Positions 1 through 64,000 of a DNA stretch of 64,000 nucleotides are shown piece after piece. The position numbers were made by a program, and so were the translations under genes. Numbering within the stretch: the first letter of the stretch is position 1; every line of letters begins with the position of its first letter. The notes under the pieces were generated by a model, which was not told the DNA's origin, ran no database searches, and worked only from the letters and a program-made list of their open reading frames with translations. Origin of the DNA: Lentilactobacillus laojiaonis (GTDB lineage: Bacteria; Bacillota; Bacilli; Lactobacillales; Lactobacillaceae); NCBI RefSeq assembly GCF_020616595.1, contig NZ_CP085278.1:62001-126000 (forward strand), given 5' to 3'.

Positions 1-658
1 CTGATAATTCATCAACTGAGTAGCCAGCAACATTACGTAAAATGTTGTAACTTTCATCAATTAATTCTTCATCACCGTATTCGATACCGTTGTGAACCAT
101 TTTTACGTAGTGTCCGGCACCGTTTGGTCCGATGTAAGCTACACATGGTTCGCCATCTTCAGGAGCTTTAGCAGAAATCTTTTCTAAGATTGGAGCTACT
201 AAATCATAAGCTTCTTTTTGACCACCTGGCATTAATGAAGGACCTTGTAAGGCACCTAATTCACCACCAGATACACCCATTCCGATAAAGTTAATACCTG
301 ATTCATCAAGTTTAGCATTACGTTTCATAGTATCGTGGAAGTTTGTGTTACCACCGTCGATTAAAACATCACCTTTTGAAAGTAATGGTAATAATTCTTC
401 GATAACAGCATCAGTTGGTTTACCAGCTTTAACCATTAATAAGATACGACGAGGTGTTTCAAGTGAGTTAACAAAATCTTCAATTGAGTAACTTGGAATA
501 AGATTTTTGTCACTGTGGTCTTTCATAACAGCTTCAGTTTTTTCTTTTGAACGATTGGTAATTGCAACGGTATATCCGCGGCTTTCAATGTTAAGGGCAA
601 GATTTTTACCCATAACGGCCATACCAACAACACCAATGTTTGCTTTTTGATCAGCCAT
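1..658 (-). CDS. gnd: 6-phosphogluconate dehydrogenase, decarboxylating (N-terminal part, cut by window edge)
   Basis: This enzyme oxidises and decarboxylates 6-phosphogluconate to ribulose 5-phosphate in the cytosol, the step that feeds phosphoketolase in heterofermenters. Translation from the ATG at 658 begins [20 protein letters not shown], with the GxAxMG Rossmann motif. It continues through the family blocks [21 protein letters not shown] and [12 protein letters not shown], so this is the long (about 470 residue) class. About 219 codons are visible and the C-terminus lies beyond base 1. An AAAGGA ribosome binding site precedes the start. It lies 115 bp downstream of zwf on the same strand and has its own promoter with an embedded palindrome. 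Confidence 0.96.
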
Positions 659-697
659 AATATAACCCATCCTTTATATAAAGTTTTAATAATACAA

Positions 698-725
698 AAT
701 ATAAACATAGTGTAACACTACACAA
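698..725 (-). promoter_or_regulatory. Promoter of gnd with palindromic operator in the spacer
   Basis: On the minus strand a -35 TTGTGT (720-725) and a -10 TATATT (698-703) are separated by 16 bp. The spacer holds the perfect palindrome TAGTGTTACACTA (708-720), six-base arms around one base. A dyad between -35 and -10 is the usual place for a repressor. The regulator is not identifiable from this window. Confidence 0.55.
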
Positions 726-773
726 GGTATTTGTTAAACAAAAAGATTAAAAAAATGAATTATTAATGAATTA

Positions 774-2252
774 TTATTGATTTAATTTATAAATCCATTG
801 ACGATGATCCTTAGTTAATAGTTCATCGGCAGCTACCGGACCCATAGTTCCTGGTTGGTAGTTAGGGAACATAGGTTGTTGAATATCCCAAACTCGGCGA
901 ATTTGATCAACAAATTTCCAAGCATAGCCAACTTCTTGCCAACTTGAGAAGTTAGTACCGTCACCTTTTAAGACATCATGGATAAGACGTTCATAAGGTT
1001 GTGGAACATCACGAGTTTTATCTTCGATAAACTTAAGATCGACTGGTTCAGTATGGAAACCTTGGTCGCCGTTCTTAGCATTTACACGTAGTGAGAATCC
1101 TTGAGCCGGATCAACGAAAATGGTTAAAACATTTTCAGTTAATGGAGTGCTACCACTTTGTGGGAAGGCAAAGATATCAATGAGTGGTTTTTTAAAGACT
1201 ACGTCAACTCTAGTAAATTTACCAGCTAATTTTTTACCAGTTCGAATATAGAATGGAGTTCCTGACCAGCGATAGTTATCAAATAATAATTTACCTGCTA
1301 CGAAAGTTTCAGTACGTGAATCGCTTGGTACGCCGGCTTCTTGACGATAACCAGGGTTCTTACCTTCTGGATCATATTGGCCACGAACAAAGTTAACTGA
1401 AGCTTCTGCGACGTTATATACACGTAAACTACGTAAAGCTTTAACTTTTTCAGCACGAATATCTACATCTTTGAAAGCTACTGGTTGTTCCATAGCTAGT
1501 AATGAAACGATTTGCATAATATGGTTTTGAACCATATCTCTTAAAGCACCAGAATTATCATAATAACCAGCACGTTCTTCAACTCCTAAATCTTCAGCTA
1601 AAGTAACTTGGATGTTATCGATATAACGATTATTCCAAAGTGCTTCAAAAATAGTGTTACCAAAACGTAGTGCTTCAATATTTTGAATCATTTCTTTACC
1701 AAGATAGTGATCAATTCTAAAGATTTGATCTTCATTGAATGAAGCACTTAAGGCATCATTTAATGCTTTTGCAGAAGCAAAGTCACGACCAAATGGTTTT
1801 TCAATAACTAGTCGGTTAAAGCCACCGTTAGTTGATAAAACATTTTGAGTTTTAAGATTTTTAGCTACTACCCCAAAGAAGTTAGGTGCCATTGATAGAT
1901 AGAAAATACGGTTACCTTGTAAATCATATTTCTTATCTAATTCGTCAGCTTTATCGCGTAGGACTGAGTAATGGGCTGAATCAGTAACATCATGAGCTTC
2001 ATAATAGAAGTGTGAAGCAAAATCATTTAATGTTTTTTTGTCAGCATTTTTAACGGAACTATTAACCGATTTGATTACTAATTCTCTAAATTGTTCATCG
2101 TTAAACTTATTACGTGCAGTACCTATTACTGCAAAATGATCATGAATATTTCCTTTAATGTATAGGTTATACATAGCGAAATAAAGTTTTCGAGTTGCTA
2201 AATCTCCGGTTGCTCCAAAAAGCATAATTAATGCGCGTCTTTCAGTTGCCAA
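774..2252 (-). CDS. zwf: Glucose-6-phosphate 1-dehydrogenase
   Basis: Oxidises glucose 6-phosphate to 6-phosphogluconolactone, making NAD(P)H; first step of the phosphoketolase route. The 492 residues match the family length. The N-terminal dinucleotide motif GATGDLA is at residues 13-19, and the substrate-binding block RIDHYLGKE lies near residue 180. The start is TTG at 2252 (MATERRALIML), preceded by a GGGGG ribosome binding site nine bases away; no ATG fits better. It lies upstream of gnd on the same strand, giving the order zwf-gnd, each with its own promoter. Nothing looks broken. Confidence 0.97.
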   Translation of the reverse strand: MATERRALIMLFGATGDLATRKLYFAMYNLYIKGNIHDHFAVIGTARNKFNDEQFRELVIKSVNSSVKNADKKTLNDFASHFYYEAHDVTDSAHYSVLRDKADELDKKYDLQGNRIFYLSMAPNFFGVVAKNLKTQNVLSTNGGFNRLVIEKPFGRDFASAKALNDALSASFNEDQIFRIDHYLGKEMIQNIEALRFGNTIFEALWNNRYIDNIQVTLAEDLGVEERAGYYDNSGALRDMVQNHIMQIVSLLAMEQPVAFKDVDIRAEKVKALRSLRVYNVAEASVNFVRGQYDPEGKNPGYRQEAGVPSDSRTETFVAGKLLFDNYRWSGTPFYIRTGKKLAGKFTRVDVVFKKPLIDIFAFPQSGSTPLTENVLTIFVDPAQGFSLRVNAKNGDQGFHTEPVDLKFIEDKTRDVPQPYERLIHDVLKGDGTNFSSWQEVGYAWKFVDQIRRVWDIQQPMFPNYQPGTMGPVAADELLTKDHRQWIYKLNQ

Positions 2253-2284
2253 AATAAATACCCCCGTGTTTTGATTTTAGAGGA

Positions 2285-2346
2285 TGGTATATGTGTCTAT
2301 ACCACTTCAATGTTTTTATTATATACCACCTTTTTGAACAAAAAAA
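2285..2346 (-). promoter_or_regulatory. Promoter of zwf with downstream inverted repeat
   Basis: On the minus strand a T-rich -35 (2341-2346) and a perfect -10 TATAAT (2318-2323) are 17 bp apart. About 10 to 30 bases downstream of the predicted transcript start lies a perfect inverted repeat with seven-base arms TGGTATA / TATACCA and a six-base spacer (2285-2304). A further half-site, TATACCACC, overlaps the -10 (2322-2330). This arrangement suggests a dimeric repressor site controlling entry into the pentose phosphate route. The regulator is unknown. Confidence 0.5.
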
Positions 2347-2364
2347 GCGAATAACGATAAAAAA

Positions 2365-2378
2365 TGTAATCGCTATCT
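2365..2378. promoter_or_regulatory. Possible cre (CcpA) site
   Basis: TGTAATCGCTATCT fits the cre pattern TGNAANCGNTTNCA at eight of its ten fixed positions. It lies about 20 bp upstream of the zwf -35 region and also upstream of the divergent secreted-protein gene, so the target is ambiguous. Confidence 0.25.
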
Positions 2379-2388
2379 TTTTTTGTTA

Positions 2389-2402
2389 CGAACGAATGTT
2401 TA
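2389..2402. promoter_or_regulatory. LexA/DinR-like box
   Basis: CGAACGAATGTTTA agrees with the Gram-positive SOS consensus CGAACRNRYGTTYC at all but the last base. It lies 89 bp upstream of the secreted-protein start at 2491 and about 50 bp upstream of a TATAAT (2453-2458) that probably serves that gene. The site is seen; its function is inferred. Confidence 0.3.
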
Positions 2403-2490
2403 AAAAAACAATAAGACACCTAATAAATCAAACTTTTTTCACATTTGGTGATTATAATAAAAAAACAAAAAGAAATGGAGAGAAACACTT

Positions 2491-3207
2491 ATGAAAAAAA
2501 TTAAGCTTATTGCTTTTGTAAGCATTGTGTTTGGTTTATTAGTTAGTTTTAATGTAACTGCTTCAGCAAGTAGTTTAAATATTAAAGTTAATGATATCTA
2601 TACCAACTCAAAAACAATTACTGGTACCGCTACTAAGGGAGTAAACGTAATTGTTAGAAACTCTAACAATAAAACAATTGCTAAGAGTAAGGCATCAAAA
2701 ACTACTGGTAAATTCAGTGTTAAATTACATACAAAATTAGTTGCAAATCAAAAACTTTATGTTTACGCTAACCAAGCTAAAGGTAAATATTTCTACCGTA
2801 TTCAAACCGTTATGGCAAGATCAAATAAATCATCAAATAGTTCTAAAAATGTTGCCAATAATTCAGCGGTAACTTTACAAACTCCAACTGGTATTTGGAA
2901 ATCTGGCTCAAATCATGGTTACTACGTAGTTTACAAATTTAACCAAACTACTGGTTTTAATCAATACATCTACAAAGGTAGCAAACTAGTTAAAAAGACA
3001 ATTAGTTATGCAGCCTACGATGTTACTCCAAGTTCAAATGCTTTTTGGAAGATTACATATCATGAAAGAGGTAAGAGCTCAAAGAGTTTCTATCTAAGAT
3101 TTAATTCTAATAAACAATTTGCCGTTGTAGATAAAAACAACCACGCAATTAAAGTAAAATATGCTAACTTACCATTAAGTTATTACAAAGCTAACTTAAT
3201 TAAATAG
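2491..3207 (+). CDS. Secreted protein with bacterial Ig-like domain
   Basis: The 238-residue product starts with a typical signal peptide (MKKIKLIAF, hydrophobic core, cleavage probably near TASAS). Residues of roughly 30-110 look like a bacterial Ig-like fold of the kind seen in cell-surface proteins (NDIYTNSKTITGTATKG). A Ser/Asn-rich linker follows, then a C-terminal domain rich in Tyr and Lys with no recognised family. No LPxTG anchor or catalytic motif is visible, so it is probably released or held non-covalently at the wall. A GGAGAG ribosome binding site precedes the ATG, and a strong terminator follows directly. It is a single-gene unit divergent from zwf. The biological role is unknown. 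Confidence 0.75.
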   Translation: MKKIKLIAFVSIVFGLLVSFNVTASASSLNIKVNDIYTNSKTITGTATKGVNVIVRNSNNKTIAKSKASKTTGKFSVKLHTKLVANQKLYVYANQAKGKYFYRIQTVMARSNKSSNSSKNVANNSAVTLQTPTGIWKSGSNHGYYVVYKFNQTTGFNQYIYKGSKLVKKTISYAAYDVTPSSNAFWKITYHERGKSSKSFYLRFNSNKQFAVVDKNNHAIKVKYANLPLSYYKANLIK

Positions 3208-3210
3208 TTA

Positions 3211-3246
3211 AAAAGCCAAATCATTAAAGATGATTTGGCTTTTTTA
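3211..3246 (+). terminator. Intrinsic terminator of the secreted-protein gene
   Basis: A 13-bp stem (AAAAGCCAAATCA with its complement) with a seven-base loop ends in a T run, four bases after the stop codon. Confidence 0.85.
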
Positions 3247-3320
3247 GTGCATATTGGTATTAATTTACTACAAAATATGGCAAAATAGGGGTTAAATATT
3301 AAAAATAGGGGATTGATTAG

Positions 3321-4490
3321 TTGTTTAAGAAAAAAACTGAATTAAATTTAAAAGCAGTGGTTGTTTATGCCTTACTTTTAAATTCTGGTGCAGCTTTGTT
3401 ATGGCCGTTAGTAACGGTTTATATGCACAATTATCTACATAAATCATTAACATTAGCCGGGATGGTTTTATTGGTGATGTCGCTGGCGATGATGGTAGGT
3501 AATTATTGTGGTGGTTATTTATATGATAAATGGTCACCGTATAAAATTGCAATTGTTAGTGCGTTAATTTCTACAATTGGAATACTAGTTCTGATATTTT
3601 TACATAGTTGGCCGATTTTTGGAATTATGCTAATTTTTGTAGGCTTTGGGGATGGAGCTTGTATGACGCTGCTGAATTCCTATGCTGCCACTATTCGTAG
3701 CCGACCCAATCGAGTAGTATTTAATATTTTATATATTGGTACTAATTTGGGTGTGGTAATTGGAACGCTACTAGTTGGATTTTTGATGGCGCATGGAATT
3801 GCCATCGTATTCTCAGCTGCGTTAGTATTTTATATCGCATTATTACTAATTACTATTTTTGCATTTAATATCGAAGTTCCACGAGGATCTGATAATAATC
3901 CGACTCCAAATAAACCCGTGGCTAAACATTCCATGAACAAAACAGTTTTATTGATTTGTTTATTAATTTTAGCAGTATATTTAGCCTACACGCTTTGGGA
4001 AAGTGTTATCTCAGTTCACATGACTCAGTTAGGCATTTCGTTTGAAAAATATAGTATTTTATGGACACTTAATGGTTTGATGATTGTTATTGGTCAGCCA
4101 TTAGTTAACCGAATTGGTGAAAGATTTAAATTAAGTAATCAAGTTTATGTAGGAATTTTTGTATTTGCTATTTCATTTCTAGGATTAATTGTTGCAACCA
4201 AATATAGTACTTTTGTAGTAGTAATGATTATTACTACTTTAGGAGAAATGATTGGTTTGCCAGGAATCCCAGCTTGGATTGATAATTTATCTGAACCAGC
4301 TGAGCGCGGTAGGTATCAAGGAATGTATAATATCTTTATTTCCTTGGGACGTGCTATCGGTCCATTATATGGGGGCGCAGTTATTGAATATGCCTCATAT
4401 AAAGTGCTATTTGGTTCAGCCGCAGGTCTAATTATTTTCTTCTTAATATTATTAATTTTAAAAAACCGCACTAAAAAAGCCACCGATTAA
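3321..4490 (+). CDS. MFS transporter, probable drug/metabolite exporter (DHA1 type)
   Basis: A 389-residue integral membrane protein with about twelve hydrophobic segments and a central cytoplasmic loop (EVPRGSDNNPTPNKPVAKH), the classic 6+6 MFS layout. The motif GGYLYDKWSPYK in the loop between segments 2 and 3 corresponds to MFS motif A (GxxxDrxGrr). It resembles the Bacillus YttB-type exporters; the substrate cannot be read from sequence. The start is TTG at 3321 with AGGGGA eight bases upstream; no ATG lies near the family N-terminus. It is a single gene followed by a terminator overlapping its stop codon. Confidence 0.82.
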   Translation: MFKKKTELNLKAVVVYALLLNSGAALLWPLVTVYMHNYLHKSLTLAGMVLLVMSLAMMVGNYCGGYLYDKWSPYKIAIVSALISTIGILVLIFLHSWPIFGIMLIFVGFGDGACMTLLNSYAATIRSRPNRVVFNILYIGTNLGVVIGTLLVGFLMAHGIAIVFSAALVFYIALLLITIFAFNIEVPRGSDNNPTPNKPVAKHSMNKTVLLICLLILAVYLAYTLWESVISVHMTQLGISFEKYSILWTLNGLMIVIGQPLVNRIGERFKLSNQVYVGIFVFAISFLGLIVATKYSTFVVVMIITTLGEMIGLPGIPAWIDNLSEPAERGRYQGMYNIFISLGRAIGPLYGGAVIEYASYKVLFGSAAGLIIFFLILLILKNRTKKATD

Positions 4491-4505
4491 GTCGATGGCT
4501 TTTTT
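4473..4505 (+). terminator. Intrinsic terminator of the MFS gene
   Basis: AAAAAAGCCA pairs with TGGCTTTTTT around the stop codon of the transporter, so the last codons lie inside the hairpin. Confidence 0.85.
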
Positions 4506-4885
4506 AGTATCATTGTTGTTACTTAATGTGCATCATAAATTTAAAAATCCCCCGATTTTGTTATTAAAATAAATTTATGAATATGCTAATAAAAATAACT
4601 GAGATTGCGAGTATTATTTTTATTAAAATAATTAATGCGTCTATGAATAATATTTCCCCCAAATATTATGTAGCCAGCCTTAATCATACTCAATAACATC
4701 AAGTAATTGATTAAACTTAAAAATTTTGGTAATAACTATATGAAATAATTGCAAATTATGTGTTTAGTAAATCAATCTCTATAATAAGGTTTATAACTAA
4801 ATACTAACGCTAATAATCTTAAATACTACTAACTTTAAATTAGTTTAACAATTTTTAGAATTACTTAATAAGTGTTTAGTTATAT
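4506..4885. other. AT-rich gene-free stretch
   Basis: About 380 bp between two genes that both transcribe toward it. No ORF with a convincing start, no tRNA and no long hairpin was seen. A short hydrophobic minus-strand frame (4564-4662) is discussed among the rejected items. It may be decayed sequence. Confidence 0.6.
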
Positions 4886-4920
4886 AAAAAGACGTTAGGC
4901 TTCATCGCCAACGTCTTTTT
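4886..4920 (-). terminator. Intrinsic terminator of the CorC/HlyC gene
   Basis: An 11-bp perfect stem, AAAAAGACGTT with AACGTCTTTTT, encloses the last codons and stop of the minus-strand gene and ends in T residues on that strand. Confidence 0.85.
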
Positions 4921-6256
4921 TAGGATCTTCATTTAGTTTAGTAACTTCAAACCAGTTAACGAATGAATTTTCGTAATCAATAACTTTAAATTCAAACGCA
5001 TGAAGCTTGATTACCTTGCCAGATTTTAAGTCGGGATAATTATCAATAAAGTAACCGGCTAGCGTTACGGCATCCGAATTAGTAAACTCGGGGATATCGA
5101 TATCAAAGTAGCGTTCAAAATCATGAGTGGTTAATTTACCGCTAACTTGATAAGTTCCATTGGGTTGCTTAAAGATATCTTCAGTAATTGAAGGATCGAT
5201 TTCATCTCGAACCGTTCCAAATAGTTCTTCATAAATATCTTTATCAGTGATAATTCCGGAAGTTCCACCATATTCGTCTACAACAACTACAATCGGAGTT
5301 TGTTTTTTAATCATTTGATGTAAAACATCTGTGATTGGTGACATTTCGGGAGTTGTGGTAATGTTACGAAGTAATTTATCTACGTGAATACTTGAATCAA
5401 CTTGTGATTGGCGAATTAAATCATAGCTATATACATAACCAAGAATTTTATCTTTATCATTATCAGCCACTACTGGAAGCCGACTAAATTTTTCTTGTAA
5501 GTAAACTTGTAAGGCTTCTTTAACCGTTGAAGTAATATCAATAACTACCAATTGAGTACGGTCAATCATGATATCCTTAGCAACTTTATCGTTAAATTGG
5601 AAAGCACGACGCATGTATAAATAGTCATTTTGTTCTAGCTCACCATTTTTAACAGCATTACGAGATAGGTTTAAGATTTCTGCTTGCGAAAAAGCTTCGT
5701 CATTTTCGTCGGCAATGGGAATTCCTAATAGTTTTACAATACCGTTAGCGGATTTATTAAGTAACCAAACAAATGGATAAAAAATGACGTGAAAATATCT
5801 TAAAGGACTAGCCACAAAGTCTAAAACCCTAGTTGGCATCCCGATACTAACATTTTTAGGAACAATTTCAGTTAAAACTACTTCTAGATAGGTTAATAAG
5901 ATAACTCCAAGGACCGCTCCAATACCATGAGCAGTTGCTTCACCAATTGGAGAATTATTAATCTCTAGTAAGTCAAAGAGAAGTGTTTCGAAAAATGATT
6001 CACCCACCCAACCTAAAATAATACCAGCAACTGAAACCCCTACTTGGGTAGTTGAAAGATATTCATTTAAATTGGTAACCATGTGAATTTCACGATCGAT
6101 TTTTTTGATTTTACCTTTGGAAGCAATTTTTTTCTTTTCTTCCAATGCACTTAATCGAGTTTGTACTAGGGCAAACTCACCAGCCACGAAGAAAGCGGCG
6201 GCAATAAAAGTAATAATAATAATAACCAGATTGGAGATTATCTGACCTTCAGTCAA
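4895..6256 (-). CDS. CNNM/CorC/HlyC family membrane protein with CBS pair
   Basis: The 453-residue protein has the complete family layout. An N-terminal DUF21/CNNM domain (about residues 1-190, three to four hydrophobic segments) is followed by a CBS pair (about 215-335, with IMIDRTQLVVID and VVDEYGGTSGIITDKD). A C-terminal CorC_HlyC transporter-associated domain occupies about 350-440. Such proteins sit in the cytoplasmic membrane and are linked to magnesium or cobalt export or tolerance; the name haemolysin is historical. The start is TTG at 6256 with GAGGAA upstream. Single gene, own terminator. Family assignment is firm, substrate is not. Confidence 0.9.
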   Translation of the reverse strand: MTEGQIISNLVIIIITFIAAAFFVAGEFALVQTRLSALEEKKKIASKGKIKKIDREIHMVTNLNEYLSTTQVGVSVAGIILGWVGESFFETLLFDLLEINNSPIGEATAHGIGAVLGVILLTYLEVVLTEIVPKNVSIGMPTRVLDFVASPLRYFHVIFYPFVWLLNKSANGIVKLLGIPIADENDEAFSQAEILNLSRNAVKNGELEQNDYLYMRRAFQFNDKVAKDIMIDRTQLVVIDITSTVKEALQVYLQEKFSRLPVVADNDKDKILGYVYSYDLIRQSQVDSSIHVDKLLRNITTTPEMSPITDVLHQMIKKQTPIVVVVDEYGGTSGIITDKDIYEELFGTVRDEIDPSITEDIFKQPNGTYQVSGKLTTHDFERYFDIDIPEFTNSDAVTLAGYFIDNYPDLKSGKVIKLHAFEFKVIDYENSFVNWFEVTKLNEDPKKDVGDEA

Positions 6257-6458
6257 CGTTTATTCCTCATTTCATTATGTCTTTCCCAATGTAAATAATA
6301 TTTACATAATTAAAAATTCTACTACAATATTTATTCCAGTGATAGATATTTTACCAAATATTATTTATATTTAAAATCAATTTTACCACTGTTTTTTAAA
6401 TATCATGTTATTCTAGCTATAAAGTATTAGATTTAAAAATTAAATGGGGGTAATCATT

Positions 6459-6875
6459 ATGGTAAATAATCGTGATTTTGGAATTTTCAATCAAAATGAA
6501 GACTTTTTTAGTAGCATTGGTAAAAATTTCCTAGGTGCTTTTAATAACGCCATGAAAACTGATATTGTAGAAAGTAATGATCAATATGAAGTTAAAATTG
6601 ATTTACCCGGTTTTAAAAAGGATGGGATCCGTGTCGATTATCAAAATGATAATTTAATAGTCCATGCAAAACACGCCTATGCTTCCGAGCAACATAATGA
6701 TGATCGCAAAGTAATTAAACAAGAACGTTCCGCTGATAACTTATCGAGAAGCTATAATTTGCCTAATGTTGATGAAGCAAATATTAAAGCAACTTATAAT
6801 GGGGGAATTCTTGATATTATTTTACCTAAGCAAGCACCCGATGATAGTGGAACTCATCATATTGAAATCCAATAA
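6459..6875 (+). CDS. hsp20: Small heat shock protein, Hsp20/alpha-crystallin family
   Basis: A 138-residue holdase chaperone of the cytosol. The alpha-crystallin domain covers about residues 35-130, with the opening DIVESNDQYEVKIDLPGFKK, the RSADNLSRSYNLP block and the closing GGILDIILPK (the family G-x-L-x-I/V motif). An in-frame ATG at 6444 exists, but GGGGG at 6446-6450 sits eight bases before the ATG at 6459, so that is the start chosen. No CIRCE element or clear CtsR direct repeat was seen upstream. It is monocistronic with a strong terminator. Confidence 0.94.
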   Translation: MVNNRDFGIFNQNEDFFSSIGKNFLGAFNNAMKTDIVESNDQYEVKIDLPGFKKDGIRVDYQNDNLIVHAKHAYASEQHNDDRKVIKQERSADNLSRSYNLPNVDEANIKATYNGGILDIILPKQAPDDSGTHHIEIQ

Positions 6876-6883
6876 AATGTTAA

Positions 6884-6919
6884 AGACCATCCTAAGATTT
6901 TCTAAGGATGGTTTTTATT
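6884..6919 (+). terminator. Intrinsic terminator of hsp20
   Basis: A 12-bp stem, ACCATCCTAAGA with TCTTAGGATGGT (seen as TCTAAGGATGGT with one slip), is followed by a T-rich run just after the stop codon. Confidence 0.8.
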
Positions 6920-7005
6920 TTTAGAAAAATGACTACAATAGTAAAAACTGTTTTTTTACGATTTATTTTGTAAAATAAGTTTAATACTAATTAGTGGAGG
7001 AAAAT

Positions 7006-9351
7006 ATGGGAAAATCAATTATTCAACCAAGTGAAGTTAACATTAACACTGGCTTAAATTTTAACCAGGTTGATGAACAAAAAAAGATGGATCAACAAAA
7101 TACCGCCCAACATTCCCTAACTAGAAGTGTGTCGCAGATTTTAAAAGATAATATACTAACTCCGTTTAATTTTATTAACATAATTTTAGGAGTATTAGTT
7201 TTTTATACGGGAAGCTACAAAAACTTACTATTTTTAGGAATTGCGTTTTTTAATACTGGGATCGGAGTCATTCAAGAACTGCGCTCTAAGCGCCAAATTG
7301 ATAAAATGGCGATCTTAGCTGAGGGTACTCTGAAGGTATTACGCCAAAGTGAAGTTCTACATATCAAACCGGAAGAAATTGTTTTAGGCGATATTTTATT
7401 ACTAAATCGAGGAGATCAAATTCCAGTAGATGGAAAAGTCGTCCAAAGCAATTCTATGGAAGTTGATGAATCCCAAATCACTGGAGAATCAACCACCATA
7501 ACTAAAAAAACGGGTGATCATTTAACTTCGGGAAGTTTTTTAGTTAGTGGATCAGGTAAAATGTCGGTTACTAAGGTGGGTAAGCATACTTTTGTTAATC
7601 ATTTATCAGACAAAGCGCGTAGTGGAAATGATACTAAGAGTATTTTACTGACTACGATCAATAAAATTATTAAAGTCCTAACTTTTATTATTATTCCTTT
7701 AGGAGTAGCACTATTCATTTCTAAAATCCTCGGTGGGGCTTCTATTAACCGATCGATTTTAGGAGCCGTTGCTGCGATGGTTGGGATGATTCCTGAAGGC
7801 CTAGTCTTACTAACTTCAATGACCTTGGCCGTATCGGCTTTGAAATTAGCTCGAGAAAAGACCTTAGTAAGGGATTTACCAGCGATTGAAACTTTGGCGC
7901 GTGTAGATACTATCTTTTTAGATAAAACTGGAACTATTACCTCAGGAGAATTAAAATACGCTCGCACCATTGCCTTATCGGAATTATCTGTTGATCAAAT
8001 TAATCAATTGGCTTGTGGAATTGTGATTGGTACCGGCGATGAAAATGAAACAGCCATCGCGATTACTGAAGCAATTCCAAATCCACAGTTATCTGTTAAT
8101 CAAGTGATTCCATTTTCTTCTGAACGGAAATGGAGTGGGGTGGAATTTAGCGATGGAAATAAATACGTCCTCGGAGCTCCCCAATTTATTTCTAGTTCAG
8201 TACCTAGTGATACCATTACTGGCTATGCTAAGCAGGGTTACCGCGTTTTAGTCTTAGCAAAAGTTAGTCAATTTGAAAACCTTAAGGATACCAATCCTCA
8301 AATTTTAGGCGCCATCTTAATTACGGATGTGATTCGCCCCAATGCTAAGGACACCTTTAAATATTTCAATACCCAAGGAGTAGATATTAAAGTGATTTCT
8401 GGGGATGACCCGGCTACGGTTTCAGCCATAGCTAGTCAAGCCGATATTAAGAATTCCAAACAGTATGTTGATATGTCTGAAATTGATGAAAATGCTAATC
8501 TTACTGAGTTAATTGAAAATAACACAATTTTTGGTCGTGTAACCCCGGATCAAAAATATGATTTAATCAAAGATTGGCAAGATCAAGGCCACGTAGTTGC
8601 TATGACTGGGGATGGAGTAAATGATTTACTAGCTTTACGTCAAGCCGACTGTGGAATTGCGATGGCTTCAGGTAGTGAAAGTACTAAGAGTATCGCTGAT
8701 TTTGTATTAATTGATTCCAATTTTGATGCCATGATTGGGGTATTAAACGAAGGACGTCGAGTTATCAATAATATTGAACGAGTGGCCTCAATGTACTTAA
8801 TTAAGACGATGTATTCCGTGGCACTCTCGTTACTATTTATTTTTGTAGCTAGTGGCTATCCGTTTGAACCTATTCAGTTGACGCCGATTACGACTTTGAT
8901 GGTGGGAATTCCATCATTTTTCCTAGCTTTACAACCAAACTTTAAGAAAATTAGTGATCAATTTTTACGTAATATTATGCTGATTTCTACGCCCGCTGCC
9001 ATTACGATAGTCGGATATATTATTGTAATTGAAGTATTAGGACAAATTTTTGGTTTGGAATATATGTTTACTTCGACTCTATCAGTATTATTGACTGGAG
9101 CAATTAGTTGGATTGCTTTAGTAATGGTTTCAAGACCATTTAATCGTTTTAAATTAATGCTAGATGGTACTATGTTAGTCATATTTTTAATCATAATAAT
9201 TATGTTTAATCGTTTATTCTCATTGGTTTCATTTTTCAATCCTAGAATTTGGTTGTTTGCCTTACCATTGATTTTAACTTCTTACTTTGTATTTAGATTT
9301 ATTCAGGAATTATGTATCAAATTTGTTAATCGTAAAAAACATAATAAGTAG
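7006..9351 (+). CDS. Cation-transporting P-type ATPase (CtpE-like)
   Basis: A 781-residue P-type ATPase. In order: the actuator motif ITGES; the membrane motif PEGL, which replaces the CPx of heavy-metal pumps; the phosphorylation motif DKTGT; the ADP-site region; and the hinge TGDGVNDLLALRQAD. These are followed by four to six C-terminal hydrophobic segments. PEGL excludes copper or cadmium CPx-ATPases and fits the group that includes mycobacterial CtpE (calcium uptake); the substrate here is inferred only. ATG at 7006 follows GGAGG by five bases, so an in-frame GTG at 6994 is rejected. Single gene without an obvious terminator; DUF1836 follows closely. Confidence 0.87.
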   Translation: MGKSIIQPSEVNINTGLNFNQVDEQKKMDQQNTAQHSLTRSVSQILKDNILTPFNFINIILGVLVFYTGSYKNLLFLGIAFFNTGIGVIQELRSKRQIDKMAILAEGTLKVLRQSEVLHIKPEEIVLGDILLLNRGDQIPVDGKVVQSNSMEVDESQITGESTTITKKTGDHLTSGSFLVSGSGKMSVTKVGKHTFVNHLSDKARSGNDTKSILLTTINKIIKVLTFIIIPLGVALFISKILGGASINRSILGAVAAMVGMIPEGLVLLTSMTLAVSALKLAREKTLVRDLPAIETLARVDTIFLDKTGTITSGELKYARTIALSELSVDQINQLACGIVIGTGDENETAIAITEAIPNPQLSVNQVIPFSSERKWSGVEFSDGNKYVLGAPQFISSSVPSDTITGYAKQGYRVLVLAKVSQFENLKDTNPQILGAILITDVIRPNAKDTFKYFNTQGVDIKVISGDDPATVSAIASQADIKNSKQYVDMSEIDENANLTELIENNTIFGRVTPDQKYDLIKDWQDQGHVVAMTGDGVNDLLALRQADCGIAMASGSESTKSIADFVLIDSNFDAMIGVLNEGRRVINNIERVASMYLIKTMYSVALSLLFIFVASGYPFEPIQLTPITTLMVGIPSFFLALQPNFKKISDQFLRNIMLISTPAAITIVGYIIVIEVLGQIFGLEYMFTSTLSVLLTGAISWIALVMVSRPFNRFKLMLDGTMLVIFLIIIIMFNRLFSLVSFFNPRIWLFALPLILTSYFVFRFIQELCIKFVNRKKHNK

Positions 9352-9395
9352 TTATCATAACTAAGTGATATAATGTATACATGGAGGTGTAGCAA

Positions 9396-9911
9396 ATGAA
9401 CGACCAAAAACAATATGAACAATGGAAAAATAAAATTAGTACAATTGAATTACCTCATTGGAATGAATTACCTAAATTCGATCTTTATATGGATCAAGTC
9501 GTAGCACTAATTAATGGTATTCTGGGACCGTTAGGAGTTGAAACCATTACCGCCTCAATGATTAATAATTATGTTAAAAATAAGGCAATTATGGCTCCTA
9601 ATAAAAAGAAGTATCAAACTATGCAAATTGCTGACATTATTTTAATTAATTTATTAAAACCGACATTTTCTTTAGGTATGATTCGTGAAGGAATTGACCA
9701 AATAACTGCTAATAAATATCCGCAACAAGCTTATGATGATTTTATTGATCGCTTTACTAACTCATTAAGAAAATTAAAGAAAACTGATGAACCGGTAACT
9801 GCTGAAAATTTATCAGACGAACTAAGCCAGGTCGCTGTTGATGCGATTATTAATCGGATTAAAACTCAGAAGATTTTAGAAATTATCAATAAGCCGATTC
9901 AAAAGGTATAA
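9396..9911 (+). CDS. DUF1836 family protein
   Basis: The 171-residue soluble protein matches the DUF1836 pattern of Firmicutes: an N-terminal helical segment with ITASMINNYVKNK resembling the recognition helix of a MerR-like winged HTH, and a helical C-terminal half. No enzyme motif is visible. These proteins are probably transcriptional regulators of unknown targets. GGAGGT precedes the ATG. It sits 44 bp after the P-type ATPase on the same strand, so co-transcription is possible, and it is closed by a terminator before adhE. Confidence 0.7.
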   Translation: MNDQKQYEQWKNKISTIELPHWNELPKFDLYMDQVVALINGILGPLGVETITASMINNYVKNKAIMAPNKKKYQTMQIADIILINLLKPTFSLGMIREGIDQITANKYPQQAYDDFIDRFTNSLRKLKKTDEPVTAENLSDELSQVAVDAIINRIKTQKILEIINKPIQKV

Positions 9912-9939
9912 TAAGTGAAAATGTAAACTATACCGTAAA

Positions 9940-9953
9940 TGGTATCGCTTTCA
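9940..9953. promoter_or_regulatory. Possible cre (CcpA) site upstream of adhE
   Basis: TGGTATCGCTTTCA fits TGNAANCGNTTNCA at nine of ten fixed positions. It lies in the 3' region of the DUF1836 transcript, before its terminator and about 115 bp upstream of the adhE -35 element. Confidence 0.3.
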
Positions 9954-9989
9954 TAATATATATCCATGATAATAAAAAAAGTTCAAGAC

Positions 9990-10018
9990 AAAACGCCTAT
10001 TTATAGGCGTTTTTTTAT
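9990..10018 (+). terminator. Intrinsic terminator between DUF1836 and adhE
   Basis: AAACGCCTAT pairs with ATAGGCGTTT around a short loop, followed by a T run. It separates adhE from upstream transcription. Confidence 0.85.
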
Positions 10019-10056
10019 TTTTTAGAAATAATTTGTGTATTTTTGAACAAAAAGTA

Positions 10057-10106
10057 TTTACATTTGAAATGGATGTGTTATTATATGTTTGTGAAATAAA
10101 TAACTA
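10057..10106 (+). promoter_or_regulatory. adhE promoter with possible Rex half-site
   Basis: TTTACA (10057-10062) and TATTAT (10079-10084) are spaced by 16 bp. Just downstream, at 10089-10106, TTGTGAAAT matches the left half of the Rex operator perfectly, while the right half keeps only about five of nine bases. Rex senses NADH/NAD and commonly represses adhE, so position and function agree; the operator itself is imperfect. Confidence 0.45.
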
Positions 10107-10133
10107 TAACTTTTTTCTACGGAGGAAGATATA

Positions 10134-12767
10134 ATGGCAAAAACAAGCGCACCTAAAAAACCTGAAACTAAACCTGAAAAAGAAACTACTGAAGTCGATA
10201 CTGTTATCAACAAATTAGTTGCTAACGCTCAAGAAGCATTAAAAGAAATGGAATCATTTGATCAAGAAAAAGTTGATTACATTACCCACCAAATGGTAAT
10301 GGCAGGGGTTGATCAACACATGAATTTAGCAATCATGGCTGCTGATGAAACTGGCCGTGGAATTGCTGAAGATAAAGCAATCAAAAACTTGTTTGCTACT
10401 GAAGAAATTTGGAACACTATTAAAGATCACAAAACTGTCGGTGTAGTTAAAGACGACAAAGAAAAACAATTAATCGAAGTTGCTGAACCACTTGGTGTTT
10501 TAGCCGGAATTACTCCCGTTACTAACCCAACTTCAACTACTTTATTTAAATCAATCATTTCAATGAAATCAAGAAATCCAATTATTTTTAGTTTCCACCC
10601 ACAAGCAATGAAATCATCAGTTGCTGCTGCTAAAGTATTATTGGATGCTGCGGTAGCTGCTGGGGCACCTAAAGGCCTTATCCAATGGATTGAAGAACCT
10701 AGCCTTGAAGCAACTACTAAATTAATTAATCATCCCGATGTTGCAAGTACTTTAGCAACTGGTGGTCCTGGCATGGTTAAAGCTGCTTATTCAACTGGTA
10801 AACCTGCCTTAGGGGTTGGTCCTGGTAATGGTCCAGTTTATATTGAAAAAACTGCTAACATCCGTCGTGCCGTTAACGATTTAGTACTTTCAAAAACTTT
10901 TGATAATGGGATGATTTGTGCCACTGAAAATAGTGCTGTAATTGATGAAACTATCTACGATGAAATTAAAGCATTATTAATTGAAAATGGCGTCTTCTTC
11001 ATTAAAGATAGTGACAAGGCAAAACTTGCTGATGCTATGTTTGATCCAAAACGTGGTAGTGTTAGAGGCCCTATCGCTGGTCAATCAGCTAAGAAAATTG
11101 CTGAATTAGCTGGGATTGAAGTTCCAGCTGATACTAAGGTTTTAGCTGCTGAAATGACTAATAATGAAATCGGTAAAGATTTCCCACTTTCAAGTGAAAA
11201 ACTTTGTCCAGTACTTAGTGTTTACCGAGTAAGTGGACATGAAGAAGCCTTCGATGTTTGTGAACGATTACTTGATCATGGTGGACTTGGTCATACTGTA
11301 GGTATCCAATCTAGTGATGATGATCTAATCTTAGAATTTGGTAAACAAATGAAAGCCTCACGTGTGATTGTTAATACTCCAACTGGTTTAGGTGGTATTG
11401 GTGATCTATACAATGAAATGACTGCTTCACTAACTCTTGGTACTGGTTCATGGGGAAGTAACTCAATTTCTCATAACCTTACTGACTATGACTTATTAAA
11501 TATTAAAACTATCGCAAAGAGAAGAAATAATATGCAATGGATGAAATTACCTCGAATTTACTTTGAAAAAGATTCTGTACGTTACCTTGAACAAATGTCA
11601 GATGTAAATAAAGTATTTATCGTAACTAGTCCTTCAATGATTAAGCATGGTTACGTAGATACAGTTGTTAATGAATTACACAACCGTCCAAATCAAGTAG
11701 AATATGCTATATTCTCAGATGTTGAACCGGACCCATCAACTGATACAGTTAACCGTGGGGTTGCCCAAATGAACGAATTCCAACCTGATACAATTATTGC
11801 CTTAGGTGGTGGTTCTCCATTAGATGCTGCTAAGAACATGTGGTTATTCTATGAAGATCCAAATGCTAGTTTCTTTGGCGCAAAACAAAAATTCTTGGAT
11901 ATCAGAAAACGTGCTTATAAGTTAAATAAAGCTAAAAAAGCTCAATTTGTTGCTATCCCAACTACCTCAGGTACTGGTTCAGAAGTAACTCCATTCGCAG
12001 TTATTACTGACAAGAAAACTCATGTTAAATACCCATTAGCTGACTACGCTTTAACCCCCGATGTTGCTATTGTTGACCCTCAATTTGTAGAAACTGTGCC
12101 AAAGGCAACTGTTGCAGCTTCTGGATTAGATGTATTAAGTCACGGTATGGAATCATTTGTATCAGTTATGGCTTCTGATTACACTCGTCCATACTCATTA
12201 CAAGCAATTAAATTAGTCTTTGATAACTTAACTGCTTCATACAATGGTGATAAACAAGCTCGTGCAGAAATGCATAATGCTGCTACTCTTGCTGGTATGG
12301 CCTTTGGTAATGCCTTCTTAGGTATTAATCACTCAATTGCCCACAAACTTGGTGGTGAATTTGGAATTACCCATGGTATTGCCATTGCAATTACTATGCC
12401 ACACGTAATTCGTTTTAATGCTAAGAAACCTGAAAAATTCACTGCATGGCCAAAATATGAATACTTCCGTGCAACTGAAGACTATGCAACTATTGCAAGA
12501 TATATTGGTTTAACTGGTAAGACTGATGAAGAATTAGTTGAAAAACTAGTACAAAAAATGATTGATTTAGCACATTCAGTTGGTGTTTCATTAAGTCTAA
12601 AAGACTGGGGTGTTGATAAGAAACACTTTGAAGATACTGTGGATGACTTAGCTAAATTAGCTTACGAAGATCAATGTACTACTGCTAACCCTAAAGAACC
12701 ATTAATGGCAGAATTGAAACAAATTATGATTGATGAATATGATGGTAAGGGTGTAGAAACTAAATAG
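10134..12767 (+). CDS. adhE: Bifunctional acetaldehyde-CoA/alcohol dehydrogenase
   Basis: Reduces acetyl-CoA to acetaldehyde and then ethanol, recycling two NADH; in heterofermenters it balances the redox of the pentose phosphate branch. The 877 residues hold both halves. The aldehyde dehydrogenase domain (about 25-460) has the catalytic cysteine in DNGMICATENS. The iron-dependent alcohol dehydrogenase domain (about 470-870) has the NAD-binding GGGSPLDAAK and the metal-ligand region LSHGMES and SIAHKLGGEFGITHG. AdhE usually forms spirosomes. GGAGGA precedes the ATG. The Lys/Glu/Thr-rich first 25 residues are an extension. Full length matters because fructophilic relatives have lost this gene. 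Confidence 0.98.
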   Translation: MAKTSAPKKPETKPEKETTEVDTVINKLVANAQEALKEMESFDQEKVDYITHQMVMAGVDQHMNLAIMAADETGRGIAEDKAIKNLFATEEIWNTIKDHKTVGVVKDDKEKQLIEVAEPLGVLAGITPVTNPTSTTLFKSIISMKSRNPIIFSFHPQAMKSSVAAAKVLLDAAVAAGAPKGLIQWIEEPSLEATTKLINHPDVASTLATGGPGMVKAAYSTGKPALGVGPGNGPVYIEKTANIRRAVNDLVLSKTFDNGMICATENSAVIDETIYDEIKALLIENGVFFIKDSDKAKLADAMFDPKRGSVRGPIAGQSAKKIAELAGIEVPADTKVLAAEMTNNEIGKDFPLSSEKLCPVLSVYRVSGHEEAFDVCERLLDHGGLGHTVGIQSSDDDLILEFGKQMKASRVIVNTPTGLGGIGDLYNEMTASLTLGTGSWGSNSISHNLTDYDLLNIKTIAKRRNNMQWMKLPRIYFEKDSVRYLEQMSDVNKVFIVTSPSMIKHGYVDTVVNELHNRPNQVEYAIFSDVEPDPSTDTVNRGVAQMNEFQPDTIIALGGGSPLDAAKNMWLFYEDPNASFFGAKQKFLDIRKRAYKLNKAKKAQFVAIPTTSGTGSEVTPFAVITDKKTHVKYPLADYALTPDVAIVDPQFVETVPKATVAASGLDVLSHGMESFVSVMASDYTRPYSLQAIKLVFDNLTASYNGDKQARAEMHNAATLAGMAFGNAFLGINHSIAHKLGGEFGITHGIAIAITMPHVIRFNAKKPEKFTAWPKYEYFRATEDYATIARYIGLTGKTDEELVEKLVQKMIDLAHSVGVSLSLKDWGVDKKHFEDTVDDLAKLAYEDQCTTANPKEPLMAELKQIMIDEYDGKGVETK

Positions 12768-12773
12768 ATTAAT

Positions 12774-12807
12774 AAAAAAAGCGAATCCAATAGGATTCGC
12801 TTTTTTT
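12774..12807. terminator. Bidirectional terminator between adhE and dacA
   Basis: AAAAAAAGCGAATCC pairs with GGATTCGCTTTTTTT around a four-base loop; A and T tracts on both sides let it serve both convergent genes. Confidence 0.88.
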
Positions 12808-12816
12808 ATTGAAATA

Positions 12817-14118
12817 TTATTTTAGTAAATAAAACATGAAAAAATCTTTGGTGATAATTCCAGAAAAGTTAAAGAACGCTTTGATTTTATCCCATAAGCT
12901 TTGCTTTTTTGATTGTTTTTTAGCTTCTTCTTTAGCTTTAACTTTTTGGACTTGTTCTTTACTGCCGACATTTTTATCTGCTACTAATTTTACGTTAGCT
13001 TGATAAGGGTAGTTTTTAGAATCAACTTTTGCCGTAGCAATTTTTTCACCTTTAGCAACGGGATCGTTGTTAGTAACATCTTTTTTAACGCTGGTTTCGA
13101 TTCCTTTGTTAGGATCTTCGGCGTCATGCCACATTTTAACTTTATTTTCTGTAGGAGTGGCCTTAACTTCGGTATTTTGTTGCTTATAAACTCTAGTCTT
13201 TACTGGAATAGCTCCGTAAGTTAAATTTTCATTGATATCATCAATTAAGGTATTGGTAGTAGAAAAACTACTGTTACTTCCTAAAATGGTAGCAATTAAT
13301 TGACGACCATCATGATAATAGGTAGTAATTAAACAAAGTCCAGCTTGCTCAGTGTAACCAGTTTTTAAACCATCGACATGGTGATCTTTAACATAGTAAC
13401 TATCACCTTTTAAGAGACGATTAGAGTTGGTTAATTTTTCACCCGCTACCGTTAACTCGTGTTTACTACTCCAATCCTTAACATAAGGATAGTCGTCGAC
13501 TAATTTTTGAGCAACGGTAGTAATGGCTTTGGCACTAACTTGGTTATAGTCCTTGTTAGATGAACCAGATTTTTCGTAATTAAATTTCTTAAGATCATAA
13601 TTTTCTAGTCCCGAACTACTTACAAAATGAGCGTTTAAATGCCATTTTTTACTTTGTTCATTCATCATATCAATGAAACGATTATTATTACCCGCCACTT
13701 TTTCACCAAGAGTAATGGCTGCTGAGTTGGAAGAAGCTACTAGAGCAGCTTGGTATAGTTGACGAATACTGTATTTCTTAGTAGCTTTCATTTTAAAAGA
13801 ACCAAGTGAATCATCGTTACTCATAGTAATTAACGGTTTACTAATAGTTGTTTCTTCATTCCATTGAATTTTTTTATTTTTAATCGCATCACTAGTTAGA
13901 TACAAAGTCATTATTTTGGCTAAACTAGCAATCGGTAACTTTTGGTTAGCATTCTTTTGGTATAGAATTTGACCACTTTTAGCATCGATCACATAAGCAG
14001 CTTTAGCATCGGAAGCCGATTCATCATTTAGTTGGGCTGCTTTGGCATTGGAACCGAAGATCGGCGCTGTCAAAATACTAATAAAGGCAATACTAGATAG
14101 TAGAAATTTGTGTTTCAT
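12817..14118 (-). CDS. dacA: D-alanyl-D-alanine carboxypeptidase (PBP5 family)
   Basis: A low-molecular-weight penicillin-binding protein that trims the terminal D-alanine of peptidoglycan stem peptides outside the cell. The 433-residue product has a signal peptide (cleavage near AKA, residue 27) and the three serine-peptidase motifs in order: SLAK (SxxK, residue 65), SSN (SxN, near 130) and KTG (near 250). A PBP5_C-type beta-domain and a C-terminal segment ending in hydrophobic residues, which probably attaches to the membrane, follow. The ATG at 14118 has a GGGGGG ribosome binding site. Convergent with adhE and sharing its terminator. Confidence 0.94.
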   Translation of the reverse strand: MKHKFLLSSIAFISILTAPIFGSNAKAAQLNDESASDAKAAYVIDAKSGQILYQKNANQKLPIASLAKIMTLYLTSDAIKNKKIQWNEETTISKPLITMSNDDSLGSFKMKATKKYSIRQLYQAALVASSNSAAITLGEKVAGNNNRFIDMMNEQSKKWHLNAHFVSSSGLENYDLKKFNYEKSGSSNKDYNQVSAKAITTVAQKLVDDYPYVKDWSSKHELTVAGEKLTNSNRLLKGDSYYVKDHHVDGLKTGYTEQAGLCLITTYYHDGRQLIATILGSNSSFSTTNTLIDDINENLTYGAIPVKTRVYKQQNTEVKATPTENKVKMWHDAEDPNKGIETSVKKDVTNNDPVAKGEKIATAKVDSKNYPYQANVKLVADKNVGSKEQVQKVKAKEEAKKQSKKQSLWDKIKAFFNFSGIITKDFFMFYLLK

Positions 14119-14211
14119 ATATTACATTCCCCCCTATAAAGTTACTTAACAGAAGTATAGCACTAAACCAAAATTGTTATTCAAATAAAGCAATGCGAAA
14201 TATTTAGATAA

Positions 14212-14244
14212 AATAAAGGAGCAAGTAATATTTTCTTGCTCCTT
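14212..14244 (-). terminator. Terminator-like hairpin after the small membrane-protein gene
   Basis: AAGGAGCAAG pairs with CTTGCTCCTT around a nine-base loop; on the minus strand a T-rich but interrupted run follows. Confidence 0.6.
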
Positions 14245-14313
14245 GGGGTTTAATTAAGATAGTGAATGATTTTAAACATATACTGGGTATCGTATTATTG
14301 ATTGCATAACTTT

Positions 14314-14574
14314 CTACTTACGATTAGCCAAAAAACTAGTAATCTGTAAAATTTTTAGTGTTGAATTATCAGTAGTTAAATTGATAACATAGTTTTTGGT
14401 ACCTGGAGATTGAATATCTACTTTTTTGTTTAACCATAATCTAAGTAAGCTAATTAAAACCAAAATGATAGCAATTCCCAAAATAATTAGAATTAAGGAA
14501 TTTAAGTTCAGTGCGGCGATATCGAATGAAGAACTAATGTTTCCGAATAATTTATTTATAAGCATATTTTTCAT
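14314..14574 (-). CDS. Small hypothetical membrane protein
   Basis: An 86-residue product with one strong hydrophobic segment (about residues 24-46, LNSLILIILGIAIILVLISL) flanked by a short N-terminus and a polar C-terminal tail. I do not recognise the family. The longer reading from a TTG at 14616 has no ribosome binding site; the ATG at 14574 is preceded only by a weak AGGCAGG at some distance, so the start is uncertain. A terminator-like hairpin follows, which supports a real transcript. No link to the flanking genes is evident. Confidence 0.4.
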   Translation of the reverse strand: MKNMLINKLFGNISSSFDIAALNLNSLILIILGIAIILVLISLLRLWLNKKVDIQSPGTKNYVINLTTDNSTLKILQITSFLANRK

Positions 14575-14739
14575 TGGGTCTGACCTGCCTTTCTTCGTTA
14601 AAAGTGCATGTAACAAATACCCAATTATCTAAATCACCCACTATCTAGTAACTGCTTTTAGTTTAGCAAAATAATTATTAAAACGTTATTGAAACGACTT
14701 GCAAAATTTAAATAAAAATTAAAGATCTGAGGAGTTATT

Positions 14740-15372
14740 GTGAATAAATTATCAATAGTTAAAGAGTTTGCTCAAAACCAACTTAAAAATGATAAAACGG
14801 GTCACGATTTTAATCATATTCTAAGGGTGGTTAAAAATGCTCAGCTAATTTTAGCTGGGGAGTCGGCCAATTCGGAATTAGTGTTAGTCTCTGCTTACCT
14901 ACACGATGTTTTTGATGATAAGCTCATAGAAGATCCGGCTTCAAAACGACAAGAAGTTCGGCAAAAGTTAACCGAATTGGGATATCCAAGTAATTTTATT
15001 GATCAAGTTTTTGAAATCATCGATAACATGTCCTTTAGCGCTAATTTAGCACAAAAAAAGACCCTCTCGATTGAAGGTCAGATTGTACAGGATGCGGATC
15101 GATTGGATGCAATTGGAGCCGTTGGCATTGCTCGGGCTTTCTATTATGGAGGTCACTTTGGTGAAACTATGTATGACCCAGAAATTTTACCCCGCCAACA
15201 AATGAATAAGACGGCGTATCGGCAACCCGGAACGGTTATTAATCATTTTTACGAAAAACTATTAAAACTAAAGGACCAAATGAATACGATAACGGCACAA
15301 ACAATCGCAAAGCAACGCCAACGTTTCATGTTAGATTTTTTAGAAAAGTTTAAAAGCGAGTGGGGTCAGTAA
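14740..15372 (+). CDS. HD-domain phosphohydrolase
   Basis: The 210-residue cytosolic protein carries the HD superfamily metal-binding pattern: GHDFNHILRV (first His/Asp), YLHDVFDD (the HD pair) and DADRLDAIGAVGIAR (the distal Asp). This is the arrangement of YedJ/YpgQ-type enzymes, thought to hydrolyse phosphate bonds in nucleotides. The start is GTG at 14740, six bases after GAGGAG. It converges with the YbaK-like gene with only four bases between the stop codons, so no separate terminator fits. Confidence 0.88.
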   Translation: MNKLSIVKEFAQNQLKNDKTGHDFNHILRVVKNAQLILAGESANSELVLVSAYLHDVFDDKLIEDPASKRQEVRQKLTELGYPSNFIDQVFEIIDNMSFSANLAQKKTLSIEGQIVQDADRLDAIGAVGIARAFYYGGHFGETMYDPEILPRQQMNKTAYRQPGTVINHFYEKLLKLKDQMNTITAQTIAKQRQRFMLDFLEKFKSEWGQ

Positions 15373-15376
15373 GTTA

Positions 15377-15880
15377 CTATTCTTTTAGATCGACTATAGT
15401 TCCTTGGACTAAATTGATTAAATCATGGGGATTAAGTTTAACGGAACGGCCAATTTGACCAGATGATACCATAATTGTATCGGCTTCATTGGCTTCAGTA
15501 TCTAAATAAATAGGGTACTTATGTTTTTCCCAAATTCCAATGGGAGTATTAGCCCCATGTTCATAGCCGGTAGTTTTGACTAAATCTTTTAAGGGCACCA
15601 TACCGACTTTTTTATTACCAGATGCCTTAGCTAATTTTTTATAGCTTAAATGTTCATCAATCGGTAATACGCCAACTAGGGGACCGGTTTTGTCACCAAT
15701 TAAAGCTAAAGTTTTGTAAATTAAGTGTTGGTCTTGTTCAGCATGTTTTTGGATATTTAGCTGGGCCACGTCACCATCTTGATAAGTTTCAAAAACCATT
15801 TGTTCATATGGAATTTTATGTTTATCTAAAATCTGTTCAACAAGAGTTTTTTTGATTTTTGATTTATTTTTTTTAGACAT
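15377..15880 (-). CDS. ybaK: YbaK/EbsC-type aminoacyl-tRNA deacylase
   Basis: The 167-residue protein belongs to the YbaK/ProX editing-domain family, which removes cysteine wrongly loaded on tRNA-Pro. Family marks are the N-terminal LVEQILDKHKIPYE, the block KTLALIGDKTGPLVGVLPID with its conserved lysine, the region GYEHGANTPIGI, and IMVSSGQIGRSVKLNP near the C-terminus. A very basic N-terminus (MSKKNKSKIKK) precedes the domain. AGAGGT precedes the ATG at 15880. It is divergent from the GntR regulator by about 108 bp. Substrate preference within the family is inferred from the overall match. Confidence 0.9.
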   Translation of the reverse strand: MSKKNKSKIKKTLVEQILDKHKIPYEQMVFETYQDGDVAQLNIQKHAEQDQHLIYKTLALIGDKTGPLVGVLPIDEHLSYKKLAKASGNKKVGMVPLKDLVKTTGYEHGANTPIGIWEKHKYPIYLDTEANEADTIMVSSGQIGRSVKLNPHDLINLVQGTIVDLKE

Positions 15881-15988
15881 TTTTTTACCTCTGTAATAAT
15901 AGTTATCAAATTTATTTTACATTTTAAGTATAATAATCTGGTATACTTTATCAATAGAAATTAATCGAACGAAATTTAAGGAGTAGTA

Positions 15989-16720
15989 ATGGCTGATTTA
16001 GTATATCGAACCGTAATGGTTGATTTAAAAAATAGAATACAGGCCGATGAATTTAAATCCCAACGTTTACCTGATGAACGAAGCTTAAGCGAAGAGTATG
16101 GAGTTAGTCGTAGTACGATTAAGCGAGCTTTAAACATATTAGCTAATCAGGGAATTATTTTTAAAAAGCGAGGCTCGGGATCTTTTATTAATCCCTTGTA
16201 CCAAAAGAATCGGACTATCTTCCAGTATGGTGGATCTAACCTAGGAGTTACAGATAGTTTTATAAGTAACGGAAAAACTTCTCAAATTAAATTATTAGAT
16301 TTTAAAGTTATTCCAGCTGATGAAGAATTACAAAAAGATCTCTTCCTTAATTCAGGGGACTTCGTATATGAAATTAAACGATTACGTTTATTTGATAATC
16401 AACCATTTATGATTGAAATTGGCTATATTCCTATTAAATTAGCGCCGGAACTCTCAGCGGAAATAGTTAGTAGTTCAATATTCAATTATATGGAAGAGCA
16501 AGCTGGCAAATCAGTTACTAAGTCATTCATGTCTATTATGGCCGAACCTTCTAATGCTGAAGATCAAGAATTATTGTGTCTAACGCCTACAGAACCGGTA
16601 GGTATAATGGAAGGCATCTTTTTCTTAGATGATGGAACGCCTTTTGAAGTTTCTAATATGCGCCTACATTATAAATATTTAAAATTTAATACCTTCGTAG
16701 ATTTAAACGAAAATGCCTAG
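15989..16720 (+). CDS. GntR family (HutC/UTRA type) transcriptional regulator
   Basis: The 243-residue regulator has an N-terminal winged helix-turn-helix (about 1-70: LPDERSLSEEYGVSRSTIKRALNILANQGIIFKKRGSGSF) and a UTRA effector-binding domain (about 85-235), the HutC subfamily layout. Such proteins bind sugar phosphates or amino acids and usually control neighbouring genes. It lies directly upstream of xfp in the same orientation, separated by a terminator and an intergenic region rich in GGACC/GGTCC half-sites, so xfp is the likely target. AAGGAG precedes the ATG. Confidence 0.9.
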   Translation: MADLVYRTVMVDLKNRIQADEFKSQRLPDERSLSEEYGVSRSTIKRALNILANQGIIFKKRGSGSFINPLYQKNRTIFQYGGSNLGVTDSFISNGKTSQIKLLDFKVIPADEELQKDLFLNSGDFVYEIKRLRLFDNQPFMIEIGYIPIKLAPELSAEIVSSSIFNYMEEQAGKSVTKSFMSIMAEPSNAEDQELLCLTPTEPVGIMEGIFFLDDGTPFEVSNMRLHYKYLKFNTFVDLNENA

Positions 16721-16754
16721 AAGAAAGTTAATCTTAACTTTCTTCTATTTTTTT
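16718..16754 (+). terminator. Intrinsic terminator of the GntR gene
   Basis: A 14-bp perfect stem TAGAAGAAAGTTAA with its complement and a two-base spacing, followed by seven T residues. The stop codon overlaps its first bases. Confidence 0.87.
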
Positions 16755-16783
16755 ATTAATTTAACCATTAATAATGGACTAAA

Positions 16784-16894
16784 CGGTCAAAACCCTTCAT
16801 AATGTAAGTAGTTGTAATGGTTTAGGACCGCTTTTAATAATTGGACCGTATCAATTTATAAAAAGGTTGACTTTTTATATAAATCGTATATTAT
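16784..16894 (+). promoter_or_regulatory. xfp promoter and candidate GntR operators
   Basis: TTGACT (16867-16872) and TATTAT (16889-16894), 16 bp apart, form a good promoter, followed by an unusually long leader of about 85 bases. Upstream lie GGACCG at 16825-16830 and 16843-16848 and the reverse motif CGGTC at 16784-16788. The second copy sits inside an imperfect palindrome with AATTG/CAATT arms at 16839-16856, ten bases before the -35. These are plausible sites for the adjacent GntR regulator. Confidence 0.45.
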
Positions 16895-16985
16895 TGAGGG
16901 TGTAAAAATAACTAATTCGATTGGTAATTTTTACGAGTATTCTATTGCAAACTTACTTTTAATATTAAAAAGGAGTGTTACTCAC

Positions 16986-19394
16986 ATGACTGTAGATTAT
17001 GATTCTAAAGAATATTTAGATCTTATGGAAAAATACTGGAATGCAGTTAACTACGTTTCAGTTGGTCAATTATTCTTACGTGATAACCCATTGTTAAAAA
17101 CACCTCTTACACCGGAAGATGTAAAGGTTAAACCTATCGGACACTGGGGAACTATTGCTTCACAAACTTTCATTTACACACACTTAAACCGTGTTATCAA
17201 CAAATACGATTTAAACATGTTCTATATTGAAGGTTCTGGTCACGGTGGACAAGTTATGGTATCTAACTCATACCTTGACGGTTCATACACTGAACTTTAC
17301 CCTAACATCACCCAAGATGAAGAAGGTATGAAGAAATTATTCAAACAATTCTCATTCCCAGGTGGAATTGCTTCTCATGCTGCTCCTGAAACTCCAGGTT
17401 CAATTCACGAAGGTGGAGAACTTGGTTACTCATTATCACACGGTGTTGGTGCTATCTTTGATAACCCAGATGTAATCGCCGCTGTTGAAATTGGTGATGG
17501 TGAAGCTGAAACTGGTCCTTTAGCTGCATCATGGTTCTCAGACAAATTCATCAACCCTGTTAAAGATGGTGCTGTATTGCCTATCATTAACATGAACGGT
17601 TTCAAAATTTCTAACCCAACAATTCTTTCACGTATGAGTGATGAAGAATTAACTAACTACTTCACTGGTATGGGTTGGAAACCTTACTTTGTTGAAACTG
17701 GTAACGATCCTAAAGACTGGGCTATCGACAAACATGCAGAAATGCACGAAAAGATGGCAAAAGTTATGGATACTGTTATCGAAGAAATCAAAGCTATTCA
17801 AAAGAATGCTCGTGAAAACCAAACTGCAGACAATGCAACTCTTCCAGTATGGCCAATGATTATTCTTCGCTCACCTAAAGGTTGGACTGGTCCAATGAAA
17901 GATGACGAAGGTATGCCTATTGAAGGTTCATTCCGTGCTCACCAAGTTCCATTAAACGTTTCTGCTGTTGATATGCAAGACGCTCAACAATTAGTTGATT
18001 GGTTGAAATCATACAAACCAGAAGATACCTTTAATGAAGACGGTTCATTAAAACAAGAATTGGCTGACCTTACTCCTAAGGGTGACCAACGTATGGCAAT
18101 GAACCCAATTACTAATGGTGGTATTAACCCAGAACCATTGAAATTACCTGATTACAAAGACTTTGCTGTAGAAATTACTACTCCAGGTGCTGAAGAAAAA
18201 TCAGATATGATCGTTTGGTCTGACTGGTTAGCTGCTGTTACTAAGATGAACCCATCAAGCTTCCGTTCATTCGGTCCTGATGAAACTAAATCAAACCGTC
18301 TTTACGGCTTACTTGAAGAAACTCCTCGTCAATGGATGGAAGAAATTGAAACTCCATACGATGAAGACATGGCTCACTCAGGTAACTTAATTGATTCACA
18401 ACTTTCAGAACACCAAGCAGAAGGTTGGTTAGAAGGTTATGTATTAACTGGTCGTCACGGTTTCTTTGCTACTTATGAATCATTTGGTCGTGTGGTTGAC
18501 TCAATGTTAACTCAACACATGAAATGGTTACGTAAAGCATCAGAACAATCATGGCGTCATGACTATCCATCATTGAACTTTGTTGATACTTCAACTGTAT
18601 TCCAACAAGATCACAATGGATACACTCACCAAGATCCAGGTATGCTTACTCACTTAGCTGAAAAGAAAGCTACTCTTATTCGTGAATACTTACCAGCTGA
18701 TGCTAATACTTTATTAGCTGTTGGTAACACTGCATTCCAATTACGTCAAACTATTAACTTAATCATCACTTCAAAACACCCACGTCCACAATGGTACTCA
18801 ATTGAAGAAGCTACATCATTAGTAAATAATGGTCTTGGCTACATCGACTGGGCATCAACTGACCAAGGTGCAGAACCTGATGTTGTTATTGCTGCTGCTG
18901 GTAGTGAACCTAACTTAGAAGCTCTTGCTGCTATCTCAATCTTGAACAAGAACTTCCCAGAAATGAAGATTCGCTTTATCAACGTTGTAGATATCTTAAG
19001 ATTACGTCGTCCAGATATTGACCCTCGTGGTTTAACTGACGAAGAATTTGACAGATTATTTACTACTGACAAACCAGTTGTATTCTTATTCCACGGCTTC
19101 GAAGACATGATCAAATCAATCTTCTTTGACCGTCACAACAAGAACGTTCACGTACACGGTTACCGTGAAAATGGTGATATCACTACTCCATTTGACATGC
19201 GTGTACTTAACGAAATGGATCGTTTCCATGTTGCTGCTGATGTTGTTAACAACATCCCAGAATATGCTGTTAAAGGTATGAGCTTTACTCACGAAATGAT
19301 GGACATGATTGAAAAACACAATGCCTACACTCGTGAAGTTGGTACTGATTTACCAGAAGTTATGAACTGGAAATGGACTCCACTAAACAAATAA
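16986..19394 (+). CDS. xfp: Xylulose-5-phosphate/fructose-6-phosphate phosphoketolase
   Basis: Thiamine-diphosphate enzyme that splits xylulose 5-phosphate into acetyl phosphate and glyceraldehyde 3-phosphate, the defining reaction of heterofermentation. The 802 residues match the family. Visible blocks are the substrate loop GSGHGGQ, the ThDP-binding motif [14 protein letters not shown] near residue 172, and [12 protein letters not shown] near 545. AAGGAGTG precedes the ATG. Codon choice is biased to AAC, TTC and CAC compared with neighbouring genes, as expected for a very highly expressed protein. Acetyl phosphate passes to ackA at 29.5 kb or, via acetyl-CoA, to adhE. Confidence 0.98.
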
Positions 19395-19412
19395 TTTAAT
19401 TTAAATTATTTA

Positions 19413-19444
19413 AAAAAAGACGACTATTAGTCGTCTTTTTTTTT
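19413..19444. terminator. Bidirectional terminator between xfp and the pseudouridine synthase
   Basis: AAAAAGACGACTA pairs with TAGTCGTCTTTTT; it serves both convergent genes. Confidence 0.88.
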
Positions 19445-19452
19445 ACAGATTT

Positions 19453-20349
19453 TTATTTATGATCAAGTGATAGATCAAATTCGTTAGGAATAGGGGCTGT
19501 AATAGTACGAGTTTGCATGGTTAACGGATGAATTAATTCTAGTTGCCAAGAATGAAGTAACATTTTCGAAAATTGGTCATTACTATAAAGTGGATCACCA
19601 ACTAGGGGATGACCAATAGCTTGAAAATGGACCCTAATTTGGTGAGTGCGCCCAGTTTCTAGTTCGATTTTAACTAATGATAAATCAGCGTGTTGCTTAA
19701 TTACTTGATAGTGGGTAATGGCTGGCACCGCATGATCCCCATTGATTTTACGTTTACGTTGGTCATCTAAATCCCGACCAATCGGTAAATCAATCGTACC
19801 CCTTGCCGGATTAACTGCTCCATGAACCCAAGCTAGATAGGTCCGTTTAATCTTTTTTTGAAAGATTAATTGATTTAACATAGGGACCACCACTGGATTT
19901 TTACCAAAGATAATGGCCCCGCTAGTTTGCTGATCTAAACGATGGACCATATACGGTAATTCATTTTGATTAGCTAAATATCCGGCCGTGTAGTTAAAAG
20001 TAGATTGATTTTCGTTGGGTTGGTTAGGGTGAGTTTTATCACCACGGTTTTTATTCACAACAATTAAATCTGGATCTTCATATAACACTTGAACGGGTTG
20101 ATCAATAGGTTGGATGTGCGTATAAGGCAGTTTAAAATCATTAGCGTTAAACGTTAAATCTAGCGTGTGGTGATCAGCTAATGAAAAATTCATCGGTAAG
20201 TATTTTTGATCGACTAATACGCGATGATCTTTTCTTAAATTGGATACTAAGTGTTTGGGAATTAGTAGATAATCGGTTAAATATTCCCGCAAACTTTGAG
20301 TTTTCCGAGAATGGTTAATTGGTAATTGATAAGTCCATTGATTTTGCAT
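19453..20349 (-). CDS. RluA/RluD family pseudouridine synthase
   Basis: A 298-residue RNA-modifying enzyme that isomerises uridine in rRNA or tRNA. It carries the family signature HRLDQQTSG with the catalytic aspartate (about residue 138). Also visible are the block VVNKNRGDKTHPN near residue 96 and GRTHQIRVHFQAIGHPLVGDPLY in the second half. An S4-like N-terminal region (about 15-65) is weakly visible. AGGAG precedes the ATG at 20349. It may be transcribed with the Usp gene upstream, but a terminator lies between them. Which RNA site it modifies cannot be told. Confidence 0.92.
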   Translation of the reverse strand: MQNQWTYQLPINHSRKTQSLREYLTDYLLIPKHLVSNLRKDHRVLVDQKYLPMNFSLADHHTLDLTFNANDFKLPYTHIQPIDQPVQVLYEDPDLIVVNKNRGDKTHPNQPNENQSTFNYTAGYLANQNELPYMVHRLDQQTSGAIIFGKNPVVVPMLNQLIFQKKIKRTYLAWVHGAVNPARGTIDLPIGRDLDDQRKRKINGDHAVPAITHYQVIKQHADLSLVKIELETGRTHQIRVHFQAIGHPLVGDPLYSNDQFSKMLLHSWQLELIHPLTMQTRTITAPIPNEFDLSLDHK

Positions 20350-20373
20350 AAAAACTCCTGTAATTTTTGAAAT

Positions 20374-20406
20374 TAAAAAACAGGTTGAATTAATCAGCCT
20401 GTTTGT
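20374..20406 (-). terminator. Intrinsic terminator of the Usp gene
   Basis: AAACAGG and TGA pair with TCA and CCTGTTT, enclosing the stop codon; T residues follow on the minus strand. Confidence 0.75.
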
Positions 20407-20851
20407 CGGGACGTACAGTTAAAACATCACAGATTGCGTTTCTAGTAACAAAACTAGTTACTGAACCAACCACAAATCTTTCAATAGCACTTAAACCGGT
20501 ACTACCTAAGACAATTAGTTGGGTTTGATGATCTTGAGGAAATTCATTGGCGATAATAGGTTTAGGATTACCGAAACGAATGTGAATATTTACTTCTTTG
20601 ACACCCGCTTCTTGAGCTCGTTTTTGCATGGCTTCAAGTTGCTTTTCAGTGTCTTCGGTGAGTTTATAAATCACATCCCCGTTTAAAGAACTTCCGTATG
20701 ATTGATTAAATTGAGTTACTTCTAAAACGTTAAGTATATCTAAGGTAGTGTCATTGGCAATGGCTAATTCGATACCACGATCTAAAACTTTACTGGAAAT
20801 TGATGAACCATCTACTGGAACTAAAATGTTTTGATAACTTTGTTTTTCCAT
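20390..20851 (-). CDS. Universal stress protein, UspA family
   Basis: A 153-residue cytosolic Usp-fold protein. It shows the N-terminal strand ILVPVDGSSISSKVLDRGIELA with the ATP-contacting aspartate. The C-terminal ATP-binding signature G-x2-G-x9-G(S/T) is seen as GSTGLSAIERFVVGSVTSFV. This is the ATP-binding subclass. The longer reading from 20869 is rejected because GAGGTGG lies just before the ATG at 20851. A cre-like site (20934-20947) and a divergent membrane-protein operon lie upstream. The precise stress role is unknown. Confidence 0.92.
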   Translation of the reverse strand: MEKQSYQNILVPVDGSSISSKVLDRGIELAIANDTTLDILNVLEVTQFNQSYGSSLNGDVIYKLTEDTEKQLEAMQKRAQEAGVKEVNIHIRFGNPKPIIANEFPQDHQTQLIVLGSTGLSAIERFVVGSVTSFVTRNAICDVLTVRPDKQAD

Positions 20852-20933
20852 TTTATCCACCTCAATCAATAATATCTTATACTCTTACTATACCATTATA
20901 AAATCAAAATAACATAGGATAAAGGTAAAAAAA

Positions 20934-20947
20934 TGTAATCGTTTTCT
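20934..20947. promoter_or_regulatory. Probable cre (CcpA) site
   Basis: TGTAATCGTTTTCT matches TGNAANCGNTTNCA at nine of ten fixed positions. It lies 83 bp upstream of the usp start and 108 bp upstream of the divergent operon at 21055, so either may be controlled by carbon catabolite repression. Confidence 0.4.
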
Positions 20948-21054
20948 TAATATCGATAATAAATTTAGTAGATCGACTTTTATAGTTACTAAAAATAGGA
21001 TAGAATTGATTTAAATTAGGCGAATTTCAATCGCTTTATAAGTTGGAGGATATT

Positions 21055-21474
21055 ATGCAAGCACAAAGAAAACATGTAATAACAATGGCGATTGTTTCGT
21101 TAGTTATATTTTTAATTGTAAATGGTTTGATGATTTTAAAACCAATGAAATTAGCGGAGCCAGTATATAGTTCGGAATTTTGGCAAGTCACTTTTACTGC
21201 CCTAATTTTATACGTGGTGGCAATCATTTTAGCCGCATTCCACTTAAAAGTGAGTTATTATTTATTAGCAGTCATAATTGCAGTTTATACGATTGGCCTA
21301 GTGGGAGTAGTGATTACCCTATTTACCACTAGCCATGCTAACTTACTTTTAAAATTGGTAGTAGCAATAATTGCTTTAATCGGAATCGTGGTTAATGTTG
21401 ATTGGTATCTTTTAGCATTTAAGCTAAGAGGGATGTACATCCAAGAGATGATTAACCAGCGGACGCACCATTAA
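21055..21474 (+). CDS. Hypothetical membrane protein, four segments
   Basis: A 139-residue protein with four predicted transmembrane segments (about residues 9-29, 43-65, 70-92 and 101-121) and short loops; both ends are polar. I do not recognise a family. An in-frame TTG at 21043 is part of the ribosome binding site region; GGAGGA sits just before the ATG at 21055. The next gene starts 15 bp after the stop with its own AAGGGG site, so the two form an operon. Confidence 0.65.
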   Translation: MQAQRKHVITMAIVSLVIFLIVNGLMILKPMKLAEPVYSSEFWQVTFTALILYVVAIILAAFHLKVSYYLLAVIIAVYTIGLVGVVITLFTTSHANLLLKLVVAIIALIGIVVNVDWYLLAFKLRGMYIQEMINQRTHH

Positions 21475-21489
21475 AAAGGGGAAAATAAA

Positions 21490-21975
21490 ATGAAACAAAA
21501 AATTGCTGATTTTATTGATTTATTAAATAATGACAATCTTAAAGTACTTTCAAACACTACTGATATGGAAGCCATGGTTGAAAGTCCGGCTACTTTAATG
21601 CAACCTTTATATGAATTTGTTAAGGAACAAATTAAAAAGGACCAATTAGGGGTGGGAGAATTAGTTATTGCTGACAGTGATACGGTGATTAGAGTAGAAA
21701 CTAACGTAATTAACTTACCTTTACAAGAAGTTGGTCGTATTTCTAAAATGATTTCTGATGAAGAAGTCATGGGAGTTAACGTATACTTATTAGTAATCTC
21801 ACCTAAAGTAAATGTTTCAGGTTTACGAATTGATGAAATTGCCAATGCTGAAGAATTTTCATCAAAATTGGATGACTATTTGGATGAAATGAATGCCTGG
21901 GTCGACGATAAAATTTTGGCGATTACGACTAACCTAAGTGACGGAGAAGTTACTGAAGGCGAAGAAGATTTGTAA
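21490..21975 (+). CDS. Hypothetical acidic cytosolic protein
   Basis: A 161-residue soluble, strongly acidic protein (tail ...DGEVTEGEEDL) with alternating helix and strand character. There is no signal peptide, membrane segment or known motif, and I do not recognise the family. It is the second gene of a two-gene unit with the four-segment membrane protein, which suggests a soluble partner of that protein. Its stop codon TAA forms part of the -35 element of the structured RNA that follows, a tight packing that makes this gene the fixed left neighbour of the RNA. Confidence 0.65.
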   Translation: MKQKIADFIDLLNNDNLKVLSNTTDMEAMVESPATLMQPLYEFVKEQIKKDQLGVGELVIADSDTVIRVETNVINLPLQEVGRISKMISDEEVMGVNVYLLVISPKVNVSGLRIDEIANAEEFSSKLDDYLDEMNAWVDDKILAITTNLSDGEVTEGEEDL

Positions 21976-21998
21976 TTACTTGCTAAAAATAGTATAAT
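21970..21998 (+). promoter_or_regulatory. Promoter of the structured RNA
   Basis: TTGTAA (21970-21975) and a perfect TATAAT (21993-21998) with a 17-bp spacer, placing the transcript start near 22005. There is no ORF of any size with a ribosome binding site downstream. Confidence 0.65.
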
Positions 21999-22004
21999 TA
22001 AGTT

Positions 22005-22197
22005 ATGCGATGAGTCGAGAAATCACGCAACTTAGGTTGTCCACGTGAGTGGCTAGGTGAATTTTTGAGCGGGGACACGTTTTCTACCGTATTGTAGGTG
22101 TCTGATTTCAATGAATTGTGGAATTCACGAAATCTATTCATTAATTTGAGTACCCGTAAAAAAGGACTAACTGATTAATTCAGTTAGTCCTTTTTTT
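22005..22197 (+). ncRNA. Candidate structured small RNA, about 190 nt, class not assigned
   Basis: Between its own promoter and a strong terminator lies sequence that folds locally. Helix 1 has GCG (22007-22009) with CGC (22026-22028), extendable by AAGTT/AACTT. Helix 2 has TGTCC with GGACA. Helix 3 has GACAC (22074-22078) with GTGTC (22098-22102) and an inner CTAC/GTAG. Helix 4 has GATTTC (22104-22109) with GAAATC (22129-22134) and an inner GAATT/AATTC around GTGG. The terminator makes a fifth hairpin. It does not show the SRP, tmRNA or RNase P signature blocks, and the ends do not pair as in 6S RNA. Confidence 0.6.
22158..22197. terminator. Bidirectional terminator (structured RNA / oxidoreductase)
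   Basis: GGACTAACTG pairs with CAGTTAGTCC around a seven-base loop, flanked by A and T tracts usable from both sides. Confidence 0.9.
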
Positions 22198-22208
22198 ATA
22201 CCATATTT

Positions 22209-23183
22209 TTAATATTGTAAAGTCATTACTAATTTACCATCAGTATGGCCAGTTTGACTATGGTTTTGAAGTTTTTTGGCATTATCTAGAGTAAATGGTA
22301 AGTCGTCGGCAATTCTGACATGTAATTTATCAGCACTAATTAATTGTGCTAATTTGATAATAGTGTCATGATCTGGACGATTAACAATTTTATGGAAAGT
22401 AATATTATATAATTTACTTAGCGAAACGGCTTGATCGGTTTGTTCTACGATTGAAACAATCGTTCCACCGGACTTAACAGCTTTAAAAGCATCGACTTGG
22501 TTTTGACCACCAAGAGTATCGAAGACTAAATCGACATTTTGAACTTTATCCACTAAATTATCATTTTTGTAGTCAACCACCTCATCAGCACCAATACTTT
22601 TTACATAGTCAATGTTACTAGTTCCAGTAGTCGTAATAACTTTGGCGCCGGCGTTTTTAGCGAGTTGAATAGCTAAAGAACCTACCCCACCAGAACCTGC
22701 TAAAATTAAGACGGTTTGGCCTTTGAGTAATTTACCATAAGTGAAAAGTGCTTCATAAGCAGTAGTTCCGGTCATGGCAATACCAGAAGCCTCGGCAAAA
22801 GAAATTTGGTTACCAAATTTAGCAGCATATTTAGCATCCATAGCATAATATTGAGCATAAGTTCCCATTTCACTAGGCACACCGTAACCTAGAACTTGGT
22901 CATTGGGTTTAAAATCTTTAACATTTTTACCCACTTGGACAATGACCCCGGCCATTTCTTGACCTAAAATAATTGGAAAATTAAAATCATAACGTTTTTG
23001 ACGTAAACCTTCACGAGTTTTCCAATCAATGGGGTTAATTCCAGTACTGCGAACTTTAATTAAAATTTGATCATCGTTAATAGTTGGAACATCAACCTTC
23101 ATCATTTGTAATTGGTTAGCATCACCAAATGCATTAATTCCAATAGCATCCATTTTATCTCTAATCTCATAATTTTCTAGCAT
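22209..23183 (-). CDS. NADP-dependent oxidoreductase, quinone-reductase-like MDR family
   Basis: A 324-residue enzyme of the medium-chain dehydrogenase/reductase superfamily, quinone oxidoreductase branch. An N-terminal GroES-like domain (about 20-130, with GINPIDWKTREGL and ILGQEMAGVIVQVG) is followed by a Rossmann domain with the motif AGSGGVGSLAIQLAK (about residue 163). The zinc ligands of true alcohol dehydrogenases are absent, so it is a zinc-free reductase of quinones or enones. The ATG at 23183 follows AGAGGTGA; the longer reading from 23198 is rejected. Single gene; it shares its terminator with the small RNA. Confidence 0.9.
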   Translation of the reverse strand: MLENYEIRDKMDAIGINAFGDANQLQMMKVDVPTINDDQILIKVRSTGINPIDWKTREGLRQKRYDFNFPIILGQEMAGVIVQVGKNVKDFKPNDQVLGYGVPSEMGTYAQYYAMDAKYAAKFGNQISFAEASGIAMTGTTAYEALFTYGKLLKGQTVLILAGSGGVGSLAIQLAKNAGAKVITTTGTSNIDYVKSIGADEVVDYKNDNLVDKVQNVDLVFDTLGGQNQVDAFKAVKSGGTIVSIVEQTDQAVSLSKLYNITFHKIVNRPDHDTIIKLAQLISADKLHVRIADDLPFTLDNAKKLQNHSQTGHTDGKLVMTLQY

Positions 23184-23279
23184 ATTATCACCTCTCAAGG
23201 CTATTATAATATGTAATTAAAAAAAATGGATTTATATGCCTAATAAGTTTAAGATATGTATCAAAAGGAGCGTGAAATT

Positions 23280-23627
23280 ATGGAAATGACAATTACATTA
23301 GCTGCATACGACAAATTAAAACCATATTTAGATGGTAAAAATAAAATGTTATTGAGTCAAGATGATGGGGTAGGTCCATTTTCGAAAGCCGGTTATTGCT
23401 CATTAGAAGTTGCCTTTGATATTATTGCTGTAAAACCAATGGCAGACACGCCAGACTACCAAGCAGTTTTAAAGACTAATTATGGTGATTGGTATTATAA
23501 AGATTACACTAAATCCCAATTAGACGATAATTTAAAGCTAGATTTAAAGAATAATAACTTAGTTTTAAGCGGAGCTAGTGGAATTCTAGACAATAATGTT
23601 CAATTAAAAGATATGACTAATGTTTAA
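23280..23627 (+). CDS. HesB/IscA-like iron-sulphur cluster biosynthesis family protein
   Basis: A 115-residue cytosolic protein resembling the divergent HesB-like (FeS_biosyn) proteins common in lactobacilli. It has an N-terminal ITLAAYDKLKPYL helix, the core DDGVGPFSKAGYCSLEVAFDII, and a C-terminal LVLSGASGILDNN. The three conserved cysteines of functional A-type carriers are not present; only one Cys (in GYCSLE) is seen, so classical cluster transfer is unlikely. AAGGAG precedes the ATG at 23280; the longer reading from 23256 is rejected. Single gene with a shared terminator. Confidence 0.72.
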   Translation: MEMTITLAAYDKLKPYLDGKNKMLLSQDDGVGPFSKAGYCSLEVAFDIIAVKPMADTPDYQAVLKTNYGDWYYKDYTKSQLDDNLKLDLKNNNLVLSGASGILDNNVQLKDMTNV

Positions 23628-23633
23628 CCACAA

Positions 23634-23668
23634 AAAAACACCTTCTCATAACCGAGAAGGTGTTTTAA
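23634..23668. terminator. Bidirectional terminator (HesB-like / GH25 lysozyme)
   Basis: AACACCTTCTC pairs with GAGAAGGTGTT around a six-base loop, with A and T tracts on the two sides. Confidence 0.88.
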
Positions 23669-23691
23669 TTAATAAATTATATTAGTCGTTA

Positions 23692-24540
23692 TTAAGGTCT
23701 AACTAATAAGAAACCTTGGATAACACTTAAGACAGCTTGTGGAGCACTAACAGGTGATTGGTTGTCTTTGTTATCTTTATCATCATTCTTATCTTTAGTA
23801 TCAGTTTGTTTATTTTCAGTTGCTTTTTGTTCTTGTTTATCAGCAGCTTTGTTGTTCTTTTCGGCATTTGCATACCATGATTTAACGGCGTTATTATCAA
23901 CGGCAGTATTTAAATCGACATCTCCATCGATACCATTAACAGTACCACTTTGAGAATATTGCCATAAATCAGTTTGTGCAGTTGGTTGTTCTGAAGAATA
24001 TTTAGCAACCCATGAACCATCAAATTTACTGTAATCCATGTTGTTGGCTTCGATAAAACTTTGGTATGAGTAATAAATAATTGGTTTATCAGTTAATTTA
24101 CGCATTTGTTTTAACCAAGCATTAACATATTCTTGTTCGTTACCAGTTTCAGTTGCACGAGCTTCGTTATCTAAAACATAGAACTTAGTATCTTTACTTG
24201 AGTTGTTATAAAATTCGGTTGCTTCTTGAGTAGCATCATCAGTACTTGTAAATTCAGAATAAGCATATTCACCGAATGGTACGTTAGCAGCTTTAGCACC
24301 ACTAGCATTTTGATCTTTTTTAGTATCTAAGTAGTAACTTTCATCATTGGTACTACCTTGTTGAACACGGATAATTGCCATTTCTAAGTCATCAGCAGCC
24401 TTATCCCATTGGATATCCCCTTGCCATTGAGAAACGTCAGCAATTTTATCTTTACTTGCAAATGCAGTAGTTGAAATAGTTAAAGCAGTTACTAACCCCA
24501 TAAATAACCCAGTCAATTTTTTAATAGATTTAATATTCAT
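23692..24540 (-). CDS. Secreted GH25 family lysozyme (muramidase)
   Basis: The 282-residue product has a signal peptide (cleavage after AFA, residue 28) and a glycoside hydrolase 25 domain (about 32-220). Family marks are IADVSQWQG with the N-terminal catalytic-site aspartate, MAIIRVQQG, FYVLDNEA with the acidic D-x-E pair, and TDLWQYSQSG. The enzyme would cleave the MurNAc-GlcNAc bond of peptidoglycan. After the domain comes a low-complexity Lys/Asp/Asn/Gln tail (about 225-262) and a short hydrophobic C-terminus, with no recognised wall-binding repeat. GAGGAGG precedes the ATG at 24540. A promoter-like TTGTTT/TATACT pair and a LexA-like box lie upstream. Confidence 0.92.
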   Translation of the reverse strand: MNIKSIKKLTGLFMGLVTALTISTTAFASKDKIADVSQWQGDIQWDKAADDLEMAIIRVQQGSTNDESYYLDTKKDQNASGAKAANVPFGEYAYSEFTSTDDATQEATEFYNNSSKDTKFYVLDNEARATETGNEQEYVNAWLKQMRKLTDKPIIYYSYQSFIEANNMDYSKFDGSWVAKYSSEQPTAQTDLWQYSQSGTVNGIDGDVDLNTAVDNNAVKSWYANAEKNNKAADKQEQKATENKQTDTKDKNDDKDNKDNQSPVSAPQAVLSVIQGFLLVRP

Positions 24541-24646
24541 ATAAATTAAATTCCTCCTCGGAAATTCACAATAAAAACTTACAAGGGATAGTATACGAAA
24601 TAAATGATACTAAACAATATCAGGAATATTTCAAAATGATTAAACG

Positions 24647-24660
24647 GGAACAAGTGTTCC
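24647..24660. promoter_or_regulatory. LexA/DinR-like box upstream of the lysozyme gene
   Basis: GGAACAAGTGTTCC is a perfect dyad with GAAC-N4-GTTC and agrees with the SOS consensus CGAACRNRYGTTYC except for the first base. It lies 107 bp upstream of the GH25 start, upstream of its predicted -35. The site is clear; regulation is inferred. Confidence 0.35.
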
Positions 24661-24705
24661 GAAATAAACGCCGAAATTCCTTGTGGGGCTTACATTTAAT
24701 AAGCA

Positions 24706-24750
24706 ATAAAAAAGCACAAATTTTTTCAAAATAAATTGAAATTTGTGCTT
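24706..24750 (-). terminator. Terminator of the VTT-domain gene
   Basis: AAGCACAAATTT pairs with AAATTTGTGCTT around an AT-rich inner region; on the minus strand it ends in six T residues. It lies about 80 bp past the stop of the gene at 24831. Confidence 0.75.
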
Positions 24751-24830
24751 GATTTAGTATTTTTGCATTAAAATCGGTCGAAAAAACACTTGTATGTTAC
24801 AAAAACGGGAGCGTACTGTAATAAAAGCCC

Positions 24831-25469
24831 TTATTTTTGAGCTGATTTCTTGACAAGGGCTACCGATTTTCCAATTATTTGATATAAAAGACCGATAATT
24901 AGACTAATTAGGATCGAAGAAAGGACCATGTTGTGTTTAATGATTGGAATATGGACGGATATATAGCCTAATAACGCAAAGATTAAGATCCAAATTAAGG
25001 CTCCTTCAAAATTCTTTCTATTATATATAGTAGAATTCATCTTTTCATATCCGGCAATCATCGGAATAAAGTTCCCAATAATAGGAATTAGATTAGCGGT
25101 AAGTACAGCTTGGCTACTATTCTTATTAAAATAATCCATTAGCCGGTTGTTTTTAATTTTAGTTGGTAGTTTAGTCTTGTGATTGTGTTTTGATAGATGA
25201 TATTTAACGGTATTACCTAAATAGGCACCTAAAGTACCAACTATAATCACTAATAAAATGTTTAAATGGTAATTTCCTGATAGTGATCCACATAAAAAAA
25301 TTAACACATCACTGGGCAACCAAGATAAAAAGATGAAGGCACAGCCCAGAAAAATTACGATAAAAAATACCAAATAACTCCAAAGACCACCGGCGTCGAT
25401 GGCGGCTTTAATTCCGGAATCCAGAAGTTTGGAAAATGATTTAACTGTTTGTAAGATATTTGGATTCAT
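24831..25469 (-). CDS. VTT (DedA-like) domain membrane protein
   Basis: A 212-residue membrane protein of the DedA/SNARE-associated VTT family, with about five hydrophobic segments. The conserved re-entrant region reads FLSWLPSDVLIFLCGSL, and the second half contains LIPIIGNFIPMIAGYEKM, resembling the family's F-x-R-x-x-P-x-x-R-x-x-x-x-x-x-G stretch but without its arginines. DedA proteins are linked to lipid-carrier flipping and membrane potential. The ATG at 25469 is preceded by GAGG; the reading from the TTG at 25484 is less likely. Single gene. Confidence 0.82.
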   Translation of the reverse strand: MNPNILQTVKSFSKLLDSGIKAAIDAGGLWSYLVFFIVIFLGCAFIFLSWLPSDVLIFLCGSLSGNYHLNILLVIIVGTLGAYLGNTVKYHLSKHNHKTKLPTKIKNNRLMDYFNKNSSQAVLTANLIPIIGNFIPMIAGYEKMNSTIYNRKNFEGALIWILIFALLGYISVHIPIIKHNMVLSSILISLIIGLLYQIIGKSVALVKKSAQK

Positions 25470-25570
25470 AACAGACAACCTCAACTTTTAATTTATATCA
25501 TTATTTTAACACTCTCATTTATTATCTATATAATAGAAGAAAAAATATTTAGTAAAAATAGCTAACGGTA

Positions 25571-25600
25571 CAGACTTGCTTGTCTGGTTTGCGGTATAAT
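25571..25600 (+). promoter_or_regulatory. Promoter region of yfhO with inverted repeat
   Basis: A perfect -10 TATAAT (25595-25600) is preceded by the inverted repeat CAGAC-TTGCTT-GTCTG (25571-25586), which covers the place where a -35 element would lie. This looks like an operator, or an activator site for a promoter without a good -35. Confidence 0.35.
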
Positions 25601-25646
25601 GGTATTTAATGATTAATTCATAATACATAAGAAGGTGGACTTTAAC

Positions 25647-28232
25647 ATGGATACCAGAACAAATAAATCAAGTAAGATTATTAATATCTTAGGTACGATT
25701 TTAGTGCCTTTAGTATTGATGGCCCTGGTTTTTAAGATTATGAATGTTGCTCCATTTGGTGCGAACAACTTTTTAGTCAGTGATTTACAAGCCCAATATT
25801 TTCCCTTTTTCTCTGAGTTAAGAAGAGAATTGTTAAATCATACTATCTCAAGTTACTCATTTTTAGTGTCAATTGGGGACAGTATTGTTCCAATTTATAC
25901 CTATTACTTAATGAGTCCGTTAAATTTGATTATTGTTTTATTTAAACAGAGTCAAGTACCGATCGCTATTGATCTGATAATTTGGATCAAGATTGTCCTA
26001 GCAAGTATCTCAATGAGTACTTTTTTAAACCTTAAATATAAAAAATACAATCTTATGAGTATTGCGGGTGGGGTAGCGTATGGTTTATGTGGCTTTGTTG
26101 CCATGTATTATTATGATTTAATGTGGCTAGACGCATTAATTGTTTTACCATTTATCGTACTGGGATTAGAACGCTTATTTTATAAAAATAAAGTTTGGCT
26201 ATATGTCTTTACTTTAACTTACACTATTTTTACGAATTACTACATGGGCTACATGATTTGTGTGTTCTGTGTAATTTACTTCCTATATTTATTGAAAAAA
26301 GAACAAGCAGCAGGCATGAAATTCCTAGCCGTCTTTAGAGACCATATTAGTAGTTTCTGGCGCTTTGCTTGGTATTCCATTATTGCTGGTTTATTATCGG
26401 CCGTCTTATTATTACCAACCATTTTCTCAATGCTTTCAACTGGTAAAGGTAGCTTTGATGTAAATGCCTACATGCCATACCTAACCTTTGGAACAGCTTT
26501 TGGGGTTAATTTAGGTGTAGGGGCTAATAACTTCTTAGGTCGATTAAACCATGATCCAAGTATCTTCACGGGTTCCTTATTTATTATTGGTTTTATTGCT
26601 TATTTAATTTCTAAGAAAATTAACAAGACTGATAAACGTGCTTCCATGTGGTTAACTGGTTTGATTTTTGCGGGAATTATAATTTTACCGCTTAATACGA
26701 TTTGGCATATGTTCCAACAACCGGCTGGTTTCCCATTTAGAATGGTTTATCTATTTAGTTTTTCAATTATTATGGTTACTTATGAAGGTTACTTGGAAGG
26801 ACTATTTGAAGATAAAAAATCGATAATTATTTCCTCGGGAATTGTAGCCGCCTTAATTGCTTTGGGATATTTGACGGCTAACATTGTTACTAAGAAATTC
26901 CCTTCAAGTGAACAATTATTTGTAACTAATGAACATTTACTTTATGTGGCTGCCTTTATTATCTTGACAGTTCTACTTATGATTTTAAGTGGTAAAAAAG
27001 TTAAGTTTATGAGTTCTCTACTGTTGTTGCTTTTAGCAGCGGAAATGGGAACCAACTTCATTATGTCATCGCGTGAGATTACTTGGGTTAACCAAAAATA
27101 TTTTGCTTCGCAATTTAATAAGGCCAATGCTTTAACTAAAGAAGCTAACCGTGATCTTAATAAACAAAACGTCTTTTATCGAGCAATTATTACTAATTAC
27201 GCATTCAAGTGGGCATATGCTCCCAACCCTTACAATGAGTACAATGATTCCTTAATTTTTAATACTCCAAGTTTAGGATCATATAGTTCAACCTTAAATT
27301 CTAATACTCAATTTGTTTTATCAAACCTTGGTTTTGGTAGTCGCAATGTTCGCCGAATTGGGACTTTAGGTTCTACTCCAATTACTAATAACTTGTTTGA
27401 TATTAAATACATTGCTAACTTAAGCGAAGACGGTAATCAAATTGAAGATACCAACGCTGGGGCTGGTTTAGGAATTATGGCGAATAACCAAGTTCAAAAA
27501 CTTAAATTAAAACCTAACCATATTATTGGTAACTTAAATAACTTAGCTAAGGCTCAAACGGGAGCCAAAAAAGGATTTATGAAAAAATCCGAAGTCTTCG
27601 ATTTAAAAGAAGTACAAAATAAATACTACTTCTATGATATGCAGGTTAAGGCCAAAGCTAATGGTCCGCAATTTATGTATGTTCCCCGCGTAGTTTTATC
27701 TAACTTACGTATTAGAATTAATGGCCAACGGCTTCTTGGTAGATACCAAGGCTTAAGTACTAGCATTATTCCATTAGGAAATGCTAAAAAAGGTCAAATT
27801 ACCAAGGTCCACATTGCTTCTGTATATAAATTAGAAGATAAACAAATTAAAAAATACTTTGCTACTTTGAAAATGAAGAAGTACCAAAAATACATTAACT
27901 ACACTAAAAAACACCATTTAGCTTTAGATAATGCTAAAGCTTTAAGCAAAGATGGAAGCAAGTTTACTGGTACAGTTAACGTTAGGGACGGAGAAAATAC
28001 TTTAGTTCTGGGTATTCCATATGATAAAAGCTGGCAAGTTAAAGTTGATGGTAAAAAAGCTAAAACTCTTAAAGTGGTCGATGGATTAACCGGAGTTCAA
28101 CTTACTAGTGGTAAACATCGTCTAGCCTTTAATTATCAAGTACATGGTTTAATGCTTGGTAGCCTATTAACTTGTTTAGGATTGATTTTAGTCGGCGGAT
28201 CGATGATTGTTAGAATTCGTCGAAAACAATAA
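25647..28232 (+). CDS. YfhO family membrane protein
   Basis: An 861-residue protein with about twelve to fourteen hydrophobic segments in the first two thirds and again at the very C-terminus, and an extracytoplasmic domain between roughly residues 480 and 835. The N-terminal FLVSDLQAQYFPFFSELRREL and the segment YDLMWLDALIVLPFIVLGLE are typical of YfhO, a GT-C-like family. In Gram-positive bacteria YfhO is linked to glycosylation of wall or lipoteichoic acids, and some members are needed for stress survival. ATG at 25647 follows AAGGTGG; an in-frame GTG at 25635 lies in the ribosome binding site. Single gene. Confidence 0.9.
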   Translation: MDTRTNKSSKIINILGTILVPLVLMALVFKIMNVAPFGANNFLVSDLQAQYFPFFSELRRELLNHTISSYSFLVSIGDSIVPIYTYYLMSPLNLIIVLFKQSQVPIAIDLIIWIKIVLASISMSTFLNLKYKKYNLMSIAGGVAYGLCGFVAMYYYDLMWLDALIVLPFIVLGLERLFYKNKVWLYVFTLTYTIFTNYYMGYMICVFCVIYFLYLLKKEQAAGMKFLAVFRDHISSFWRFAWYSIIAGLLSAVLLLPTIFSMLSTGKGSFDVNAYMPYLTFGTAFGVNLGVGANNFLGRLNHDPSIFTGSLFIIGFIAYLISKKINKTDKRASMWLTGLIFAGIIILPLNTIWHMFQQPAGFPFRMVYLFSFSIIMVTYEGYLEGLFEDKKSIIISSGIVAALIALGYLTANIVTKKFPSSEQLFVTNEHLLYVAAFIILTVLLMILSGKKVKFMSSLLLLLLAAEMGTNFIMSSREITWVNQKYFASQFNKANALTKEANRDLNKQNVFYRAIITNYAFKWAYAPNPYNEYNDSLIFNTPSLGSYSSTLNSNTQFVLSNLGFGSRNVRRIGTLGSTPITNNLFDIKYIANLSEDGNQIEDTNAGAGLGIMANNQVQKLKLKPNHIIGNLNNLAKAQTGAKKGFMKKSEVFDLKEVQNKYYFYDMQVKAKANGPQFMYVPRVVLSNLRIRINGQRLLGRYQGLSTSIIPLGNAKKGQITKVHIASVYKLEDKQIKKYFATLKMKKYQKYINYTKKHHLALDNAKALSKDGSKFTGTVNVRDGENTLVLGIPYDKSWQVKVDGKKAKTLKVVDGLTGVQLTSGKHRLAFNYQVHGLMLGSLLTCLGLILVGGSMIVRIRRKQ

Positions 28233-28287
28233 TTTTGTAAAAAATTTTCAAAAATTTCCAAATTAAATAAATTGTTCAATTTATTGA

Positions 28288-28328
28288 TAAACGCTTTCAT
28301 ACCGGTGTATGAAGGCGTTTATTTTTAT
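28288..28328 (+). terminator. Intrinsic terminator of yfhO
   Basis: AAACGC and TCATAC pair with GTATGA and GCGTTT around CGGT, followed by a T-rich run. Confidence 0.82.
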
Positions 28329-28363
28329 TTTACTTAGTGAAAAATTTAATTTAAAATAGACGG

Positions 28364-28392
28364 TTGCGAAAATTAATTTCAAAATATATAAT
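28364..28392 (+). promoter_or_regulatory. Promoter of the short 6-phosphogluconate dehydrogenase
   Basis: TTGCGA (28364-28369) and a perfect TATAAT (28387-28392) with the ideal 17-bp spacer; predicted to be strong. Confidence 0.65.
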
Positions 28393-28442
28393 AATGCTTG
28401 TAAACATAATAAAATTATGATTAATGAAAGAGGTACAATTAT

Positions 28443-29345
28443 ATGCAAGTTGGTATGATCGGTTTAGGAAAAATGGGTTTAAACCTTGTTAAAAACATGA
28501 TTAACAACGGTAACGAAGTTGTTGCTTATGATTTAAACGAAGCAAGTGTAGCTGCTGCAGTTGAAATCGGTGCTAAAGGCGCAAAAAGTCCTGCAGATTT
28601 AGTAAGTCAATTATCTGCACCACGCACAGTATGGATTATGGTTCCTGCAGGTAACCCTACTGATAGTACAGTTAGCCAAATGGTTGATTTACTTTCAGAA
28701 GGCGACTACTTAATTGATGGTGGTAACTCATTTTATAAAGACTCAATTCGTCACAGCGAAATGGCTGCTCAAGAAGGTATCTTATTCTTTGATTGTGGTA
28801 CTTCAGGTGGTATGGAAGGTGCTGCTAAAGATGGTAACTTTATGATTGGTGGACCAAGTCAAGAAGCCTTCGATCATATCAAACCTTTATATGAAGGAAT
28901 TGCAGAAAAAGACGGTTACCTATACACTGGTAAACCAGGTTCAGGTCACTTCCTTAAGATGGTTCACAATGGTATCGAATACGGTATGATGGGTGCCATC
29001 GGTGAAGGATTTGACGTGTTAGAAAACAGTCAATTTGATTACAACAACGAAGCAGTTGCAACTGTTTGGGCACATGGTTCAGTTATCCGTGGATGGCTTA
29101 TGGATCTTGCTCAAGAAGCATTTGCTAAAGATCCAGAATTAAGCAAAATTGCTGGTGTTATGCACTCATCTGGTGAAGGTAAATGGACTGTTCAAGAAGC
29201 TATTAAAGAAGACGTTGCAGTTCCAGTTATTACTGCATCACTATACCAACGCTGGGATTCACTTCCACAAGATACCTTTACTGGTAAAGTAGTTTCTGCT
29301 TTACGTAATGGTTTCGGTGGCCACGCAATGGACATGAAAAAATAA
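28443..29345 (+). CDS. 6-phosphogluconate dehydrogenase, short (about 300 residue) class
   Basis: A second enzyme for oxidative decarboxylation of 6-phosphogluconate. At 300 residues it belongs to the YqeC/short GntZ class, which lacks the long helical C-terminal domain of gnd at base 658. Motifs: GLGKMGLNL (GxGxMG) at residue 6, DGGNSFYKDS, the substrate block GTSGGMEGA, and [19 protein letters not shown] with the catalytic Lys-x2-His-Asn. After the cofactor loop the sequence has AYDLNEAS, an acidic pattern usual for NAD preference (inference). GAGGT precedes the ATG, and its codon use is that of a well-expressed gene. It precedes ackA. Confidence 0.92.
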   Translation: MQVGMIGLGKMGLNLVKNMINNGNEVVAYDLNEASVAAAVEIGAKGAKSPADLVSQLSAPRTVWIMVPAGNPTDSTVSQMVDLLSEGDYLIDGGNSFYKDSIRHSEMAAQEGILFFDCGTSGGMEGAAKDGNFMIGGPSQEAFDHIKPLYEGIAEKDGYLYTGKPGSGHFLKMVHNGIEYGMMGAIGEGFDVLENSQFDYNNEAVATVWAHGSVIRGWLMDLAQEAFAKDPELSKIAGVMHSSGEGKWTVQEAIKEDVAVPVITASLYQRWDSLPQDTFTGKVVSALRNGFGGHAMDMKK

Positions 29346-29354
29346 TTAATTATT

Positions 29355-29391
29355 TAAAAAACACTAAGCTAAATGCTTAGTGTTTTTTTAT
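29355..29391 (+). terminator. Intrinsic terminator of the short 6PGDH gene
   Basis: AAAAAACACTAAGC pairs with GCTTAGTGTTTTTT around a four-base loop. Confidence 0.88.
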
Positions 29392-29464
29392 TAGCTAAAT
29401 TAGGAATTAATTGTTAACTAATAGGTTATAATAATGGTGTAATCGATAATAAGGGGTGGGGAAT

Positions 29465-30634
29465 ATGAGTAAAATATTAATTGTTAATGCCGGAAGTTCA
29501 TCACTAAAATTTAAATTGTTTGATATGCCAGCCGAAACGGTTTTAGCTGATGGCGAAATTGAACGCATTAATTTACCGGGATCAATCATTAAAATTAAAT
29601 ATGGGGATCATCAAGAATTTAAAGAAACTCAAGATAATATTACATACCAATCTTCAGCACATTTGATGCTAACGGAATTAAAAAACATTGGGATTATTCA
29701 ACATTTAAGTGATATTGATGCCATTGGTAATCGAATTGTAGCTGGTGATCATATATTCAGTAAAACTACTAAAATTGATCAATCCGTAGTAGAAAAAATT
29801 GAAAGTTTAGGGGAAATTGCACCAATTCATAATCCAATCGAAGCTAAATATATTCGAATTATTCACACAATTTTACCGCAAGTAGCGCAATATGCTATTT
29901 TTGATAGTGTCTTCTTTAGAGATATTCCAGAAATTAATGCAATTTATAGTATTCCCTATGACTTGACTCAAAAATACCACATTCAACGTTATGGCGAACA
30001 TGGGATCAGTCATGGTTACCTTACTCAACAGGCCAGTGAAATTTTAAAATCTGACCAACTTAAATTGGTAACTTTGCATTTAGGCTCGGGGGCTTCCATC
30101 GCTGCTGAAATCAATGGCAAATGTTTTGATACTTCCATGGGCTTTACTCCTATGAATGGAGTTACTATGGGAACACGTTCAGGAAATGTTGATCCGGCTT
30201 TAGTACCTTATTTCATGAAACGCTTAAATTTAAGTGCTGAAGGAGTTATTAAAATGTTTAATGAACAGTCTGGTTTATTAGGCATTTCCGGAAAGTCGTC
30301 TGATATGCGCGATCTTGAAAGTACGGATGATCGCCAAGCTAAATTGGCCTTAGATATTTTTGTAAATCGGGTAGTTAAATATACTGCCGGCTATATTGCT
30401 GAACTAAATGGTGCCGATGCAATCGTCTTTTCAGGGGGCATTGGCGAACATGATGAATGGGTACGCCAAGAAGTGTGTGATCGCTTAGCTTATTTAGGAG
30501 TAGAAATTGATACGGATTTAAATCATCAACAACAGCCGGGACATCTTGAAACTGCTAATTCTAAAATTCAAATTTTATTAATTCCAACTAATGAAGAACT
30601 AGCCATGGTAAGAAGTGTTCAAGCAAATCAATAA
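29465..30634 (+). CDS. ackA: Acetate kinase
   Basis: Transfers phosphate from acetyl phosphate to ADP, gaining one ATP per acetyl phosphate that xfp makes and adhE does not reduce. The 389 residues show the ASKHA-fold signatures: the N-terminal VNAGSSSLKFKL, HLGSGASIAA with the adenosine site, MGFTPMNGVTMGTRSG with the catalytic region, and FSGGIGEH. The ATG at 29465 follows AAGGGGTGGGG; a GTG at 29456 is inside that site and is rejected. TATAAT at 29427 lies upstream. Shares a bidirectional terminator with the aquaporin gene. Confidence 0.96.
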   Translation: MSKILIVNAGSSSLKFKLFDMPAETVLADGEIERINLPGSIIKIKYGDHQEFKETQDNITYQSSAHLMLTELKNIGIIQHLSDIDAIGNRIVAGDHIFSKTTKIDQSVVEKIESLGEIAPIHNPIEAKYIRIIHTILPQVAQYAIFDSVFFRDIPEINAIYSIPYDLTQKYHIQRYGEHGISHGYLTQQASEILKSDQLKLVTLHLGSGASIAAEINGKCFDTSMGFTPMNGVTMGTRSGNVDPALVPYFMKRLNLSAEGVIKMFNEQSGLLGISGKSSDMRDLESTDDRQAKLALDIFVNRVVKYTAGYIAELNGADAIVFSGGIGEHDEWVRQEVCDRLAYLGVEIDTDLNHQQQPGHLETANSKIQILLIPTNEELAMVRSVQANQ

Positions 30635-30637
30635 ATA

Positions 30638-30673
30638 AAAAAAGCCGACCAATTAATTGGTCAGCTTTTTTTA
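30638..30673. terminator. Bidirectional terminator (ackA / aquaporin)
   Basis: AAAAAGC, one mismatch, then GACCAATT pairs with AATTGGTC and GCTTTTT; it serves both convergent genes. Confidence 0.85.
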
Positions 30674-31327
30674 TTAAGCTTCTTCGCTACCAAACCATTT
30701 GGCTACGAAAGCTGCGATAATTGCCCCTACAACTGGAGCAATTAAGTATACCCAATAATCTACTAGAGCAGTTCCGCCAGCAAAGATTGCGGGACCGAAA
30801 CTTCTAGCTGGATTGAGGGATCCACCAGTTAGATTCAAGGCAAAAATAATTAGGAAGGCTAGAGAAATTCCAATTGCTAGTGGAGCTAAATTAGCATTTC
30901 CAAATTTATTACTAGTTACCATTAAGATAATAAGAACAAAGAAGAAAGTAATTAAAGCTTCCGTGCAAAAGGCTGCGAAACTAGAAATGTTAGGGAAAAT
31001 AGTTTGACCTAATTGATCTTGTGATAAATTAAGACTACCAACTAAAGCTCTAACAATTGCTGAGGCAGCAATAGCACCTAGGAATTGTGAAATCACATAA
31101 CCAATGAAGTCTTGGATGTTTAAACGATGGTTAATTAACATAGCAGTTGAAACTGCTGGGTTAAAGTGACCACCAGAAACATTTCCAAAAGTATAAGCCA
31201 TAATAGTAATAGCTAAACCAAAAGCTAGACCAATGGTTAAGGTATCTCCTTTAGCAATGACCACCGCACCAGTTCCGAGAAAAACTAGCATGAAGGTTCC
31301 TAAAAATTCTGCAACATATTTTTTCAA
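30674..31327 (-). CDS. MIP family channel (aquaporin / glycerol facilitator)
   Basis: A 217-residue channel protein with six hydrophobic segments and both half-helix NPA boxes: GGHFNPAVS (about residue 61) and GGSLNPARSFGPAI (about 170). The short length and the arginine after the second NPA in an AqpZ-like context favour a water channel; GlpF-type proteins are longer in loop E. Glycerol conduction cannot be excluded. The start is TTG at 31327 with AGGAGG nine bases away; no ATG is available. Single gene, divergent from the ABC-F gene. Confidence 0.92.
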   Translation of the reverse strand: MKKYVAEFLGTFMLVFLGTGAVVIAKGDTLTIGLAFGLAITIMAYTFGNVSGGHFNPAVSTAMLINHRLNIQDFIGYVISQFLGAIAASAIVRALVGSLNLSQDQLGQTIFPNISSFAAFCTEALITFFFVLIILMVTSNKFGNANLAPLAIGISLAFLIIFALNLTGGSLNPARSFGPAIFAGGTALVDYWVYLIAPVVGAIIAAFVAKWFGSEEA

Positions 31328-31478
31328 TGAAATATCCTCCTATAAAGCAATGCAGTTGATATGTTAACACGATTTGCTGAATAAGACTAGTCGAATTGGA
31401 GGAATTGGTTATAAATTATAGGTGAGTTTCATTTGTTAGTTTGATTGATTTATGATATTGTATGACTATTGCATTGTT

Positions 31479-31516
31479 AAAATGACCAGTTCAAAGCGGA
31501 CTGGCCATTTTCTTTA
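31479..31516 (+). promoter_or_regulatory. Leader hairpin of the ABC-F gene, possible attenuator
   Basis: AAAATGACCAGT pairs with ACTGGCCATTTT (one mismatch) and is followed by a short pyrimidine stretch (TTTTCTTTAT). It begins about ten bases after the predicted transcript start (TTGTTA/TATTGT upstream) and ends 30 bases before the coding region. ABC-F genes are often controlled by transcription attenuation in the leader, so an antibiotic- or translation-responsive terminator is plausible. Confidence 0.4.
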
Positions 31517-31542
31517 TGAAGTAAAGCGAGGTATACAATTTA

Positions 31543-33168
31543 ATGATAACTGTAACAGACATGAGCCTACAATTTTCAGGTAAAAAACTCTACGAAGATG
31601 TTAATTTAAAATTCACTCCCGGAAATTGCTACGGAATTATCGGAGCAAACGGTGCAGGTAAATCAACCTTTTTAAACTTATTAAAGGGTGAACTTCAACC
31701 AACTACGGGAAATATTCATATTGATAAGAATGAACGACTATCTAGTTTAAGCCAAGACCACTATGGTTTTGAAGATCAATTAGTTTTGGAGACGGTTATT
31801 CAAGGTCACCAAAAACTTTACGATATTATGAAAGAAAAAGATGCTTTATACATGAAACCCGATTTTAGTGAAGCCGATGGTTTAAAAGCCGCTGAATTAG
31901 AAGGCGAATTTGCTGAAATGGATGGTTGGAATGCAGAAGCTCAAGCCTCACAATTACTCCAATCACTTGGAATTACTGAAGACTTACACCAAGAGTTAAT
32001 GAGTGAATTAACTGAAGGTCAAAAAGTTAAGGTATTATTAGCCCGTGCTTTGTTTGGTGATCCAGATATTTTACTACTCGACGAACCTACTAATGGTTTG
32101 GATGTTTATAGTATTCAATGGTTGGAAGAATTTTTAGCGGACTATCCTAAAATTACCATCATCGTTTCTCATGACCGTCACTTCTTAAACTCAGTATGTA
32201 CTATGATGTGTGATGTTGATTTTAATCGAATTCAATTATACGTGGGTAACTACGATTTTTGGTTACAATCAAGTCAATTAGCTGCCAAATTAAAAGCTGA
32301 TTCTAACAATAAAAAAGAAGAAAAGATTAAAGAATTACAAGAATTCGTGGCTCGATTCAGTGCGAATGCTTCTAAATCTAAACAAGCCACTTCTCGTAAG
32401 AAACAATTAGAAAAAATTACCTTAGATGATATTCGTCCATCATCTCGTAAATACCCATTCATTAAATTTGAACAGGAACGAGAAGTTGGTAATGACTTAG
32501 TTCGTTTAGACAAAGTTTCTAAATCAATCGATGGTGTTAAAATTTTAGATAATGTTTCTTTCACCCTTCGACCAGGGGACAAAACTGCCCTAATTAGTCG
32601 TAATGACTTGGTAACTACTACTTTAATGCAAATTTTAGCTGGTGAAATTCAACCAGATGAAGGTACAGTTACTTGGGGTCAAACTACTAAAAATTCATAC
32701 CTTCCAAAAGATTTCACGGGTGAATTTAACAATAATGAATTACGAATTATTGATTGGTTGCGCCAATTTGCTCCAAAAGAAAACAGTGATGATACTTTCT
32801 TAAGAGGTTTCTTAGGTCGTATGCTATTTACTGGTGAAGACGTTGATAAAGAAGTTAACGTCTTATCTGGGGGCGAAAAAGTTCGCTGTATGTTAGCTAA
32901 AATGATGTTACAAAAGGGTAATGTACTATTAATGGATGATCCAACTAACCATTTAGATCTAGAATCAATCACAGCCTTAAATGAAAGTCTTGTGAACTTC
33001 CCTGGATCACTAGTATTTACTTCGCATGATCATGAATTTATTCAAACAATTGCTAACCATATTGTAGAAATTACTCCAAATGGAATCATTGATCGCCGAG
33101 AAACTAATTATGATGAATATTTAGCTCATCCCGATGTTCAAGCCAAATTAAAAGAATTATATGCTTAA
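31543..33168 (+). CDS. ABC-F family ATP-binding protein (YkpA/YbiT-like)
   Basis: A 541-residue soluble protein with two ABC nucleotide-binding domains and no membrane part, as in translation factors that bind the ribosomal E site. Domain 1 has Walker A GANGAGKST (about residue 36), signature LTEGQKVK and Walker B LLLDEPTNGLD. Domain 2 has a changed Walker A (ISRNDLVTTTL instead of G-x4-GK-S/T), signature LSGGEKVR and Walker B LLMDDPTNHLD. The linker (about 240-310) is highly charged. The length and the altered second P-loop fit YkpA/YbiT rather than Uup or EttA. A role in ribosome rescue or antibiotic tolerance is inferred. Confidence 0.88.
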   Translation: MITVTDMSLQFSGKKLYEDVNLKFTPGNCYGIIGANGAGKSTFLNLLKGELQPTTGNIHIDKNERLSSLSQDHYGFEDQLVLETVIQGHQKLYDIMKEKDALYMKPDFSEADGLKAAELEGEFAEMDGWNAEAQASQLLQSLGITEDLHQELMSELTEGQKVKVLLARALFGDPDILLLDEPTNGLDVYSIQWLEEFLADYPKITIIVSHDRHFLNSVCTMMCDVDFNRIQLYVGNYDFWLQSSQLAAKLKADSNNKKEEKIKELQEFVARFSANASKSKQATSRKKQLEKITLDDIRPSSRKYPFIKFEQEREVGNDLVRLDKVSKSIDGVKILDNVSFTLRPGDKTALISRNDLVTTTLMQILAGEIQPDEGTVTWGQTTKNSYLPKDFTGEFNNNELRIIDWLRQFAPKENSDDTFLRGFLGRMLFTGEDVDKEVNVLSGGEKVRCMLAKMMLQKGNVLLMDDPTNHLDLESITALNESLVNFPGSLVFTSHDHEFIQTIANHIVEITPNGIIDRRETNYDEYLAHPDVQAKLKELYA

Positions 33169-33174
33169 ACTACT

Positions 33175-33204
33175 AAGTCACTCATTTAAATGGGTGACTT
33201 TTTT
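33175..33204 (+). terminator. Intrinsic terminator of the ABC-F gene
   Basis: AAGTCACTCATTT pairs with AAATGGGTGACTT followed by T residues. Confidence 0.83.
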
Positions 33205-33242
33205 GGTGCTATAATTTAAATAATAAATATGGAGGTAAAATT

Positions 33243-34181
33243 ATGGTAAAAAAAGTAATTGTTCCAAAAGGATTTCCTGAAGTTGGTCAAAAAATCTTAA
33301 CTGATGCCGGTTTAGAAGTAGTTGAAGCTATTTCAATTCCTGATGCTTTAACTAAAGCTCCCGATGCTCAAGGAATTTTAGCCGGGACCACTACTTTTAA
33401 AAATGATGACATTGCTAAATTTGAAAATTTAAAAATCATTGCTAGAAGTGGCGTAGGTTATAACAATATTGATGTAGATTTCGCGGCTTCAAGAGGAATT
33501 TGGGTAACCATTACGCCTAATGCCAATGCCTCAACTGTGGCTGAAACTACTTTAGCGGATATTTTAGCCGTTTCAAAAAATATTTTTAATGATTCGATGG
33601 CGATGCGTAAGGGTGATCACAAATATCCTAGAAATCATCCCGGATTTGACTTAGCAAACAAAACTTTAGGAATTATTGGCTTTGGTCGAATTGGTCAAAT
33701 GTTAGCTAAAAAAGCCAGTCAACTGGATATGCGAATTATTTATAATAATCGCACTAAAAAAGCTAATGATTATGCTACCTATGTTGAACGAGAAGAATTA
33801 ATTAAGCAATCTGATATAATTTGTCTAACTTTAGCGGTAACTCCCCAAACGGAGCGTTCATTTGGTCAACGTGAATTTGAAATGATGAAATCAAGTGCCT
33901 ATCTAATTAATACGGCCCGTGGTCAATTGGTGGATCCTAATGCTATGTTGCATGCCCTCCAATCAAAACAAATTGCTGGAGCTGCTTTAGATGTATTTGA
34001 TGATGAACCGTTACCATTAGATAGTCCGTTATATCAGTTAGATAACGTCTTACTAACTCCTCATATTGCTGCCAATACGGTGGAAAGTATGACTCGGATG
34101 ATTACGGGAGCAGCTGGAGAATTAGTTACTACATTAGTTGATAATAAACAACCTCAATGGCCCGTTAACCAAGTTAAATAA
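33243..34181 (+). CDS. D-isomer-specific 2-hydroxyacid dehydrogenase (phosphoglycerate dehydrogenase-like)
   Basis: A 312-residue NAD-dependent oxidoreductase. The substrate domain flanks a Rossmann domain with GIIGFGRIGQMLAKKA (GxGxxG, about residue 142). The catalytic arginine lies in NTARGQL, the glutamate in DDEPLP and the histidine in LTPHIAANT, all at the expected spacing. It resembles SerA-type phosphoglycerate dehydrogenases without the ACT domain, but lactate-type or glyoxylate substrates are equally possible. No other serine biosynthesis gene is near. GGAGGT precedes the ATG; single gene with a strong terminator. Confidence 0.9.
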   Translation: MVKKVIVPKGFPEVGQKILTDAGLEVVEAISIPDALTKAPDAQGILAGTTTFKNDDIAKFENLKIIARSGVGYNNIDVDFAASRGIWVTITPNANASTVAETTLADILAVSKNIFNDSMAMRKGDHKYPRNHPGFDLANKTLGIIGFGRIGQMLAKKASQLDMRIIYNNRTKKANDYATYVEREELIKQSDIICLTLAVTPQTERSFGQREFEMMKSSAYLINTARGQLVDPNAMLHALQSKQIAGAALDVFDDEPLPLDSPLYQLDNVLLTPHIAANTVESMTRMITGAAGELVTTLVDNKQPQWPVNQVK

Positions 34182-34212
34182 AAAGACCTCCGTTAATCGG
34201 AGGCCTTTTTTA
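34179..34212. terminator. Bidirectional terminator (hydroxyacid dehydrogenase / DegV)
   Basis: CCTCCG pairs with CGGAGG inside A/T arms (AAAAAG, CTTTTT) around a five-base loop. Confidence 0.83.
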
Positions 34213-34247
34213 TAATTATAAAATATTAAATAATAGCAGAAATAAAA

Positions 34248-35117
34248 TTAATGTTCGCTAAGGTATTCCCAATCAATTGACCAGATAATTCCCATAGCTT
34301 TTGTACCCGTATGCACACTAATGGCTGGACCAATTAAATTACTATCAATAGCGACATCAGGAAATTTTTGGTGCAGTTTTTCTAACCAATCATTTTGTAA
34401 TTTAGGGTTATTGGCATCAACCACGGAAATTCGAACCGGCACATCATAAGTAGGAACCGAGGCTTCGACTAATTCCATGACTTTATTGGTTGCTTGTTTC
34501 ATAGTGCGTTCTTTACTGAGTGGTACAATTTTACCCTTTTCAAAAGTTAAAAGCGGTTTAATTCTAAGCATACTACCAATTAAGGCCGAAGCATTTGAAA
34601 TTCTACCAGTACGCATTAAATGTGAAAGACTATCTACTACAAAGGCCACCTTCATCGAATCCCGCATTAACTCTAATTTAGGCAGAATGGTATCTGCATG
34701 ATGACCTTCTTGAGCCATTTTAGCAGCTAATAAGGTGAGGTTAGCTTCCCCAGCACTAGCGATTAACGAGTCAAATGGATAGACTTTAATGTTAGTGACA
34801 TCTTTAGAATACATAACTAGATTTTCGTAAAAGGTCGTAATACCAGATGATAAATTAACACAAATTACTTCATCGTAACCTTGCGCACTTAAATTATCAA
34901 AAGCTTCTTGCATTTGACCCATCGATACTTGAGCTGTCGTTGGTAATTGTTTACTATCAGCCAACTTATCTAAAAATGCTTGGGCGCTCATATCTACACC
35001 ATCACGATACTGAGTTTCACCAAAAATAATCGTAATTGGTAAGACGGTAATATCATATTTTTCAACTAATTCCTTAGGGATGTTACTAGCACTATCAGTT
35101 AGTACAGCAGTTTTCAT
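34248..35117 (-). CDS. DegV family fatty acid-binding protein
   Basis: A 289-residue cytosolic protein of the DegV/FakB family, which holds a fatty acid for phosphorylation by the FakA kinase. Seen are the opening TDSASNIPKEL, the phosphate-contacting TTAQVSMGQMQEAF, the loop VNLSSGITTFYEN, and MRTGRISNASALIG with the conserved R-x-G-R-I. The ATG at 35117 has GAGGAA upstream; the reading from 35135 is rejected. A second, divergent DegV protein lies at 41799, so this strain has at least two, as is common for binding different acyl chains. fakA is not in the window. Confidence 0.92.
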   Translation of the reverse strand: MKTAVLTDSASNIPKELVEKYDITVLPITIIFGETQYRDGVDMSAQAFLDKLADSKQLPTTAQVSMGQMQEAFDNLSAQGYDEVICVNLSSGITTFYENLVMYSKDVTNIKVYPFDSLIASAGEANLTLLAAKMAQEGHHADTILPKLELMRDSMKVAFVVDSLSHLMRTGRISNASALIGSMLRIKPLLTFEKGKIVPLSKERTMKQATNKVMELVEASVPTYDVPVRISVVDANNPKLQNDWLEKLHQKFPDVAIDSNLIGPAISVHTGTKAMGIIWSIDWEYLSEH

Positions 35118-35186
35118 ATGTTTTTCCTCTATCAATATATAGTTTGCTACTATTATTATCCATAGTAACTAATAAAAGCAAGTAAT

Positions 35187-35214
35187 AAAAAACTCGAGAA
35201 ACTTCCTCGAGTTT
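35187..35214 (-). terminator. Intrinsic terminator of pgcA
   Basis: AAACTCGAG pairs with CTCGAGTTT around a seven-base loop, with six further T residues on the minus strand. Confidence 0.82.
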
Positions 35215-35221
35215 GGTGATT

Positions 35222-36961
35222 TTATAGGAGCGGATTTACTAAATCAGCAATTGCGTTTTCGTAAGCAACTAATTTTTCTTGGACTGATTTTTGTGAATCG
35301 CTCTTAGTACCAACGTAAAATTTAATTTTAGGTTCGGTACCGGAAGGACGAATTGCGACCCAAGTGTCATCATCTAACCAATATTTAAGAACGTCAGCAG
35401 TTGGTAAGGTTAATGATTCGGTGTGGCCATCATCAAAGGTTAAAGTTTGTTTAGCATAGTCAGCCACACGGACCACTTGGTGACCATTTAGTTCAGTAAT
35501 TGGATGGTCACGGAAATTTTGCATGATGCTTTGAATTTTTTGCTTGCCATCTAAGCCGGTAAGGACTTTAGAGATAGTTTTTTCATCAAAGTATCCGTAT
35601 TTTTGATACATTTCTTGAACCCCATCATATAAGGTCTTACCTTGATCTTTATAGTAAGCAGCGACTTCAGCTAATAATAGGACTGCTTGGATAGCATCTT
35701 TATCCCGAACAAATGGATTAATTAAGTAACCAAAACTTTCTTCAAAGCCAAATAAGAAGGTGTGATCTTTTTGATCTTCGAATTCTTGAATGCTTTGAGC
35801 GATAAATTTAAATCCGGTTAGGACACTTTTAGTTTCTACGTTATATGATTTAGCAATTGCGTCAGCTAATTCGGTAGAAACGATAGATTTAACAATGGCT
35901 CCATTGGTAGGTAAAGTATTGGATTGCTTTTTAGCGTTTAAAATGTAGTTTAGTAAAACACTGGCAATTTGGTTACCTGATAGTAACTTGTAGGTATTAT
36001 CAGGTTGGCGAACAGCGGCTCCTAAACGATCAGAATCCGGATCAGTAGCAATTAAAATATCGGCTTTAGTTTTTTGGCCGAGTTCCATAGCTAAATTAAA
36101 GGCTTCCGGAAATTCCGGATTAGGATGAGGCGTAGTTGGAAATTCCGGATCGGCAATGGCTTGTTCAGCTACTACTTCGTAATCCGTAAAACCAACTTCA
36201 TTTAAAGCTCGTCGAGCGATAACTTTTCCAGTTCCGTGTAAAGGTGTGTAAACAAATTTAAGATCTTTACCGGTAGTTTTAACTAATTCGTTGTTAATAG
36301 TAACGTTTTTAAGTCCTTCTAAGTATGGAATATCAACATCTTCACCAATAATGTGCATGATATTATCCATTCTTAAAGTATGTTCATCACTAACGCGAAT
36401 ATCAAATAAATTATTAGCTTTATTAATATAGGTAGTAATTAAATCAGATTCCTTAGGGGGCATTTGACCACCGTCGGGACCATATAATTTAAATCCATTG
36501 TATTCTTTAGGATTGTGACTAGCCGTGATCATAATTCCGGCATAAGTATGTAGGTGTCGAACGGCAAAAGATAGTTCGGGAGTTGGTCGCATATCGTCAA
36601 ATACATAAGTTGGAATTCCGTGATGGCCTAATACGCGAGCGGATTCATGGGCAAATTCTGATGAGAAATACCGTGAATCAAAACTAATGGCTACCCCTTG
36701 GTTTTTAGTAGCGTCATCTAGCGTATCCATAAAACGTGCTAGACCTTCGGCAGCTTGGCGCACCGTATAAATGTTCATTCGGTTAGTACCAGCACCAATT
36801 AAACCACGCATTCCCGCAGTACCAAATGATAGATGAGTTGCAAAGGCATCTTCGATTTCTTTAGGGTCATTTTTCATGTTTTGAAGTTCATTTAAAATAT
36901 TACTTGGTAAATTATCTTGTTCTAACCAAGTGTTATAAGTTTGTTCAGCAATTTCATTCAC
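35222..36961 (-). CDS. pgcA: Phosphoglucomutase / phosphomannomutase
   Basis: Interconverts glucose 1-phosphate and glucose 6-phosphate, connecting maltose or trehalose phosphorolysis and wall precursors to glycolysis or zwf. The 579 residues show the four-domain alpha-D-phosphohexomutase plan: TASHNPKEYNGFK with the phosphorylated serine (about residue 145), the metal loop DPDSDRLGAA, GFEESFGY for sugar recognition, and the C-terminal phosphate-binding RPSGTEPKIKFY. It is the alpha-specific PgcA/YhxB type. The start is GTG at 36961, eight bases after AAGGAG. Single gene; see also the beta-type enzyme at 60028. Confidence 0.95.
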   Translation of the reverse strand: MNEIAEQTYNTWLEQDNLPSNILNELQNMKNDPKEIEDAFATHLSFGTAGMRGLIGAGTNRMNIYTVRQAAEGLARFMDTLDDATKNQGVAISFDSRYFSSEFAHESARVLGHHGIPTYVFDDMRPTPELSFAVRHLHTYAGIMITASHNPKEYNGFKLYGPDGGQMPPKESDLITTYINKANNLFDIRVSDEHTLRMDNIMHIIGEDVDIPYLEGLKNVTINNELVKTTGKDLKFVYTPLHGTGKVIARRALNEVGFTDYEVVAEQAIADPEFPTTPHPNPEFPEAFNLAMELGQKTKADILIATDPDSDRLGAAVRQPDNTYKLLSGNQIASVLLNYILNAKKQSNTLPTNGAIVKSIVSTELADAIAKSYNVETKSVLTGFKFIAQSIQEFEDQKDHTFLFGFEESFGYLINPFVRDKDAIQAVLLLAEVAAYYKDQGKTLYDGVQEMYQKYGYFDEKTISKVLTGLDGKQKIQSIMQNFRDHPITELNGHQVVRVADYAKQTLTFDDGHTESLTLPTADVLKYWLDDDTWVAIRPSGTEPKIKFYVGTKSDSQKSVQEKLVAYENAIADLVNPLL

Positions 36962-37089
36962 TAACTTTTCTCCTTATGCAGTAAAAAATAGGTTTCTACA
37001 AATAAAATACTAACATTAATTAATAATTATACCAAAAACTGGTAAAATAAATTGTTTAGATTCAAATTTTTTGGTAGGAGGAACTCATC

Positions 37090-37989
37090 ATTAAAGTTAC
37101 AAATCAAGAAAAGGGGATTGTCTTAGCGAGTCTCGGGGGAATTTTTTGGGGAATTCAGGGGCCCGTTTCCCAATCGTTATTTGCTACTCAGCATCTTTCG
37201 ACGGAATGGTTAATGGGAATTAAGATGCTTTTAGCCGGGATTGCTATTTTGGCCTATGTCAAATTTGGTAAACATCAAAAATTAAATGTAATTTGGCAAC
37301 GTCCTAAAAATCGGTGGGTAATGTTAATTTATTCGCTTTTAGGATTATCGGCAGTTCAATATCTATATTTATTAACTGTTAAAAATAGTAATGCAGCGAC
37401 TACCACGGTTATGCAGAGTTTAGGGACGGTCTTAATTGTGATTTTTACTATTTTTATTTCCCGTTCGTTACCACAAACTAAAGAAATCATTGCAGTAGGT
37501 TTAGCTATTATAGGTACTTGGTTATTAGTTACCAAGGGAGATATTAATCATTTAGCAATTTCTAAAACGGCACTTATTTTTGGTTTATTACTAGCCCTAG
37601 CCGGAGCCTTACAAACTATGATTCCAGTCAAATTAATTGCTGAATATGGCTCTTTATTAGTGATTGGTTGGGCGATGTTGATTGGTGGGATTGTATTTTC
37701 AGTTTGTTTCCCATTTTGGAAAAATGCCCCCACACTGACTTTAGGAACGGTCCTAGGCGTTGGTTTTATTGTAATCTTTGGTACGATTTTAGCGTATATC
37801 TGTTTCATGCAAAGCCTAGCCTACATTTCACCAACGGTAGCTGGATTGTTGGATACGTTTGAACCGCTAGCTGCTACTTTAGGGATGGTATTATTTTTAA
37901 ATACTAGTTTTAGTTGGATTGAAGCCTTGGGGATGCTACTAGCGATTAGTACGGTATTTGTTTTGTCGGTTAAAACTCCTAAAAAATAA
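37090..37989 (+). CDS. DMT superfamily (EamA) transporter with non-canonical start
   Basis: A ten-segment drug/metabolite transporter with two EamA repeats. The first ATG in frame (37213) would remove the first segment and half of the loop. Reading upstream in the same frame gives IKVTNQEKGIVLASLGGIFW and then GIQGPVSQSLF, the expected EamA N-terminus. The frame is closed by TAG at 37075. Between that stop and 37213 there is no ATG, GTG or TTG in frame, while GGAGG (37077-37081) sits eight bases before ATT (37090) and five before ATC (37087). I therefore place the start at ATT, giving 299 residues, the family length. Substrate unknown. Confidence 0.75.
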   Translation: MKVTNQEKGIVLASLGGIFWGIQGPVSQSLFATQHLSTEWLMGIKMLLAGIAILAYVKFGKHQKLNVIWQRPKNRWVMLIYSLLGLSAVQYLYLLTVKNSNAATTTVMQSLGTVLIVIFTIFISRSLPQTKEIIAVGLAIIGTWLLVTKGDINHLAISKTALIFGLLLALAGALQTMIPVKLIAEYGSLLVIGWAMLIGGIVFSVCFPFWKNAPTLTLGTVLGVGFIVIFGTILAYICFMQSLAYISPTVAGLLDTFEPLAATLGMVLFLNTSFSWIEALGMLLAISTVFVLSVKTPKK

Positions 37990-38069
37990 ATTATGAACAC
38001 CGTGTTGACTTCTAAAAAGATTCATTTATAATAGGTTAGTAAATTAATCTGGAGTAAAGGAGTCGGGTG

Positions 38070-38687
38070 ATGAAATCGGATAAAAGAAATCAGCAAACTG
38101 AACAATTATTAATAGCGTCTTTTATCGATTTAATTAAGGAAAAGAATTTCAATGATATCGGCGTAACTGATATTACTCGGTTGGCCGGAGTAAATCGAGG
38201 AACTTTTTACATTCATTTTAGTGATAAATTTGATTTATTGCATAAAATCGAACGAGAGTTACTAGAAAAGCTCCAGGAAGCACTTAATTCAGTGATTCCT
38301 ACCGCGATCGAGCAATTAAAGAACGATAGTTTTGAAATTTTACCTTATAAATTAGTGATTAAAACTCTTAATCAGATTTACAATGACCGTGATATAGTGG
38401 CGGCCTTGTTAAGTAGCAATGGTGATCCGTTATTTGTTAATAAACTCAAAGATTTATTTCGTAAAGAAATTCGTGTTGAATTTAGTCAAATAAAGGATAG
38501 CGTCTTTTATGACGAAGTAATTCCTCAAGACTATATCGAAGAGATGATTTTAAATAATTTAATGTCAATTGTAATTCACTGGTTAACCAAGGAACATCCG
38601 GAACAACCAGAAGAAGTGGCTAAAATTATTTTAAGATATCGCGAAGTTAGTCCTGATGAATTGATTAGAATAAAAAAAGAGGAGTAG
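38070..38687 (+). CDS. TetR family transcriptional regulator
   Basis: A 205-residue regulator with an N-terminal helix-turn-helix (ITRLAGVNRGTFYIHFSDKFDLLHKI, about residues 33-58) typical of TetR, and a helical ligand domain resembling the TetR_C_7-type of Firmicutes. It starts three bases upstream of the MMPL gene's ribosome binding region: its stop is at 38687 and the transporter starts at 38691, so the two are one operon and the regulator most likely represses its own transcription and that of the pump. ATG at 38070 follows AAGGAG by seven bases; the overlapping GTG at 38067 is less well placed. Confidence 0.88.
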   Translation: MKSDKRNQQTEQLLIASFIDLIKEKNFNDIGVTDITRLAGVNRGTFYIHFSDKFDLLHKIERELLEKLQEALNSVIPTAIEQLKNDSFEILPYKLVIKTLNQIYNDRDIVAALLSSNGDPLFVNKLKDLFRKEIRVEFSQIKDSVFYDEVIPQDYIEEMILNNLMSIVIHWLTKEHPEQPEEVAKIILRYREVSPDELIRIKKEE

Positions 38688-38690
38688 GTT

Positions 38691-41438
38691 ATGGATAAGT
38701 TTTCAAAAAAATACACCGGAATTTTTGTGGCTTGGATCTTAGTTGCGCTTGCTAGCATTTTATTGCTACCTAATTTATCGCAATTAGTTTCTGATAAAGG
38801 CCAAACTAAAATCCCAGCTAGTGCTCAAAGCCAGGTAGCTGATACCATTCAAAAGCATTGGGGACATAAGATTAGTAACACTCGTCAGGTGGTAGTAGTC
38901 TTTAATAATGACGATAGTAAGATCACCGATATTCAACAAAGTGATATCGATGCTACTATTAATTCATTAAAAAATGACCAAGCTAAATATGACATTAAAA
39001 AAATCACCGCAGCTTCAGATAGTTCAATTACTAGAAAACAATTGATCTCTAAAGATAAAACTACTGAGTTAGTTCAACTAGACGTTGGTAAAAAAGATAG
39101 CATTCGTGATATGAATGATAAAATCCAAGACGCAGTTAAAACTAACGGAGTAAAAACTTATGTAACTGGTAGTGACATCTTACAAGATGACTTCCAACTA
39201 TCCACTGAAGAAGGTATTAAAAAGACTGAAGCAATTACCGTAGTCTTTATTTTAATTGTATTAATTATTGTATTTAGATCATTAATCGTGCCATTTATTT
39301 CCTTACTTTCAGTTGGTTTATCATTTATTATTTCATTAAGTATTGTGGCTAATTTAGTTAAATACTACAATTTCCCACTATCTAACTTTACCCAAGTATT
39401 CATGGTAATTGTATTATTTGGGATTGGTACAGATTACAATATTTTACTATTTAACGAATTTAAGCGACAGTTAGCGCAAGGTAAAGACAAAGTAGAAGCC
39501 ACGATTGCTTCAAGAAAAATTGCTGGTAGAACCATTTTATACAGTGGATCTTCAGTTTTAATTGGTTTTACTGCCTTAGGTTTAGCTAAATTCTCAATTT
39601 ACCAATCAGCTGTAGGAGTGGCTGTTGGGGTAGCCGTATTACTATTAGTTCTACTTACCTTTACACCATTCTTTATGGCTGTATGGGGCGAAAAAATCTT
39701 CTGGCCTTCTAAGAATCTTGAAGCCGAAGGTGGAAGTCGTTTCTGGCACTTCCAAGCTAAGAGCTCTGTAGCACACCCAATTATCGTCTTGGTATTACTT
39801 TTAGCCATCTCATTACCAATTGCGATGCATTATAATAACCAATTAAATTACGATAATGCGGTTGAATTAAGTGATAGCATGCCAGCTAAAAAAGGTTACT
39901 TGGTAGTTCAAGATCATTTCTCAAAAGGTACTGCCGAACCAGCAACCTTATACATTAAGGCCGATCACAAATTAAACAACGAAAAAGATCTAAAAGAACT
40001 TGATCGTATCACTAAACAAATTCAAAAGAACCCTGGAATTGCTAGTGTCAACTCAGTTACCCAACCAGGTGGGGTAGCGATTAAACAACTTTATGTAAAT
40101 GACCAATTAGATACTTTGACTGGTAATTTAAATAAAGTAAATAATGGATTAACTAAGACTACTAAAGGTCTAACTAGTTCTAAATTTAATACTGAACCAC
40201 TTGAAAATATTGGTACCTCAACTCAAAGTATTGCTGACCAATTAGCTCAAATTCAAACGGCAGCTCAAAGTGCTAATACTGGAGCAACTCCAACACAAAT
40301 GGTTGAACAACTTCAATCACAATTAACTGCTGCGGGTACTCCATTAAATGCAATTCAACAACAAGCTTTAGTTACTGCTTTGACTTCATCAATTGAAAAA
40401 CAACAAGCTACGGTTTCTGGTACTCAAGCTGCCTTAACTGAAGTTGGAAGCAATACTCAAACCATTGCTACTAACGCTCAAGATTTAGCAGATGAATTAC
40501 AAGAAACTCAAACCAAATTAATGACTGCTAGTGATGGTCTTAAGACCATGAATAGTGGGGTAAAACAATCAAATGATTACCTTAAAGATTTAGGAAAATC
40601 AGCCGCTGCTGATACTTTCTACATCCCAAGTAATATCATGAACAGTAAGACTTTCAAAGATTCTACTGATATGTATCTATCAGGTGATCAAAAAACTAGT
40701 CGCATGATTATTGTTTTAGACACCGATCCAAACTCAGAAAAATCTATGAAACGTGTTATTGATCTTCAACGACAAGTTCAAGAAAACCTTAAAGGTACTG
40801 ATTTGAAGAATGCTACCGTAGCTATTGGTGGTCAAACTGCCTTGTCAGCTGATGATAAGAGCATTTCAAGTCAAGATTTCATTAGAACTGCAATTATTAT
40901 GATTGTCGGTATTGGAATTGCCTTAGCTTTAATTACTCACTCATTGCTACAACCAATTTACATTTTAGCAATGTTAACTTTAACTTACGTAACTTCATTA
41001 GGAATTACTGAATTTATCAGTAAACACCTATTAGGACAAGATATGCTAACTTGGAATACTCCATTCTTTACTTTCGTTATGCTAATTGCCCTAGGAGTTG
41101 ATTACAGTATCTTCTTAATCATGAAATATCGTGAAAATAAAGATACCGGTGCTTCAGTTGGTCAAAGAATGATCGAAGCTGCCACAGTTATTGGAACAGT
41201 AATTATCTCAGCTGTAATTATTTTAGGAGGAACTTTTGCTGCGTTAATTCCTTCAGGAGTTCTTACTTTAATTCAAGTTGCTATTGGGGTAATTGTTGGT
41301 TTAATTATCTTAGTAATAGTTATTCCATTAGTTATGCCAGCGGTAATGCGCTTGACTTATGAAAATATTTCATTTGCTAACTTCTTCTTCTACCACGGTA
41401 GAAAACCAAAACACAGTTTAGATGATGATGAAAAATAA
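38691..41438 (+). CDS. MMPL/RND family transporter
   Basis: A 915-residue RND-superfamily membrane protein of the MMPL type with two repeats, each with one segment, a large extracytoplasmic domain and then five segments. Family marks include FGIGTDYNILLFNEFK and ALGVDYSIFLIMKY, whose Asp-Tyr pairs are the proton-relay residues of MmpL proteins. The second extracellular domain (about residues 465-650) contains a long Gln/Thr/Asn-rich stretch of predicted coiled coil. Such pumps move lipids, drugs or surface molecules. Co-transcribed with the TetR gene. Substrate not determinable. Confidence 0.9.
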   Translation: MDKFSKKYTGIFVAWILVALASILLLPNLSQLVSDKGQTKIPASAQSQVADTIQKHWGHKISNTRQVVVVFNNDDSKITDIQQSDIDATINSLKNDQAKYDIKKITAASDSSITRKQLISKDKTTELVQLDVGKKDSIRDMNDKIQDAVKTNGVKTYVTGSDILQDDFQLSTEEGIKKTEAITVVFILIVLIIVFRSLIVPFISLLSVGLSFIISLSIVANLVKYYNFPLSNFTQVFMVIVLFGIGTDYNILLFNEFKRQLAQGKDKVEATIASRKIAGRTILYSGSSVLIGFTALGLAKFSIYQSAVGVAVGVAVLLLVLLTFTPFFMAVWGEKIFWPSKNLEAEGGSRFWHFQAKSSVAHPIIVLVLLLAISLPIAMHYNNQLNYDNAVELSDSMPAKKGYLVVQDHFSKGTAEPATLYIKADHKLNNEKDLKELDRITKQIQKNPGIASVNSVTQPGGVAIKQLYVNDQLDTLTGNLNKVNNGLTKTTKGLTSSKFNTEPLENIGTSTQSIADQLAQIQTAAQSANTGATPTQMVEQLQSQLTAAGTPLNAIQQQALVTALTSSIEKQQATVSGTQAALTEVGSNTQTIATNAQDLADELQETQTKLMTASDGLKTMNSGVKQSNDYLKDLGKSAAADTFYIPSNIMNSKTFKDSTDMYLSGDQKTSRMIIVLDTDPNSEKSMKRVIDLQRQVQENLKGTDLKNATVAIGGQTALSADDKSISSQDFIRTAIIMIVGIGIALALITHSLLQPIYILAMLTLTYVTSLGITEFISKHLLGQDMLTWNTPFFTFVMLIALGVDYSIFLIMKYRENKDTGASVGQRMIEAATVIGTVIISAVIILGGTFAALIPSGVLTLIQVAIGVIVGLIILVIVIPLVMPAVMRLTYENISFANFFFYHGRKPKHSLDDDEK

Positions 41439-41440
41439 TA

Positions 41441-41474
41441 AAAAAAGCTTTCCCATTCGGGAAAGCTTTTTTTA
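41441..41474. terminator. Bidirectional terminator (MMPL / small protein)
   Basis: AAAAAAGCTTTCCC pairs with GGGAAAGCTTTTTT around ATTC. Confidence 0.9.
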
Positions 41475-41732
41475 TTATTCATTTAAGTCTTTAATAGCGC
41501 GCTCATAGTCCTTCATGAAACGATTATAGTCATCTTCATTAAATTTGTCGTACTTACCAACTTCGTGTAGGGCCTTTTTAACTTCATGAATGGCACGATG
41601 TTCTTCAAACCAAGCACGAGTTTTTTTGCCTTGAAGTTTATCATTTTCTTCTTTGGCTAAAGTTTCATCTAGTTTACTTAAAGTATCTCCAATTTTATTC
41701 AATGCTTTATCTGCTTTATTTTCTTCTGCCAT
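41475..41732 (-). CDS. Small charged hypothetical protein
   Basis: An 85-residue soluble protein of mixed charge, almost entirely helix-forming, with heptad-like spacing of leucines in the first third (LNKIGDTLSKLDETLAKEE). No known family is recognised. A GGGGGA ribosome binding site stands eight bases before the ATG at 41732, and the context GGGGGAATTGAT is identical to that of the small gene at 43049. It shares a terminator with the MMPL gene. Function unknown. Confidence 0.65.
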   Translation of the reverse strand: MAEENKADKALNKIGDTLSKLDETLAKEENDKLQGKKTRAWFEEHRAIHEVKKALHEVGKYDKFNEDDYNRFMKDYERAIKDLNE

Positions 41733-41798
41733 AATCAATTCCCCCTTTGAAATTATATATATCTTACCACCTTAAATTTGCGAACTGGTTAGATTTGC

Positions 41799-42635
41799 CT
41801 ATGAAGTTAAATAAGTAAAATTAATCGCTTCGGTACCCACAATATTAGCGATAACGGGATTAACGATACTAAAATTAATTTTGATATCAGGAAATTGGGC
41901 TTGGACGGTATCTAAAACTTGCTTGGCGCGACGATCATCATTAGCATGCACAATATTAATATCTAAAATTTCATGTTGATGCATAAATTTAAATTGCTCA
42001 TCCCAAAAATCAGCTACCCAACTCATGTCTGGCGTTCTTCTAAGCATCTTAAATTCATTATCTTTAAATTCTAAAATATATCTAATATTAAGTCGGTCTT
42101 CAATAGATCCCATAAATCGATTGATAACTTTGTTGGTAATTAGTTGTTTGTTATCAATAATTGAAGAAAATGAATGGGTATGGCTTAATACGCGAGCCAG
42201 GTGTTGCTTAATTTCTTCAAAATCTTTACCGGCTTCGACATCTTTAGCGGCAGCCAAAGTTTGATAGGCTAAGCCAATGGAAGCCATTTGACTATCAACC
42301 ACGTGAACCGTAGCACTGGCGATTTCAGCGGCCTGTTGAGCGACTTCAAAAGTATTAATTAAACGACTGCTTAAGTGAATGGAGATAATTTCGGAACCGT
42401 CACTGGCTAATTCATCATAAATTTGGGCCAGATCAGTTGGTGAAATGAATTCAATATTAGGTTTATTGGAACTACCGAGTAATCTTAAATAAGCTTCCGG
42501 ATTAATGGTACTAACCCGACCGTATAAATTACCATTGACGGTAACTGGTAAATCAATAACGTAAATATTGTAGCGAGTGATTTGATCTGCGGTTAATTGT
42601 CCGGCTGAATCGGTAACGATTTTAAATTTAGGCAT
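41799..42635 (-). CDS. DegV family protein (second copy)
   Basis: A 278-residue DegV/FakB-type lipid-binding protein, clearly distinct from the copy at 34248. The N-terminal KIVTDSAGQLTADQI, the block FISPTDLAQIYDELASDGSEIISIHLSSRLINTFEVA and the C-terminal glycine loop NPVIANIVGTEAINF are recognisable. The R-x-G-R-I region is replaced by RFMGSIEDRLN, so the binding pocket differs. AAGGAG precedes the ATG at 42635. Single gene. A different acyl-chain preference is inferred, not shown. Confidence 0.85.
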   Translation of the reverse strand: MPKFKIVTDSAGQLTADQITRYNIYVIDLPVTVNGNLYGRVSTINPEAYLRLLGSSNKPNIEFISPTDLAQIYDELASDGSEIISIHLSSRLINTFEVAQQAAEIASATVHVVDSQMASIGLAYQTLAAAKDVEAGKDFEEIKQHLARVLSHTHSFSSIIDNKQLITNKVINRFMGSIEDRLNIRYILEFKDNEFKMLRRTPDMSWVADFWDEQFKFMHQHEILDINIVHANDDRRAKQVLDTVQAQFPDIKINFSIVNPVIANIVGTEAINFTYLTS

Positions 42636-42717
42636 ATGAATATCTCCTTAGATTGAATTATTAATAGCTAAAATTTACAATGGTTAATGATACTTAATGA
42701 AGAAAGGTAATTTAAAA

Positions 42718-43026
42718 ATGAAGGGCAAGTATGATACGCTGCAATTAATTGGAGTACCGCTAATAACTGATGATTCAGGTCAATATCAATTAAAGCTAGA
42801 TAATAATGGAGAATATAAAGCACATGATTGGCGAATTGGTAAACATACCAAGGGAAAATTTAAAAAACTAGGCCAAGTATTTATTACCGAAAATAATATG
42901 TTAGTTGCCATTGTTGAAACTAAAGAATTGGCTTTTAAAAATCGCCATGATTTTACTCCTATGCAAAGATTTACTAATGAATTTATTTCAGATGATTTAC
43001 TAAGTCATATTAAAAAAGGAAGATAA
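42718..43026 (+). CDS. Hypothetical protein, 102 residues
   Basis: A small soluble basic protein with strand-rich beginning (YDTLQLIGVPLITDDSGQYQLKL) and no recognised family, signal peptide or catalytic motif. An in-frame ATG at 42697 lacks a ribosome binding site, whereas AAAGG lies ten bases before the ATG at 42718. It converges on the small gene at 43049 with a shared terminator. No function can be proposed. Confidence 0.6.
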   Translation: MKGKYDTLQLIGVPLITDDSGQYQLKLDNNGEYKAHDWRIGKHTKGKFKKLGQVFITENNMLVAIVETKELAFKNRHDFTPMQRFTNEFISDDLLSHIKKGR

Positions 43027-43048
43027 AGTGATTTTATCTTCCTTTTTA
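43013..43048. terminator. Bidirectional terminator between two small genes
   Basis: AAAAAGGAAGATAAA pairs with TTTATCTTCCTTTTT around a four-base loop; the stop codon of the plus-strand gene lies within it. Confidence 0.87.
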
Positions 43049-43261
43049 TTATTCACTTTTAAGTAATTTTTCGACTTGTATTTTAATTTGTTCGGCAGAC
43101 ATTTGTTTATATGGATCCATATCTTTTTCGGTTTTCATGGTGTTGCGGCCATTTAACTCCATGTAATAGTCCCATAAGGCGTTACGAACAGGAAGATTGG
43201 AGTTTCCCCATGCAGGAAAAGCTTCAGACATTGGTTTATCTAACAAGCTGGATTCTACCAC
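43049..43261 (-). CDS. Small hypothetical protein, 70 residues
   Basis: An uncharacterised soluble protein reading (M)VESSLLDKPMSEAFPAWG and ending in a helical KMSAEQ-like region (MSAEQIKIQVEKLLKSE). A longer frame from an ATG at 43318 has no ribosome binding site, while GGGGGA stands seven bases before the GTG at 43261; I choose that GTG. The leader context is the same as at 41732. I do not recognise a family. Confidence 0.55.
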   Translation of the reverse strand: MVESSLLDKPMSEAFPAWGNSNLPVRNALWDYYMELNGRNTMKTEKDMDPYKQMSAEQIKIQVEKLLKSE

Positions 43262-43445
43262 GATCAATTCCCCCTTAATCAATTTAATTACACTTATATT
43301 ATAATTCAAATAATTCATGATAGTTAAATTTTGTTTGGCAAGTTACCCACATTATCCTGATAGCAAGCAACATCAAAATAAAAGTATTTATCAGCCGAAG
43401 AGTATATAATGTGGTTGAAAAATTGATTTAAGTAAGGAGAAAATT

Positions 43446-44288
43446 ATGAAACATAAATTAATGACCACCTTAGCACTGGGATTATCATTAACCGGTGTGG
43501 GGATATTAACTAATCAAACTAACACAAACGCAGCTACTAAATACGTTTGGACTAAAACTAAAAGTTATCAAGCAACTACGCCTGCATATCATGCTAAAAA
43601 TGCTGGCCAGACGGCTTATTTATGGAACGCTAGTCATACTAAAAAATTACACAATGCTAAGAATTATCCACATACTACCTGGTATGTTCAACGTAGTGTC
43701 GCCATGAAGCATGGTAATAAAACAACAGTTTATTATCAAGTAGTTAGTGGCAATAAAAAAGTAACGGGCTATATCTATCGAGGTTTCTTAACTAAGGGCA
43801 AATATCAAGCTAATCACGAAAACAATTATCAAGAAATCGATCGAGATCGATATATCGATGCTTATGGTGTTGAAACTTATCGTAGTCGAGGAGAATTCAA
43901 GCAGACTCTTTTATCAACTTTTAAAGGTACCGTAGCAGATCCTAAGTTAACTTCGGTTGCTGATAATGCTGTGGATTTAATATTAAATTCAATGACTGGC
44001 AGTGCTTCTCAACGAGATAAAGCTACAAACGACTATTATAATTTAATGGATAAGGTCAAGAAAGACCATCACGGCCAACTAATTCAAATTGAAAACAAAG
44101 GACGCTATACTAGAGATTCCAGACCTTTCAAGGAATATGTAATGAGCCAATTAAAAGCCAAAGGAATTAATCCAAATGATTATCAAGGTTATAAAATTGG
44201 GGTAAGTGCCGTAAGTAAGACTGAAAATGGTAATCTTAACGGAAGTGCCCATGGACTATTTGAAATCTTATTAGTACCTAATGATTAA
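43446..44288 (+). CDS. Secreted protein of unknown function, paralogue A
   Basis: A 280-residue protein with a signal peptide (hydrophobic core to about residue 22, cleavage near TNAAT). A Trp/Tyr/His-rich N-terminal module follows (about 32-122: KYVWTKTKSYQATTPAYHAK ... GYIYRGFLTKGKYQ) resembling SH3b/GW-like surface domains of lactobacilli (DUF5776-like, inference). A separate C-terminal domain (about 135-280) starts with DAYGVETYRSRGEFKQTLLS and ends GYKIGVSAVSKTE ... FEILLVPND. The next gene has the same architecture. AAGGAG precedes the ATG; its own terminator follows. Probably surface-associated; the C-terminal domain is not known to me. Confidence 0.75.
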   Translation: MKHKLMTTLALGLSLTGVGILTNQTNTNAATKYVWTKTKSYQATTPAYHAKNAGQTAYLWNASHTKKLHNAKNYPHTTWYVQRSVAMKHGNKTTVYYQVVSGNKKVTGYIYRGFLTKGKYQANHENNYQEIDRDRYIDAYGVETYRSRGEFKQTLLSTFKGTVADPKLTSVADNAVDLILNSMTGSASQRDKATNDYYNLMDKVKKDHHGQLIQIENKGRYTRDSRPFKEYVMSQLKAKGINPNDYQGYKIGVSAVSKTENGNLNGSAHGLFEILLVPND

Positions 44289-44327
44289 AAAACATCCTAG
44301 CCGAGCTATTCGACTAGGATATTTTTT
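44286..44327 (+). terminator. Intrinsic terminator of paralogue A
   Basis: ATCCTAG and CG pair with CG and CTAGGAT, with flanking A and T tracts. Confidence 0.83.
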
Positions 44328-44422
44328 GAGTTGATTGATAATATAAAAATATTTGCCTATTAGTTAAAGCCTTGCATTATAATGAAACTAGGATTGTTTA
44401 AATAAATTACTAGGAGAAAATT

Positions 44423-45289
44423 ATGAAACATAAACTAATAACTACTCTAGCACTAGGCTTAACCGTAACTGGTGCAGGGATGCTAGCTAACCAAACTAAA
44501 GCTAGTGCATCTACTAAATATGTATGGACAAAGACTAAGAGTTATAAATCAACTACGCCCGCATATCATGCCAAAAAGCAAGGCCAAACGGCTTACTTAT
44601 GGAATTGGAATCACACCAAGAAACTACATAACTCAAAGAACTATCCCCACACTACCTGGCACGTTCAACAAAGTGTTGCCATGAAACACGGTAAAAAAAC
44701 CACCATTTACTATCAAGTAGTTAGTGGCAATAAAAAGGTAACTGGTTATATCTATCGTGGTTATTTAACTAAAGGTAAATATCAAGCTCCAAGCAACAAT
44801 AACAATAACTCAAATAATAACAATTCAAATAATATTAATTCTGACAAATATACTGATGCATATGGAGTAGAAAGTTATAAGAGTCGTGATGAATTAAAGA
44901 AAACTATTCTATCAATCTTTAGTGGTGCAACTGAAGATCCAAAGTTAACCTCAGATGCTGATGAAGCTATTAATTTAGGATTAAGTAGTATTTCAGAAGA
45001 TGGTTATATAAGAGATACTTGGTCAAATAAATACTATGATTTTATTGATAGTTTAGATAAAAAAAATGATGGAAAATTAATTTCTGTTAATACTTTTAAA
45101 GCATTAACAGATGACGTTTCTTATAAAGATTATATACTCGGTAAGTTAAATGTTAAAAAAATTAATCCAGATAACTATAAAGGTTATAAAATTGGTGTAA
45201 GTGCGGTAAGTAAGACTGAAGATGATTATGATAATTACTTTGGTAGTGCTTATGGAAGATTTGAAATTTTATTAGTACCTAATGACTAA
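44423..45289 (+). CDS. Secreted protein of unknown function, paralogue B
   Basis: A 288-residue tandem paralogue of the preceding gene. The signal peptide and N-terminal module are nearly the same (KYVWTKTKSYKSTTPAYHAK). The C-terminal domain keeps the ends DAYGVESYKSRDELKKTILS and GYKIGVSAVSKTE ... FEILLVPND, but its middle is quite different. Between the modules an Asn/Ser-rich linker (about 127-145) replaces the short linker of paralogue A. So the presentation module is under constraint while the C-terminal domain diversifies. GGAGA precedes the ATG. No terminator was seen directly after it. Confidence 0.75.
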   Translation: MKHKLITTLALGLTVTGAGMLANQTKASASTKYVWTKTKSYKSTTPAYHAKKQGQTAYLWNWNHTKKLHNSKNYPHTTWHVQQSVAMKHGKKTTIYYQVVSGNKKVTGYIYRGYLTKGKYQAPSNNNNNSNNNNSNNINSDKYTDAYGVESYKSRDELKKTILSIFSGATEDPKLTSDADEAINLGLSSISEDGYIRDTWSNKYYDFIDSLDKKNDGKLISVNTFKALTDDVSYKDYILGKLNVKKINPDNYKGYKIGVSAVSKTEDDYDNYFGSAYGRFEILLVPND

Positions 45290-45402
45290 CCATATAGATA
45301 TGAAGTTGGGAAAAATGTGGGAAATGTAAACGATATTTTAAATTATACTAATAATTGTAATCGGCGCTGGTTATAAATATTAAATTTTAGGAGATTATAG
45401 TT

Positions 45403-45636
45403 ATGGCAATTGATGTTTCTAATACTCCCGATGGTTATACTATTAATGTTTCAGGTAGTTTTACTTTTAATACTACTTGTGGAGTATGAGCTGAACCTGA
45501 TATGAGTGCCACAGCATTAGCTGCATATCATGCTGGCGACACGGTTTATTATACAAGTAAATTAAAGTCAGGTAACCATTTCTGGTTATCCTACACTAGT
45601 TATTCCGGAGATATTCGTTACGTTCTTAATAGTTAA
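45403..45636 (+). pseudogene. Free-standing SH3_5 wall-binding domain gene with in-frame TGA
   Basis: An ATG at 45403 with AGGAGA upstream opens a 77-codon frame interrupted only by TGA at 45487 (codon 29). Before it: MAIDVSNTPDGYTINVSGSF then TFNTTCGV. After it: AEPDMSATALAAYHAGDTVY, a middle, and SYSGDIRYVLNS before the stop at 45634. The pattern SFT-N ... AY-AG-TVYY ... FWLSY-SYSGD-RYV is that of the SH3_5 domain of lysostaphin-like and phage endolysin wall-binding domains. Trp at the TGA would fit. No signal peptide and no catalytic domain are present. It is either a fresh nonsense mutation (TGG to TGA) or a readthrough product. Confidence 0.7.
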
Positions 45637-45668
45637 CCTAATAAAATTAAAATGCCATAATTAATCTC

Positions 45669-45707
45669 AAAAGCCGTCATTCATTGAATTGAATGACGGC
45701 TTTTTTT
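45669..45707. terminator. Bidirectional terminator (SH3_5 gene / GcvH-like gene)
   Basis: AAAAGCCGTCATTC pairs with GAATGACGGCTTTT around an eight-base loop with A and T tracts on both sides. Confidence 0.9.
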
Positions 45708-46092
45708 AACCCTTATTAGGTGCAACTTCTAGTAACCAATTTTCATGAGGATCGCCATAATTTAGACGACTTAGGTTGTCGTTTAAGTAAGGATTTTTGG
45801 ATAAAATAATTCCACTAATTGGAGAGGTGAGAATAGTTGAGCTATTTTCGCCAGTTACTTCAATAAAAGATTCATCTTGGTTAATTTCTTTATCAGTTAT
45901 TAAAAAATGTACATATTCAATTTTGCCAGTTTTGGAAAGTACTCCAGGATCTAAACCCAGAAGATAGTTTTCGTTATCCTCTAAATGATACCAGATCCCA
46001 TTTTTGATATTTTCCTTAGGAAGTGGTGAACTCATTTGGTTAGTTGAGAAAAAATTTTTAATGCGATTAATCCATGCAAATTTACTCATCAT
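45706..46092 (-). CDS. GcvH-like protein lacking the lipoyl lysine
   Basis: The 128-residue product matches the H protein of the glycine cleavage system in length and in the sequence GIWYHLEDNENYLLGLDPGV, the beta-hammerhead, and the tail NPYLNDNLSRLNYGDPHENW. In true H proteins the lipoylated lysine lies eleven residues before the final G of the P-V-S-G turn. Here that turn is PISG (residues 91-94) and the aligned position is Asn83 (V-T-G-E-N-S-S-T). No lysine is nearby. It is divergent from a lipoate-ligase homologue. GAGGTGA precedes the start (ATG-ATG at 46092/46089). It cannot be a normal lipoate carrier; its role is unknown. Confidence 0.72.
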   Translation of the reverse strand: MMSKFAWINRIKNFFSTNQMSSPLPKENIKNGIWYHLEDNENYLLGLDPGVLSKTGKIEYVHFLITDKEINQDESFIEVTGENSSTILTSPISGIILSKNPYLNDNLSRLNYGDPHENWLLEVAPNKG

Positions 46093-46180
46093 AAGTCACC
46101 TCAATACTATTTTCTTCAATTATAACCTATAATTAAAGTCGCATTAAGAATATGCAATTAGATATTAAGGGGGAAGTGTA

Positions 46181-47161
46181 ATGTATTTAATAGTTAATTC
46201 CAAAGAAACTAAATTTGCGAATATGGCAGTTGTTAACCAAGCCATCGAAAATTACTTTGTCAATGACCTACAAAAAGATGGTCACGGTGTGATGATTTAC
46301 GCAAGTAATCCTGCCGTAATTATTGGCCGTGATGATAACATTTGGGAGACTTTAAATGTGCCCCTCATGAATCAATATCATTTAGAGTTAGTAAGAAAAC
46401 CAATTAATAGTAACATTCAATATAACGATAGTGGGACCTTAAAAATTAATGAAATCATTGGTAAAGATGATGGTAATTTTGAAAATTATGATTACTTTGC
46501 TAAACCGATCTTAAAAGCCCTAGAAAATTTGGGGGTTACTGCCAAATTAAAAGATCGAACTAATCAATTACAAGTTAACGATAAAACATTTGGACGCATT
46601 CAAATGCAGAAAAATGCTCGAGGATACACGGTAGATGTTGAGATTTTATTTAAAGTTAATCAAGATATCGCTAAAAAAGTCATTTTAGAACCTTCATTTG
46701 ATGAACTAATTAATTTAGCAAGTGAATTACCATCTAAAGTTAGTCTAGATGATTTAAGAGCGGCGATTATTAAAGTGATGTTTAACGTCGATGATATCGA
46801 TGATGCTCAAGACTATCAAATCTCAACCACTGATTGGGAGCAAATTGAACACAGTTTGGCCGATGAATTTGGTTTAGATTCATGGAATTATGGTCATAAT
46901 GCTGGTTACGGTCAATATGCTGACGAAGCTTTTTCAGCTGGTAAGTTAGGGATTAATTTTACCGTAGTAGGCAATCAATTTACGGCTTTCAAATTTGTAC
47001 CGTTCTTCAAGATTGAAGGGGACTTATCCGCAATTGAAACAGCTTTAGTTGGTAGTGATACTAGCGATGACGCCATTGAAAAAGCTGTCGATCAGGGACA
47101 TCTAAAAACTTTAGAAAAACAAAAAATGCTCAATTTTATAACGCATAAAGTAGTTAAATAA
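46181..47161 (+). CDS. Lipoate-protein ligase A homologue with degenerate lipoate-binding loop
   Basis: A 326-residue protein with the LplA plan. The N-terminal strand-helix MYLIVNSKETKFANMAVVNQ and NPAVIIGRDDNIWETLN (residues 44-60) align well with LplA. The C-terminal accessory domain (about 240-326) is present. The signature RRLSGGGAVYHDxGNLN, which holds lipoyl-AMP, is replaced by VRKPINSNIQYND (residues 71-83), and K-I-S-G-N-A around the catalytic lysine by K-T-F-G-R-I (Lys135 kept). It should bind lipoate poorly if at all. GGGGGA precedes the ATG. Divergent from the GcvH-like gene, which is altered in the matching place. Confidence 0.78.
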   Translation: MYLIVNSKETKFANMAVVNQAIENYFVNDLQKDGHGVMIYASNPAVIIGRDDNIWETLNVPLMNQYHLELVRKPINSNIQYNDSGTLKINEIIGKDDGNFENYDYFAKPILKALENLGVTAKLKDRTNQLQVNDKTFGRIQMQKNARGYTVDVEILFKVNQDIAKKVILEPSFDELINLASELPSKVSLDDLRAAIIKVMFNVDDIDDAQDYQISTTDWEQIEHSLADEFGLDSWNYGHNAGYGQYADEAFSAGKLGINFTVVGNQFTAFKFVPFFKIEGDLSAIETALVGSDTSDDAIEKAVDQGHLKTLEKQKMLNFITHKVVK

Positions 47162-47192
47162 AAAAGCTGATGAATTTCATCAGCTTTTTTTA
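47161..47192. terminator. Bidirectional terminator (LplA-like / azoreductase)
   Basis: AAAAAGCTGATGA pairs with TCATCAGCTTTTT around a short loop. Confidence 0.87.
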
Positions 47193-47193
47193 T

Positions 47194-47832
47194 TTAGAAT
47201 TGTTGGCCGAGTTCTTCGGATTGACGATAGGCAGCTTGTTTAGCTTGTAAATCTGCTTGTGGATTTTGACCATTAAGACCTTCACAGTAGATACCTTGAA
47301 CGTCGGTAACCCCAATTTGTCTAAGAATCATTCTAAGATAGTGGTCACCCATATCTAGTTTTAGCATATCGGGATTATCACTTGAATGATATTTACCGGA
47401 TGAAGATTGAATATGAAGGGCAATTTTATCTTTAAGGAAACCACCTTTTTGGTAATCCCAAGTTTTCGTTGCTTGGCAGACGATATCTAAATAATCCTTT
47501 AATTTAGATGGTAAAAATAAATTGTACATTGGATTAATAAATACGTATTTGTCAGCTTTAATGAATTCTTCTTGTAGTAGTTGTTGGCGACTAATTAAGA
47601 TATGTTCATCTGGAGTTAATTCATCATACTTGGTGCCGTCGGTTAATTTTTTCCAGACGTTTAAATTAGAACTGTCGATGGCGATATTTCCCTCAGCATA
47701 TAAGTCATGAACTAATACATCGTCTTGTGGATTTGATTCTTTATAACTTTCGATAAATCGATCACCCATAGTTAATGAAGTAGAAATCACATCGCTAGCA
47801 GGGTGAGCTTTGATTACTAATAAAGTAGCCAT
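47194..47832 (-). CDS. azoR: FMN-dependent NADH-azoreductase / quinone reductase
   Basis: A 212-residue flavodoxin-fold enzyme that uses NADH to reduce quinones or azo compounds through bound FMN. It shows the N-terminal phosphate loop TLLVIKAHPASDVISTSLTM, the block YVFINPMYNLFLPSKLKDYLD that contacts the flavin, and SSSGKYHSSDNPD, as in AzoR. GGGGGA precedes the ATG at 47832. It is one of four flavin or NAD(P)H-dependent reductases within about 30 kb (also 22209, 47908 and 52415), suggesting investment in redox balance or quinone detoxification in a non-respiring organism (inference). Confidence 0.9.
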   Translation of the reverse strand: MATLLVIKAHPASDVISTSLTMGDRFIESYKESNPQDDVLVHDLYAEGNIAIDSSNLNVWKKLTDGTKYDELTPDEHILISRQQLLQEEFIKADKYVFINPMYNLFLPSKLKDYLDIVCQATKTWDYQKGGFLKDKIALHIQSSSGKYHSSDNPDMLKLDMGDHYLRMILRQIGVTDVQGIYCEGLNGQNPQADLQAKQAAYRQSEELGQQF

Positions 47833-47884
47833 AATAAATCCCCCTAAATTATTATTTATAAACTAATTATACTATTTAAAATAA

Positions 47885-47909
47885 AAAAGACCGCCGAAGG
47901 CAATCTTTT
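47885..47909 (-). terminator. Weak terminator of the FMN reductase gene
   Basis: AAAAGA and GCC pair with GGC and TCTTTT; the stem is short, but a T-rich tract follows on the minus strand. Confidence 0.5.
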
Positions 47910-48462
47910 ATTTCACGTTTTTCTTAACTAAGTCCACAAAGGCGTTTACTAAACTTTGGAAATAATCTAGTTCGCGTTGGTCGGTAATTGAACCATCTTC
48001 GTTAATAAAGCTAGTAACTTTACCTAAGTAGGCTTCGGGTTGTTGAACTGTTGGCATGTTTAAAAATACTAACGATTGTCTTAAGGCAAAGTTAGCGGCC
48101 ATTCCGCCCATACCACCGGGTGATTCACTGATAATTAAAGCCGGTTTTTTATCCCAAATACTAGATCCCATTGGACGAGAACCGACATCTAAGGCGTTCT
48201 TTAGACCACCAGGAATGGAACGATTATATTCTGGAGTTACAAAAATGACGGCATCCATCTTACTCATATCTTGACGGAATCTCTTCCATGATTCAGGTAC
48301 TGTCTCTTCTTGATCAAGATCTTGGTTATATAGATCCATATTAATATTAATAAATTTAACTATGTAATCTTCAGGTAGTAACGAAGCAACGGATTTAGCA
48401 ATTGCTTTTGAAAAAGCCCCTTGTCGTAAGCTACCCGCAATTACGGCTACATTAACTGACAT
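47908..48462 (-). CDS. NADPH-dependent FMN reductase (flavodoxin-fold)
   Basis: A 184-residue member of the NADPH-dependent FMN reductase family. Seen are the phosphate-binding loop GSLRQGAFSKAIAK (residue 10), the flavin-ring block FVTPEYNRSIPGGLKNALD, and the later glycine-rich SPGGMGGMAAN. It supplies reduced flavin or reduces quinones and chromate-type substrates in the cytosol. GGGGG precedes the ATG at 48462. It lies just upstream of the azoreductase gene on the same strand with a weak terminator between, so partial co-transcription is possible. Confidence 0.9.
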   Translation of the reverse strand: MSVNVAVIAGSLRQGAFSKAIAKSVASLLPEDYIVKFININMDLYNQDLDQEETVPESWKRFRQDMSKMDAVIFVTPEYNRSIPGGLKNALDVGSRPMGSSIWDKKPALIISESPGGMGGMAANFALRQSLVFLNMPTVQQPEAYLGKVTSFINEDGSITDQRELDYFQSLVNAFVDLVKKNVK

Positions 48463-48533
48463 TAGTTAACCCCCTTTATAAAGCTATATTTATTATGAGT
48501 TAACTATCAATTAATTGCAATTTATTTGCACAA

Positions 48534-48562
48534 AAAAAGACTGGTGAATAATCACCAGTCTT
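48534..48562 (-). terminator. Intrinsic terminator of the cold-shock gene
   Basis: AAGACTGGTGA pairs with TCACCAGTCTT around a four-base loop; seven T residues follow on the minus strand. Confidence 0.85.
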
Positions 48563-48572
48563 AGAAGTTGAA

Positions 48573-48776
48573 TTAACCTTCAACAACGTTAACGTTTGCA
48601 GCTTGTGGTCCACGATCACTATCTTCAACGTCAAGAGTAACTTTTTGGCCTTCGTCTAATGACTTGAAACCATCTTTGTTGATTGCTGAGAAGTGAACAA
48701 ATACGTCACCGTCGTCAGTAGTAATGAATCCGTAACCTTTATCAGCGTTAAACCATTTAACAGTACCTTGTTTCAT
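48573..48776 (-). CDS. cspA: Cold-shock protein, CspA family
   Basis: The 67-residue product is a complete cold-shock domain: [18 protein letters not shown] with RNP1 (KGYGFI) and RNP2 (VFVHFSAI). It is a five-stranded RNA chaperone that melts mRNA secondary structure. AAGGAGG precedes the ATG. The transcript probably starts near 48905, giving a leader of about 128 bases, long as in regulated csp genes. A small hairpin (GCGC-ATGA-GCGC) lies directly upstream of the ribosome binding site. Codon use is optimised. Confidence 0.97.
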
Positions 48777-48911
48777 AATAATGAAACCTCCTTGCGCTCA
48801 TGCGCTTAAAAAATTTGCAATGTATCTAGTCGGAACGCAATTAAGGAAGTTGTTAATTCAAAAAATAAAACAAGTTACCTTAACAATCGAAACCTAAAAC
48901 ACATTAACCAT

Positions 48912-48940
48912 AATATAACAATAACTCCGGACCATGTCAA
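48912..48940 (-). promoter_or_regulatory. Promoter of the cold-shock gene
   Basis: A perfect -35 TTGACA (48935-48940) and TATATT (48912-48917) with a 17-bp spacer on the minus strand, the best promoter match in the window. Confidence 0.7.
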
Positions 48941-49005
48941 ATGATTTGCTAAATAAATAATTTTATTTATTTTTTATTTAGCAATTAAAAATTTTAGTTG
49001 TTGAT

Positions 49006-51021
49006 TTAAGCCGGTTTAATCTCGATTTGATTATCTTTAAGTCCAATTTTAAATTCTTTCACATCAGAATTTTCCAAGTAGGCGTTAGTTAATGGATCTG
49101 TAATTTCCTTAGTGATTACTCGGCGCATTGGACGGGCTCCGAGCTCTTCATCGTAACCGTCATGTACTAATTTGTTTTTAGCATCATTAGTTACAGTAAA
49201 GGAAATTCCACGCGATTTATTAACTAATTTATTTAAGTTATTAAGGAAAATATTTAAGACTTTTAAGATATTATCTTTGCTTAAAGGTTGGAATTGAACA
49301 ATGTCGTCAATTCGGTTTAAGAATTCAATCTTAAAGTAGGGTTTTAGGCGATCGATAACGTTAGGTTGTTCCTTAATATTTTCTTGGCCGGCATTACTAG
49401 TCATGATGATTACTGTGTTACTAAAATCGACTAATTTACCATGAGCATCGGATAAACGACCATCATCTAAAATTTGAAGCAAGAGGTTTAAAACGTCGGG
49501 ATGGGCTTTTTCAATTTCATCCAATAAAATTAAACTGTAAGGGTGGCGACGAACTTGTTCGGTTAAACGGCCACCTTCTTCATAGCCAACGTATCCGGGA
49601 GCTGATCCAATTAGCTTGCTGGCACTAATTTTATCCATGTACTCAGACATATCGTAACGAATCATGGCTTTATCGGAACCAAAGAGTTCTTTAGCTAAAG
49701 CCTTGGCTGTTTGAGTTTTACCAACTCCGGTAGGGCCAACAAATAAGAAACTACCAATTGGACGATTGCCATCGGTAAATCCAACTCGGCTACGTTTAAT
49801 GGCTGCTGAAATGGAATTAATGGCTTTATCTTGACCGATGACAACTTGCTTCATATCTTTAGATAGGTTCTTAAGTTGAGTAAGTTCATCGTTATCAATG
49901 TTAGAAACCGGTACGCCGGTAATTTTTTCTACAACCATTTGAATGCTAGTAGAAGTGACTTCAGGAACTTTAACTTGGGCTCCGTTATCAATATTTTTAA
50001 TTTGTTGAGCAATTTTATCGATCCGATCGCGAAGTTTAGCGGCTTTTTCATAGTCTTCATTTTGGGAAGCTAGATTTTTTTGTTGCTCTAAGCGAGCGCC
50101 TTCTTGTTCGAGGGCGGCTCGATCCTTGGTAGCTGAAGAGTTCATAGCAATTTTGGCTCCCGCTTGGTCGATTAAATCGATAGCTTTATCGGGATTTTTA
50201 CGATCCTGGATGTAACGATTACCTAGAGTAACGGCTGCTTGAAGGGCATCTTTAGTATAGTGAACGTGATGATATTGTTCATATTTAGGAGCTAAACCTT
50301 CAATGATCTGTAACGTGTCAGCCTCACTAGGTTCATCAACCGTAATTGGTTGGAATCTTCTAGCAAGTGCTTGGTCTTTTTCAATGTCACGGAATTCGGC
50401 ATTTGTAGTGGCGCCAATTAATTGAAAATCGCCACGAGCTAATTTAGGCTTTAAAATATTACCGGCATCCATTTTATCGCCTTCACCAGTTGATCCGGCA
50501 CCAACAATTTGGTGAATTTCATCAATGAATAAAATAATATTTTTATCTTTAGATACTTCATCAATTAATTGCTGCATTCGTTCTTCGAATTGGCCACGGA
50601 CTCCAGTACCTTGTACTAAGGAAACTACGTCAATGGAAATTAAGCGTTTATTTTGCAAACGGTCGGATACATCTCCGTCAGCAATTTTTTGGGCTAAACC
50701 TTCGACAACGGCAGTTTTACCAACACCGGCTTCACCAATTAACACGGGGTTATTTTTAGTTCGACGGCTTAAAACCTCTTCCATTTGTTCAATTTCACTG
50801 TCTCGGCCAATCACGGGATCTAAATCACCGTTTTTAGCGAGTTTAGTCATATCAAGTCCATATTCTTCTAATAAAGTTTTCTTACCAGAGTGTTGTGATG
50901 GTTGAGGTTGTTGTGGCATTTGGCGGCGATAACTTTGATCATCCGCTTCAAATGCACGCTTAAAGAATGGATCACTAAATAAATCATCAAAACTAGAATA
51001 TTCAAATGGATCATTTGCCAT
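49006..51021 (-). CDS. clpE: ClpE-type AAA+ ATPase without N-terminal zinc finger
   Basis: A 671-residue HSP100 chaperone with two AAA+ modules. Module 1 has Walker A GEAGVGKT and Walker B ILFIDEIH; a UVR-type middle region (EDYEKAAKLRDRID, about 335-350) follows; module 2 has GPTGVGKT and LILLDEIEKAHPD. The core DVVSLVQGTGVRGQFEERMQ is that of ClpE, not ClpL or ClpC. ClpE normally begins with a Cys4 zinc finger; here the N-terminus is MANDPFEYSSFDDLFSDPFF and a Gln/Pro stretch, with no cysteines. ATG at 51021 follows AAGGGGGA; an upstream reading to 51048 is rejected. Partner ClpP is not in the window. Confidence 0.88.
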   Translation of the reverse strand: MANDPFEYSSFDDLFSDPFFKRAFEADDQSYRRQMPQQPQPSQHSGKKTLLEEYGLDMTKLAKNGDLDPVIGRDSEIEQMEEVLSRRTKNNPVLIGEAGVGKTAVVEGLAQKIADGDVSDRLQNKRLISIDVVSLVQGTGVRGQFEERMQQLIDEVSKDKNIILFIDEIHQIVGAGSTGEGDKMDAGNILKPKLARGDFQLIGATTNAEFRDIEKDQALARRFQPITVDEPSEADTLQIIEGLAPKYEQYHHVHYTKDALQAAVTLGNRYIQDRKNPDKAIDLIDQAGAKIAMNSSATKDRAALEQEGARLEQQKNLASQNEDYEKAAKLRDRIDKIAQQIKNIDNGAQVKVPEVTSTSIQMVVEKITGVPVSNIDNDELTQLKNLSKDMKQVVIGQDKAINSISAAIKRSRVGFTDGNRPIGSFLFVGPTGVGKTQTAKALAKELFGSDKAMIRYDMSEYMDKISASKLIGSAPGYVGYEEGGRLTEQVRRHPYSLILLDEIEKAHPDVLNLLLQILDDGRLSDAHGKLVDFSNTVIIMTSNAGQENIKEQPNVIDRLKPYFKIEFLNRIDDIVQFQPLSKDNILKVLNIFLNNLNKLVNKSRGISFTVTNDAKNKLVHDGYDEELGARPMRRVITKEITDPLTNAYLENSDVKEFKIGLKDNQIEIKPA

Positions 51022-51117
51022 AATTATTTCCCCCTTACAGATAATCATTACCTAATATATCGTTATCGTATCACCTGATAGGGAGTTAATAAAATAATTT
51101 GCTTTGTTTGGCAAAAT

Positions 51118-51147
51118 AAAAAAGGTAATCAATTGATTACCTTTTTA
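51118..51147 (-). terminator. Intrinsic terminator of the YczE-like gene
   Basis: AAAAGGTAATCAA pairs with TTGATTACCTTTT; it separates this gene from clpE. Confidence 0.85.
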
Positions 51148-51846
51148 GTCTTTAGCATTTTCTTCGTGACATAAACGACCAATCCATCGAACGATTGGTT
51201 TGTTAATACGGTCAGTCCAAAATACAATTAGGGGACCGGTGAAGAAGGCAACGATTAAAGTTACCACTCCGACAGGACCTGCGGCAAAGAAAGCACCGAC
51301 TAGGAAGATTGAATCTTGAACCACACGTACGACTTTATAACTGAAATTTAAACGGTTAGAAATGATTGGAGCAATGGCATCGTATGGAGAAACTCCGACA
51401 TCGGCGGTCATATACATAGAAGCTCCGAAACTAAAAATAAGAAGACCCACAACGGCTAAAATTAATTTTACAAAGAAACTTGAAGAATCTGGGAATACGT
51501 TACCATAAATTGCAGTGAACCATTCAATTTCATATCCAATTAAAACCATGTTCAGAATGGTACCAATTCCAATTAAATGGAAATCAAATATCAAAACAAA
51601 AACGAAAATTGCGATATTGACAAAAAGTTGATAGGTACCTAAACTAAAACCTAATTTACCAGATACTGCAATATTTAAAGCGGTAAATGGATCCATACCT
51701 AAGACTGATTTTAGAAGTAAGGTTGATCCAATAGAAATAATTCCAATACCGATAAATGACATTAAAGTTTTTAATAATAAGTTTTCCAAGTGGTGACGTT
51801 TGAGAACTTTGTTATTTTGTTGAGGATGAATACTAGGTTGATTCAT
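51145..51846 (-). CDS. YczE/YitT-like integral membrane protein
   Basis: A 233-residue membrane protein with five hydrophobic segments after a basic N-terminus (NNKVLKRHHLENLLLK). The block IGSTLLLKSVLGMDPFTALNIAVSGKLGFSLGTYQ and the later ADVGVSPYDAIAPIIS are repeated-like motifs of the YczE family, which in Bacillus is attached to regulatory gene sets. Transport or sensing roles are both possible; nothing in the sequence decides. AAGGAGG precedes the ATG at 51846. The OsmC gene ends 20 bp upstream on the same strand, so a two-gene operon is likely. Confidence 0.8.
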   Translation of the reverse strand: MNQPSIHPQQNNKVLKRHHLENLLLKTLMSFIGIGIISIGSTLLLKSVLGMDPFTALNIAVSGKLGFSLGTYQLFVNIAIFVFVLIFDFHLIGIGTILNMVLIGYEIEWFTAIYGNVFPDSSSFFVKLILAVVGLLIFSFGASMYMTADVGVSPYDAIAPIISNRLNFSYKVVRVVQDSIFLVGAFFAAGPVGVVTLIVAFFTGPLIVFWTDRINKPIVRWIGRLCHEENAKD

Positions 51847-51866
51847 AAAAGTGCCTCCTTAAATTG

Positions 51867-52292
51867 TTAATCCATAATTTCAATATTCAAGGCCATTGCA
51901 TCATTAGCAGCCTTTAGAGTGTTATAAATGGTACTAATGTGAATGACTTCGTTAACGAAATCTAACTGTTTATTCGGTACAAGGTTAGTTCTACAAGTAA
52001 TTTTTACATTAATCTCGTTGATTCGAGAGCTTTTATCGGGAAAACGCTCCACGCTAGCTTCGATATCAACATTAAAAGATTTAATTTCAATGTTGCGAGC
52101 ACCGGCTAAAGCCTTAGCGCTAATTGAAAGGCAAGATCCTAACGCTCCCATTAAATACTGAGTAGGGTTAGGTCCTGCATCAGTCCCATGATTAGTGGGT
52201 AAGTTATCCGAAATAAATTGGTGAATTCCTGCTTTTGTTAGAGCTTGATCACCGATATTTCTTAGTGCAGTATGAGTGATATATTTTGCCAA
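51867..52292 (-). CDS. OsmC/Ohr family protein
   Basis: A 141-residue OsmC-fold protein, a thiol-based organic hydroperoxide reductase family. The two redox cysteines are present: GALGSCLSISAKALAG (first) and ITCRTNLVP (second). The fold-typical DAGPNPTQYLMGALG precedes the first. The start is TTG at 52292, eight bases after GGAGG; the longer reading from 52307 includes the ribosome binding site itself. It probably shares a transcript with the YczE-like membrane protein downstream. The exact substrate is inferred from the family. Confidence 0.88.
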   Translation of the reverse strand: MAKYITHTALRNIGDQALTKAGIHQFISDNLPTNHGTDAGPNPTQYLMGALGSCLSISAKALAGARNIEIKSFNVDIEASVERFPDKSSRINEINVKITCRTNLVPNKQLDFVNEVIHISTIYNTLKAANDAMALNIEIMD

Positions 52293-52414
52293 AATGAATT
52301 CCTCCAATTAATGATTTAATCACCTCTTAAAATTAGATAGATGATTATAATGGCAGTGTATAACATTTTAAGTTAAGATGTTTAAATTTAGTTTTTCACC
52401 AAAAGGAGAATCGC

Positions 52415-53122
52415 ATGACTACTTTAATAATTAGTTCAAATCCCAATTATCAAGACTCGGGACTTAATCAATTTCTAAAAACTAGCAGCCAATGGTTAGG
52501 AAACTCCATTGAATGGCTTCAATTGGATGAAATATATCCAGAAGCTAAATACACTAAAAAACAAATTGAACAAGAACAATCTCGTTTACAACAAGCTGAT
52601 AAAATCATTTTCCAATTCCCGATGTATTGGTATAGTGCACCAGCTAGCTTAAAAAGCTATCTTGATCAAGTGATGACCAATCAATTTGTTAATATCAAAC
52701 ATAGTTTGCAGAACAAATCTTTGGGAATCGTTGTTGGAATTGGAAAAAATTTACAATCATATCAAGCAGGAGCTAGTGAGAACTATACGATTTCTGAATT
52801 ACTGAGACCGTACCAAGCTTTCGCATTGGCAGCTCAGATGAAATACCTACGGCCGCTTACTATTAACCAATTTTCATATATGAATGAAGCAGAAAAAATG
52901 AAACTAATAACAAGTTATTTAAACTTCATTGACAATATTATAGCGCTTACATTTGATGAAAAGCAAGCATGGATAATTAAAAATCTGAAAAAAATTTACA
53001 ATGATGATGAAACAAAAAAAGATCGATTGGCCATGATTATTGACCAAATCGATCTTCGTAAAGCTGAATTGGAAGAATTAAAAGATAATATAAATTTAAT
53101 TAAAAGTCAGGAGGAAAACTAA
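52415..53122 (+). CDS. NAD(P)H:quinone reductase-like flavodoxin-fold protein with C-terminal extension
   Basis: A 235-residue protein. Residues 1-175 are a flavodoxin_2 domain: TTLIISSNPNYQDSGLNQFL, the flavin-binding FQFPMYWYSAPASLKSYLDQV near residue 70, and GIGKNLQSYQAGASENYT. Beyond the family's usual end lies a helical, highly charged extension (about 178-235, ending in a Lys/Glu-rich helix). AAGGAGA precedes the ATG. The 59-residue protein that follows starts two bases after the stop, so they are translationally linked. The extension may be the contact for that partner (inference). Confidence 0.85.
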   Translation: MTTLIISSNPNYQDSGLNQFLKTSSQWLGNSIEWLQLDEIYPEAKYTKKQIEQEQSRLQQADKIIFQFPMYWYSAPASLKSYLDQVMTNQFVNIKHSLQNKSLGIVVGIGKNLQSYQAGASENYTISELLRPYQAFALAAQMKYLRPLTINQFSYMNEAEKMKLITSYLNFIDNIIALTFDEKQAWIIKNLKKIYNDDETKKDRLAMIIDQIDLRKAELEELKDNINLIKSQEEN

Positions 53123-53123
53123 A

Positions 53124-53303
53124 ATGGAAAATTATGATGACTGGCTAATTAACGAACTAAAATCTTTAGAGCAAGAAGAAACTTCCTTTATCCAGCGAGC
53201 TATTTTAAATGAAGCGATTGATATAGTTAAGGAACAGACTAAACGAATTGAGCAGGCTAAGGGTGAATTAGATGGCCGGGTTTGGGATAAACAAGGTTGG
53301 TAA
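53124..53303 (+). CDS. Small acidic helical protein coupled to the reductase
   Basis: A 59-residue product (MENYDDWLINELKSLEQEET ... GRVWDKQGW) with a strongly predicted amphipathic helix from about residue 5 to 48, Glu/Lys-rich, and Trp residues near both ends. It starts one base after the preceding stop codon, with AGGAGG inside the end of that gene, a clear translational coupling. I know no family. It looks like a dedicated partner or helical cap of the reductase's extension. The stop codon abuts that of thiD on the other strand. Confidence 0.6.
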   Translation: MENYDDWLINELKSLEQEETSFIQRAILNEAIDIVKEQTKRIEQAKGELDGRVWDKQGW

Positions 53304-54107
53304 TTAAAATTTAGCCCAATGATTAATTGGTCCAAATTTATGGCCAACGATGATTTCATTAGCAATTGCGGCATCTACAAAGCGTTTAGCAGTACGAATG
53401 GCTGCTTCAACGGAAGCCCCTTTAGCTAATTCGGCAGTTATGGATGCGGATAAGGTATCCCCAGTACCGTTAACCCGATCAGTTGGGTGATAAGGAGCGG
53501 TTAACCAAAAATCACTTTGGTCTTCTAAAAGAACGTAATCTTTTACTTCCGTTTGATTGGGGTCATTATGAGCTCCTTTAATTACGATATTTTTAGCACC
53601 TAATTGTTGAAGCTTTTGGGCCGCTAATTTAATATCGTCTTCGGAAGTAATCGACATTTCAGCTAGCTTTTGGGCTTCAAAAAAGTTTGGGGTAATTACG
53701 TAGGCTAAGGGAATTAAGGTATCTCGCAAAGTTTGGTAAGCGGAGGCATCTAGTAATTCGTTGCCGTGTTTAGTGGTAATTACGGGATCAACTACTAAGG
53801 GACCAAAATTATATTTTTTATAATTAGTAACAACGGTATTGATTAACTTGCTATCTGACAACATACCAGTTTTAGCAGCTTTGATTTGATAGTCTTCAGC
53901 TAAAGCCTTAAATTCACTATCAATAAAAGAAGTCGGTAAATTGACACTATCATGAATGCCGAAACTATTGCCGGCAACGCAAGCAGTTAAAATCGAAGCG
54001 CCATAAACTTCATGGCGAAAAAATGTATGCAAATCGGCTTGCATACCGGCACTACCGTCACTATCTGAACCAGCAATAGTGACTGCTTGGGGAATTTGAT
54101 TTAACAA
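53304..54107 (-). CDS. thiD: Hydroxymethylpyrimidine/phosphomethylpyrimidine kinase (ThiD/PdxK-like)
   Basis: A 267-residue ribokinase-fold kinase. The start region AVTIAGSDSDGSAGMQADL is the ThiD signature, followed by VYGASILTACVAGNS, VVDPVITTKHG, the ATP-site KGAH and the catalytic block RVNGTGDTLSASI with the general-base Asp. It phosphorylates HMP and HMP-phosphate for thiamine synthesis; some lactobacillar members act on pyridoxal. Thiamine diphosphate is the cofactor of xfp, though no thiM, thiE or TPP riboswitch lies nearby. The start is TTG at 54107, eight bases after GAGGTG; the reading from 54167 is longer than the family. Confidence 0.9.
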   Translation of the reverse strand: MLNQIPQAVTIAGSDSDGSAGMQADLHTFFRHEVYGASILTACVAGNSFGIHDSVNLPTSFIDSEFKALAEDYQIKAAKTGMLSDSKLINTVVTNYKKYNFGPLVVDPVITTKHGNELLDASAYQTLRDTLIPLAYVITPNFFEAQKLAEMSITSEDDIKLAAQKLQQLGAKNIVIKGAHNDPNQTEVKDYVLLEDQSDFWLTAPYHPTDRVNGTGDTLSASITAELAKGASVEAAIRTAKRFVDAAIANEIIVGHKFGPINHWAKF

Positions 54108-54187
54108 ATAACTCACCTCGAATATATTATTAAACTTAAATGTTATCACTAAATCGATTTTATGCAAATGGAGTTTCTAAATACAAT

Positions 54188-54217
54188 TTGCGTTATATTA
54201 CTTAGTTGTATTATAAT
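54188..54217 (+). promoter_or_regulatory. Promoter of the 41-residue protein gene
   Basis: TTGCGT (54188-54193) and a perfect TATAAT (54212-54217), 18 bp apart, about 55 bases before the start codon. Confidence 0.55.
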
Positions 54218-54272
54218 AATTAGGCGTATTAATATTTCTAATTGGATTTTACTTATTAAGGAGATATACATT

Positions 54273-54398
54273 ATGAGAATTTGTCATCCAAACGGTGTTC
54301 AAGGCCGTAGACCAATCAACCATAAAAAAGACGATGCACGTAACAAACGTGTTGCTGATTTACAAAAGTTTTTGAAATCAAAACCAGCTTCTAAATAG
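54273..54398 (+). CDS. Small basic protein, 41 residues
   Basis: An ATG at 54273 with AAGGAG eight bases upstream opens a 41-residue frame that begins MRICHPNGVQGRRPINHKKD, continues with DARNKRVADLQKFLK and ends SKPASK. About a third of the residues are Lys or Arg. A promoter lies before it and a strong terminator 5 bp after it, and codon use resembles the highly expressed genes of the window, so it is very likely real. The basic, compact composition recalls ribosome- or nucleic-acid-associated small proteins, but I know no family. Confidence 0.7.
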   Translation: MRICHPNGVQGRRPINHKKDDARNKRVADLQKFLKSKPASK

Positions 54399-54402
54399 TC
54401 TT

Positions 54403-54439
54403 TAAAGACCTCAAGAATTTAATTCTTGAGGTCTTTTTT
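54403..54439. terminator. Bidirectional terminator (41-residue gene / ktrAB)
   Basis: AAAGACCTCAAGAATT pairs with AATTCTTGAGGTCTTT around one to two bases, ending in T residues. Confidence 0.9.
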
Positions 54440-55103
54440 ACATTACTCGTTTTTCAAAATCATCAATATCGGTTTGTTTACCAATTACGGTAATGGTGTC
54501 CCCAATATCAAATTGGGTATTCACACTAGGGTTAATTTGTAAATCATCGGTATTATTTTTATTTAGAGTAATAATTTTTAAATTAAAATTACCAGCAATA
54601 TTAGCCCCGCTTAAATCTTTTTGACCTAACCGTTGATTGGCCAATTTAATTTCAGAAACTGACATGTTAGAAGTTAATGGGAAGTTATTTAAAATATTAG
54701 GGTCGATGGCTTTTAAAGCGGCTTGCTGACCGATTAATTTTTCTGGTTGGATAACTTCATCGGCCCCGATTTTTTTCAAAACCTGTTCATGCCGGTCATT
54801 TTCAGCTTTACAGATAATATTTTTAACTCCGAGCTCCTTACAAAGGAGGGTGGCCATTATGCTAGCTTCCATGTTATCGGCAATCGCAATAAAGACATTG
54901 TCAAAGCTACCAATGCCCAACTGAATTAAAGCATCTTCGTTTTCAGCATCGGCAATGACGGCCTCGGTGGCAATGTTTTGGTAACTATCGACTAAGGCTT
55001 CATCTTTATCGATGGCTAAAACTTCTTGGTTATTATTGATTAAGGTTTTAACGATACTACCACCGAATAATCCTAGACCGATTACGGCATAATTTTTTTT
55101 CAT
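54438..55103 (-). CDS. ktrA: Potassium uptake regulatory subunit KtrA (TrkA-type RCK protein)
   Basis: A 221-residue cytosolic ring-forming gate of the Ktr potassium channel. The RCK_N Rossmann domain has YAVIGLGLFGGSIVKTL (GxGxxG) at residue 5 and the acidic ribose-binding LAIDKDE; the RCK_C domain (about 135-221) closes the protein. It binds NAD or ATP/ADP and often c-di-AMP through RCK_C. The ATG at 55103 lies ten bases after the ktrB stop, with its AGGAT site inside that overlap region; a TTG at 55121 is less likely. Operon ktrB-ktrA. Confidence 0.95.
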   Translation of the reverse strand: MKKNYAVIGLGLFGGSIVKTLINNNQEVLAIDKDEALVDSYQNIATEAVIADAENEDALIQLGIGSFDNVFIAIADNMEASIMATLLCKELGVKNIICKAENDRHEQVLKKIGADEVIQPEKLIGQQAALKAIDPNILNNFPLTSNMSVSEIKLANQRLGQKDLSGANIAGNFNLKIITLNKNNTDDLQINPSVNTQFDIGDTITVIGKQTDIDDFEKRVM

Positions 55104-55113
55104 TTTATCAATC

Positions 55114-56454
55114 CTATCCAATTAAAACATTTTCTTGTGGGTAACGATATGCTGACTTGCTCTTATTAGTATTTAATAAGGAGAACATAACGGTAAAGAT
55201 TCCTACTCTACCAATAAACATTAGTAACATGATAATGATCTTACCGATTACTGATAAATTAGGGGTTAGACCTAAAGTTAATCCAGAAGTCCCAAAGGCA
55301 GAGACGACTTCAAACATTACATATTCTAGTCCAAATTTAGTAGGCACACTTTCTGTAATAAACAATAATAAGGTGGCTACGACCATGACCATGCTAACTA
55401 AAAAGACTACGGTTAACGAGCGGGAGACGTTGTCTTCTGAAAAGCGGCGATGAAACATCGTGACGTCTTCTTTACCACGAATGGTTGACCAAACCTTAGC
55501 TACTAGAATTCCAATGGTAGTACTTTTAATTCCACCAGCAGTTGATCCGGGAGTTCCTCCTATTAGCATTAGCACCATAGAAATAAAGAGCCCCCCTAAA
55601 GAAATTTTAGAGTAAGGTAGGGTATAAAACCCAGCAGTTCGAGGAGTTACTGCCATAAAATAGGTATTTACTAATCGTTGAAAAATAGTTAATGACTGAT
55701 TTTCAGCAAAGTTTCGTTCGGTTAGTAATAAAATAAAGAAGCCGATGACAATAAATCCTAAATAAGTCGATAAGGCTAATTTAGTATGTAAGCTGAGACG
55801 GTGAGTCTGTCGATAAAAGAGTAAATCTTTCCAAACAATGAAACCTAAAGATCCAGAAATAATTAATAAGCTAATCACAAATAGTAAATATGGATCAGTT
55901 TGAAAATTAACTAAACTATTATCAAATAAGTCGAAACCAGCATTACAAAAGGCGCTAATGGCGTGGAAAATACTAAAGCCAATTCCCTTTAAAATTCCAA
56001 ATCTGGGAATAAAATCAATTGCAATTAATCCGGCACCGAAGATTTGGATAATTAAGGATAATCGAACGACTAAAAAGACAATTTGGTTAATATTTCCGGT
56101 GTAAGATAGACTAAGAGATTCGCGAACTAGTAATTGCGAAGTTAGATCGACTTTTCGGCGAACAATATTAAATAGTAAAACCGCGAAGGTCATAAAACCT
56201 AGTCCACCAATTTCTACTAAAAGTAAAATGATGATTTTACCAAACAAACTCCAGTGTGTTACGGTGTTAACGACAGTAAGTCCCGTTACACAAGTTGCGG
56301 AAGTTGCTGTAAATAGGGCATCTAAGAAGTTGGTGCTTGAATGGGTGTTACTAGCGATCGGTAGAGAAAGTAATAAAGAACCAATCAGGATAATGATCAC
56401 AAACCCTAAAGATAAAGTTTGTGATAGCGTTAAGTGGAACTTTTTATGTACCAA
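55114..56454 (-). CDS. ktrB: Potassium uptake channel subunit KtrB
   Basis: A 446-residue membrane channel of the Trk/Ktr/HKT superfamily with four M1-P-M2 repeats. The selectivity-filter stretches show the conserved glycines: TSATCVTGLTVV, SAFCNAGFDLF, AVTPRTAGFYTLP and SAFGTSGLTLGL. It transports potassium, coupled to sodium in some species. The start is TTG at 56454 with AAGGAG nine bases upstream; no ATG lies close. It is the first gene of the operon with ktrA. Confidence 0.95.
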   Translation of the reverse strand: MVHKKFHLTLSQTLSLGFVIIILIGSLLLSLPIASNTHSSTNFLDALFTATSATCVTGLTVVNTVTHWSLFGKIIILLLVEIGGLGFMTFAVLLFNIVRRKVDLTSQLLVRESLSLSYTGNINQIVFLVVRLSLIIQIFGAGLIAIDFIPRFGILKGIGFSIFHAISAFCNAGFDLFDNSLVNFQTDPYLLFVISLLIISGSLGFIVWKDLLFYRQTHRLSLHTKLALSTYLGFIVIGFFILLLTERNFAENQSLTIFQRLVNTYFMAVTPRTAGFYTLPYSKISLGGLFISMVLMLIGGTPGSTAGGIKSTTIGILVAKVWSTIRGKEDVTMFHRRFSEDNVSRSLTVVFLVSMVMVVATLLLFITESVPTKFGLEYVMFEVVSAFGTSGLTLGLTPNLSVIGKIIIMLLMFIGRVGIFTVMFSLLNTNKSKSAYRYPQENVLIG

Positions 56455-56489
56455 TTTTAGAAATCTCCTTTAATGGCTAACATATTACA

Positions 56490-56520
56490 AAAAAAGCCCA
56501 AACTATTAAGTTTTGGACAG
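56490..56520 (-). terminator. Terminator of the hypothetical gene at 56530
   Basis: On the minus strand CCAAA plus an inner AC/GT pair with TTTGG, followed by seven T residues. The stem carries one bulge. Confidence 0.65.
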
Positions 56521-56529
56521 TTAAGTAAA

Positions 56530-56943
56530 TTAATTTTCGATTTTATGTTTCTTAGATTTTAATCTAAGTTGTTCTTTAAGATCATTAATATCATCAGCAT
56601 GACTAGCTTTCCATTGCTTATATGATGAATTAGTATCAGTATCACCAGGCTTTAATCCCGTATCTAACCAAAATAAAGCTTCAGTTAAACTGGAAAAATT
56701 GTGCATCCATAAAGTTTGACCATTTTCAGAATCAAAGGCAACGTAAGATCTGGCATGATGCTGTAAAAAAGTGTGTTTACGGATCTTAAAGGCTTTACGT
56801 TTTCTAGTTAAACGAAAGTCCGGTAAAATAAATTTACCCTTATTTTTTAAACGAGGAAATCGCTCGAATTGTTGGTTTTTACGATCCCTCAGCAGTTCAC
56901 GGGCGTCATCGACTGTAATTAATGCTGCATAAGTTTGTGACAT
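56530..56943 (-). CDS. Hypothetical basic protein, 137 residues
   Basis: A soluble, strongly basic protein. Its first half has an ALITVDDARELLRDRKNQQF helix and an Arg/Lys-rich centre (LTRKRKAFKIRKHTFLQHHA), then a strand-rich region with YVAFDSENGQTLWMHNF and a charged helical tail. I do not recognise a family; the centre could bind nucleic acid. GGGGG precedes the ATG at 56943. It has its own terminator and no obvious operon partner, lying divergent from rnhA. Confidence 0.6.
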   Translation of the reverse strand: MSQTYAALITVDDARELLRDRKNQQFERFPRLKNKGKFILPDFRLTRKRKAFKIRKHTFLQHHARSYVAFDSENGQTLWMHNFSSLTEALFWLDTGLKPGDTDTNSSYKQWKASHADDINDLKEQLRLKSKKHKIEN

Positions 56944-57050
56944 AATATTAGCCCCCTTTATATACTATTTTACATAAATAAAAAAATTTTAAAAGTAATT
57001 ATTACTATAATAAATAATTATTAATAATTAAGTACGAAAGGATTTATTGG

Positions 57051-57719
57051 ATGAAAAAATATTACGCAATCAAAAAAGGACGCCAGACGGGAATTTTTAC
57101 CAGTTGGGATGAAACTAAATCATTGGTTTCGGGATTTAACGGGGCCATTTATAAAAGCTTTAAGACCAAAGAGGAAGCTTTAAATTTTTTAAATGATAAG
57201 ACGCCGACTAAATCAGCGACTAGTCATTTAGAAACTGCTACTTCAGCTGATATTATTTTATTTACTGATGGGGGCTCAAGAAATCATGGTAACGTTTTGG
57301 GAGGGCACGTTAAAAATGATGATCCGGCTGCCTGGGCCTATCTAGTAATTTCTAAAGAATTAAATATTAAGAAGGCTAAATCCGGCGGTGAATTTGGCGC
57401 CACGAATAATCGCATGGAAATTATGGCTTTGCTAGAAGGGTTAAGTTATTTATATCGCCAAAATCTAAATCAAAAATCAATTAAAGTCATAACTGATTCC
57501 AAATATGTATTAAATTCCATTACTAAAGGCTGGTTAAATAATTGGCAACGAGGTGGTTGGAAAAAGGATATTAAAAATTTAGAATTATGGCAAGACATGG
57601 CTCAAGTGCTAACCTATTTTCCTAATTTAAATTTTGAATGGACTAAGGGTCATAACATTAATCAGGGAAATATTTTTGTGGATGAATTATTAAATCGCGA
57701 AATGGATCAAATGCATTAA
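57051..57719 (+). CDS. rnhA: Ribonuclease HI with N-terminal RHBD domain
   Basis: Degrades RNA in RNA-DNA hybrids in the cytosol. The 222-residue protein has a viroplasmin-like RNA/DNA hybrid-binding domain (about 1-46: YYAIKKGRQTGIFTSWDETKSLVSGFNGAIYKSF) and an RNase H catalytic domain (about 65-220). The acidic residues are visible in FTDGGSRNHG, the glutamate in NNRMEIMALLEGL, and TDSKYVLN. An insertion (VLGGHVKNDDPA) between the first strands is typical of the larger bacterial/eukaryotic RNase H1 with RHBD. AAAGGA precedes the ATG. Single gene. Confidence 0.93.
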   Translation: MKKYYAIKKGRQTGIFTSWDETKSLVSGFNGAIYKSFKTKEEALNFLNDKTPTKSATSHLETATSADIILFTDGGSRNHGNVLGGHVKNDDPAAWAYLVISKELNIKKAKSGGEFGATNNRMEIMALLEGLSYLYRQNLNQKSIKVITDSKYVLNSITKGWLNNWQRGGWKKDIKNLELWQDMAQVLTYFPNLNFEWTKGHNINQGNIFVDELLNREMDQMH

Positions 57720-57723
57720 AAGA

Positions 57724-57759
57724 CCAAATAAAAAACCAAATAAAAAACCAAATAAAAAA
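57724..57759. repeat. Three perfect tandem copies of a 12-bp unit
   Basis: CCAAATAAAAAA occurs three times in a row directly after the rnhA stop codon, followed by CC and the terminator arm. This is a slippage-prone tract in a non-coding site. Confidence 0.9.
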
Positions 57760-57790
57760 CCTTCCATAATAATGAAAGGTTTTATTTTTG
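57755..57790. terminator. Bidirectional terminator (rnhA / UPF0316 gene)
   Basis: AAAACCTTCC pairs with GAAAGGTTTT (one mismatch) around a seven-base loop; T residues follow on both strands. Confidence 0.8.
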
Positions 57791-58324
57791 ATCTTTTTTA
57801 GAGTAACGTTTATCAACAGATTTATTCCAAAAACCACCGGATAATTGAATTGGCTCGGTAACTAAAACAAAGGCATCGGGAGCCATTTCTTGAATGTTTT
57901 GCATTAATCGGCGTTGGGCTTTACGAGGCACTAAGATACTTAATACTAAACGAGTACCATCACGGCCTTCGGCACTAGTAACGGTAATTCCGTAACCTAA
58001 TGCTCGAATGCGATCAGGTAAGTCGTGGTAAGCATCGTTATCGGAAATGGTAACTTGGAAATTAACATATCCTAAGGCGATACGTTCTTCAATTAAGATA
58101 CCGATATAAATTCCGACCCCGAAACCAAGCGCATATGCAACGATATTAATCGGACTATTAATATTCTTTAAAGCAATGGCTAAAGCCATAACATAAACTG
58201 CTTCTTCAAGGACTGAAACCACTGGCGCCAAGACTCGATGACCTTTAACAACCAGCACAGTTCTAAATGTATTGATTGAAATGTACAAAGCATTTAGAAA
58301 GAAAATTGTTATTGCAAGTTGCAT
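57782..58324 (-). CDS. UPF0316 / DUF2179 family membrane protein
   Basis: A 180-residue protein with three N-terminal hydrophobic segments (about 1-85, INTFRTVLVVKGHRVLAPVVSVLEEAVYV) and a C-terminal DUF2179 cytosolic domain (about 95-160, with GYGITVTSAEGRDGTRLVLSILVPRK). This is the layout of the YebE-like UPF0316 family. DUF2179 is related to PII-like folds and in other proteins binds c-di-AMP or nucleotides, so a small-molecule sensor at the membrane is plausible (inference). GGAGGT precedes the ATG at 58324. Single gene. Confidence 0.88.
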   Translation of the reverse strand: MQLAITIFFLNALYISINTFRTVLVVKGHRVLAPVVSVLEEAVYVMALAIALKNINSPINIVAYALGFGVGIYIGILIEERIALGYVNFQVTISDNDAYHDLPDRIRALGYGITVTSAEGRDGTRLVLSILVPRKAQRRLMQNIQEMAPDAFVLVTEPIQLSGGFWNKSVDKRYSKKDQK

Positions 58325-58476
58325 TTAACTACACCTCCAATTAAGATTTCATTTTTAGTTTAACACGATAAAAATAAAGTGGTTGGGATATGCTTACTAT
58401 GTCCAAAATTGACAAATGGTTGATTTAACGATATTCTATTAAACGTAAAAACCGAAAATGAGGTTAGTCTATTAAC

Positions 58477-58917
58477 ATGAGTATAAAACTAGTTCCATAT
58501 TTAACATTTGAAAATACTAAAGAAGCTTTGCAATACTATCAAGATGTATTCGGAGCAACTGATGTTTATCGAATTTCACCAACAGCAAAGCAAGCTGAAG
58601 ATTTATCATTAAATGCTGATGTAAACTTAGAGGATCTAACTTTTCAAGCTGGATTTAAGTTGTTAGGGTTAGATGTCCAATGTGCTGATAGTTTTTATGG
58701 TCAGACCGTCATCTCATCGACTGTATCACTAATGTTACAGGTTAACTTAAAGGATGCCGATGAAACTCAAGCTCTTAAAGATTTATATAATCGCTTAGTT
58801 AAATCAGATGAAGTTAAAGTATTGATTACCTTGGATAAAAAAACAACGGGAAATATTTATGGACAAATTGTTGATAAATATGGAATAACTTGGATTTTTA
58901 ATGCAGTTAAAGAATAA
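58477..58917 (+). CDS. VOC superfamily (PhnB-like) protein
   Basis: A 146-residue protein of the glyoxalase/bleomycin-resistance (VOC) fold, PhnB/3-demethylubiquinone-methyltransferase-like subgroup. It opens with KLVPYLTFENTKEALQYYQDVFGAT, the family start, and ends with GQIVDKYGITWIFN, the closing strand. Metal ligands of true glyoxalases are not obvious. GAGG is 13 bases from the ATG, a wide spacing. Single gene, sharing a terminator with the LacI gene. Substrate unknown. Confidence 0.83.
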   Translation: MSIKLVPYLTFENTKEALQYYQDVFGATDVYRISPTAKQAEDLSLNADVNLEDLTFQAGFKLLGLDVQCADSFYGQTVISSTVSLMLQVNLKDADETQALKDLYNRLVKSDEVKVLITLDKKTTGNIYGQIVDKYGITWIFNAVKE

Positions 58918-58953
58918 AAAAGTAGCTAGTCGTTTGACTAGCTACTTTTTTTA
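58915..58953. terminator. Bidirectional terminator (VOC gene / LacI gene)
   Basis: AAAAAAGTAGCTAGTC pairs with GACTAGCTACTTTTTT around GTTT. Confidence 0.9.
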
Positions 58954-59934
58954 TAGCGAATTAGTTTCGACTAAATTAGTCGGAATAATATTTCTTAACG
59001 AATTAATCGGTAGATCATTTAACTGTTGGATTAAAATTTCTGCCCCAATTTGGCCAATGGAGGTAGGATCTTGGTGAATGGTAGTAATTCCGTTGTTAAC
59101 AAATTGGGTCCATTTACAGCCGTCATAATAGGCAATGCCTAGATCATCCGGAAATGGTAAATTTAATTTGGCGATATAGTTTAATAAAACTTCTAAAGCC
59201 ATAACATTTGTAGCAAAGATGGCCGTTTTTTTAGTAGATAACTTAATTTCAGTTAATAATTTGATTAAATTATCACCACTAATGATGAAGGCTTCACAGG
59301 TTCGATTGAATTTATTGAGTTGTTGTTTAATGGATTGATAACGCGTTGAACTGTTGGATAGTGGATTGAAATGCTGAGAAATCGTAATAACTCGTTCATA
59401 ATTCTTTTTAATTATTAAATTGGCTAATTGGCGTACAGATTGGTAATTATCTGAAATTACGGCGGGCCAACGACTGGGGACCGTATCACGATCAACTAAC
59501 ACTAGAGGTATTTTAGCTTCATGAATAAATTCGTAGTTAGCACTATGATAATCAATCGGTTGCAAGATGATCCCATCGACTCTTTTATCGATCAATGCTT
59601 TTAGTTGTTGTTGTTCAAGTTGCTGAGAATTATTAGCATCTAGGATCTGCATTTGATAGTTATTTTTACGAAGGATTGGGCCAACTCCCTTAATTAACTG
59701 GCCTATGTAAGCATTAGTAATATCAGCTACTTGGATCCCGATTTCATGAGTTTGATGGGCTTTTAATGATTGAGCATGTTTGTTGGGACGATAACCAAGT
59801 TCTTTAATGACTTGCTCAATACGCTCCTTAGTTTTAGCGGACATGTGAGCATAGTTGTGATTTAAATATCGAGATAGGGTAGTTTTGGAAACGCCAGCGG
59901 CATTCGCAACATCCGAAATAGTTGGTTGTTTCAA
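58951..59934 (-). CDS. LacI family transcriptional regulator
   Basis: A 327-residue regulator with an N-terminal LacI helix-turn-helix and hinge (TISDVANAAGVSKTTLSRYL ... GYRPNKHAQSLKAHQT, residues 4-62) and a periplasmic-binding-protein-like effector domain. Sugar-responsive control is the rule in this family. It is divergent from a beta-phosphoglucomutase-like gene, whose natural context is maltose/trehalose or kojibiose phosphorolysis, so that gene is the likely target. A short palindrome ATGATATCAT (59985-59994) lies in the shared 93-bp promoter region. The start is TTG at 59934 after AAGGAG. Confidence 0.92.
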   Translation of the reverse strand: MKQPTISDVANAAGVSKTTLSRYLNHNYAHMSAKTKERIEQVIKELGYRPNKHAQSLKAHQTHEIGIQVADITNAYIGQLIKGVGPILRKNNYQMQILDANNSQQLEQQQLKALIDKRVDGIILQPIDYHSANYEFIHEAKIPLVLVDRDTVPSRWPAVISDNYQSVRQLANLIIKKNYERVITISQHFNPLSNSSTRYQSIKQQLNKFNRTCEAFIISGDNLIKLLTEIKLSTKKTAIFATNVMALEVLLNYIAKLNLPFPDDLGIAYYDGCKWTQFVNNGITTIHQDPTSIGQIGAEILIQQLNDLPINSLRNIIPTNLVETNSL

Positions 59935-59984
59935 AGTGAGCTCCTTAAGTTACAAGTTTAATTGAATAATTTTCTGAGACAATG

Positions 59985-59994
59985 ATGATATCAT
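59985..59994. promoter_or_regulatory. Palindrome between the LacI gene and pgmB
   Basis: ATGATATCAT is a perfect ten-base dyad in the middle of the divergent promoter region, next to a TATAGT that may be the pgmB -10. A short operator is possible; chance occurrence in AT-rich DNA cannot be excluded. Confidence 0.25.
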
Positions 59995-60027
59995 ATAGTT
60001 AATTCTATAAGTCTAGGAAGTGATTAA

Positions 60028-60711
60028 ATGGTTCAATTTAATGAAATAAGAGGTTTCTTGTTTGATCTAAATGGAATATTAACAGACTCTTGGATCTATC
60101 ATAGCCAAGCCTGGAAACAAATCGCTGATAAATTAAATATTAAATGGACTCCTCAATTGGAAGAAGAAATAAAGGGGCGCAGTCGCTTAGATACCTTAGA
60201 CATAATTTTATCATCGATGGGATACAAAGATAAATATACTAAGGCTGAAAAAATTCAATTGGCTCAAGAAAAAAACAACGTTTATCAAACTTTAATTGAT
60301 AAAATGAGCCCGGCTGACCGCTTACCCGGAATTATGCAATTTTTAGAGCAACTTACTAGCCAAGGATATCGTATGGCGATTGCCTCGGCTTCCGAAAATG
60401 CTCCCAAAGAAATTGAAAAACTACAATTAACTAACTATTTTCCTAACATTGTGGATATCACCAAGATTGAACATAATAAGCCGGCTCCCGATGTTTATTT
60501 AAAGGCGGCTGAAATGCTTGGCTTAACTGCTAATCAATGTGTTGGTATTGATGATGGCGAAGTGGGTATCGAATCGATTAATCAAGCGGGGGCGATTTCT
60601 ATTGGAATTGGTGATCTCCAAGTCTTAAAGGCCGCTGATATTAACTTTGCTAGTACTAAAGATTTAACTTTAGCTAATATCCAACATAACTGGAATGATC
60701 ATCATGCCTAA
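60028..60711 (+). CDS. pgmB: Beta-phosphoglucomutase-like HAD protein with changed catalytic motif
   Basis: A 227-residue HAD-superfamily protein with the full beta-phosphoglucomutase plan. It has a cap domain with GRSRLDTLDIILSSMG (cap arginine kept), the SPADRLPGI loop, SASENAP (motif II Ser), HNKPAPDVYL (motif III Lys) and GIDDGEVGIESI (acidic motif IV). Motif I should read D-x-D: the nucleophile is present, but the second aspartate, the general acid/base, is Asn (FDLNGILTD, residues 12-20; codon AAT). In known enzymes this change nearly abolishes mutase activity. AGGAAG precedes the ATG. The next gene starts inside its last codons. Confidence 0.85.
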   Translation: MVQFNEIRGFLFDLNGILTDSWIYHSQAWKQIADKLNIKWTPQLEEEIKGRSRLDTLDIILSSMGYKDKYTKAEKIQLAQEKNNVYQTLIDKMSPADRLPGIMQFLEQLTSQGYRMAIASASENAPKEIEKLQLTNYFPNIVDITKIEHNKPAPDVYLKAAEMLGLTANQCVGIDDGEVGIESINQAGAISIGIGDLQVLKAADINFASTKDLTLANIQHNWNDHHA

Positions 60712-61333
60712 AGAAATTGAATACTTTGCTCAGGGATCGACGGATGCCATTGCCCAACAATTATTAGGTAGTCGCCTATTGTATCATTCACCGCAAGGAT
60801 TAATGGGTGGCTTAATTGTTGAAACAGAAGCGTATTTAGGTCCGCTAGATTCTACGGCTCACTCGTATCAAAATAAACACACAAAAGCTAACGAACCCAT
60901 TTATTCACCACCAGGAGTCGTTTATATCTATACTATTTATGGTCAATTTTTGTTAAACGTAACTACTCAAAAAATGGGAATCCCTCAAGCTGTGTTAATT
61001 CGCGCTATTGAGCCGACGGTTGGTAAAGATTTAATGTTAGCTAATCGACCAAAAAAATCAGGATTTGAAATGACTAATGGACCTGGAAAATTGATGAAAG
61101 CTTTAGGAATTCAAGATCGAAGAATGAATTTTGAATTATTTGGAGAAAGTGCCTTAGATATTGATTTGTTTAAGCCAAAAATTCCCAAAAAAATTGGCCT
61201 TTCTGCCCGAATCGGTGTTAGTAACATCGACTCATGGGCAGAAAAGCCATTAAGATTTTTTGTTAGTGGTAATCCGTATGTTTCCGGAATTTCTAAACGC
61301 GATATGGATTTAGAAAACTTTGGTTGGCGCTAA
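60704..61333 (+). CDS. DNA-3-methyladenine glycosylase (AAG/Mpg family)
   Basis: A 209-residue base-excision repair enzyme of the mammalian-type AAG family, which removes alkylated or deaminated purines. Family blocks: LLGSRLLYHS at residue 16, IVETEAYLGPLDSTAHSYQNKHTKANEPIY with the catalytic glutamate, PGVVYIYTIYGQFLLNV, and TNGPGKLMKALGI. The ATG at 60704 lies eight bases inside the end of pgmB, so translation is probably coupled; a reading from 60695 is less likely. It overlaps the convergent pgpA stop by four bases. Confidence 0.93.
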   Translation: MPKEIEYFAQGSTDAIAQQLLGSRLLYHSPQGLMGGLIVETEAYLGPLDSTAHSYQNKHTKANEPIYSPPGVVYIYTIYGQFLLNVTTQKMGIPQAVLIRAIEPTVGKDLMLANRPKKSGFEMTNGPGKLMKALGIQDRRMNFELFGESALDIDLFKPKIPKKIGLSARIGVSNIDSWAEKPLRFFVSGNPYVSGISKRDMDLENFGWR

Positions 61334-61836
61334 CTATTACGATGAGCAATTTTAGCTGCTACCGCACTAGCTAAGGCACCTACAATATCATCGATAAAGG
61401 TATTTGACTGGTTATCGCCTTTTTTACTTTCATCTAATTTTTTAATAATTCCAGTTTTTTCACGATCAATAAAACCATAATTGGTAACGCCGATTGTGCC
61501 ATAGATGTTAGCAATATCTAAAGCGATTCCTTCATCTACACCAAAAACGCCCGCATCATTTTTAATGATACTTTCGAGAGGTTCACTAAGTTGATTTTCA
61601 GTAGCTAGACGGTCTAATTCGAGACCTACCATGGCATTATTTAAAACTTCTCGTTTGTGCAAAACACTAACGGTATCTTCACGAACTTCATCCATAGATA
61701 AGTTAGGTAAGAATTCCGATTGCATTTGAAATGAGATTTTAGCGATATCTTCAATGGTAATGCCTTTTTCTTTTAACCGCTGAACTACAAAGTCATAGGC
61801 TGCCGTATCTGGGTATTTAAATTCTTTATTTAACAT
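61330..61836 (-). CDS. pgpA: Phosphatidylglycerophosphatase A family protein (YutG-like)
   Basis: A 168-residue protein of the PgpA/YutG family, which dephosphorylates phosphatidylglycerol phosphate or acts on related lipids. It has the family's C-terminal catalytic-type stretch DEGIALDIANIYGTIGVTNYG and KKGDNQSNTFIDDIVGALASAVAAKIAHR, with the conserved acidic D-D. The soluble Firmicutes YutG lacks the membrane segments of E. coli PgpA, as here. ATG at 61836 follows AAGGAG by ten bases. It ends overlapping the glycosylase gene on the other strand. Confidence 0.85.
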   Translation of the reverse strand: MLNKEFKYPDTAAYDFVVQRLKEKGITIEDIAKISFQMQSEFLPNLSMDEVREDTVSVLHKREVLNNAMVGLELDRLATENQLSEPLESIIKNDAGVFGVDEGIALDIANIYGTIGVTNYGFIDREKTGIIKKLDESKKGDNQSNTFIDDIVGALASAVAAKIAHRNS

Positions 61837-61856
61837 AATTATCAAACTCCTTTAAT

Positions 61857-61897
61857 AAAAAAGGTCCTTCAAGAAAAATCTTGAAGGACCTTTTTTA
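61857..61897 (-). terminator. Intrinsic terminator of map
   Basis: AAAAAAGGTCCTTCAAGA pairs with TCTTGAAGGACCTTTTTT around AAAA, the longest perfect stem in the window. Confidence 0.9.
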
Positions 61898-61941
61898 TGA
61901 TTAATTTGTCCCTATGAAAATCATAGCAGATAAATCAAAAA

Positions 61942-62736
61942 TTATAGTAAAAATGGTTTGTCCATTTCATCACCTTGAGAAGTCAGGATCTTAGGACCGT
62001 CTTTAGTGATAGCAATGGTGTGTTCATATTGAGATGAAGCGGAGTTATCGGCTGAAACATAGTAAACCCAGTCATCTTTTTTATCGTAACGATCAACAAT
62101 GCCCCAATCACCCATATTAACCATTGGTTCGATGGTAATGGTCATACCTTCTTTAAGACGGGGACCTTTACCACTAACTCCATAGCCGGGGATATTAGGA
62201 TCTTCATGAATAGTAGGTTGGATACCATGACCGATTAATTCACGAACATCACCGAAATGGTTTTCGTCTTCGATGTATTTTTGCATAACGGCACCAATAT
62301 CACCTACACGATTACCAACTTTAGCTTGTTCAATTCCCATGTACAAAGCTTTTTTAGTAACATCCATTAAGCGTTGTTTTTCAGGATCAATGTCACCAAC
62401 GGCATAGGTCCAACATGAGTCACTTTGGAAACCATCGTATTCCACACACATATCAACTTTAACTAAATCGCCATTTTTTAATTTAAGGCCCTTACGGGGA
62501 ATTCCATGAGCGACTTCTTCATTAATCGAGATACAAGTAGCGAATTTATAGCCGTCAAAACCAATTTCTGAAGCAATGGCTCCATGAGATTCGATGTAGT
62601 TTCTAGAAAATTCTTCGATTTCCCAAGTATCTAAACCGGGCTTAATTAGGTCTCTTAAACCGAGATGGACTCCAGCTAAGATATGACCAGATTCGGCCAT
62701 TTTTTTAATTTCACGATCGGATTTAAGTGTAATCAA
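61942..62736 (-). CDS. map: Methionine aminopeptidase, type I
   Basis: Removes the N-terminal methionine from new proteins, an essential cytosolic metalloenzyme. The 264 residues hold the pita-bread fold ligands: the histidine in NEEVAHGIPR, Asp in VKVDMCVEY and DSCWTYAVG, His in IGHGIQPTIHEDPNIP, Glu in ITIEPMVNMG and the last Glu in SSQYEHTIAIT. The sequence KKDDWVYYVSADNSASSQYE is a Lactobacillales-type insertion. The start is TTG at 62736, eight bases after AAGGAAG. It may be co-transcribed with the 56-residue gene just upstream. Confidence 0.96.
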   Translation of the reverse strand: MITLKSDREIKKMAESGHILAGVHLGLRDLIKPGLDTWEIEEFSRNYIESHGAIASEIGFDGYKFATCISINEEVAHGIPRKGLKLKNGDLVKVDMCVEYDGFQSDSCWTYAVGDIDPEKQRLMDVTKKALYMGIEQAKVGNRVGDIGAVMQKYIEDENHFGDVRELIGHGIQPTIHEDPNIPGYGVSGKGPRLKEGMTITIEPMVNMGDWGIVDRYDKKDDWVYYVSADNSASSQYEHTIAITKDGPKILTSQGDEMDKPFLL

Positions 62737-62763
62737 TATAATTTCTTCCTTTATAAATAGTTA

Positions 62764-62934
62764 TTAATTTAATTCATCAATGATTCCCTTGTTTAGGGCA
62801 TTTAAAACTAATTGAATTTCTGAAGATTTAGAATCTACTAGATATTGCATAGTTTCGTTATCTAGTTTCTTGGCTTCTTGCATTTGACTTTCTAAAAAAC
62901 TTAGTTGGTCATTTAAATATTCACTTAATTTCAT
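62764..62934 (-). CDS. Small helical hypothetical protein, 56 residues
   Basis: An ATG at 62934 preceded by GAGGTGA opens a 56-residue frame, MKLSEYLNDQLSFLESQMQE ... LVLNALNKGIIDELN. The composition is that of one long amphipathic helix with Leu in heptad positions (coiled coil about residues 5-45). I recognise no family. It ends 27 bp before the map start on the same strand, so co-transcription with map is likely. Confidence 0.6.
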   Translation of the reverse strand: MKLSEYLNDQLSFLESQMQEAKKLDNETMQYLVDSKSSEIQLVLNALNKGIIDELN

Positions 62935-63008
62935 TATAATCACCTCAGCCTTTGAGTATATTATAGCTCAAATAAAAGTAACTGAACACCTTGTTAGTAA
63001 ACTTGAGA

Positions 63009-64000
63009 TTACCAAATCTTAACTCGTTGGCTAGGTTCCAAGTACATACCGTCTCCTGGTTGAACGTCAAAGGTAGTGTAGAAATCATCTAGATTTTTAA
63101 CTTGAACGTTGGCCCGTAATTCAGCCGGAGCATGTACATCTACGCTTAATAGAAGTTCTTGATATTGTTGAGTAGACTTGTTGCGCCAAATTTTAGCCCA
63201 GTTAGTAAAGAATTCGTATAAGTCATAATCTTCTTCACCTTTGGCAGCTTCTAAAGCACAGACTAAACCGCCAGCATCCGCAATGTTTTCTGAAACGGTT
63301 AATTTACCGTTAACTTTACCACCAGCAAATGGTAAGCCATCAAATTCTTTAATCATTTGTTTAGATAATTCAGTAAAGTGTTGGTGATCTTCTTTAGTCC
63401 ACCAGTTATTTAAATTACCTAGTTCATCAAATAACGAACCATTATTATCAAAAGCGTGGGAAATTTCATGCGCGATTACGGCACCAATACCACCATAATT
63501 TTGACTAGGAGTTTGGTCTAAACTATAAAAGGGTGCTTGTAAAATTGCGGCGGGAAAGACAATAATGTTTTTAAAAGGATGGTAATAAGCATTTACCGTG
63601 CTAGCACTCATTTCCCATTTTTTACGATCGACAGGTTTATCGAGTTGATCGAAACTATCTTCGCGAGAAATTTTAGTGAAGTTAATGATATTGTCTAGAA
63701 GATTTCCACCATCTGAAGCCGGTTTGACCTTAAACTTGTATTCTAGTTTATCGATTTTATCCGGATAACCCACTTGAAGTTCTAGCGAGTCTAATTTTAA
63801 GATGGCTTTTTCTTTAGTGGCTTTACCTAGCCATTCATTAGTAATTAAACGACTCTTATAGACGTTAATCATACTTACTACCATTTGTTCAACGTCGGCT
63901 TTAGCTTTTTCACCAAAGTATTTTTGAGCGTAGTAGTCCCCGACAGTCTGATTGAATACCCCGGTTGCTAAATAAAATGCTGATTTTTTCTGAGGAGTTG
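63009..64000 (-). CDS. pepO: M13 family endopeptidase PepO (C-terminal part, cut by window edge)
   Basis: A zinc endopeptidase that cuts oligopeptides inside lactic acid bacteria. The C-terminal 330 residues are visible. They include the zinc motif HEISH within GAVIAHEISHAFDNNGS (gluzincin HExxH), the ENIADAGGLVCALEA block with the third ligand Glu-Asn-x-x-Asp, the substrate block VNAYYHPFKNIIVFPAAILQAPF, and the C-terminal W of the family ending. The frame is open to base 64000, so the start lies outside the window. No truncation is evident. Monocistronic here. Confidence 0.95.
   Translation of the reverse strand, partial: TPQKKSAFYLATGVFNQTVGDYYAQKYFGEKAKADVEQMVVSMINVYKSRLITNEWLGKATKEKAILKLDSLELQVGYPDKIDKLEYKFKVKPASDGGNLLDNIINFTKISREDSFDQLDKPVDRKKWEMSASTVNAYYHPFKNIIVFPAAILQAPFYSLDQTPSQNYGGIGAVIAHEISHAFDNNGSLFDELGNLNNWWTKEDHQHFTELSKQMIKEFDGLPFAGGKVNGKLTVSENIADAGGLVCALEAAKGEEDYDLYEFFTNWAKIWRNKSTQQYQELLLSVDVHAPAELRANVQVKNLDDFYTTFDVQPGDGMYLEPSQRVKIW

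Follow-up and report, generated by a model that had tools for sequence, protein, structure and literature searches.

A divergent pair of a lysine-less H-like protein and a lipoate ligase homologue with a lost active site in Lentilactobacillus laojiaonis

Analysis of a 64,000-nucleotide stretch of the Lentilactobacillus laojiaonis genome (the window) identified two divergent genes separated by 88 bp: a minus-strand gene coding for a GcvH-like protein of 128 residues and a plus-strand gene coding for a homologue of lipoate-protein ligase (LplA) of 326 residues. Coordinates, strands, lengths, divergence and gap are as given in a preliminary description of the locus. The genome is available as a single 1.24-Mb contig, in which profile searches found one GCV_H match, the GcvH-like protein, and one LplA match, the LplA homologue. 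The features of the locus, together with the empty site of the pdh operon discussed below, are collected in Table 1.

Table 1. Features of the H/LplA locus and of the pdh site in L. laojiaonis
Feature	Position	Strand	Remarks
Inverted repeat followed by a T-run, 3' of the H gene	45663..45706		terminator-like by eye; not listed by the scan
GcvH-like H-protein	45706..46092	-	acceptor Lys replaced by Asn83, recognition Glu by Thr80
Intergenic region, 88 bp	46093..46180		each gene has its own Shine-Dalgarno-like sequence, GAGGTGA (minus strand) and AGGGGGAAG (plus strand)
Palindrome AATTATAACCTATAATT	46118..46134		between the start codons; back-to-back -10-like hexamers ATTATA / TATAAT, or operator
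LplA homologue (putative pseudoligase)	46181..47161	+	loop, catalytic Lys and KRLGVxSKRS segment lost
Inverted repeat followed by a T-run, 3' of the LplA homologue	47162..47194		terminator-like by eye; not listed by the scan
Empty pdh site	L201 11882-12884 (G000:C1 about 367.9-368.9 kb)		151 bp between a deformylase gene and a UPF0223-like gene

Upstream of the pair in window coordinates, two plus-strand genes (43446-44288 and 44423-45289) code for tandem paralogous signal-peptide proteins, both beginning with MKHKL(M/I)TTLALGL; clustering showed that they are absent from the 13 other genus stretches compared. A decayed plus-strand reading frame with one in-frame stop (45379-45636), resembling by eye an SH3-like wall-binding domain, lies between these secreted-protein genes and the pair. 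The neighbourhood shared by L. senioris, L. kribbianus and L. laojiaonis includes flavin reductases, an OsmC-family protein and ClpE, which offers a lead towards redox stress as a context for the pair.

Pfam GCV_H spans residues 34-125 of the GcvH-like protein (28.5 bits; cut-off 22.2). The GcvH equivalog models were not reached (TIGR00527, 28.0 against 115.85; NF002270, 33 against 117), and they were also failed by the two intact Lentilactobacillus relatives and the one Levilactobacillus relative tested. As the preliminary description had proposed, alignment places Asn83 at the position of the lipoyl-lysine (VTGENSSTILTSP, against IEGDKSVETLKSP in relatives). The acceptor lysine is present in 21 of the 22 Lentilactobacillus H-proteins adjoining this LplA, the sole exception being L. 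laojiaonis, and in 46/46 H-proteins from 48 further loci. The glutamate three residues before the acceptor follows the same distribution (21/22 and 46/46) and is replaced in L. laojiaonis by Thr80. In a family-wide search with an H-protein alignment, 133 of 301 genomes matched at E 1e-12, other H classes included; of the best 30 loci, which were read and overlap the two sets above, 29 keep the lysine. The acceptor hairpin of the L. laojiaonis protein does not contain any lysine. The fold is predicted with confidence: the AlphaFold2 model, guided like that of the LplA homologue by an alignment of intact relatives, has a pLDDT of 84.2, with 93-97 for the core residues 31-100. A W/F-rich N-terminal segment (residues 5-15, SLWQKIxxFF), conserved in the class-A H-proteins (those paired with the LplA class defined below) of Lentilactobacillus and Levilactobacillus, is retained in recognisable form. 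An amphipathic membrane helix at this N-terminus is not claimed, the hydrophobic moments being mostly not above those of shuffled sequences.

LplA-B_cat (PF21948) spans residues 18-199 of the LplA homologue (63.8 bits; cut-off 27), and PF10437 stays just under its threshold (23.9 against 24). The TIGR00545 equivalog, with a cut-off of 280, is not reached (137.4); the L. kribbianus orthologue scores 197.5, the L. senioris orthologue 288.6 and a second LplA of L. kribbianus 446. The closest solved relative by sequence is 8cri (E 2.3e-27), and the AlphaFold2 model has a pLDDT of 92.0 and a pTM of 0.86. The loss of the lipoyl-AMP loop (RRxSGGGAVYHD), noted previously, is borne out by the alignment: VRKPINSNIQYND is aligned with RRTSGGGAVYHD, and RKPINSNIQYND stands in place of the latter. 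The preliminary description had further stated that the catalytic lysine was kept as Lys135. This was mistaken, as K138, the catalytic residue of the Mycoplasma Lpl (6JOM), aligns with Thr136, and Lys135 corresponds to the lysine next to it in the KK[FW]SG motif. In Escherichia coli LplA the catalytic lysine is K133. In addition, the KRLGVxSKRS segment is deleted. Several losses go beyond those described before: the glutamate at -3 in the H-like protein and, in the LplA homologue, the SG of KxSG (replaced by Gly138-Arg139), the AAGGTxMYD strand and about 12 residues preceding the INL segment. The earlier statement is upheld that carrier and modifier have changed in matching places, those of a single reaction, while both frames stay open. 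From these replacements the module is predicted to lipoylate no longer in the L. laojiaonis lineage.

LplA of class A, a class assigned from alignment together with identities of 34-40%, was found in 23 of 24 genomes of the genus (all but G003), and an opposite-strand H gene lies beside it in 22 of the 24 (not in G007). The two genes thus occur together in relatives, the co-occurrence check that the preliminary description had suggested. A profile search of GTDB genome contigs with an alignment as query returned 68 LplA loci; the L. laojiaonis LplA alone as query returned none. In 48 of the 68 loci (L098-L145; Lentilactobacillus, Levilactobacillus and relatives), an upstream opposite-strand H gene was present within about 1.1 kb in 46 cases. 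The locus is syntenic with that of relatives, which excludes a chance similarity. The pair is an old divergent H/LplA module shared by Lentilactobacillus and Levilactobacillus, and appears to have been inherited vertically.

The loop of the ligase is intact in 20 of the 23 genus sequences, the others being those of L. laojiaonis, L. kribbianus (WRTTDSGVVLHD) and L. kosonis. The pattern R[RK]xxGGGxV was found in 67 of the 68 scan loci, with L. kribbianus as the exception. The L. kosonis sequence in the genus set is only the C-terminal half of a split LplA, the intact motifs lying in the other half. In that species (L144 8090-9014; L024) the class-A LplA is divided between two frames with its active-site motifs intact; the split may be an assembly error, as the genome is a draft, 83% complete and with 7% contamination.

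The palindrome between the two start codons is conserved as well. Its core, TTATANNNTATAA, occurs at 20 of the 22 Lentilactobacillus loci of the pair (the exact core is missing in L015 and L023) and in 15/15 intergenic regions that were read, that of the window and 14 others; by eye, the palindrome is absent from three Levilactobacillus intergenic regions and one Ligilactobacillus region. The sequence ATTATANNNTATAAT occurs once in the whole 1.24-Mb genome, and a control with the reversed pattern gave 0. A sigma-70 scan was uninformative: it gave 8 promoter-like sites and 1 terminator-like site, and chance alone would give 8.2 and 0.8, respectively. The argument for the palindrome therefore rests on its conservation. 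Read as -10 elements, the pair of hexamers would set the start sites at a distance of about 28 bp from each other, a spacing slightly wider than the 7-25 bp by which bidirectional promoters are defined in the consulted part of PMC10268837. Alternatively, the palindrome may be an operator.

The genome was searched for proteins that could be clients of a lipoate ligase. Biotin_lipoyl and 2-oxoacid_dh (E2) gave no match in L. laojiaonis in profile searches, and each is present in 23 of 24 genus genomes. PF03099 also gave no match; since this model misses the L. laojiaonis LplA as well, the result is weak evidence on biotin ligase. At the site of the pdh operon, 151 bp separate two conserved flanking genes which in L. 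kribbianus are 5,252 bp apart with the operon between them; L. senioris likewise carries the operon at this site. An assembly gap was rejected as the cause, as the 151 bp join the conserved flanks inside one contig. The pdh operon has been cleanly deleted from this genome. With a completeness of 88.8% as estimated by the tool, the absences of lipoate genes outside the pdh site rest on profile searches. Lacking a Biotin_lipoyl match, the genome likewise yielded no biotin carrier protein of acetyl-CoA carboxylase, which suggests dependence on external fatty acids.

Conservation of the pair was compared with that of its neighbours. Both proteins keep 48% of their near-invariant positions (LplA 82/170, H 21/44), against 71-88% for the well-sampled neighbours, with at least 7 comparators (DegV 61/81, DUF7671 42/48, P8 30/42). 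Neighbours with only 2-3 comparators range from MMPL (269/549, 49%) to OsmC (51/62, 82%). In L. kribbianus, the corresponding counts are 110/170 for LplA, 36/44 for H, 74/81 for DegV and 44/48 for DUF7671. The constraint on the L. laojiaonis pair is clearly relaxed, and its release would be explained by the lack of any detectable lipoyl or biotinyl domain or E2 in the genome.

The losses in LplA are uneven. With active-site segments chosen by hand after the alignment had been seen, near-invariant positions were kept at 12/46 inside these segments and 46/72 outside them in L. laojiaonis (P 7e-5), and at 18/46 and 63/72, respectively, in L. kribbianus (P 5e-8). On these counts the L. kribbianus LplA is a cleaner pseudoligase candidate than that of L. 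laojiaonis. When the contact residues given in the part of PMC7186572 consulted were used instead, the difference ran in the same direction, with borderline significance for L. laojiaonis (6/21 kept against 52/97 others, P 0.053) and with P 0.036 for L. kribbianus (10/21 against 71/97). No preferential loss was detected in L. laojiaonis at columns conserved in all LplA classes as compared with class-specific columns (31/64 and 44/89 kept), which speaks against retention.

In L. kribbianus the paired LplA (L098 8004-9035) has lost both the loop and the catalytic lysine, the neighbouring H-protein retains Lys and Glu, and the genome keeps E2 and one lipoyl domain, as well as the second LplA, with an intact loop (RRLSGGGAVYQD). 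The losses of ligase and acceptor are separable, and the changes that the preliminary description had seen as matching do not always go together. In the rpoB tree, L. laojiaonis branches outside (L. kribbianus,(L. senioris x2)), and a clade of L. laojiaonis with L. kribbianus is rejected (p-AU 0.003); this topology would mean two independent inactivations of LplA. The LplA tree groups these two species (98/97; p-AU of the species grouping 0.0245), a signal that vanishes once the active-site columns are removed (p-AU 0.41). Replacements at near-invariant columns of these two LplA proteins are identical in 11/35 cases against 13% expected (LG+G4, species tree), a fraction reached in 5.7% of 300 simulations. 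The trees disagree and long branches are involved; the inactivations may go back to one event or to two.

With open frames, confidently predicted folds and catalytic residues that have been lost, the L. laojiaonis pair is a candidate pseudoenzyme pair. The best reading, and on balance probably the correct one, is that of a pseudo-pair which no longer lipoylates and has been retained for some residual protein-protein role. Its main rival is a late-stage relic, in which the lipoate-using complex was lost, both genes became functionless and are drifting, and the open frames, the promoter and a sequence still compatible with the folds persist only as remnants of a recent loss or of a weak constraint that acted until recently. 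This relic is plausible, although we regard it as rather doubtful. In its favour are the disappearance of all detectable clients from a small genome, the strongly relaxed conservation of both proteins, the long branch of the L. laojiaonis LplA (4.93 against a median of 0.15) and the decayed reading frame that adjoins the pair. Against it stands the open LplA frame, since a neutral path through most of the active-site replacements would have introduced stops: under a simple base-substitution model without indels, starting from the sequence of the window itself, the frame stayed open in 0.5-0.7% of runs when 20% of residues were replaced, and in 0/400 and 0/600 runs when 50% were. In the palindrome core 12 bases are fixed, and these survived 50% neutral replacement in 2.5% of runs. 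The unequal loss between the active site and the rest of LplA also speaks against a relic. Simple neutral decay thus fits poorly with open frames, confident predicted folds, preferential active-site loss and an intact palindrome. The preliminary description had preferred a repurposed pair to random decay; its objection to simple random decay stands, and its preference is weakened by a constraint that is relaxed relative to the neighbours. Weighing the uneven active-site loss, the open frames and the intact palindrome against the relaxed conservation, the case for a retained non-catalytic role is good for the L. kribbianus LplA and moderate for the L. laojiaonis pair.

Two readings in which the pair would still carry out or serve a modification were also considered. 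The pair might attach another group, perhaps at another residue, through a re-shaped ligase site, as would be compatible with the alteration and retention of both partners and with a pocket-domain fold predicted to be intact. We judge this very unlikely, given that the ligase has lost its catalytic lysine together with the loop and adenylate-side segment, that the acceptor hairpin is devoid of lysine and that no close relative shares this form of the pair. Another acyl adduct, one of the roles put forward in the preliminary description, is the least likely version of the repurposed pair proposed there, since neither the nucleophilic lysine nor the adenylate/lipoate loop nor the catalytic lysine remains. 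The pair might also belong to a GcvH-L/LplA2/SirTM/macrodomain module for lipoylation-dependent ADP-ribosylation, whose two-protein logic, as presented in the portion of PMC4518038 consulted, is the same. This is extremely improbable: profile searches of the genome gave no Macro match and a single SIR2 match, in a 235-residue frame about 0.9 Mb away, and the target lysine and glutamate of that module are absent from the H-like protein.

A retained pseudo-pair could have arisen in steps. The ligase would have become dispensable as an enzyme first, with selection continuing on its fold, a stage that L. kribbianus represents; when the L. laojiaonis lineage lost its lipoate-using complex, the acceptor lysine would have gone as well. 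Both proteins would still be made from the conserved divergent promoter region, and the folded non-catalytic pair would persist, most likely as a non-covalent complex of LplA fold and H fold without acyl transfer. Common ancestry suggests that the LplA-fold protein still binds its H-fold partner, in a binding or regulatory role that would be weaker than the ancestral one or only a part of it. That the two proteins, a ligase-fold pseudoenzyme and a lysine-less H-fold protein co-expressed from one symmetrical promoter region, form such a lipoate-free binding or regulatory complex is a real possibility, to which we give somewhat less than even credence.

If so, the intact pair of Lentilactobacillus and Levilactobacillus would already have a structural function beside lipoylation, and L. 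kribbianus would represent a half-converted form. A functional pair would separate the roles of H-protein and ligase as proteins from their roles as chemistry, in a host without a detected lipoyl or biotinyl domain to confuse an assay. L. senioris (both proteins intact), L. kribbianus (ligase with dead motifs, intact carrier) and L. laojiaonis provide a natural three-step series for a non-catalytic role of the ligase. Should the pair be a relic, it would instead give a clear view of how a cofactor system is dismantled step by step: the ligase site first, then or together with it the client, and the acceptor residue last, with the regulatory element still standing.

Neither the folds nor the pair nor dedicated H/ligase systems are new, as far as the consulted parts of PMC4518038 and PMC6067878 describe them; the open-access literature searched yielded no report of an inactive LplA/H pair, nor of one whose two partners have both lost the chemistry where the genome lacks detectable lipoyl domains. 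Like the L. laojiaonis pair, GcvH-L/LplA2 of the SirTM operon combines an H-like protein with a dedicated ligase outside the glycine cleavage operon. According to the text of Rack et al. (2015, PMC4518038) consulted, GcvH-L is lipoylated at Lys56 and needs Glu53 for recognition; that pair keeps its ligase and acceptor residues, whereas the pair described here has lost the equivalents of Lys56 and Glu53 (Asn83 and Thr80) and the ligase site, and no macrodomain was found in its genome and no sirtuin beside it. LbpA/sLpl of Hdr-like sulfur oxidation is also a GcvH-like carrier with a specific ligase outside glycine cleavage; unlike the protein described here, LbpA keeps the lipoyl lysine in 95/95 aligned sequences (PMC6067878, in the part consulted). 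Mhp-Lpl of Mycoplasma hyopneumoniae (6JOM) shares its fold and the N-terminal stretch MYLI..RNGK..D with the genus orthologues of the L. laojiaonis LplA; it is an active ligase with the loop RRDTGGGAIYLD and the catalytic K138 (consulted part of PMC7186572), both of which the L. laojiaonis protein lacks. The class-A pair of Lentilactobacillus and Levilactobacillus is orthologous to that of L. laojiaonis, with the same divergent arrangement, synteny and N-terminal W/F segment. Unlike L. laojiaonis, the class-A loci examined preserve the loop and the lysines, with two exceptions: L. kribbianus has lost the ligase motifs beside an intact H-protein, and in L. kosonis the frame of the ligase is split although its motifs are intact. 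The Lentilactobacillus pairs share with that of L. laojiaonis the intergenic palindrome.
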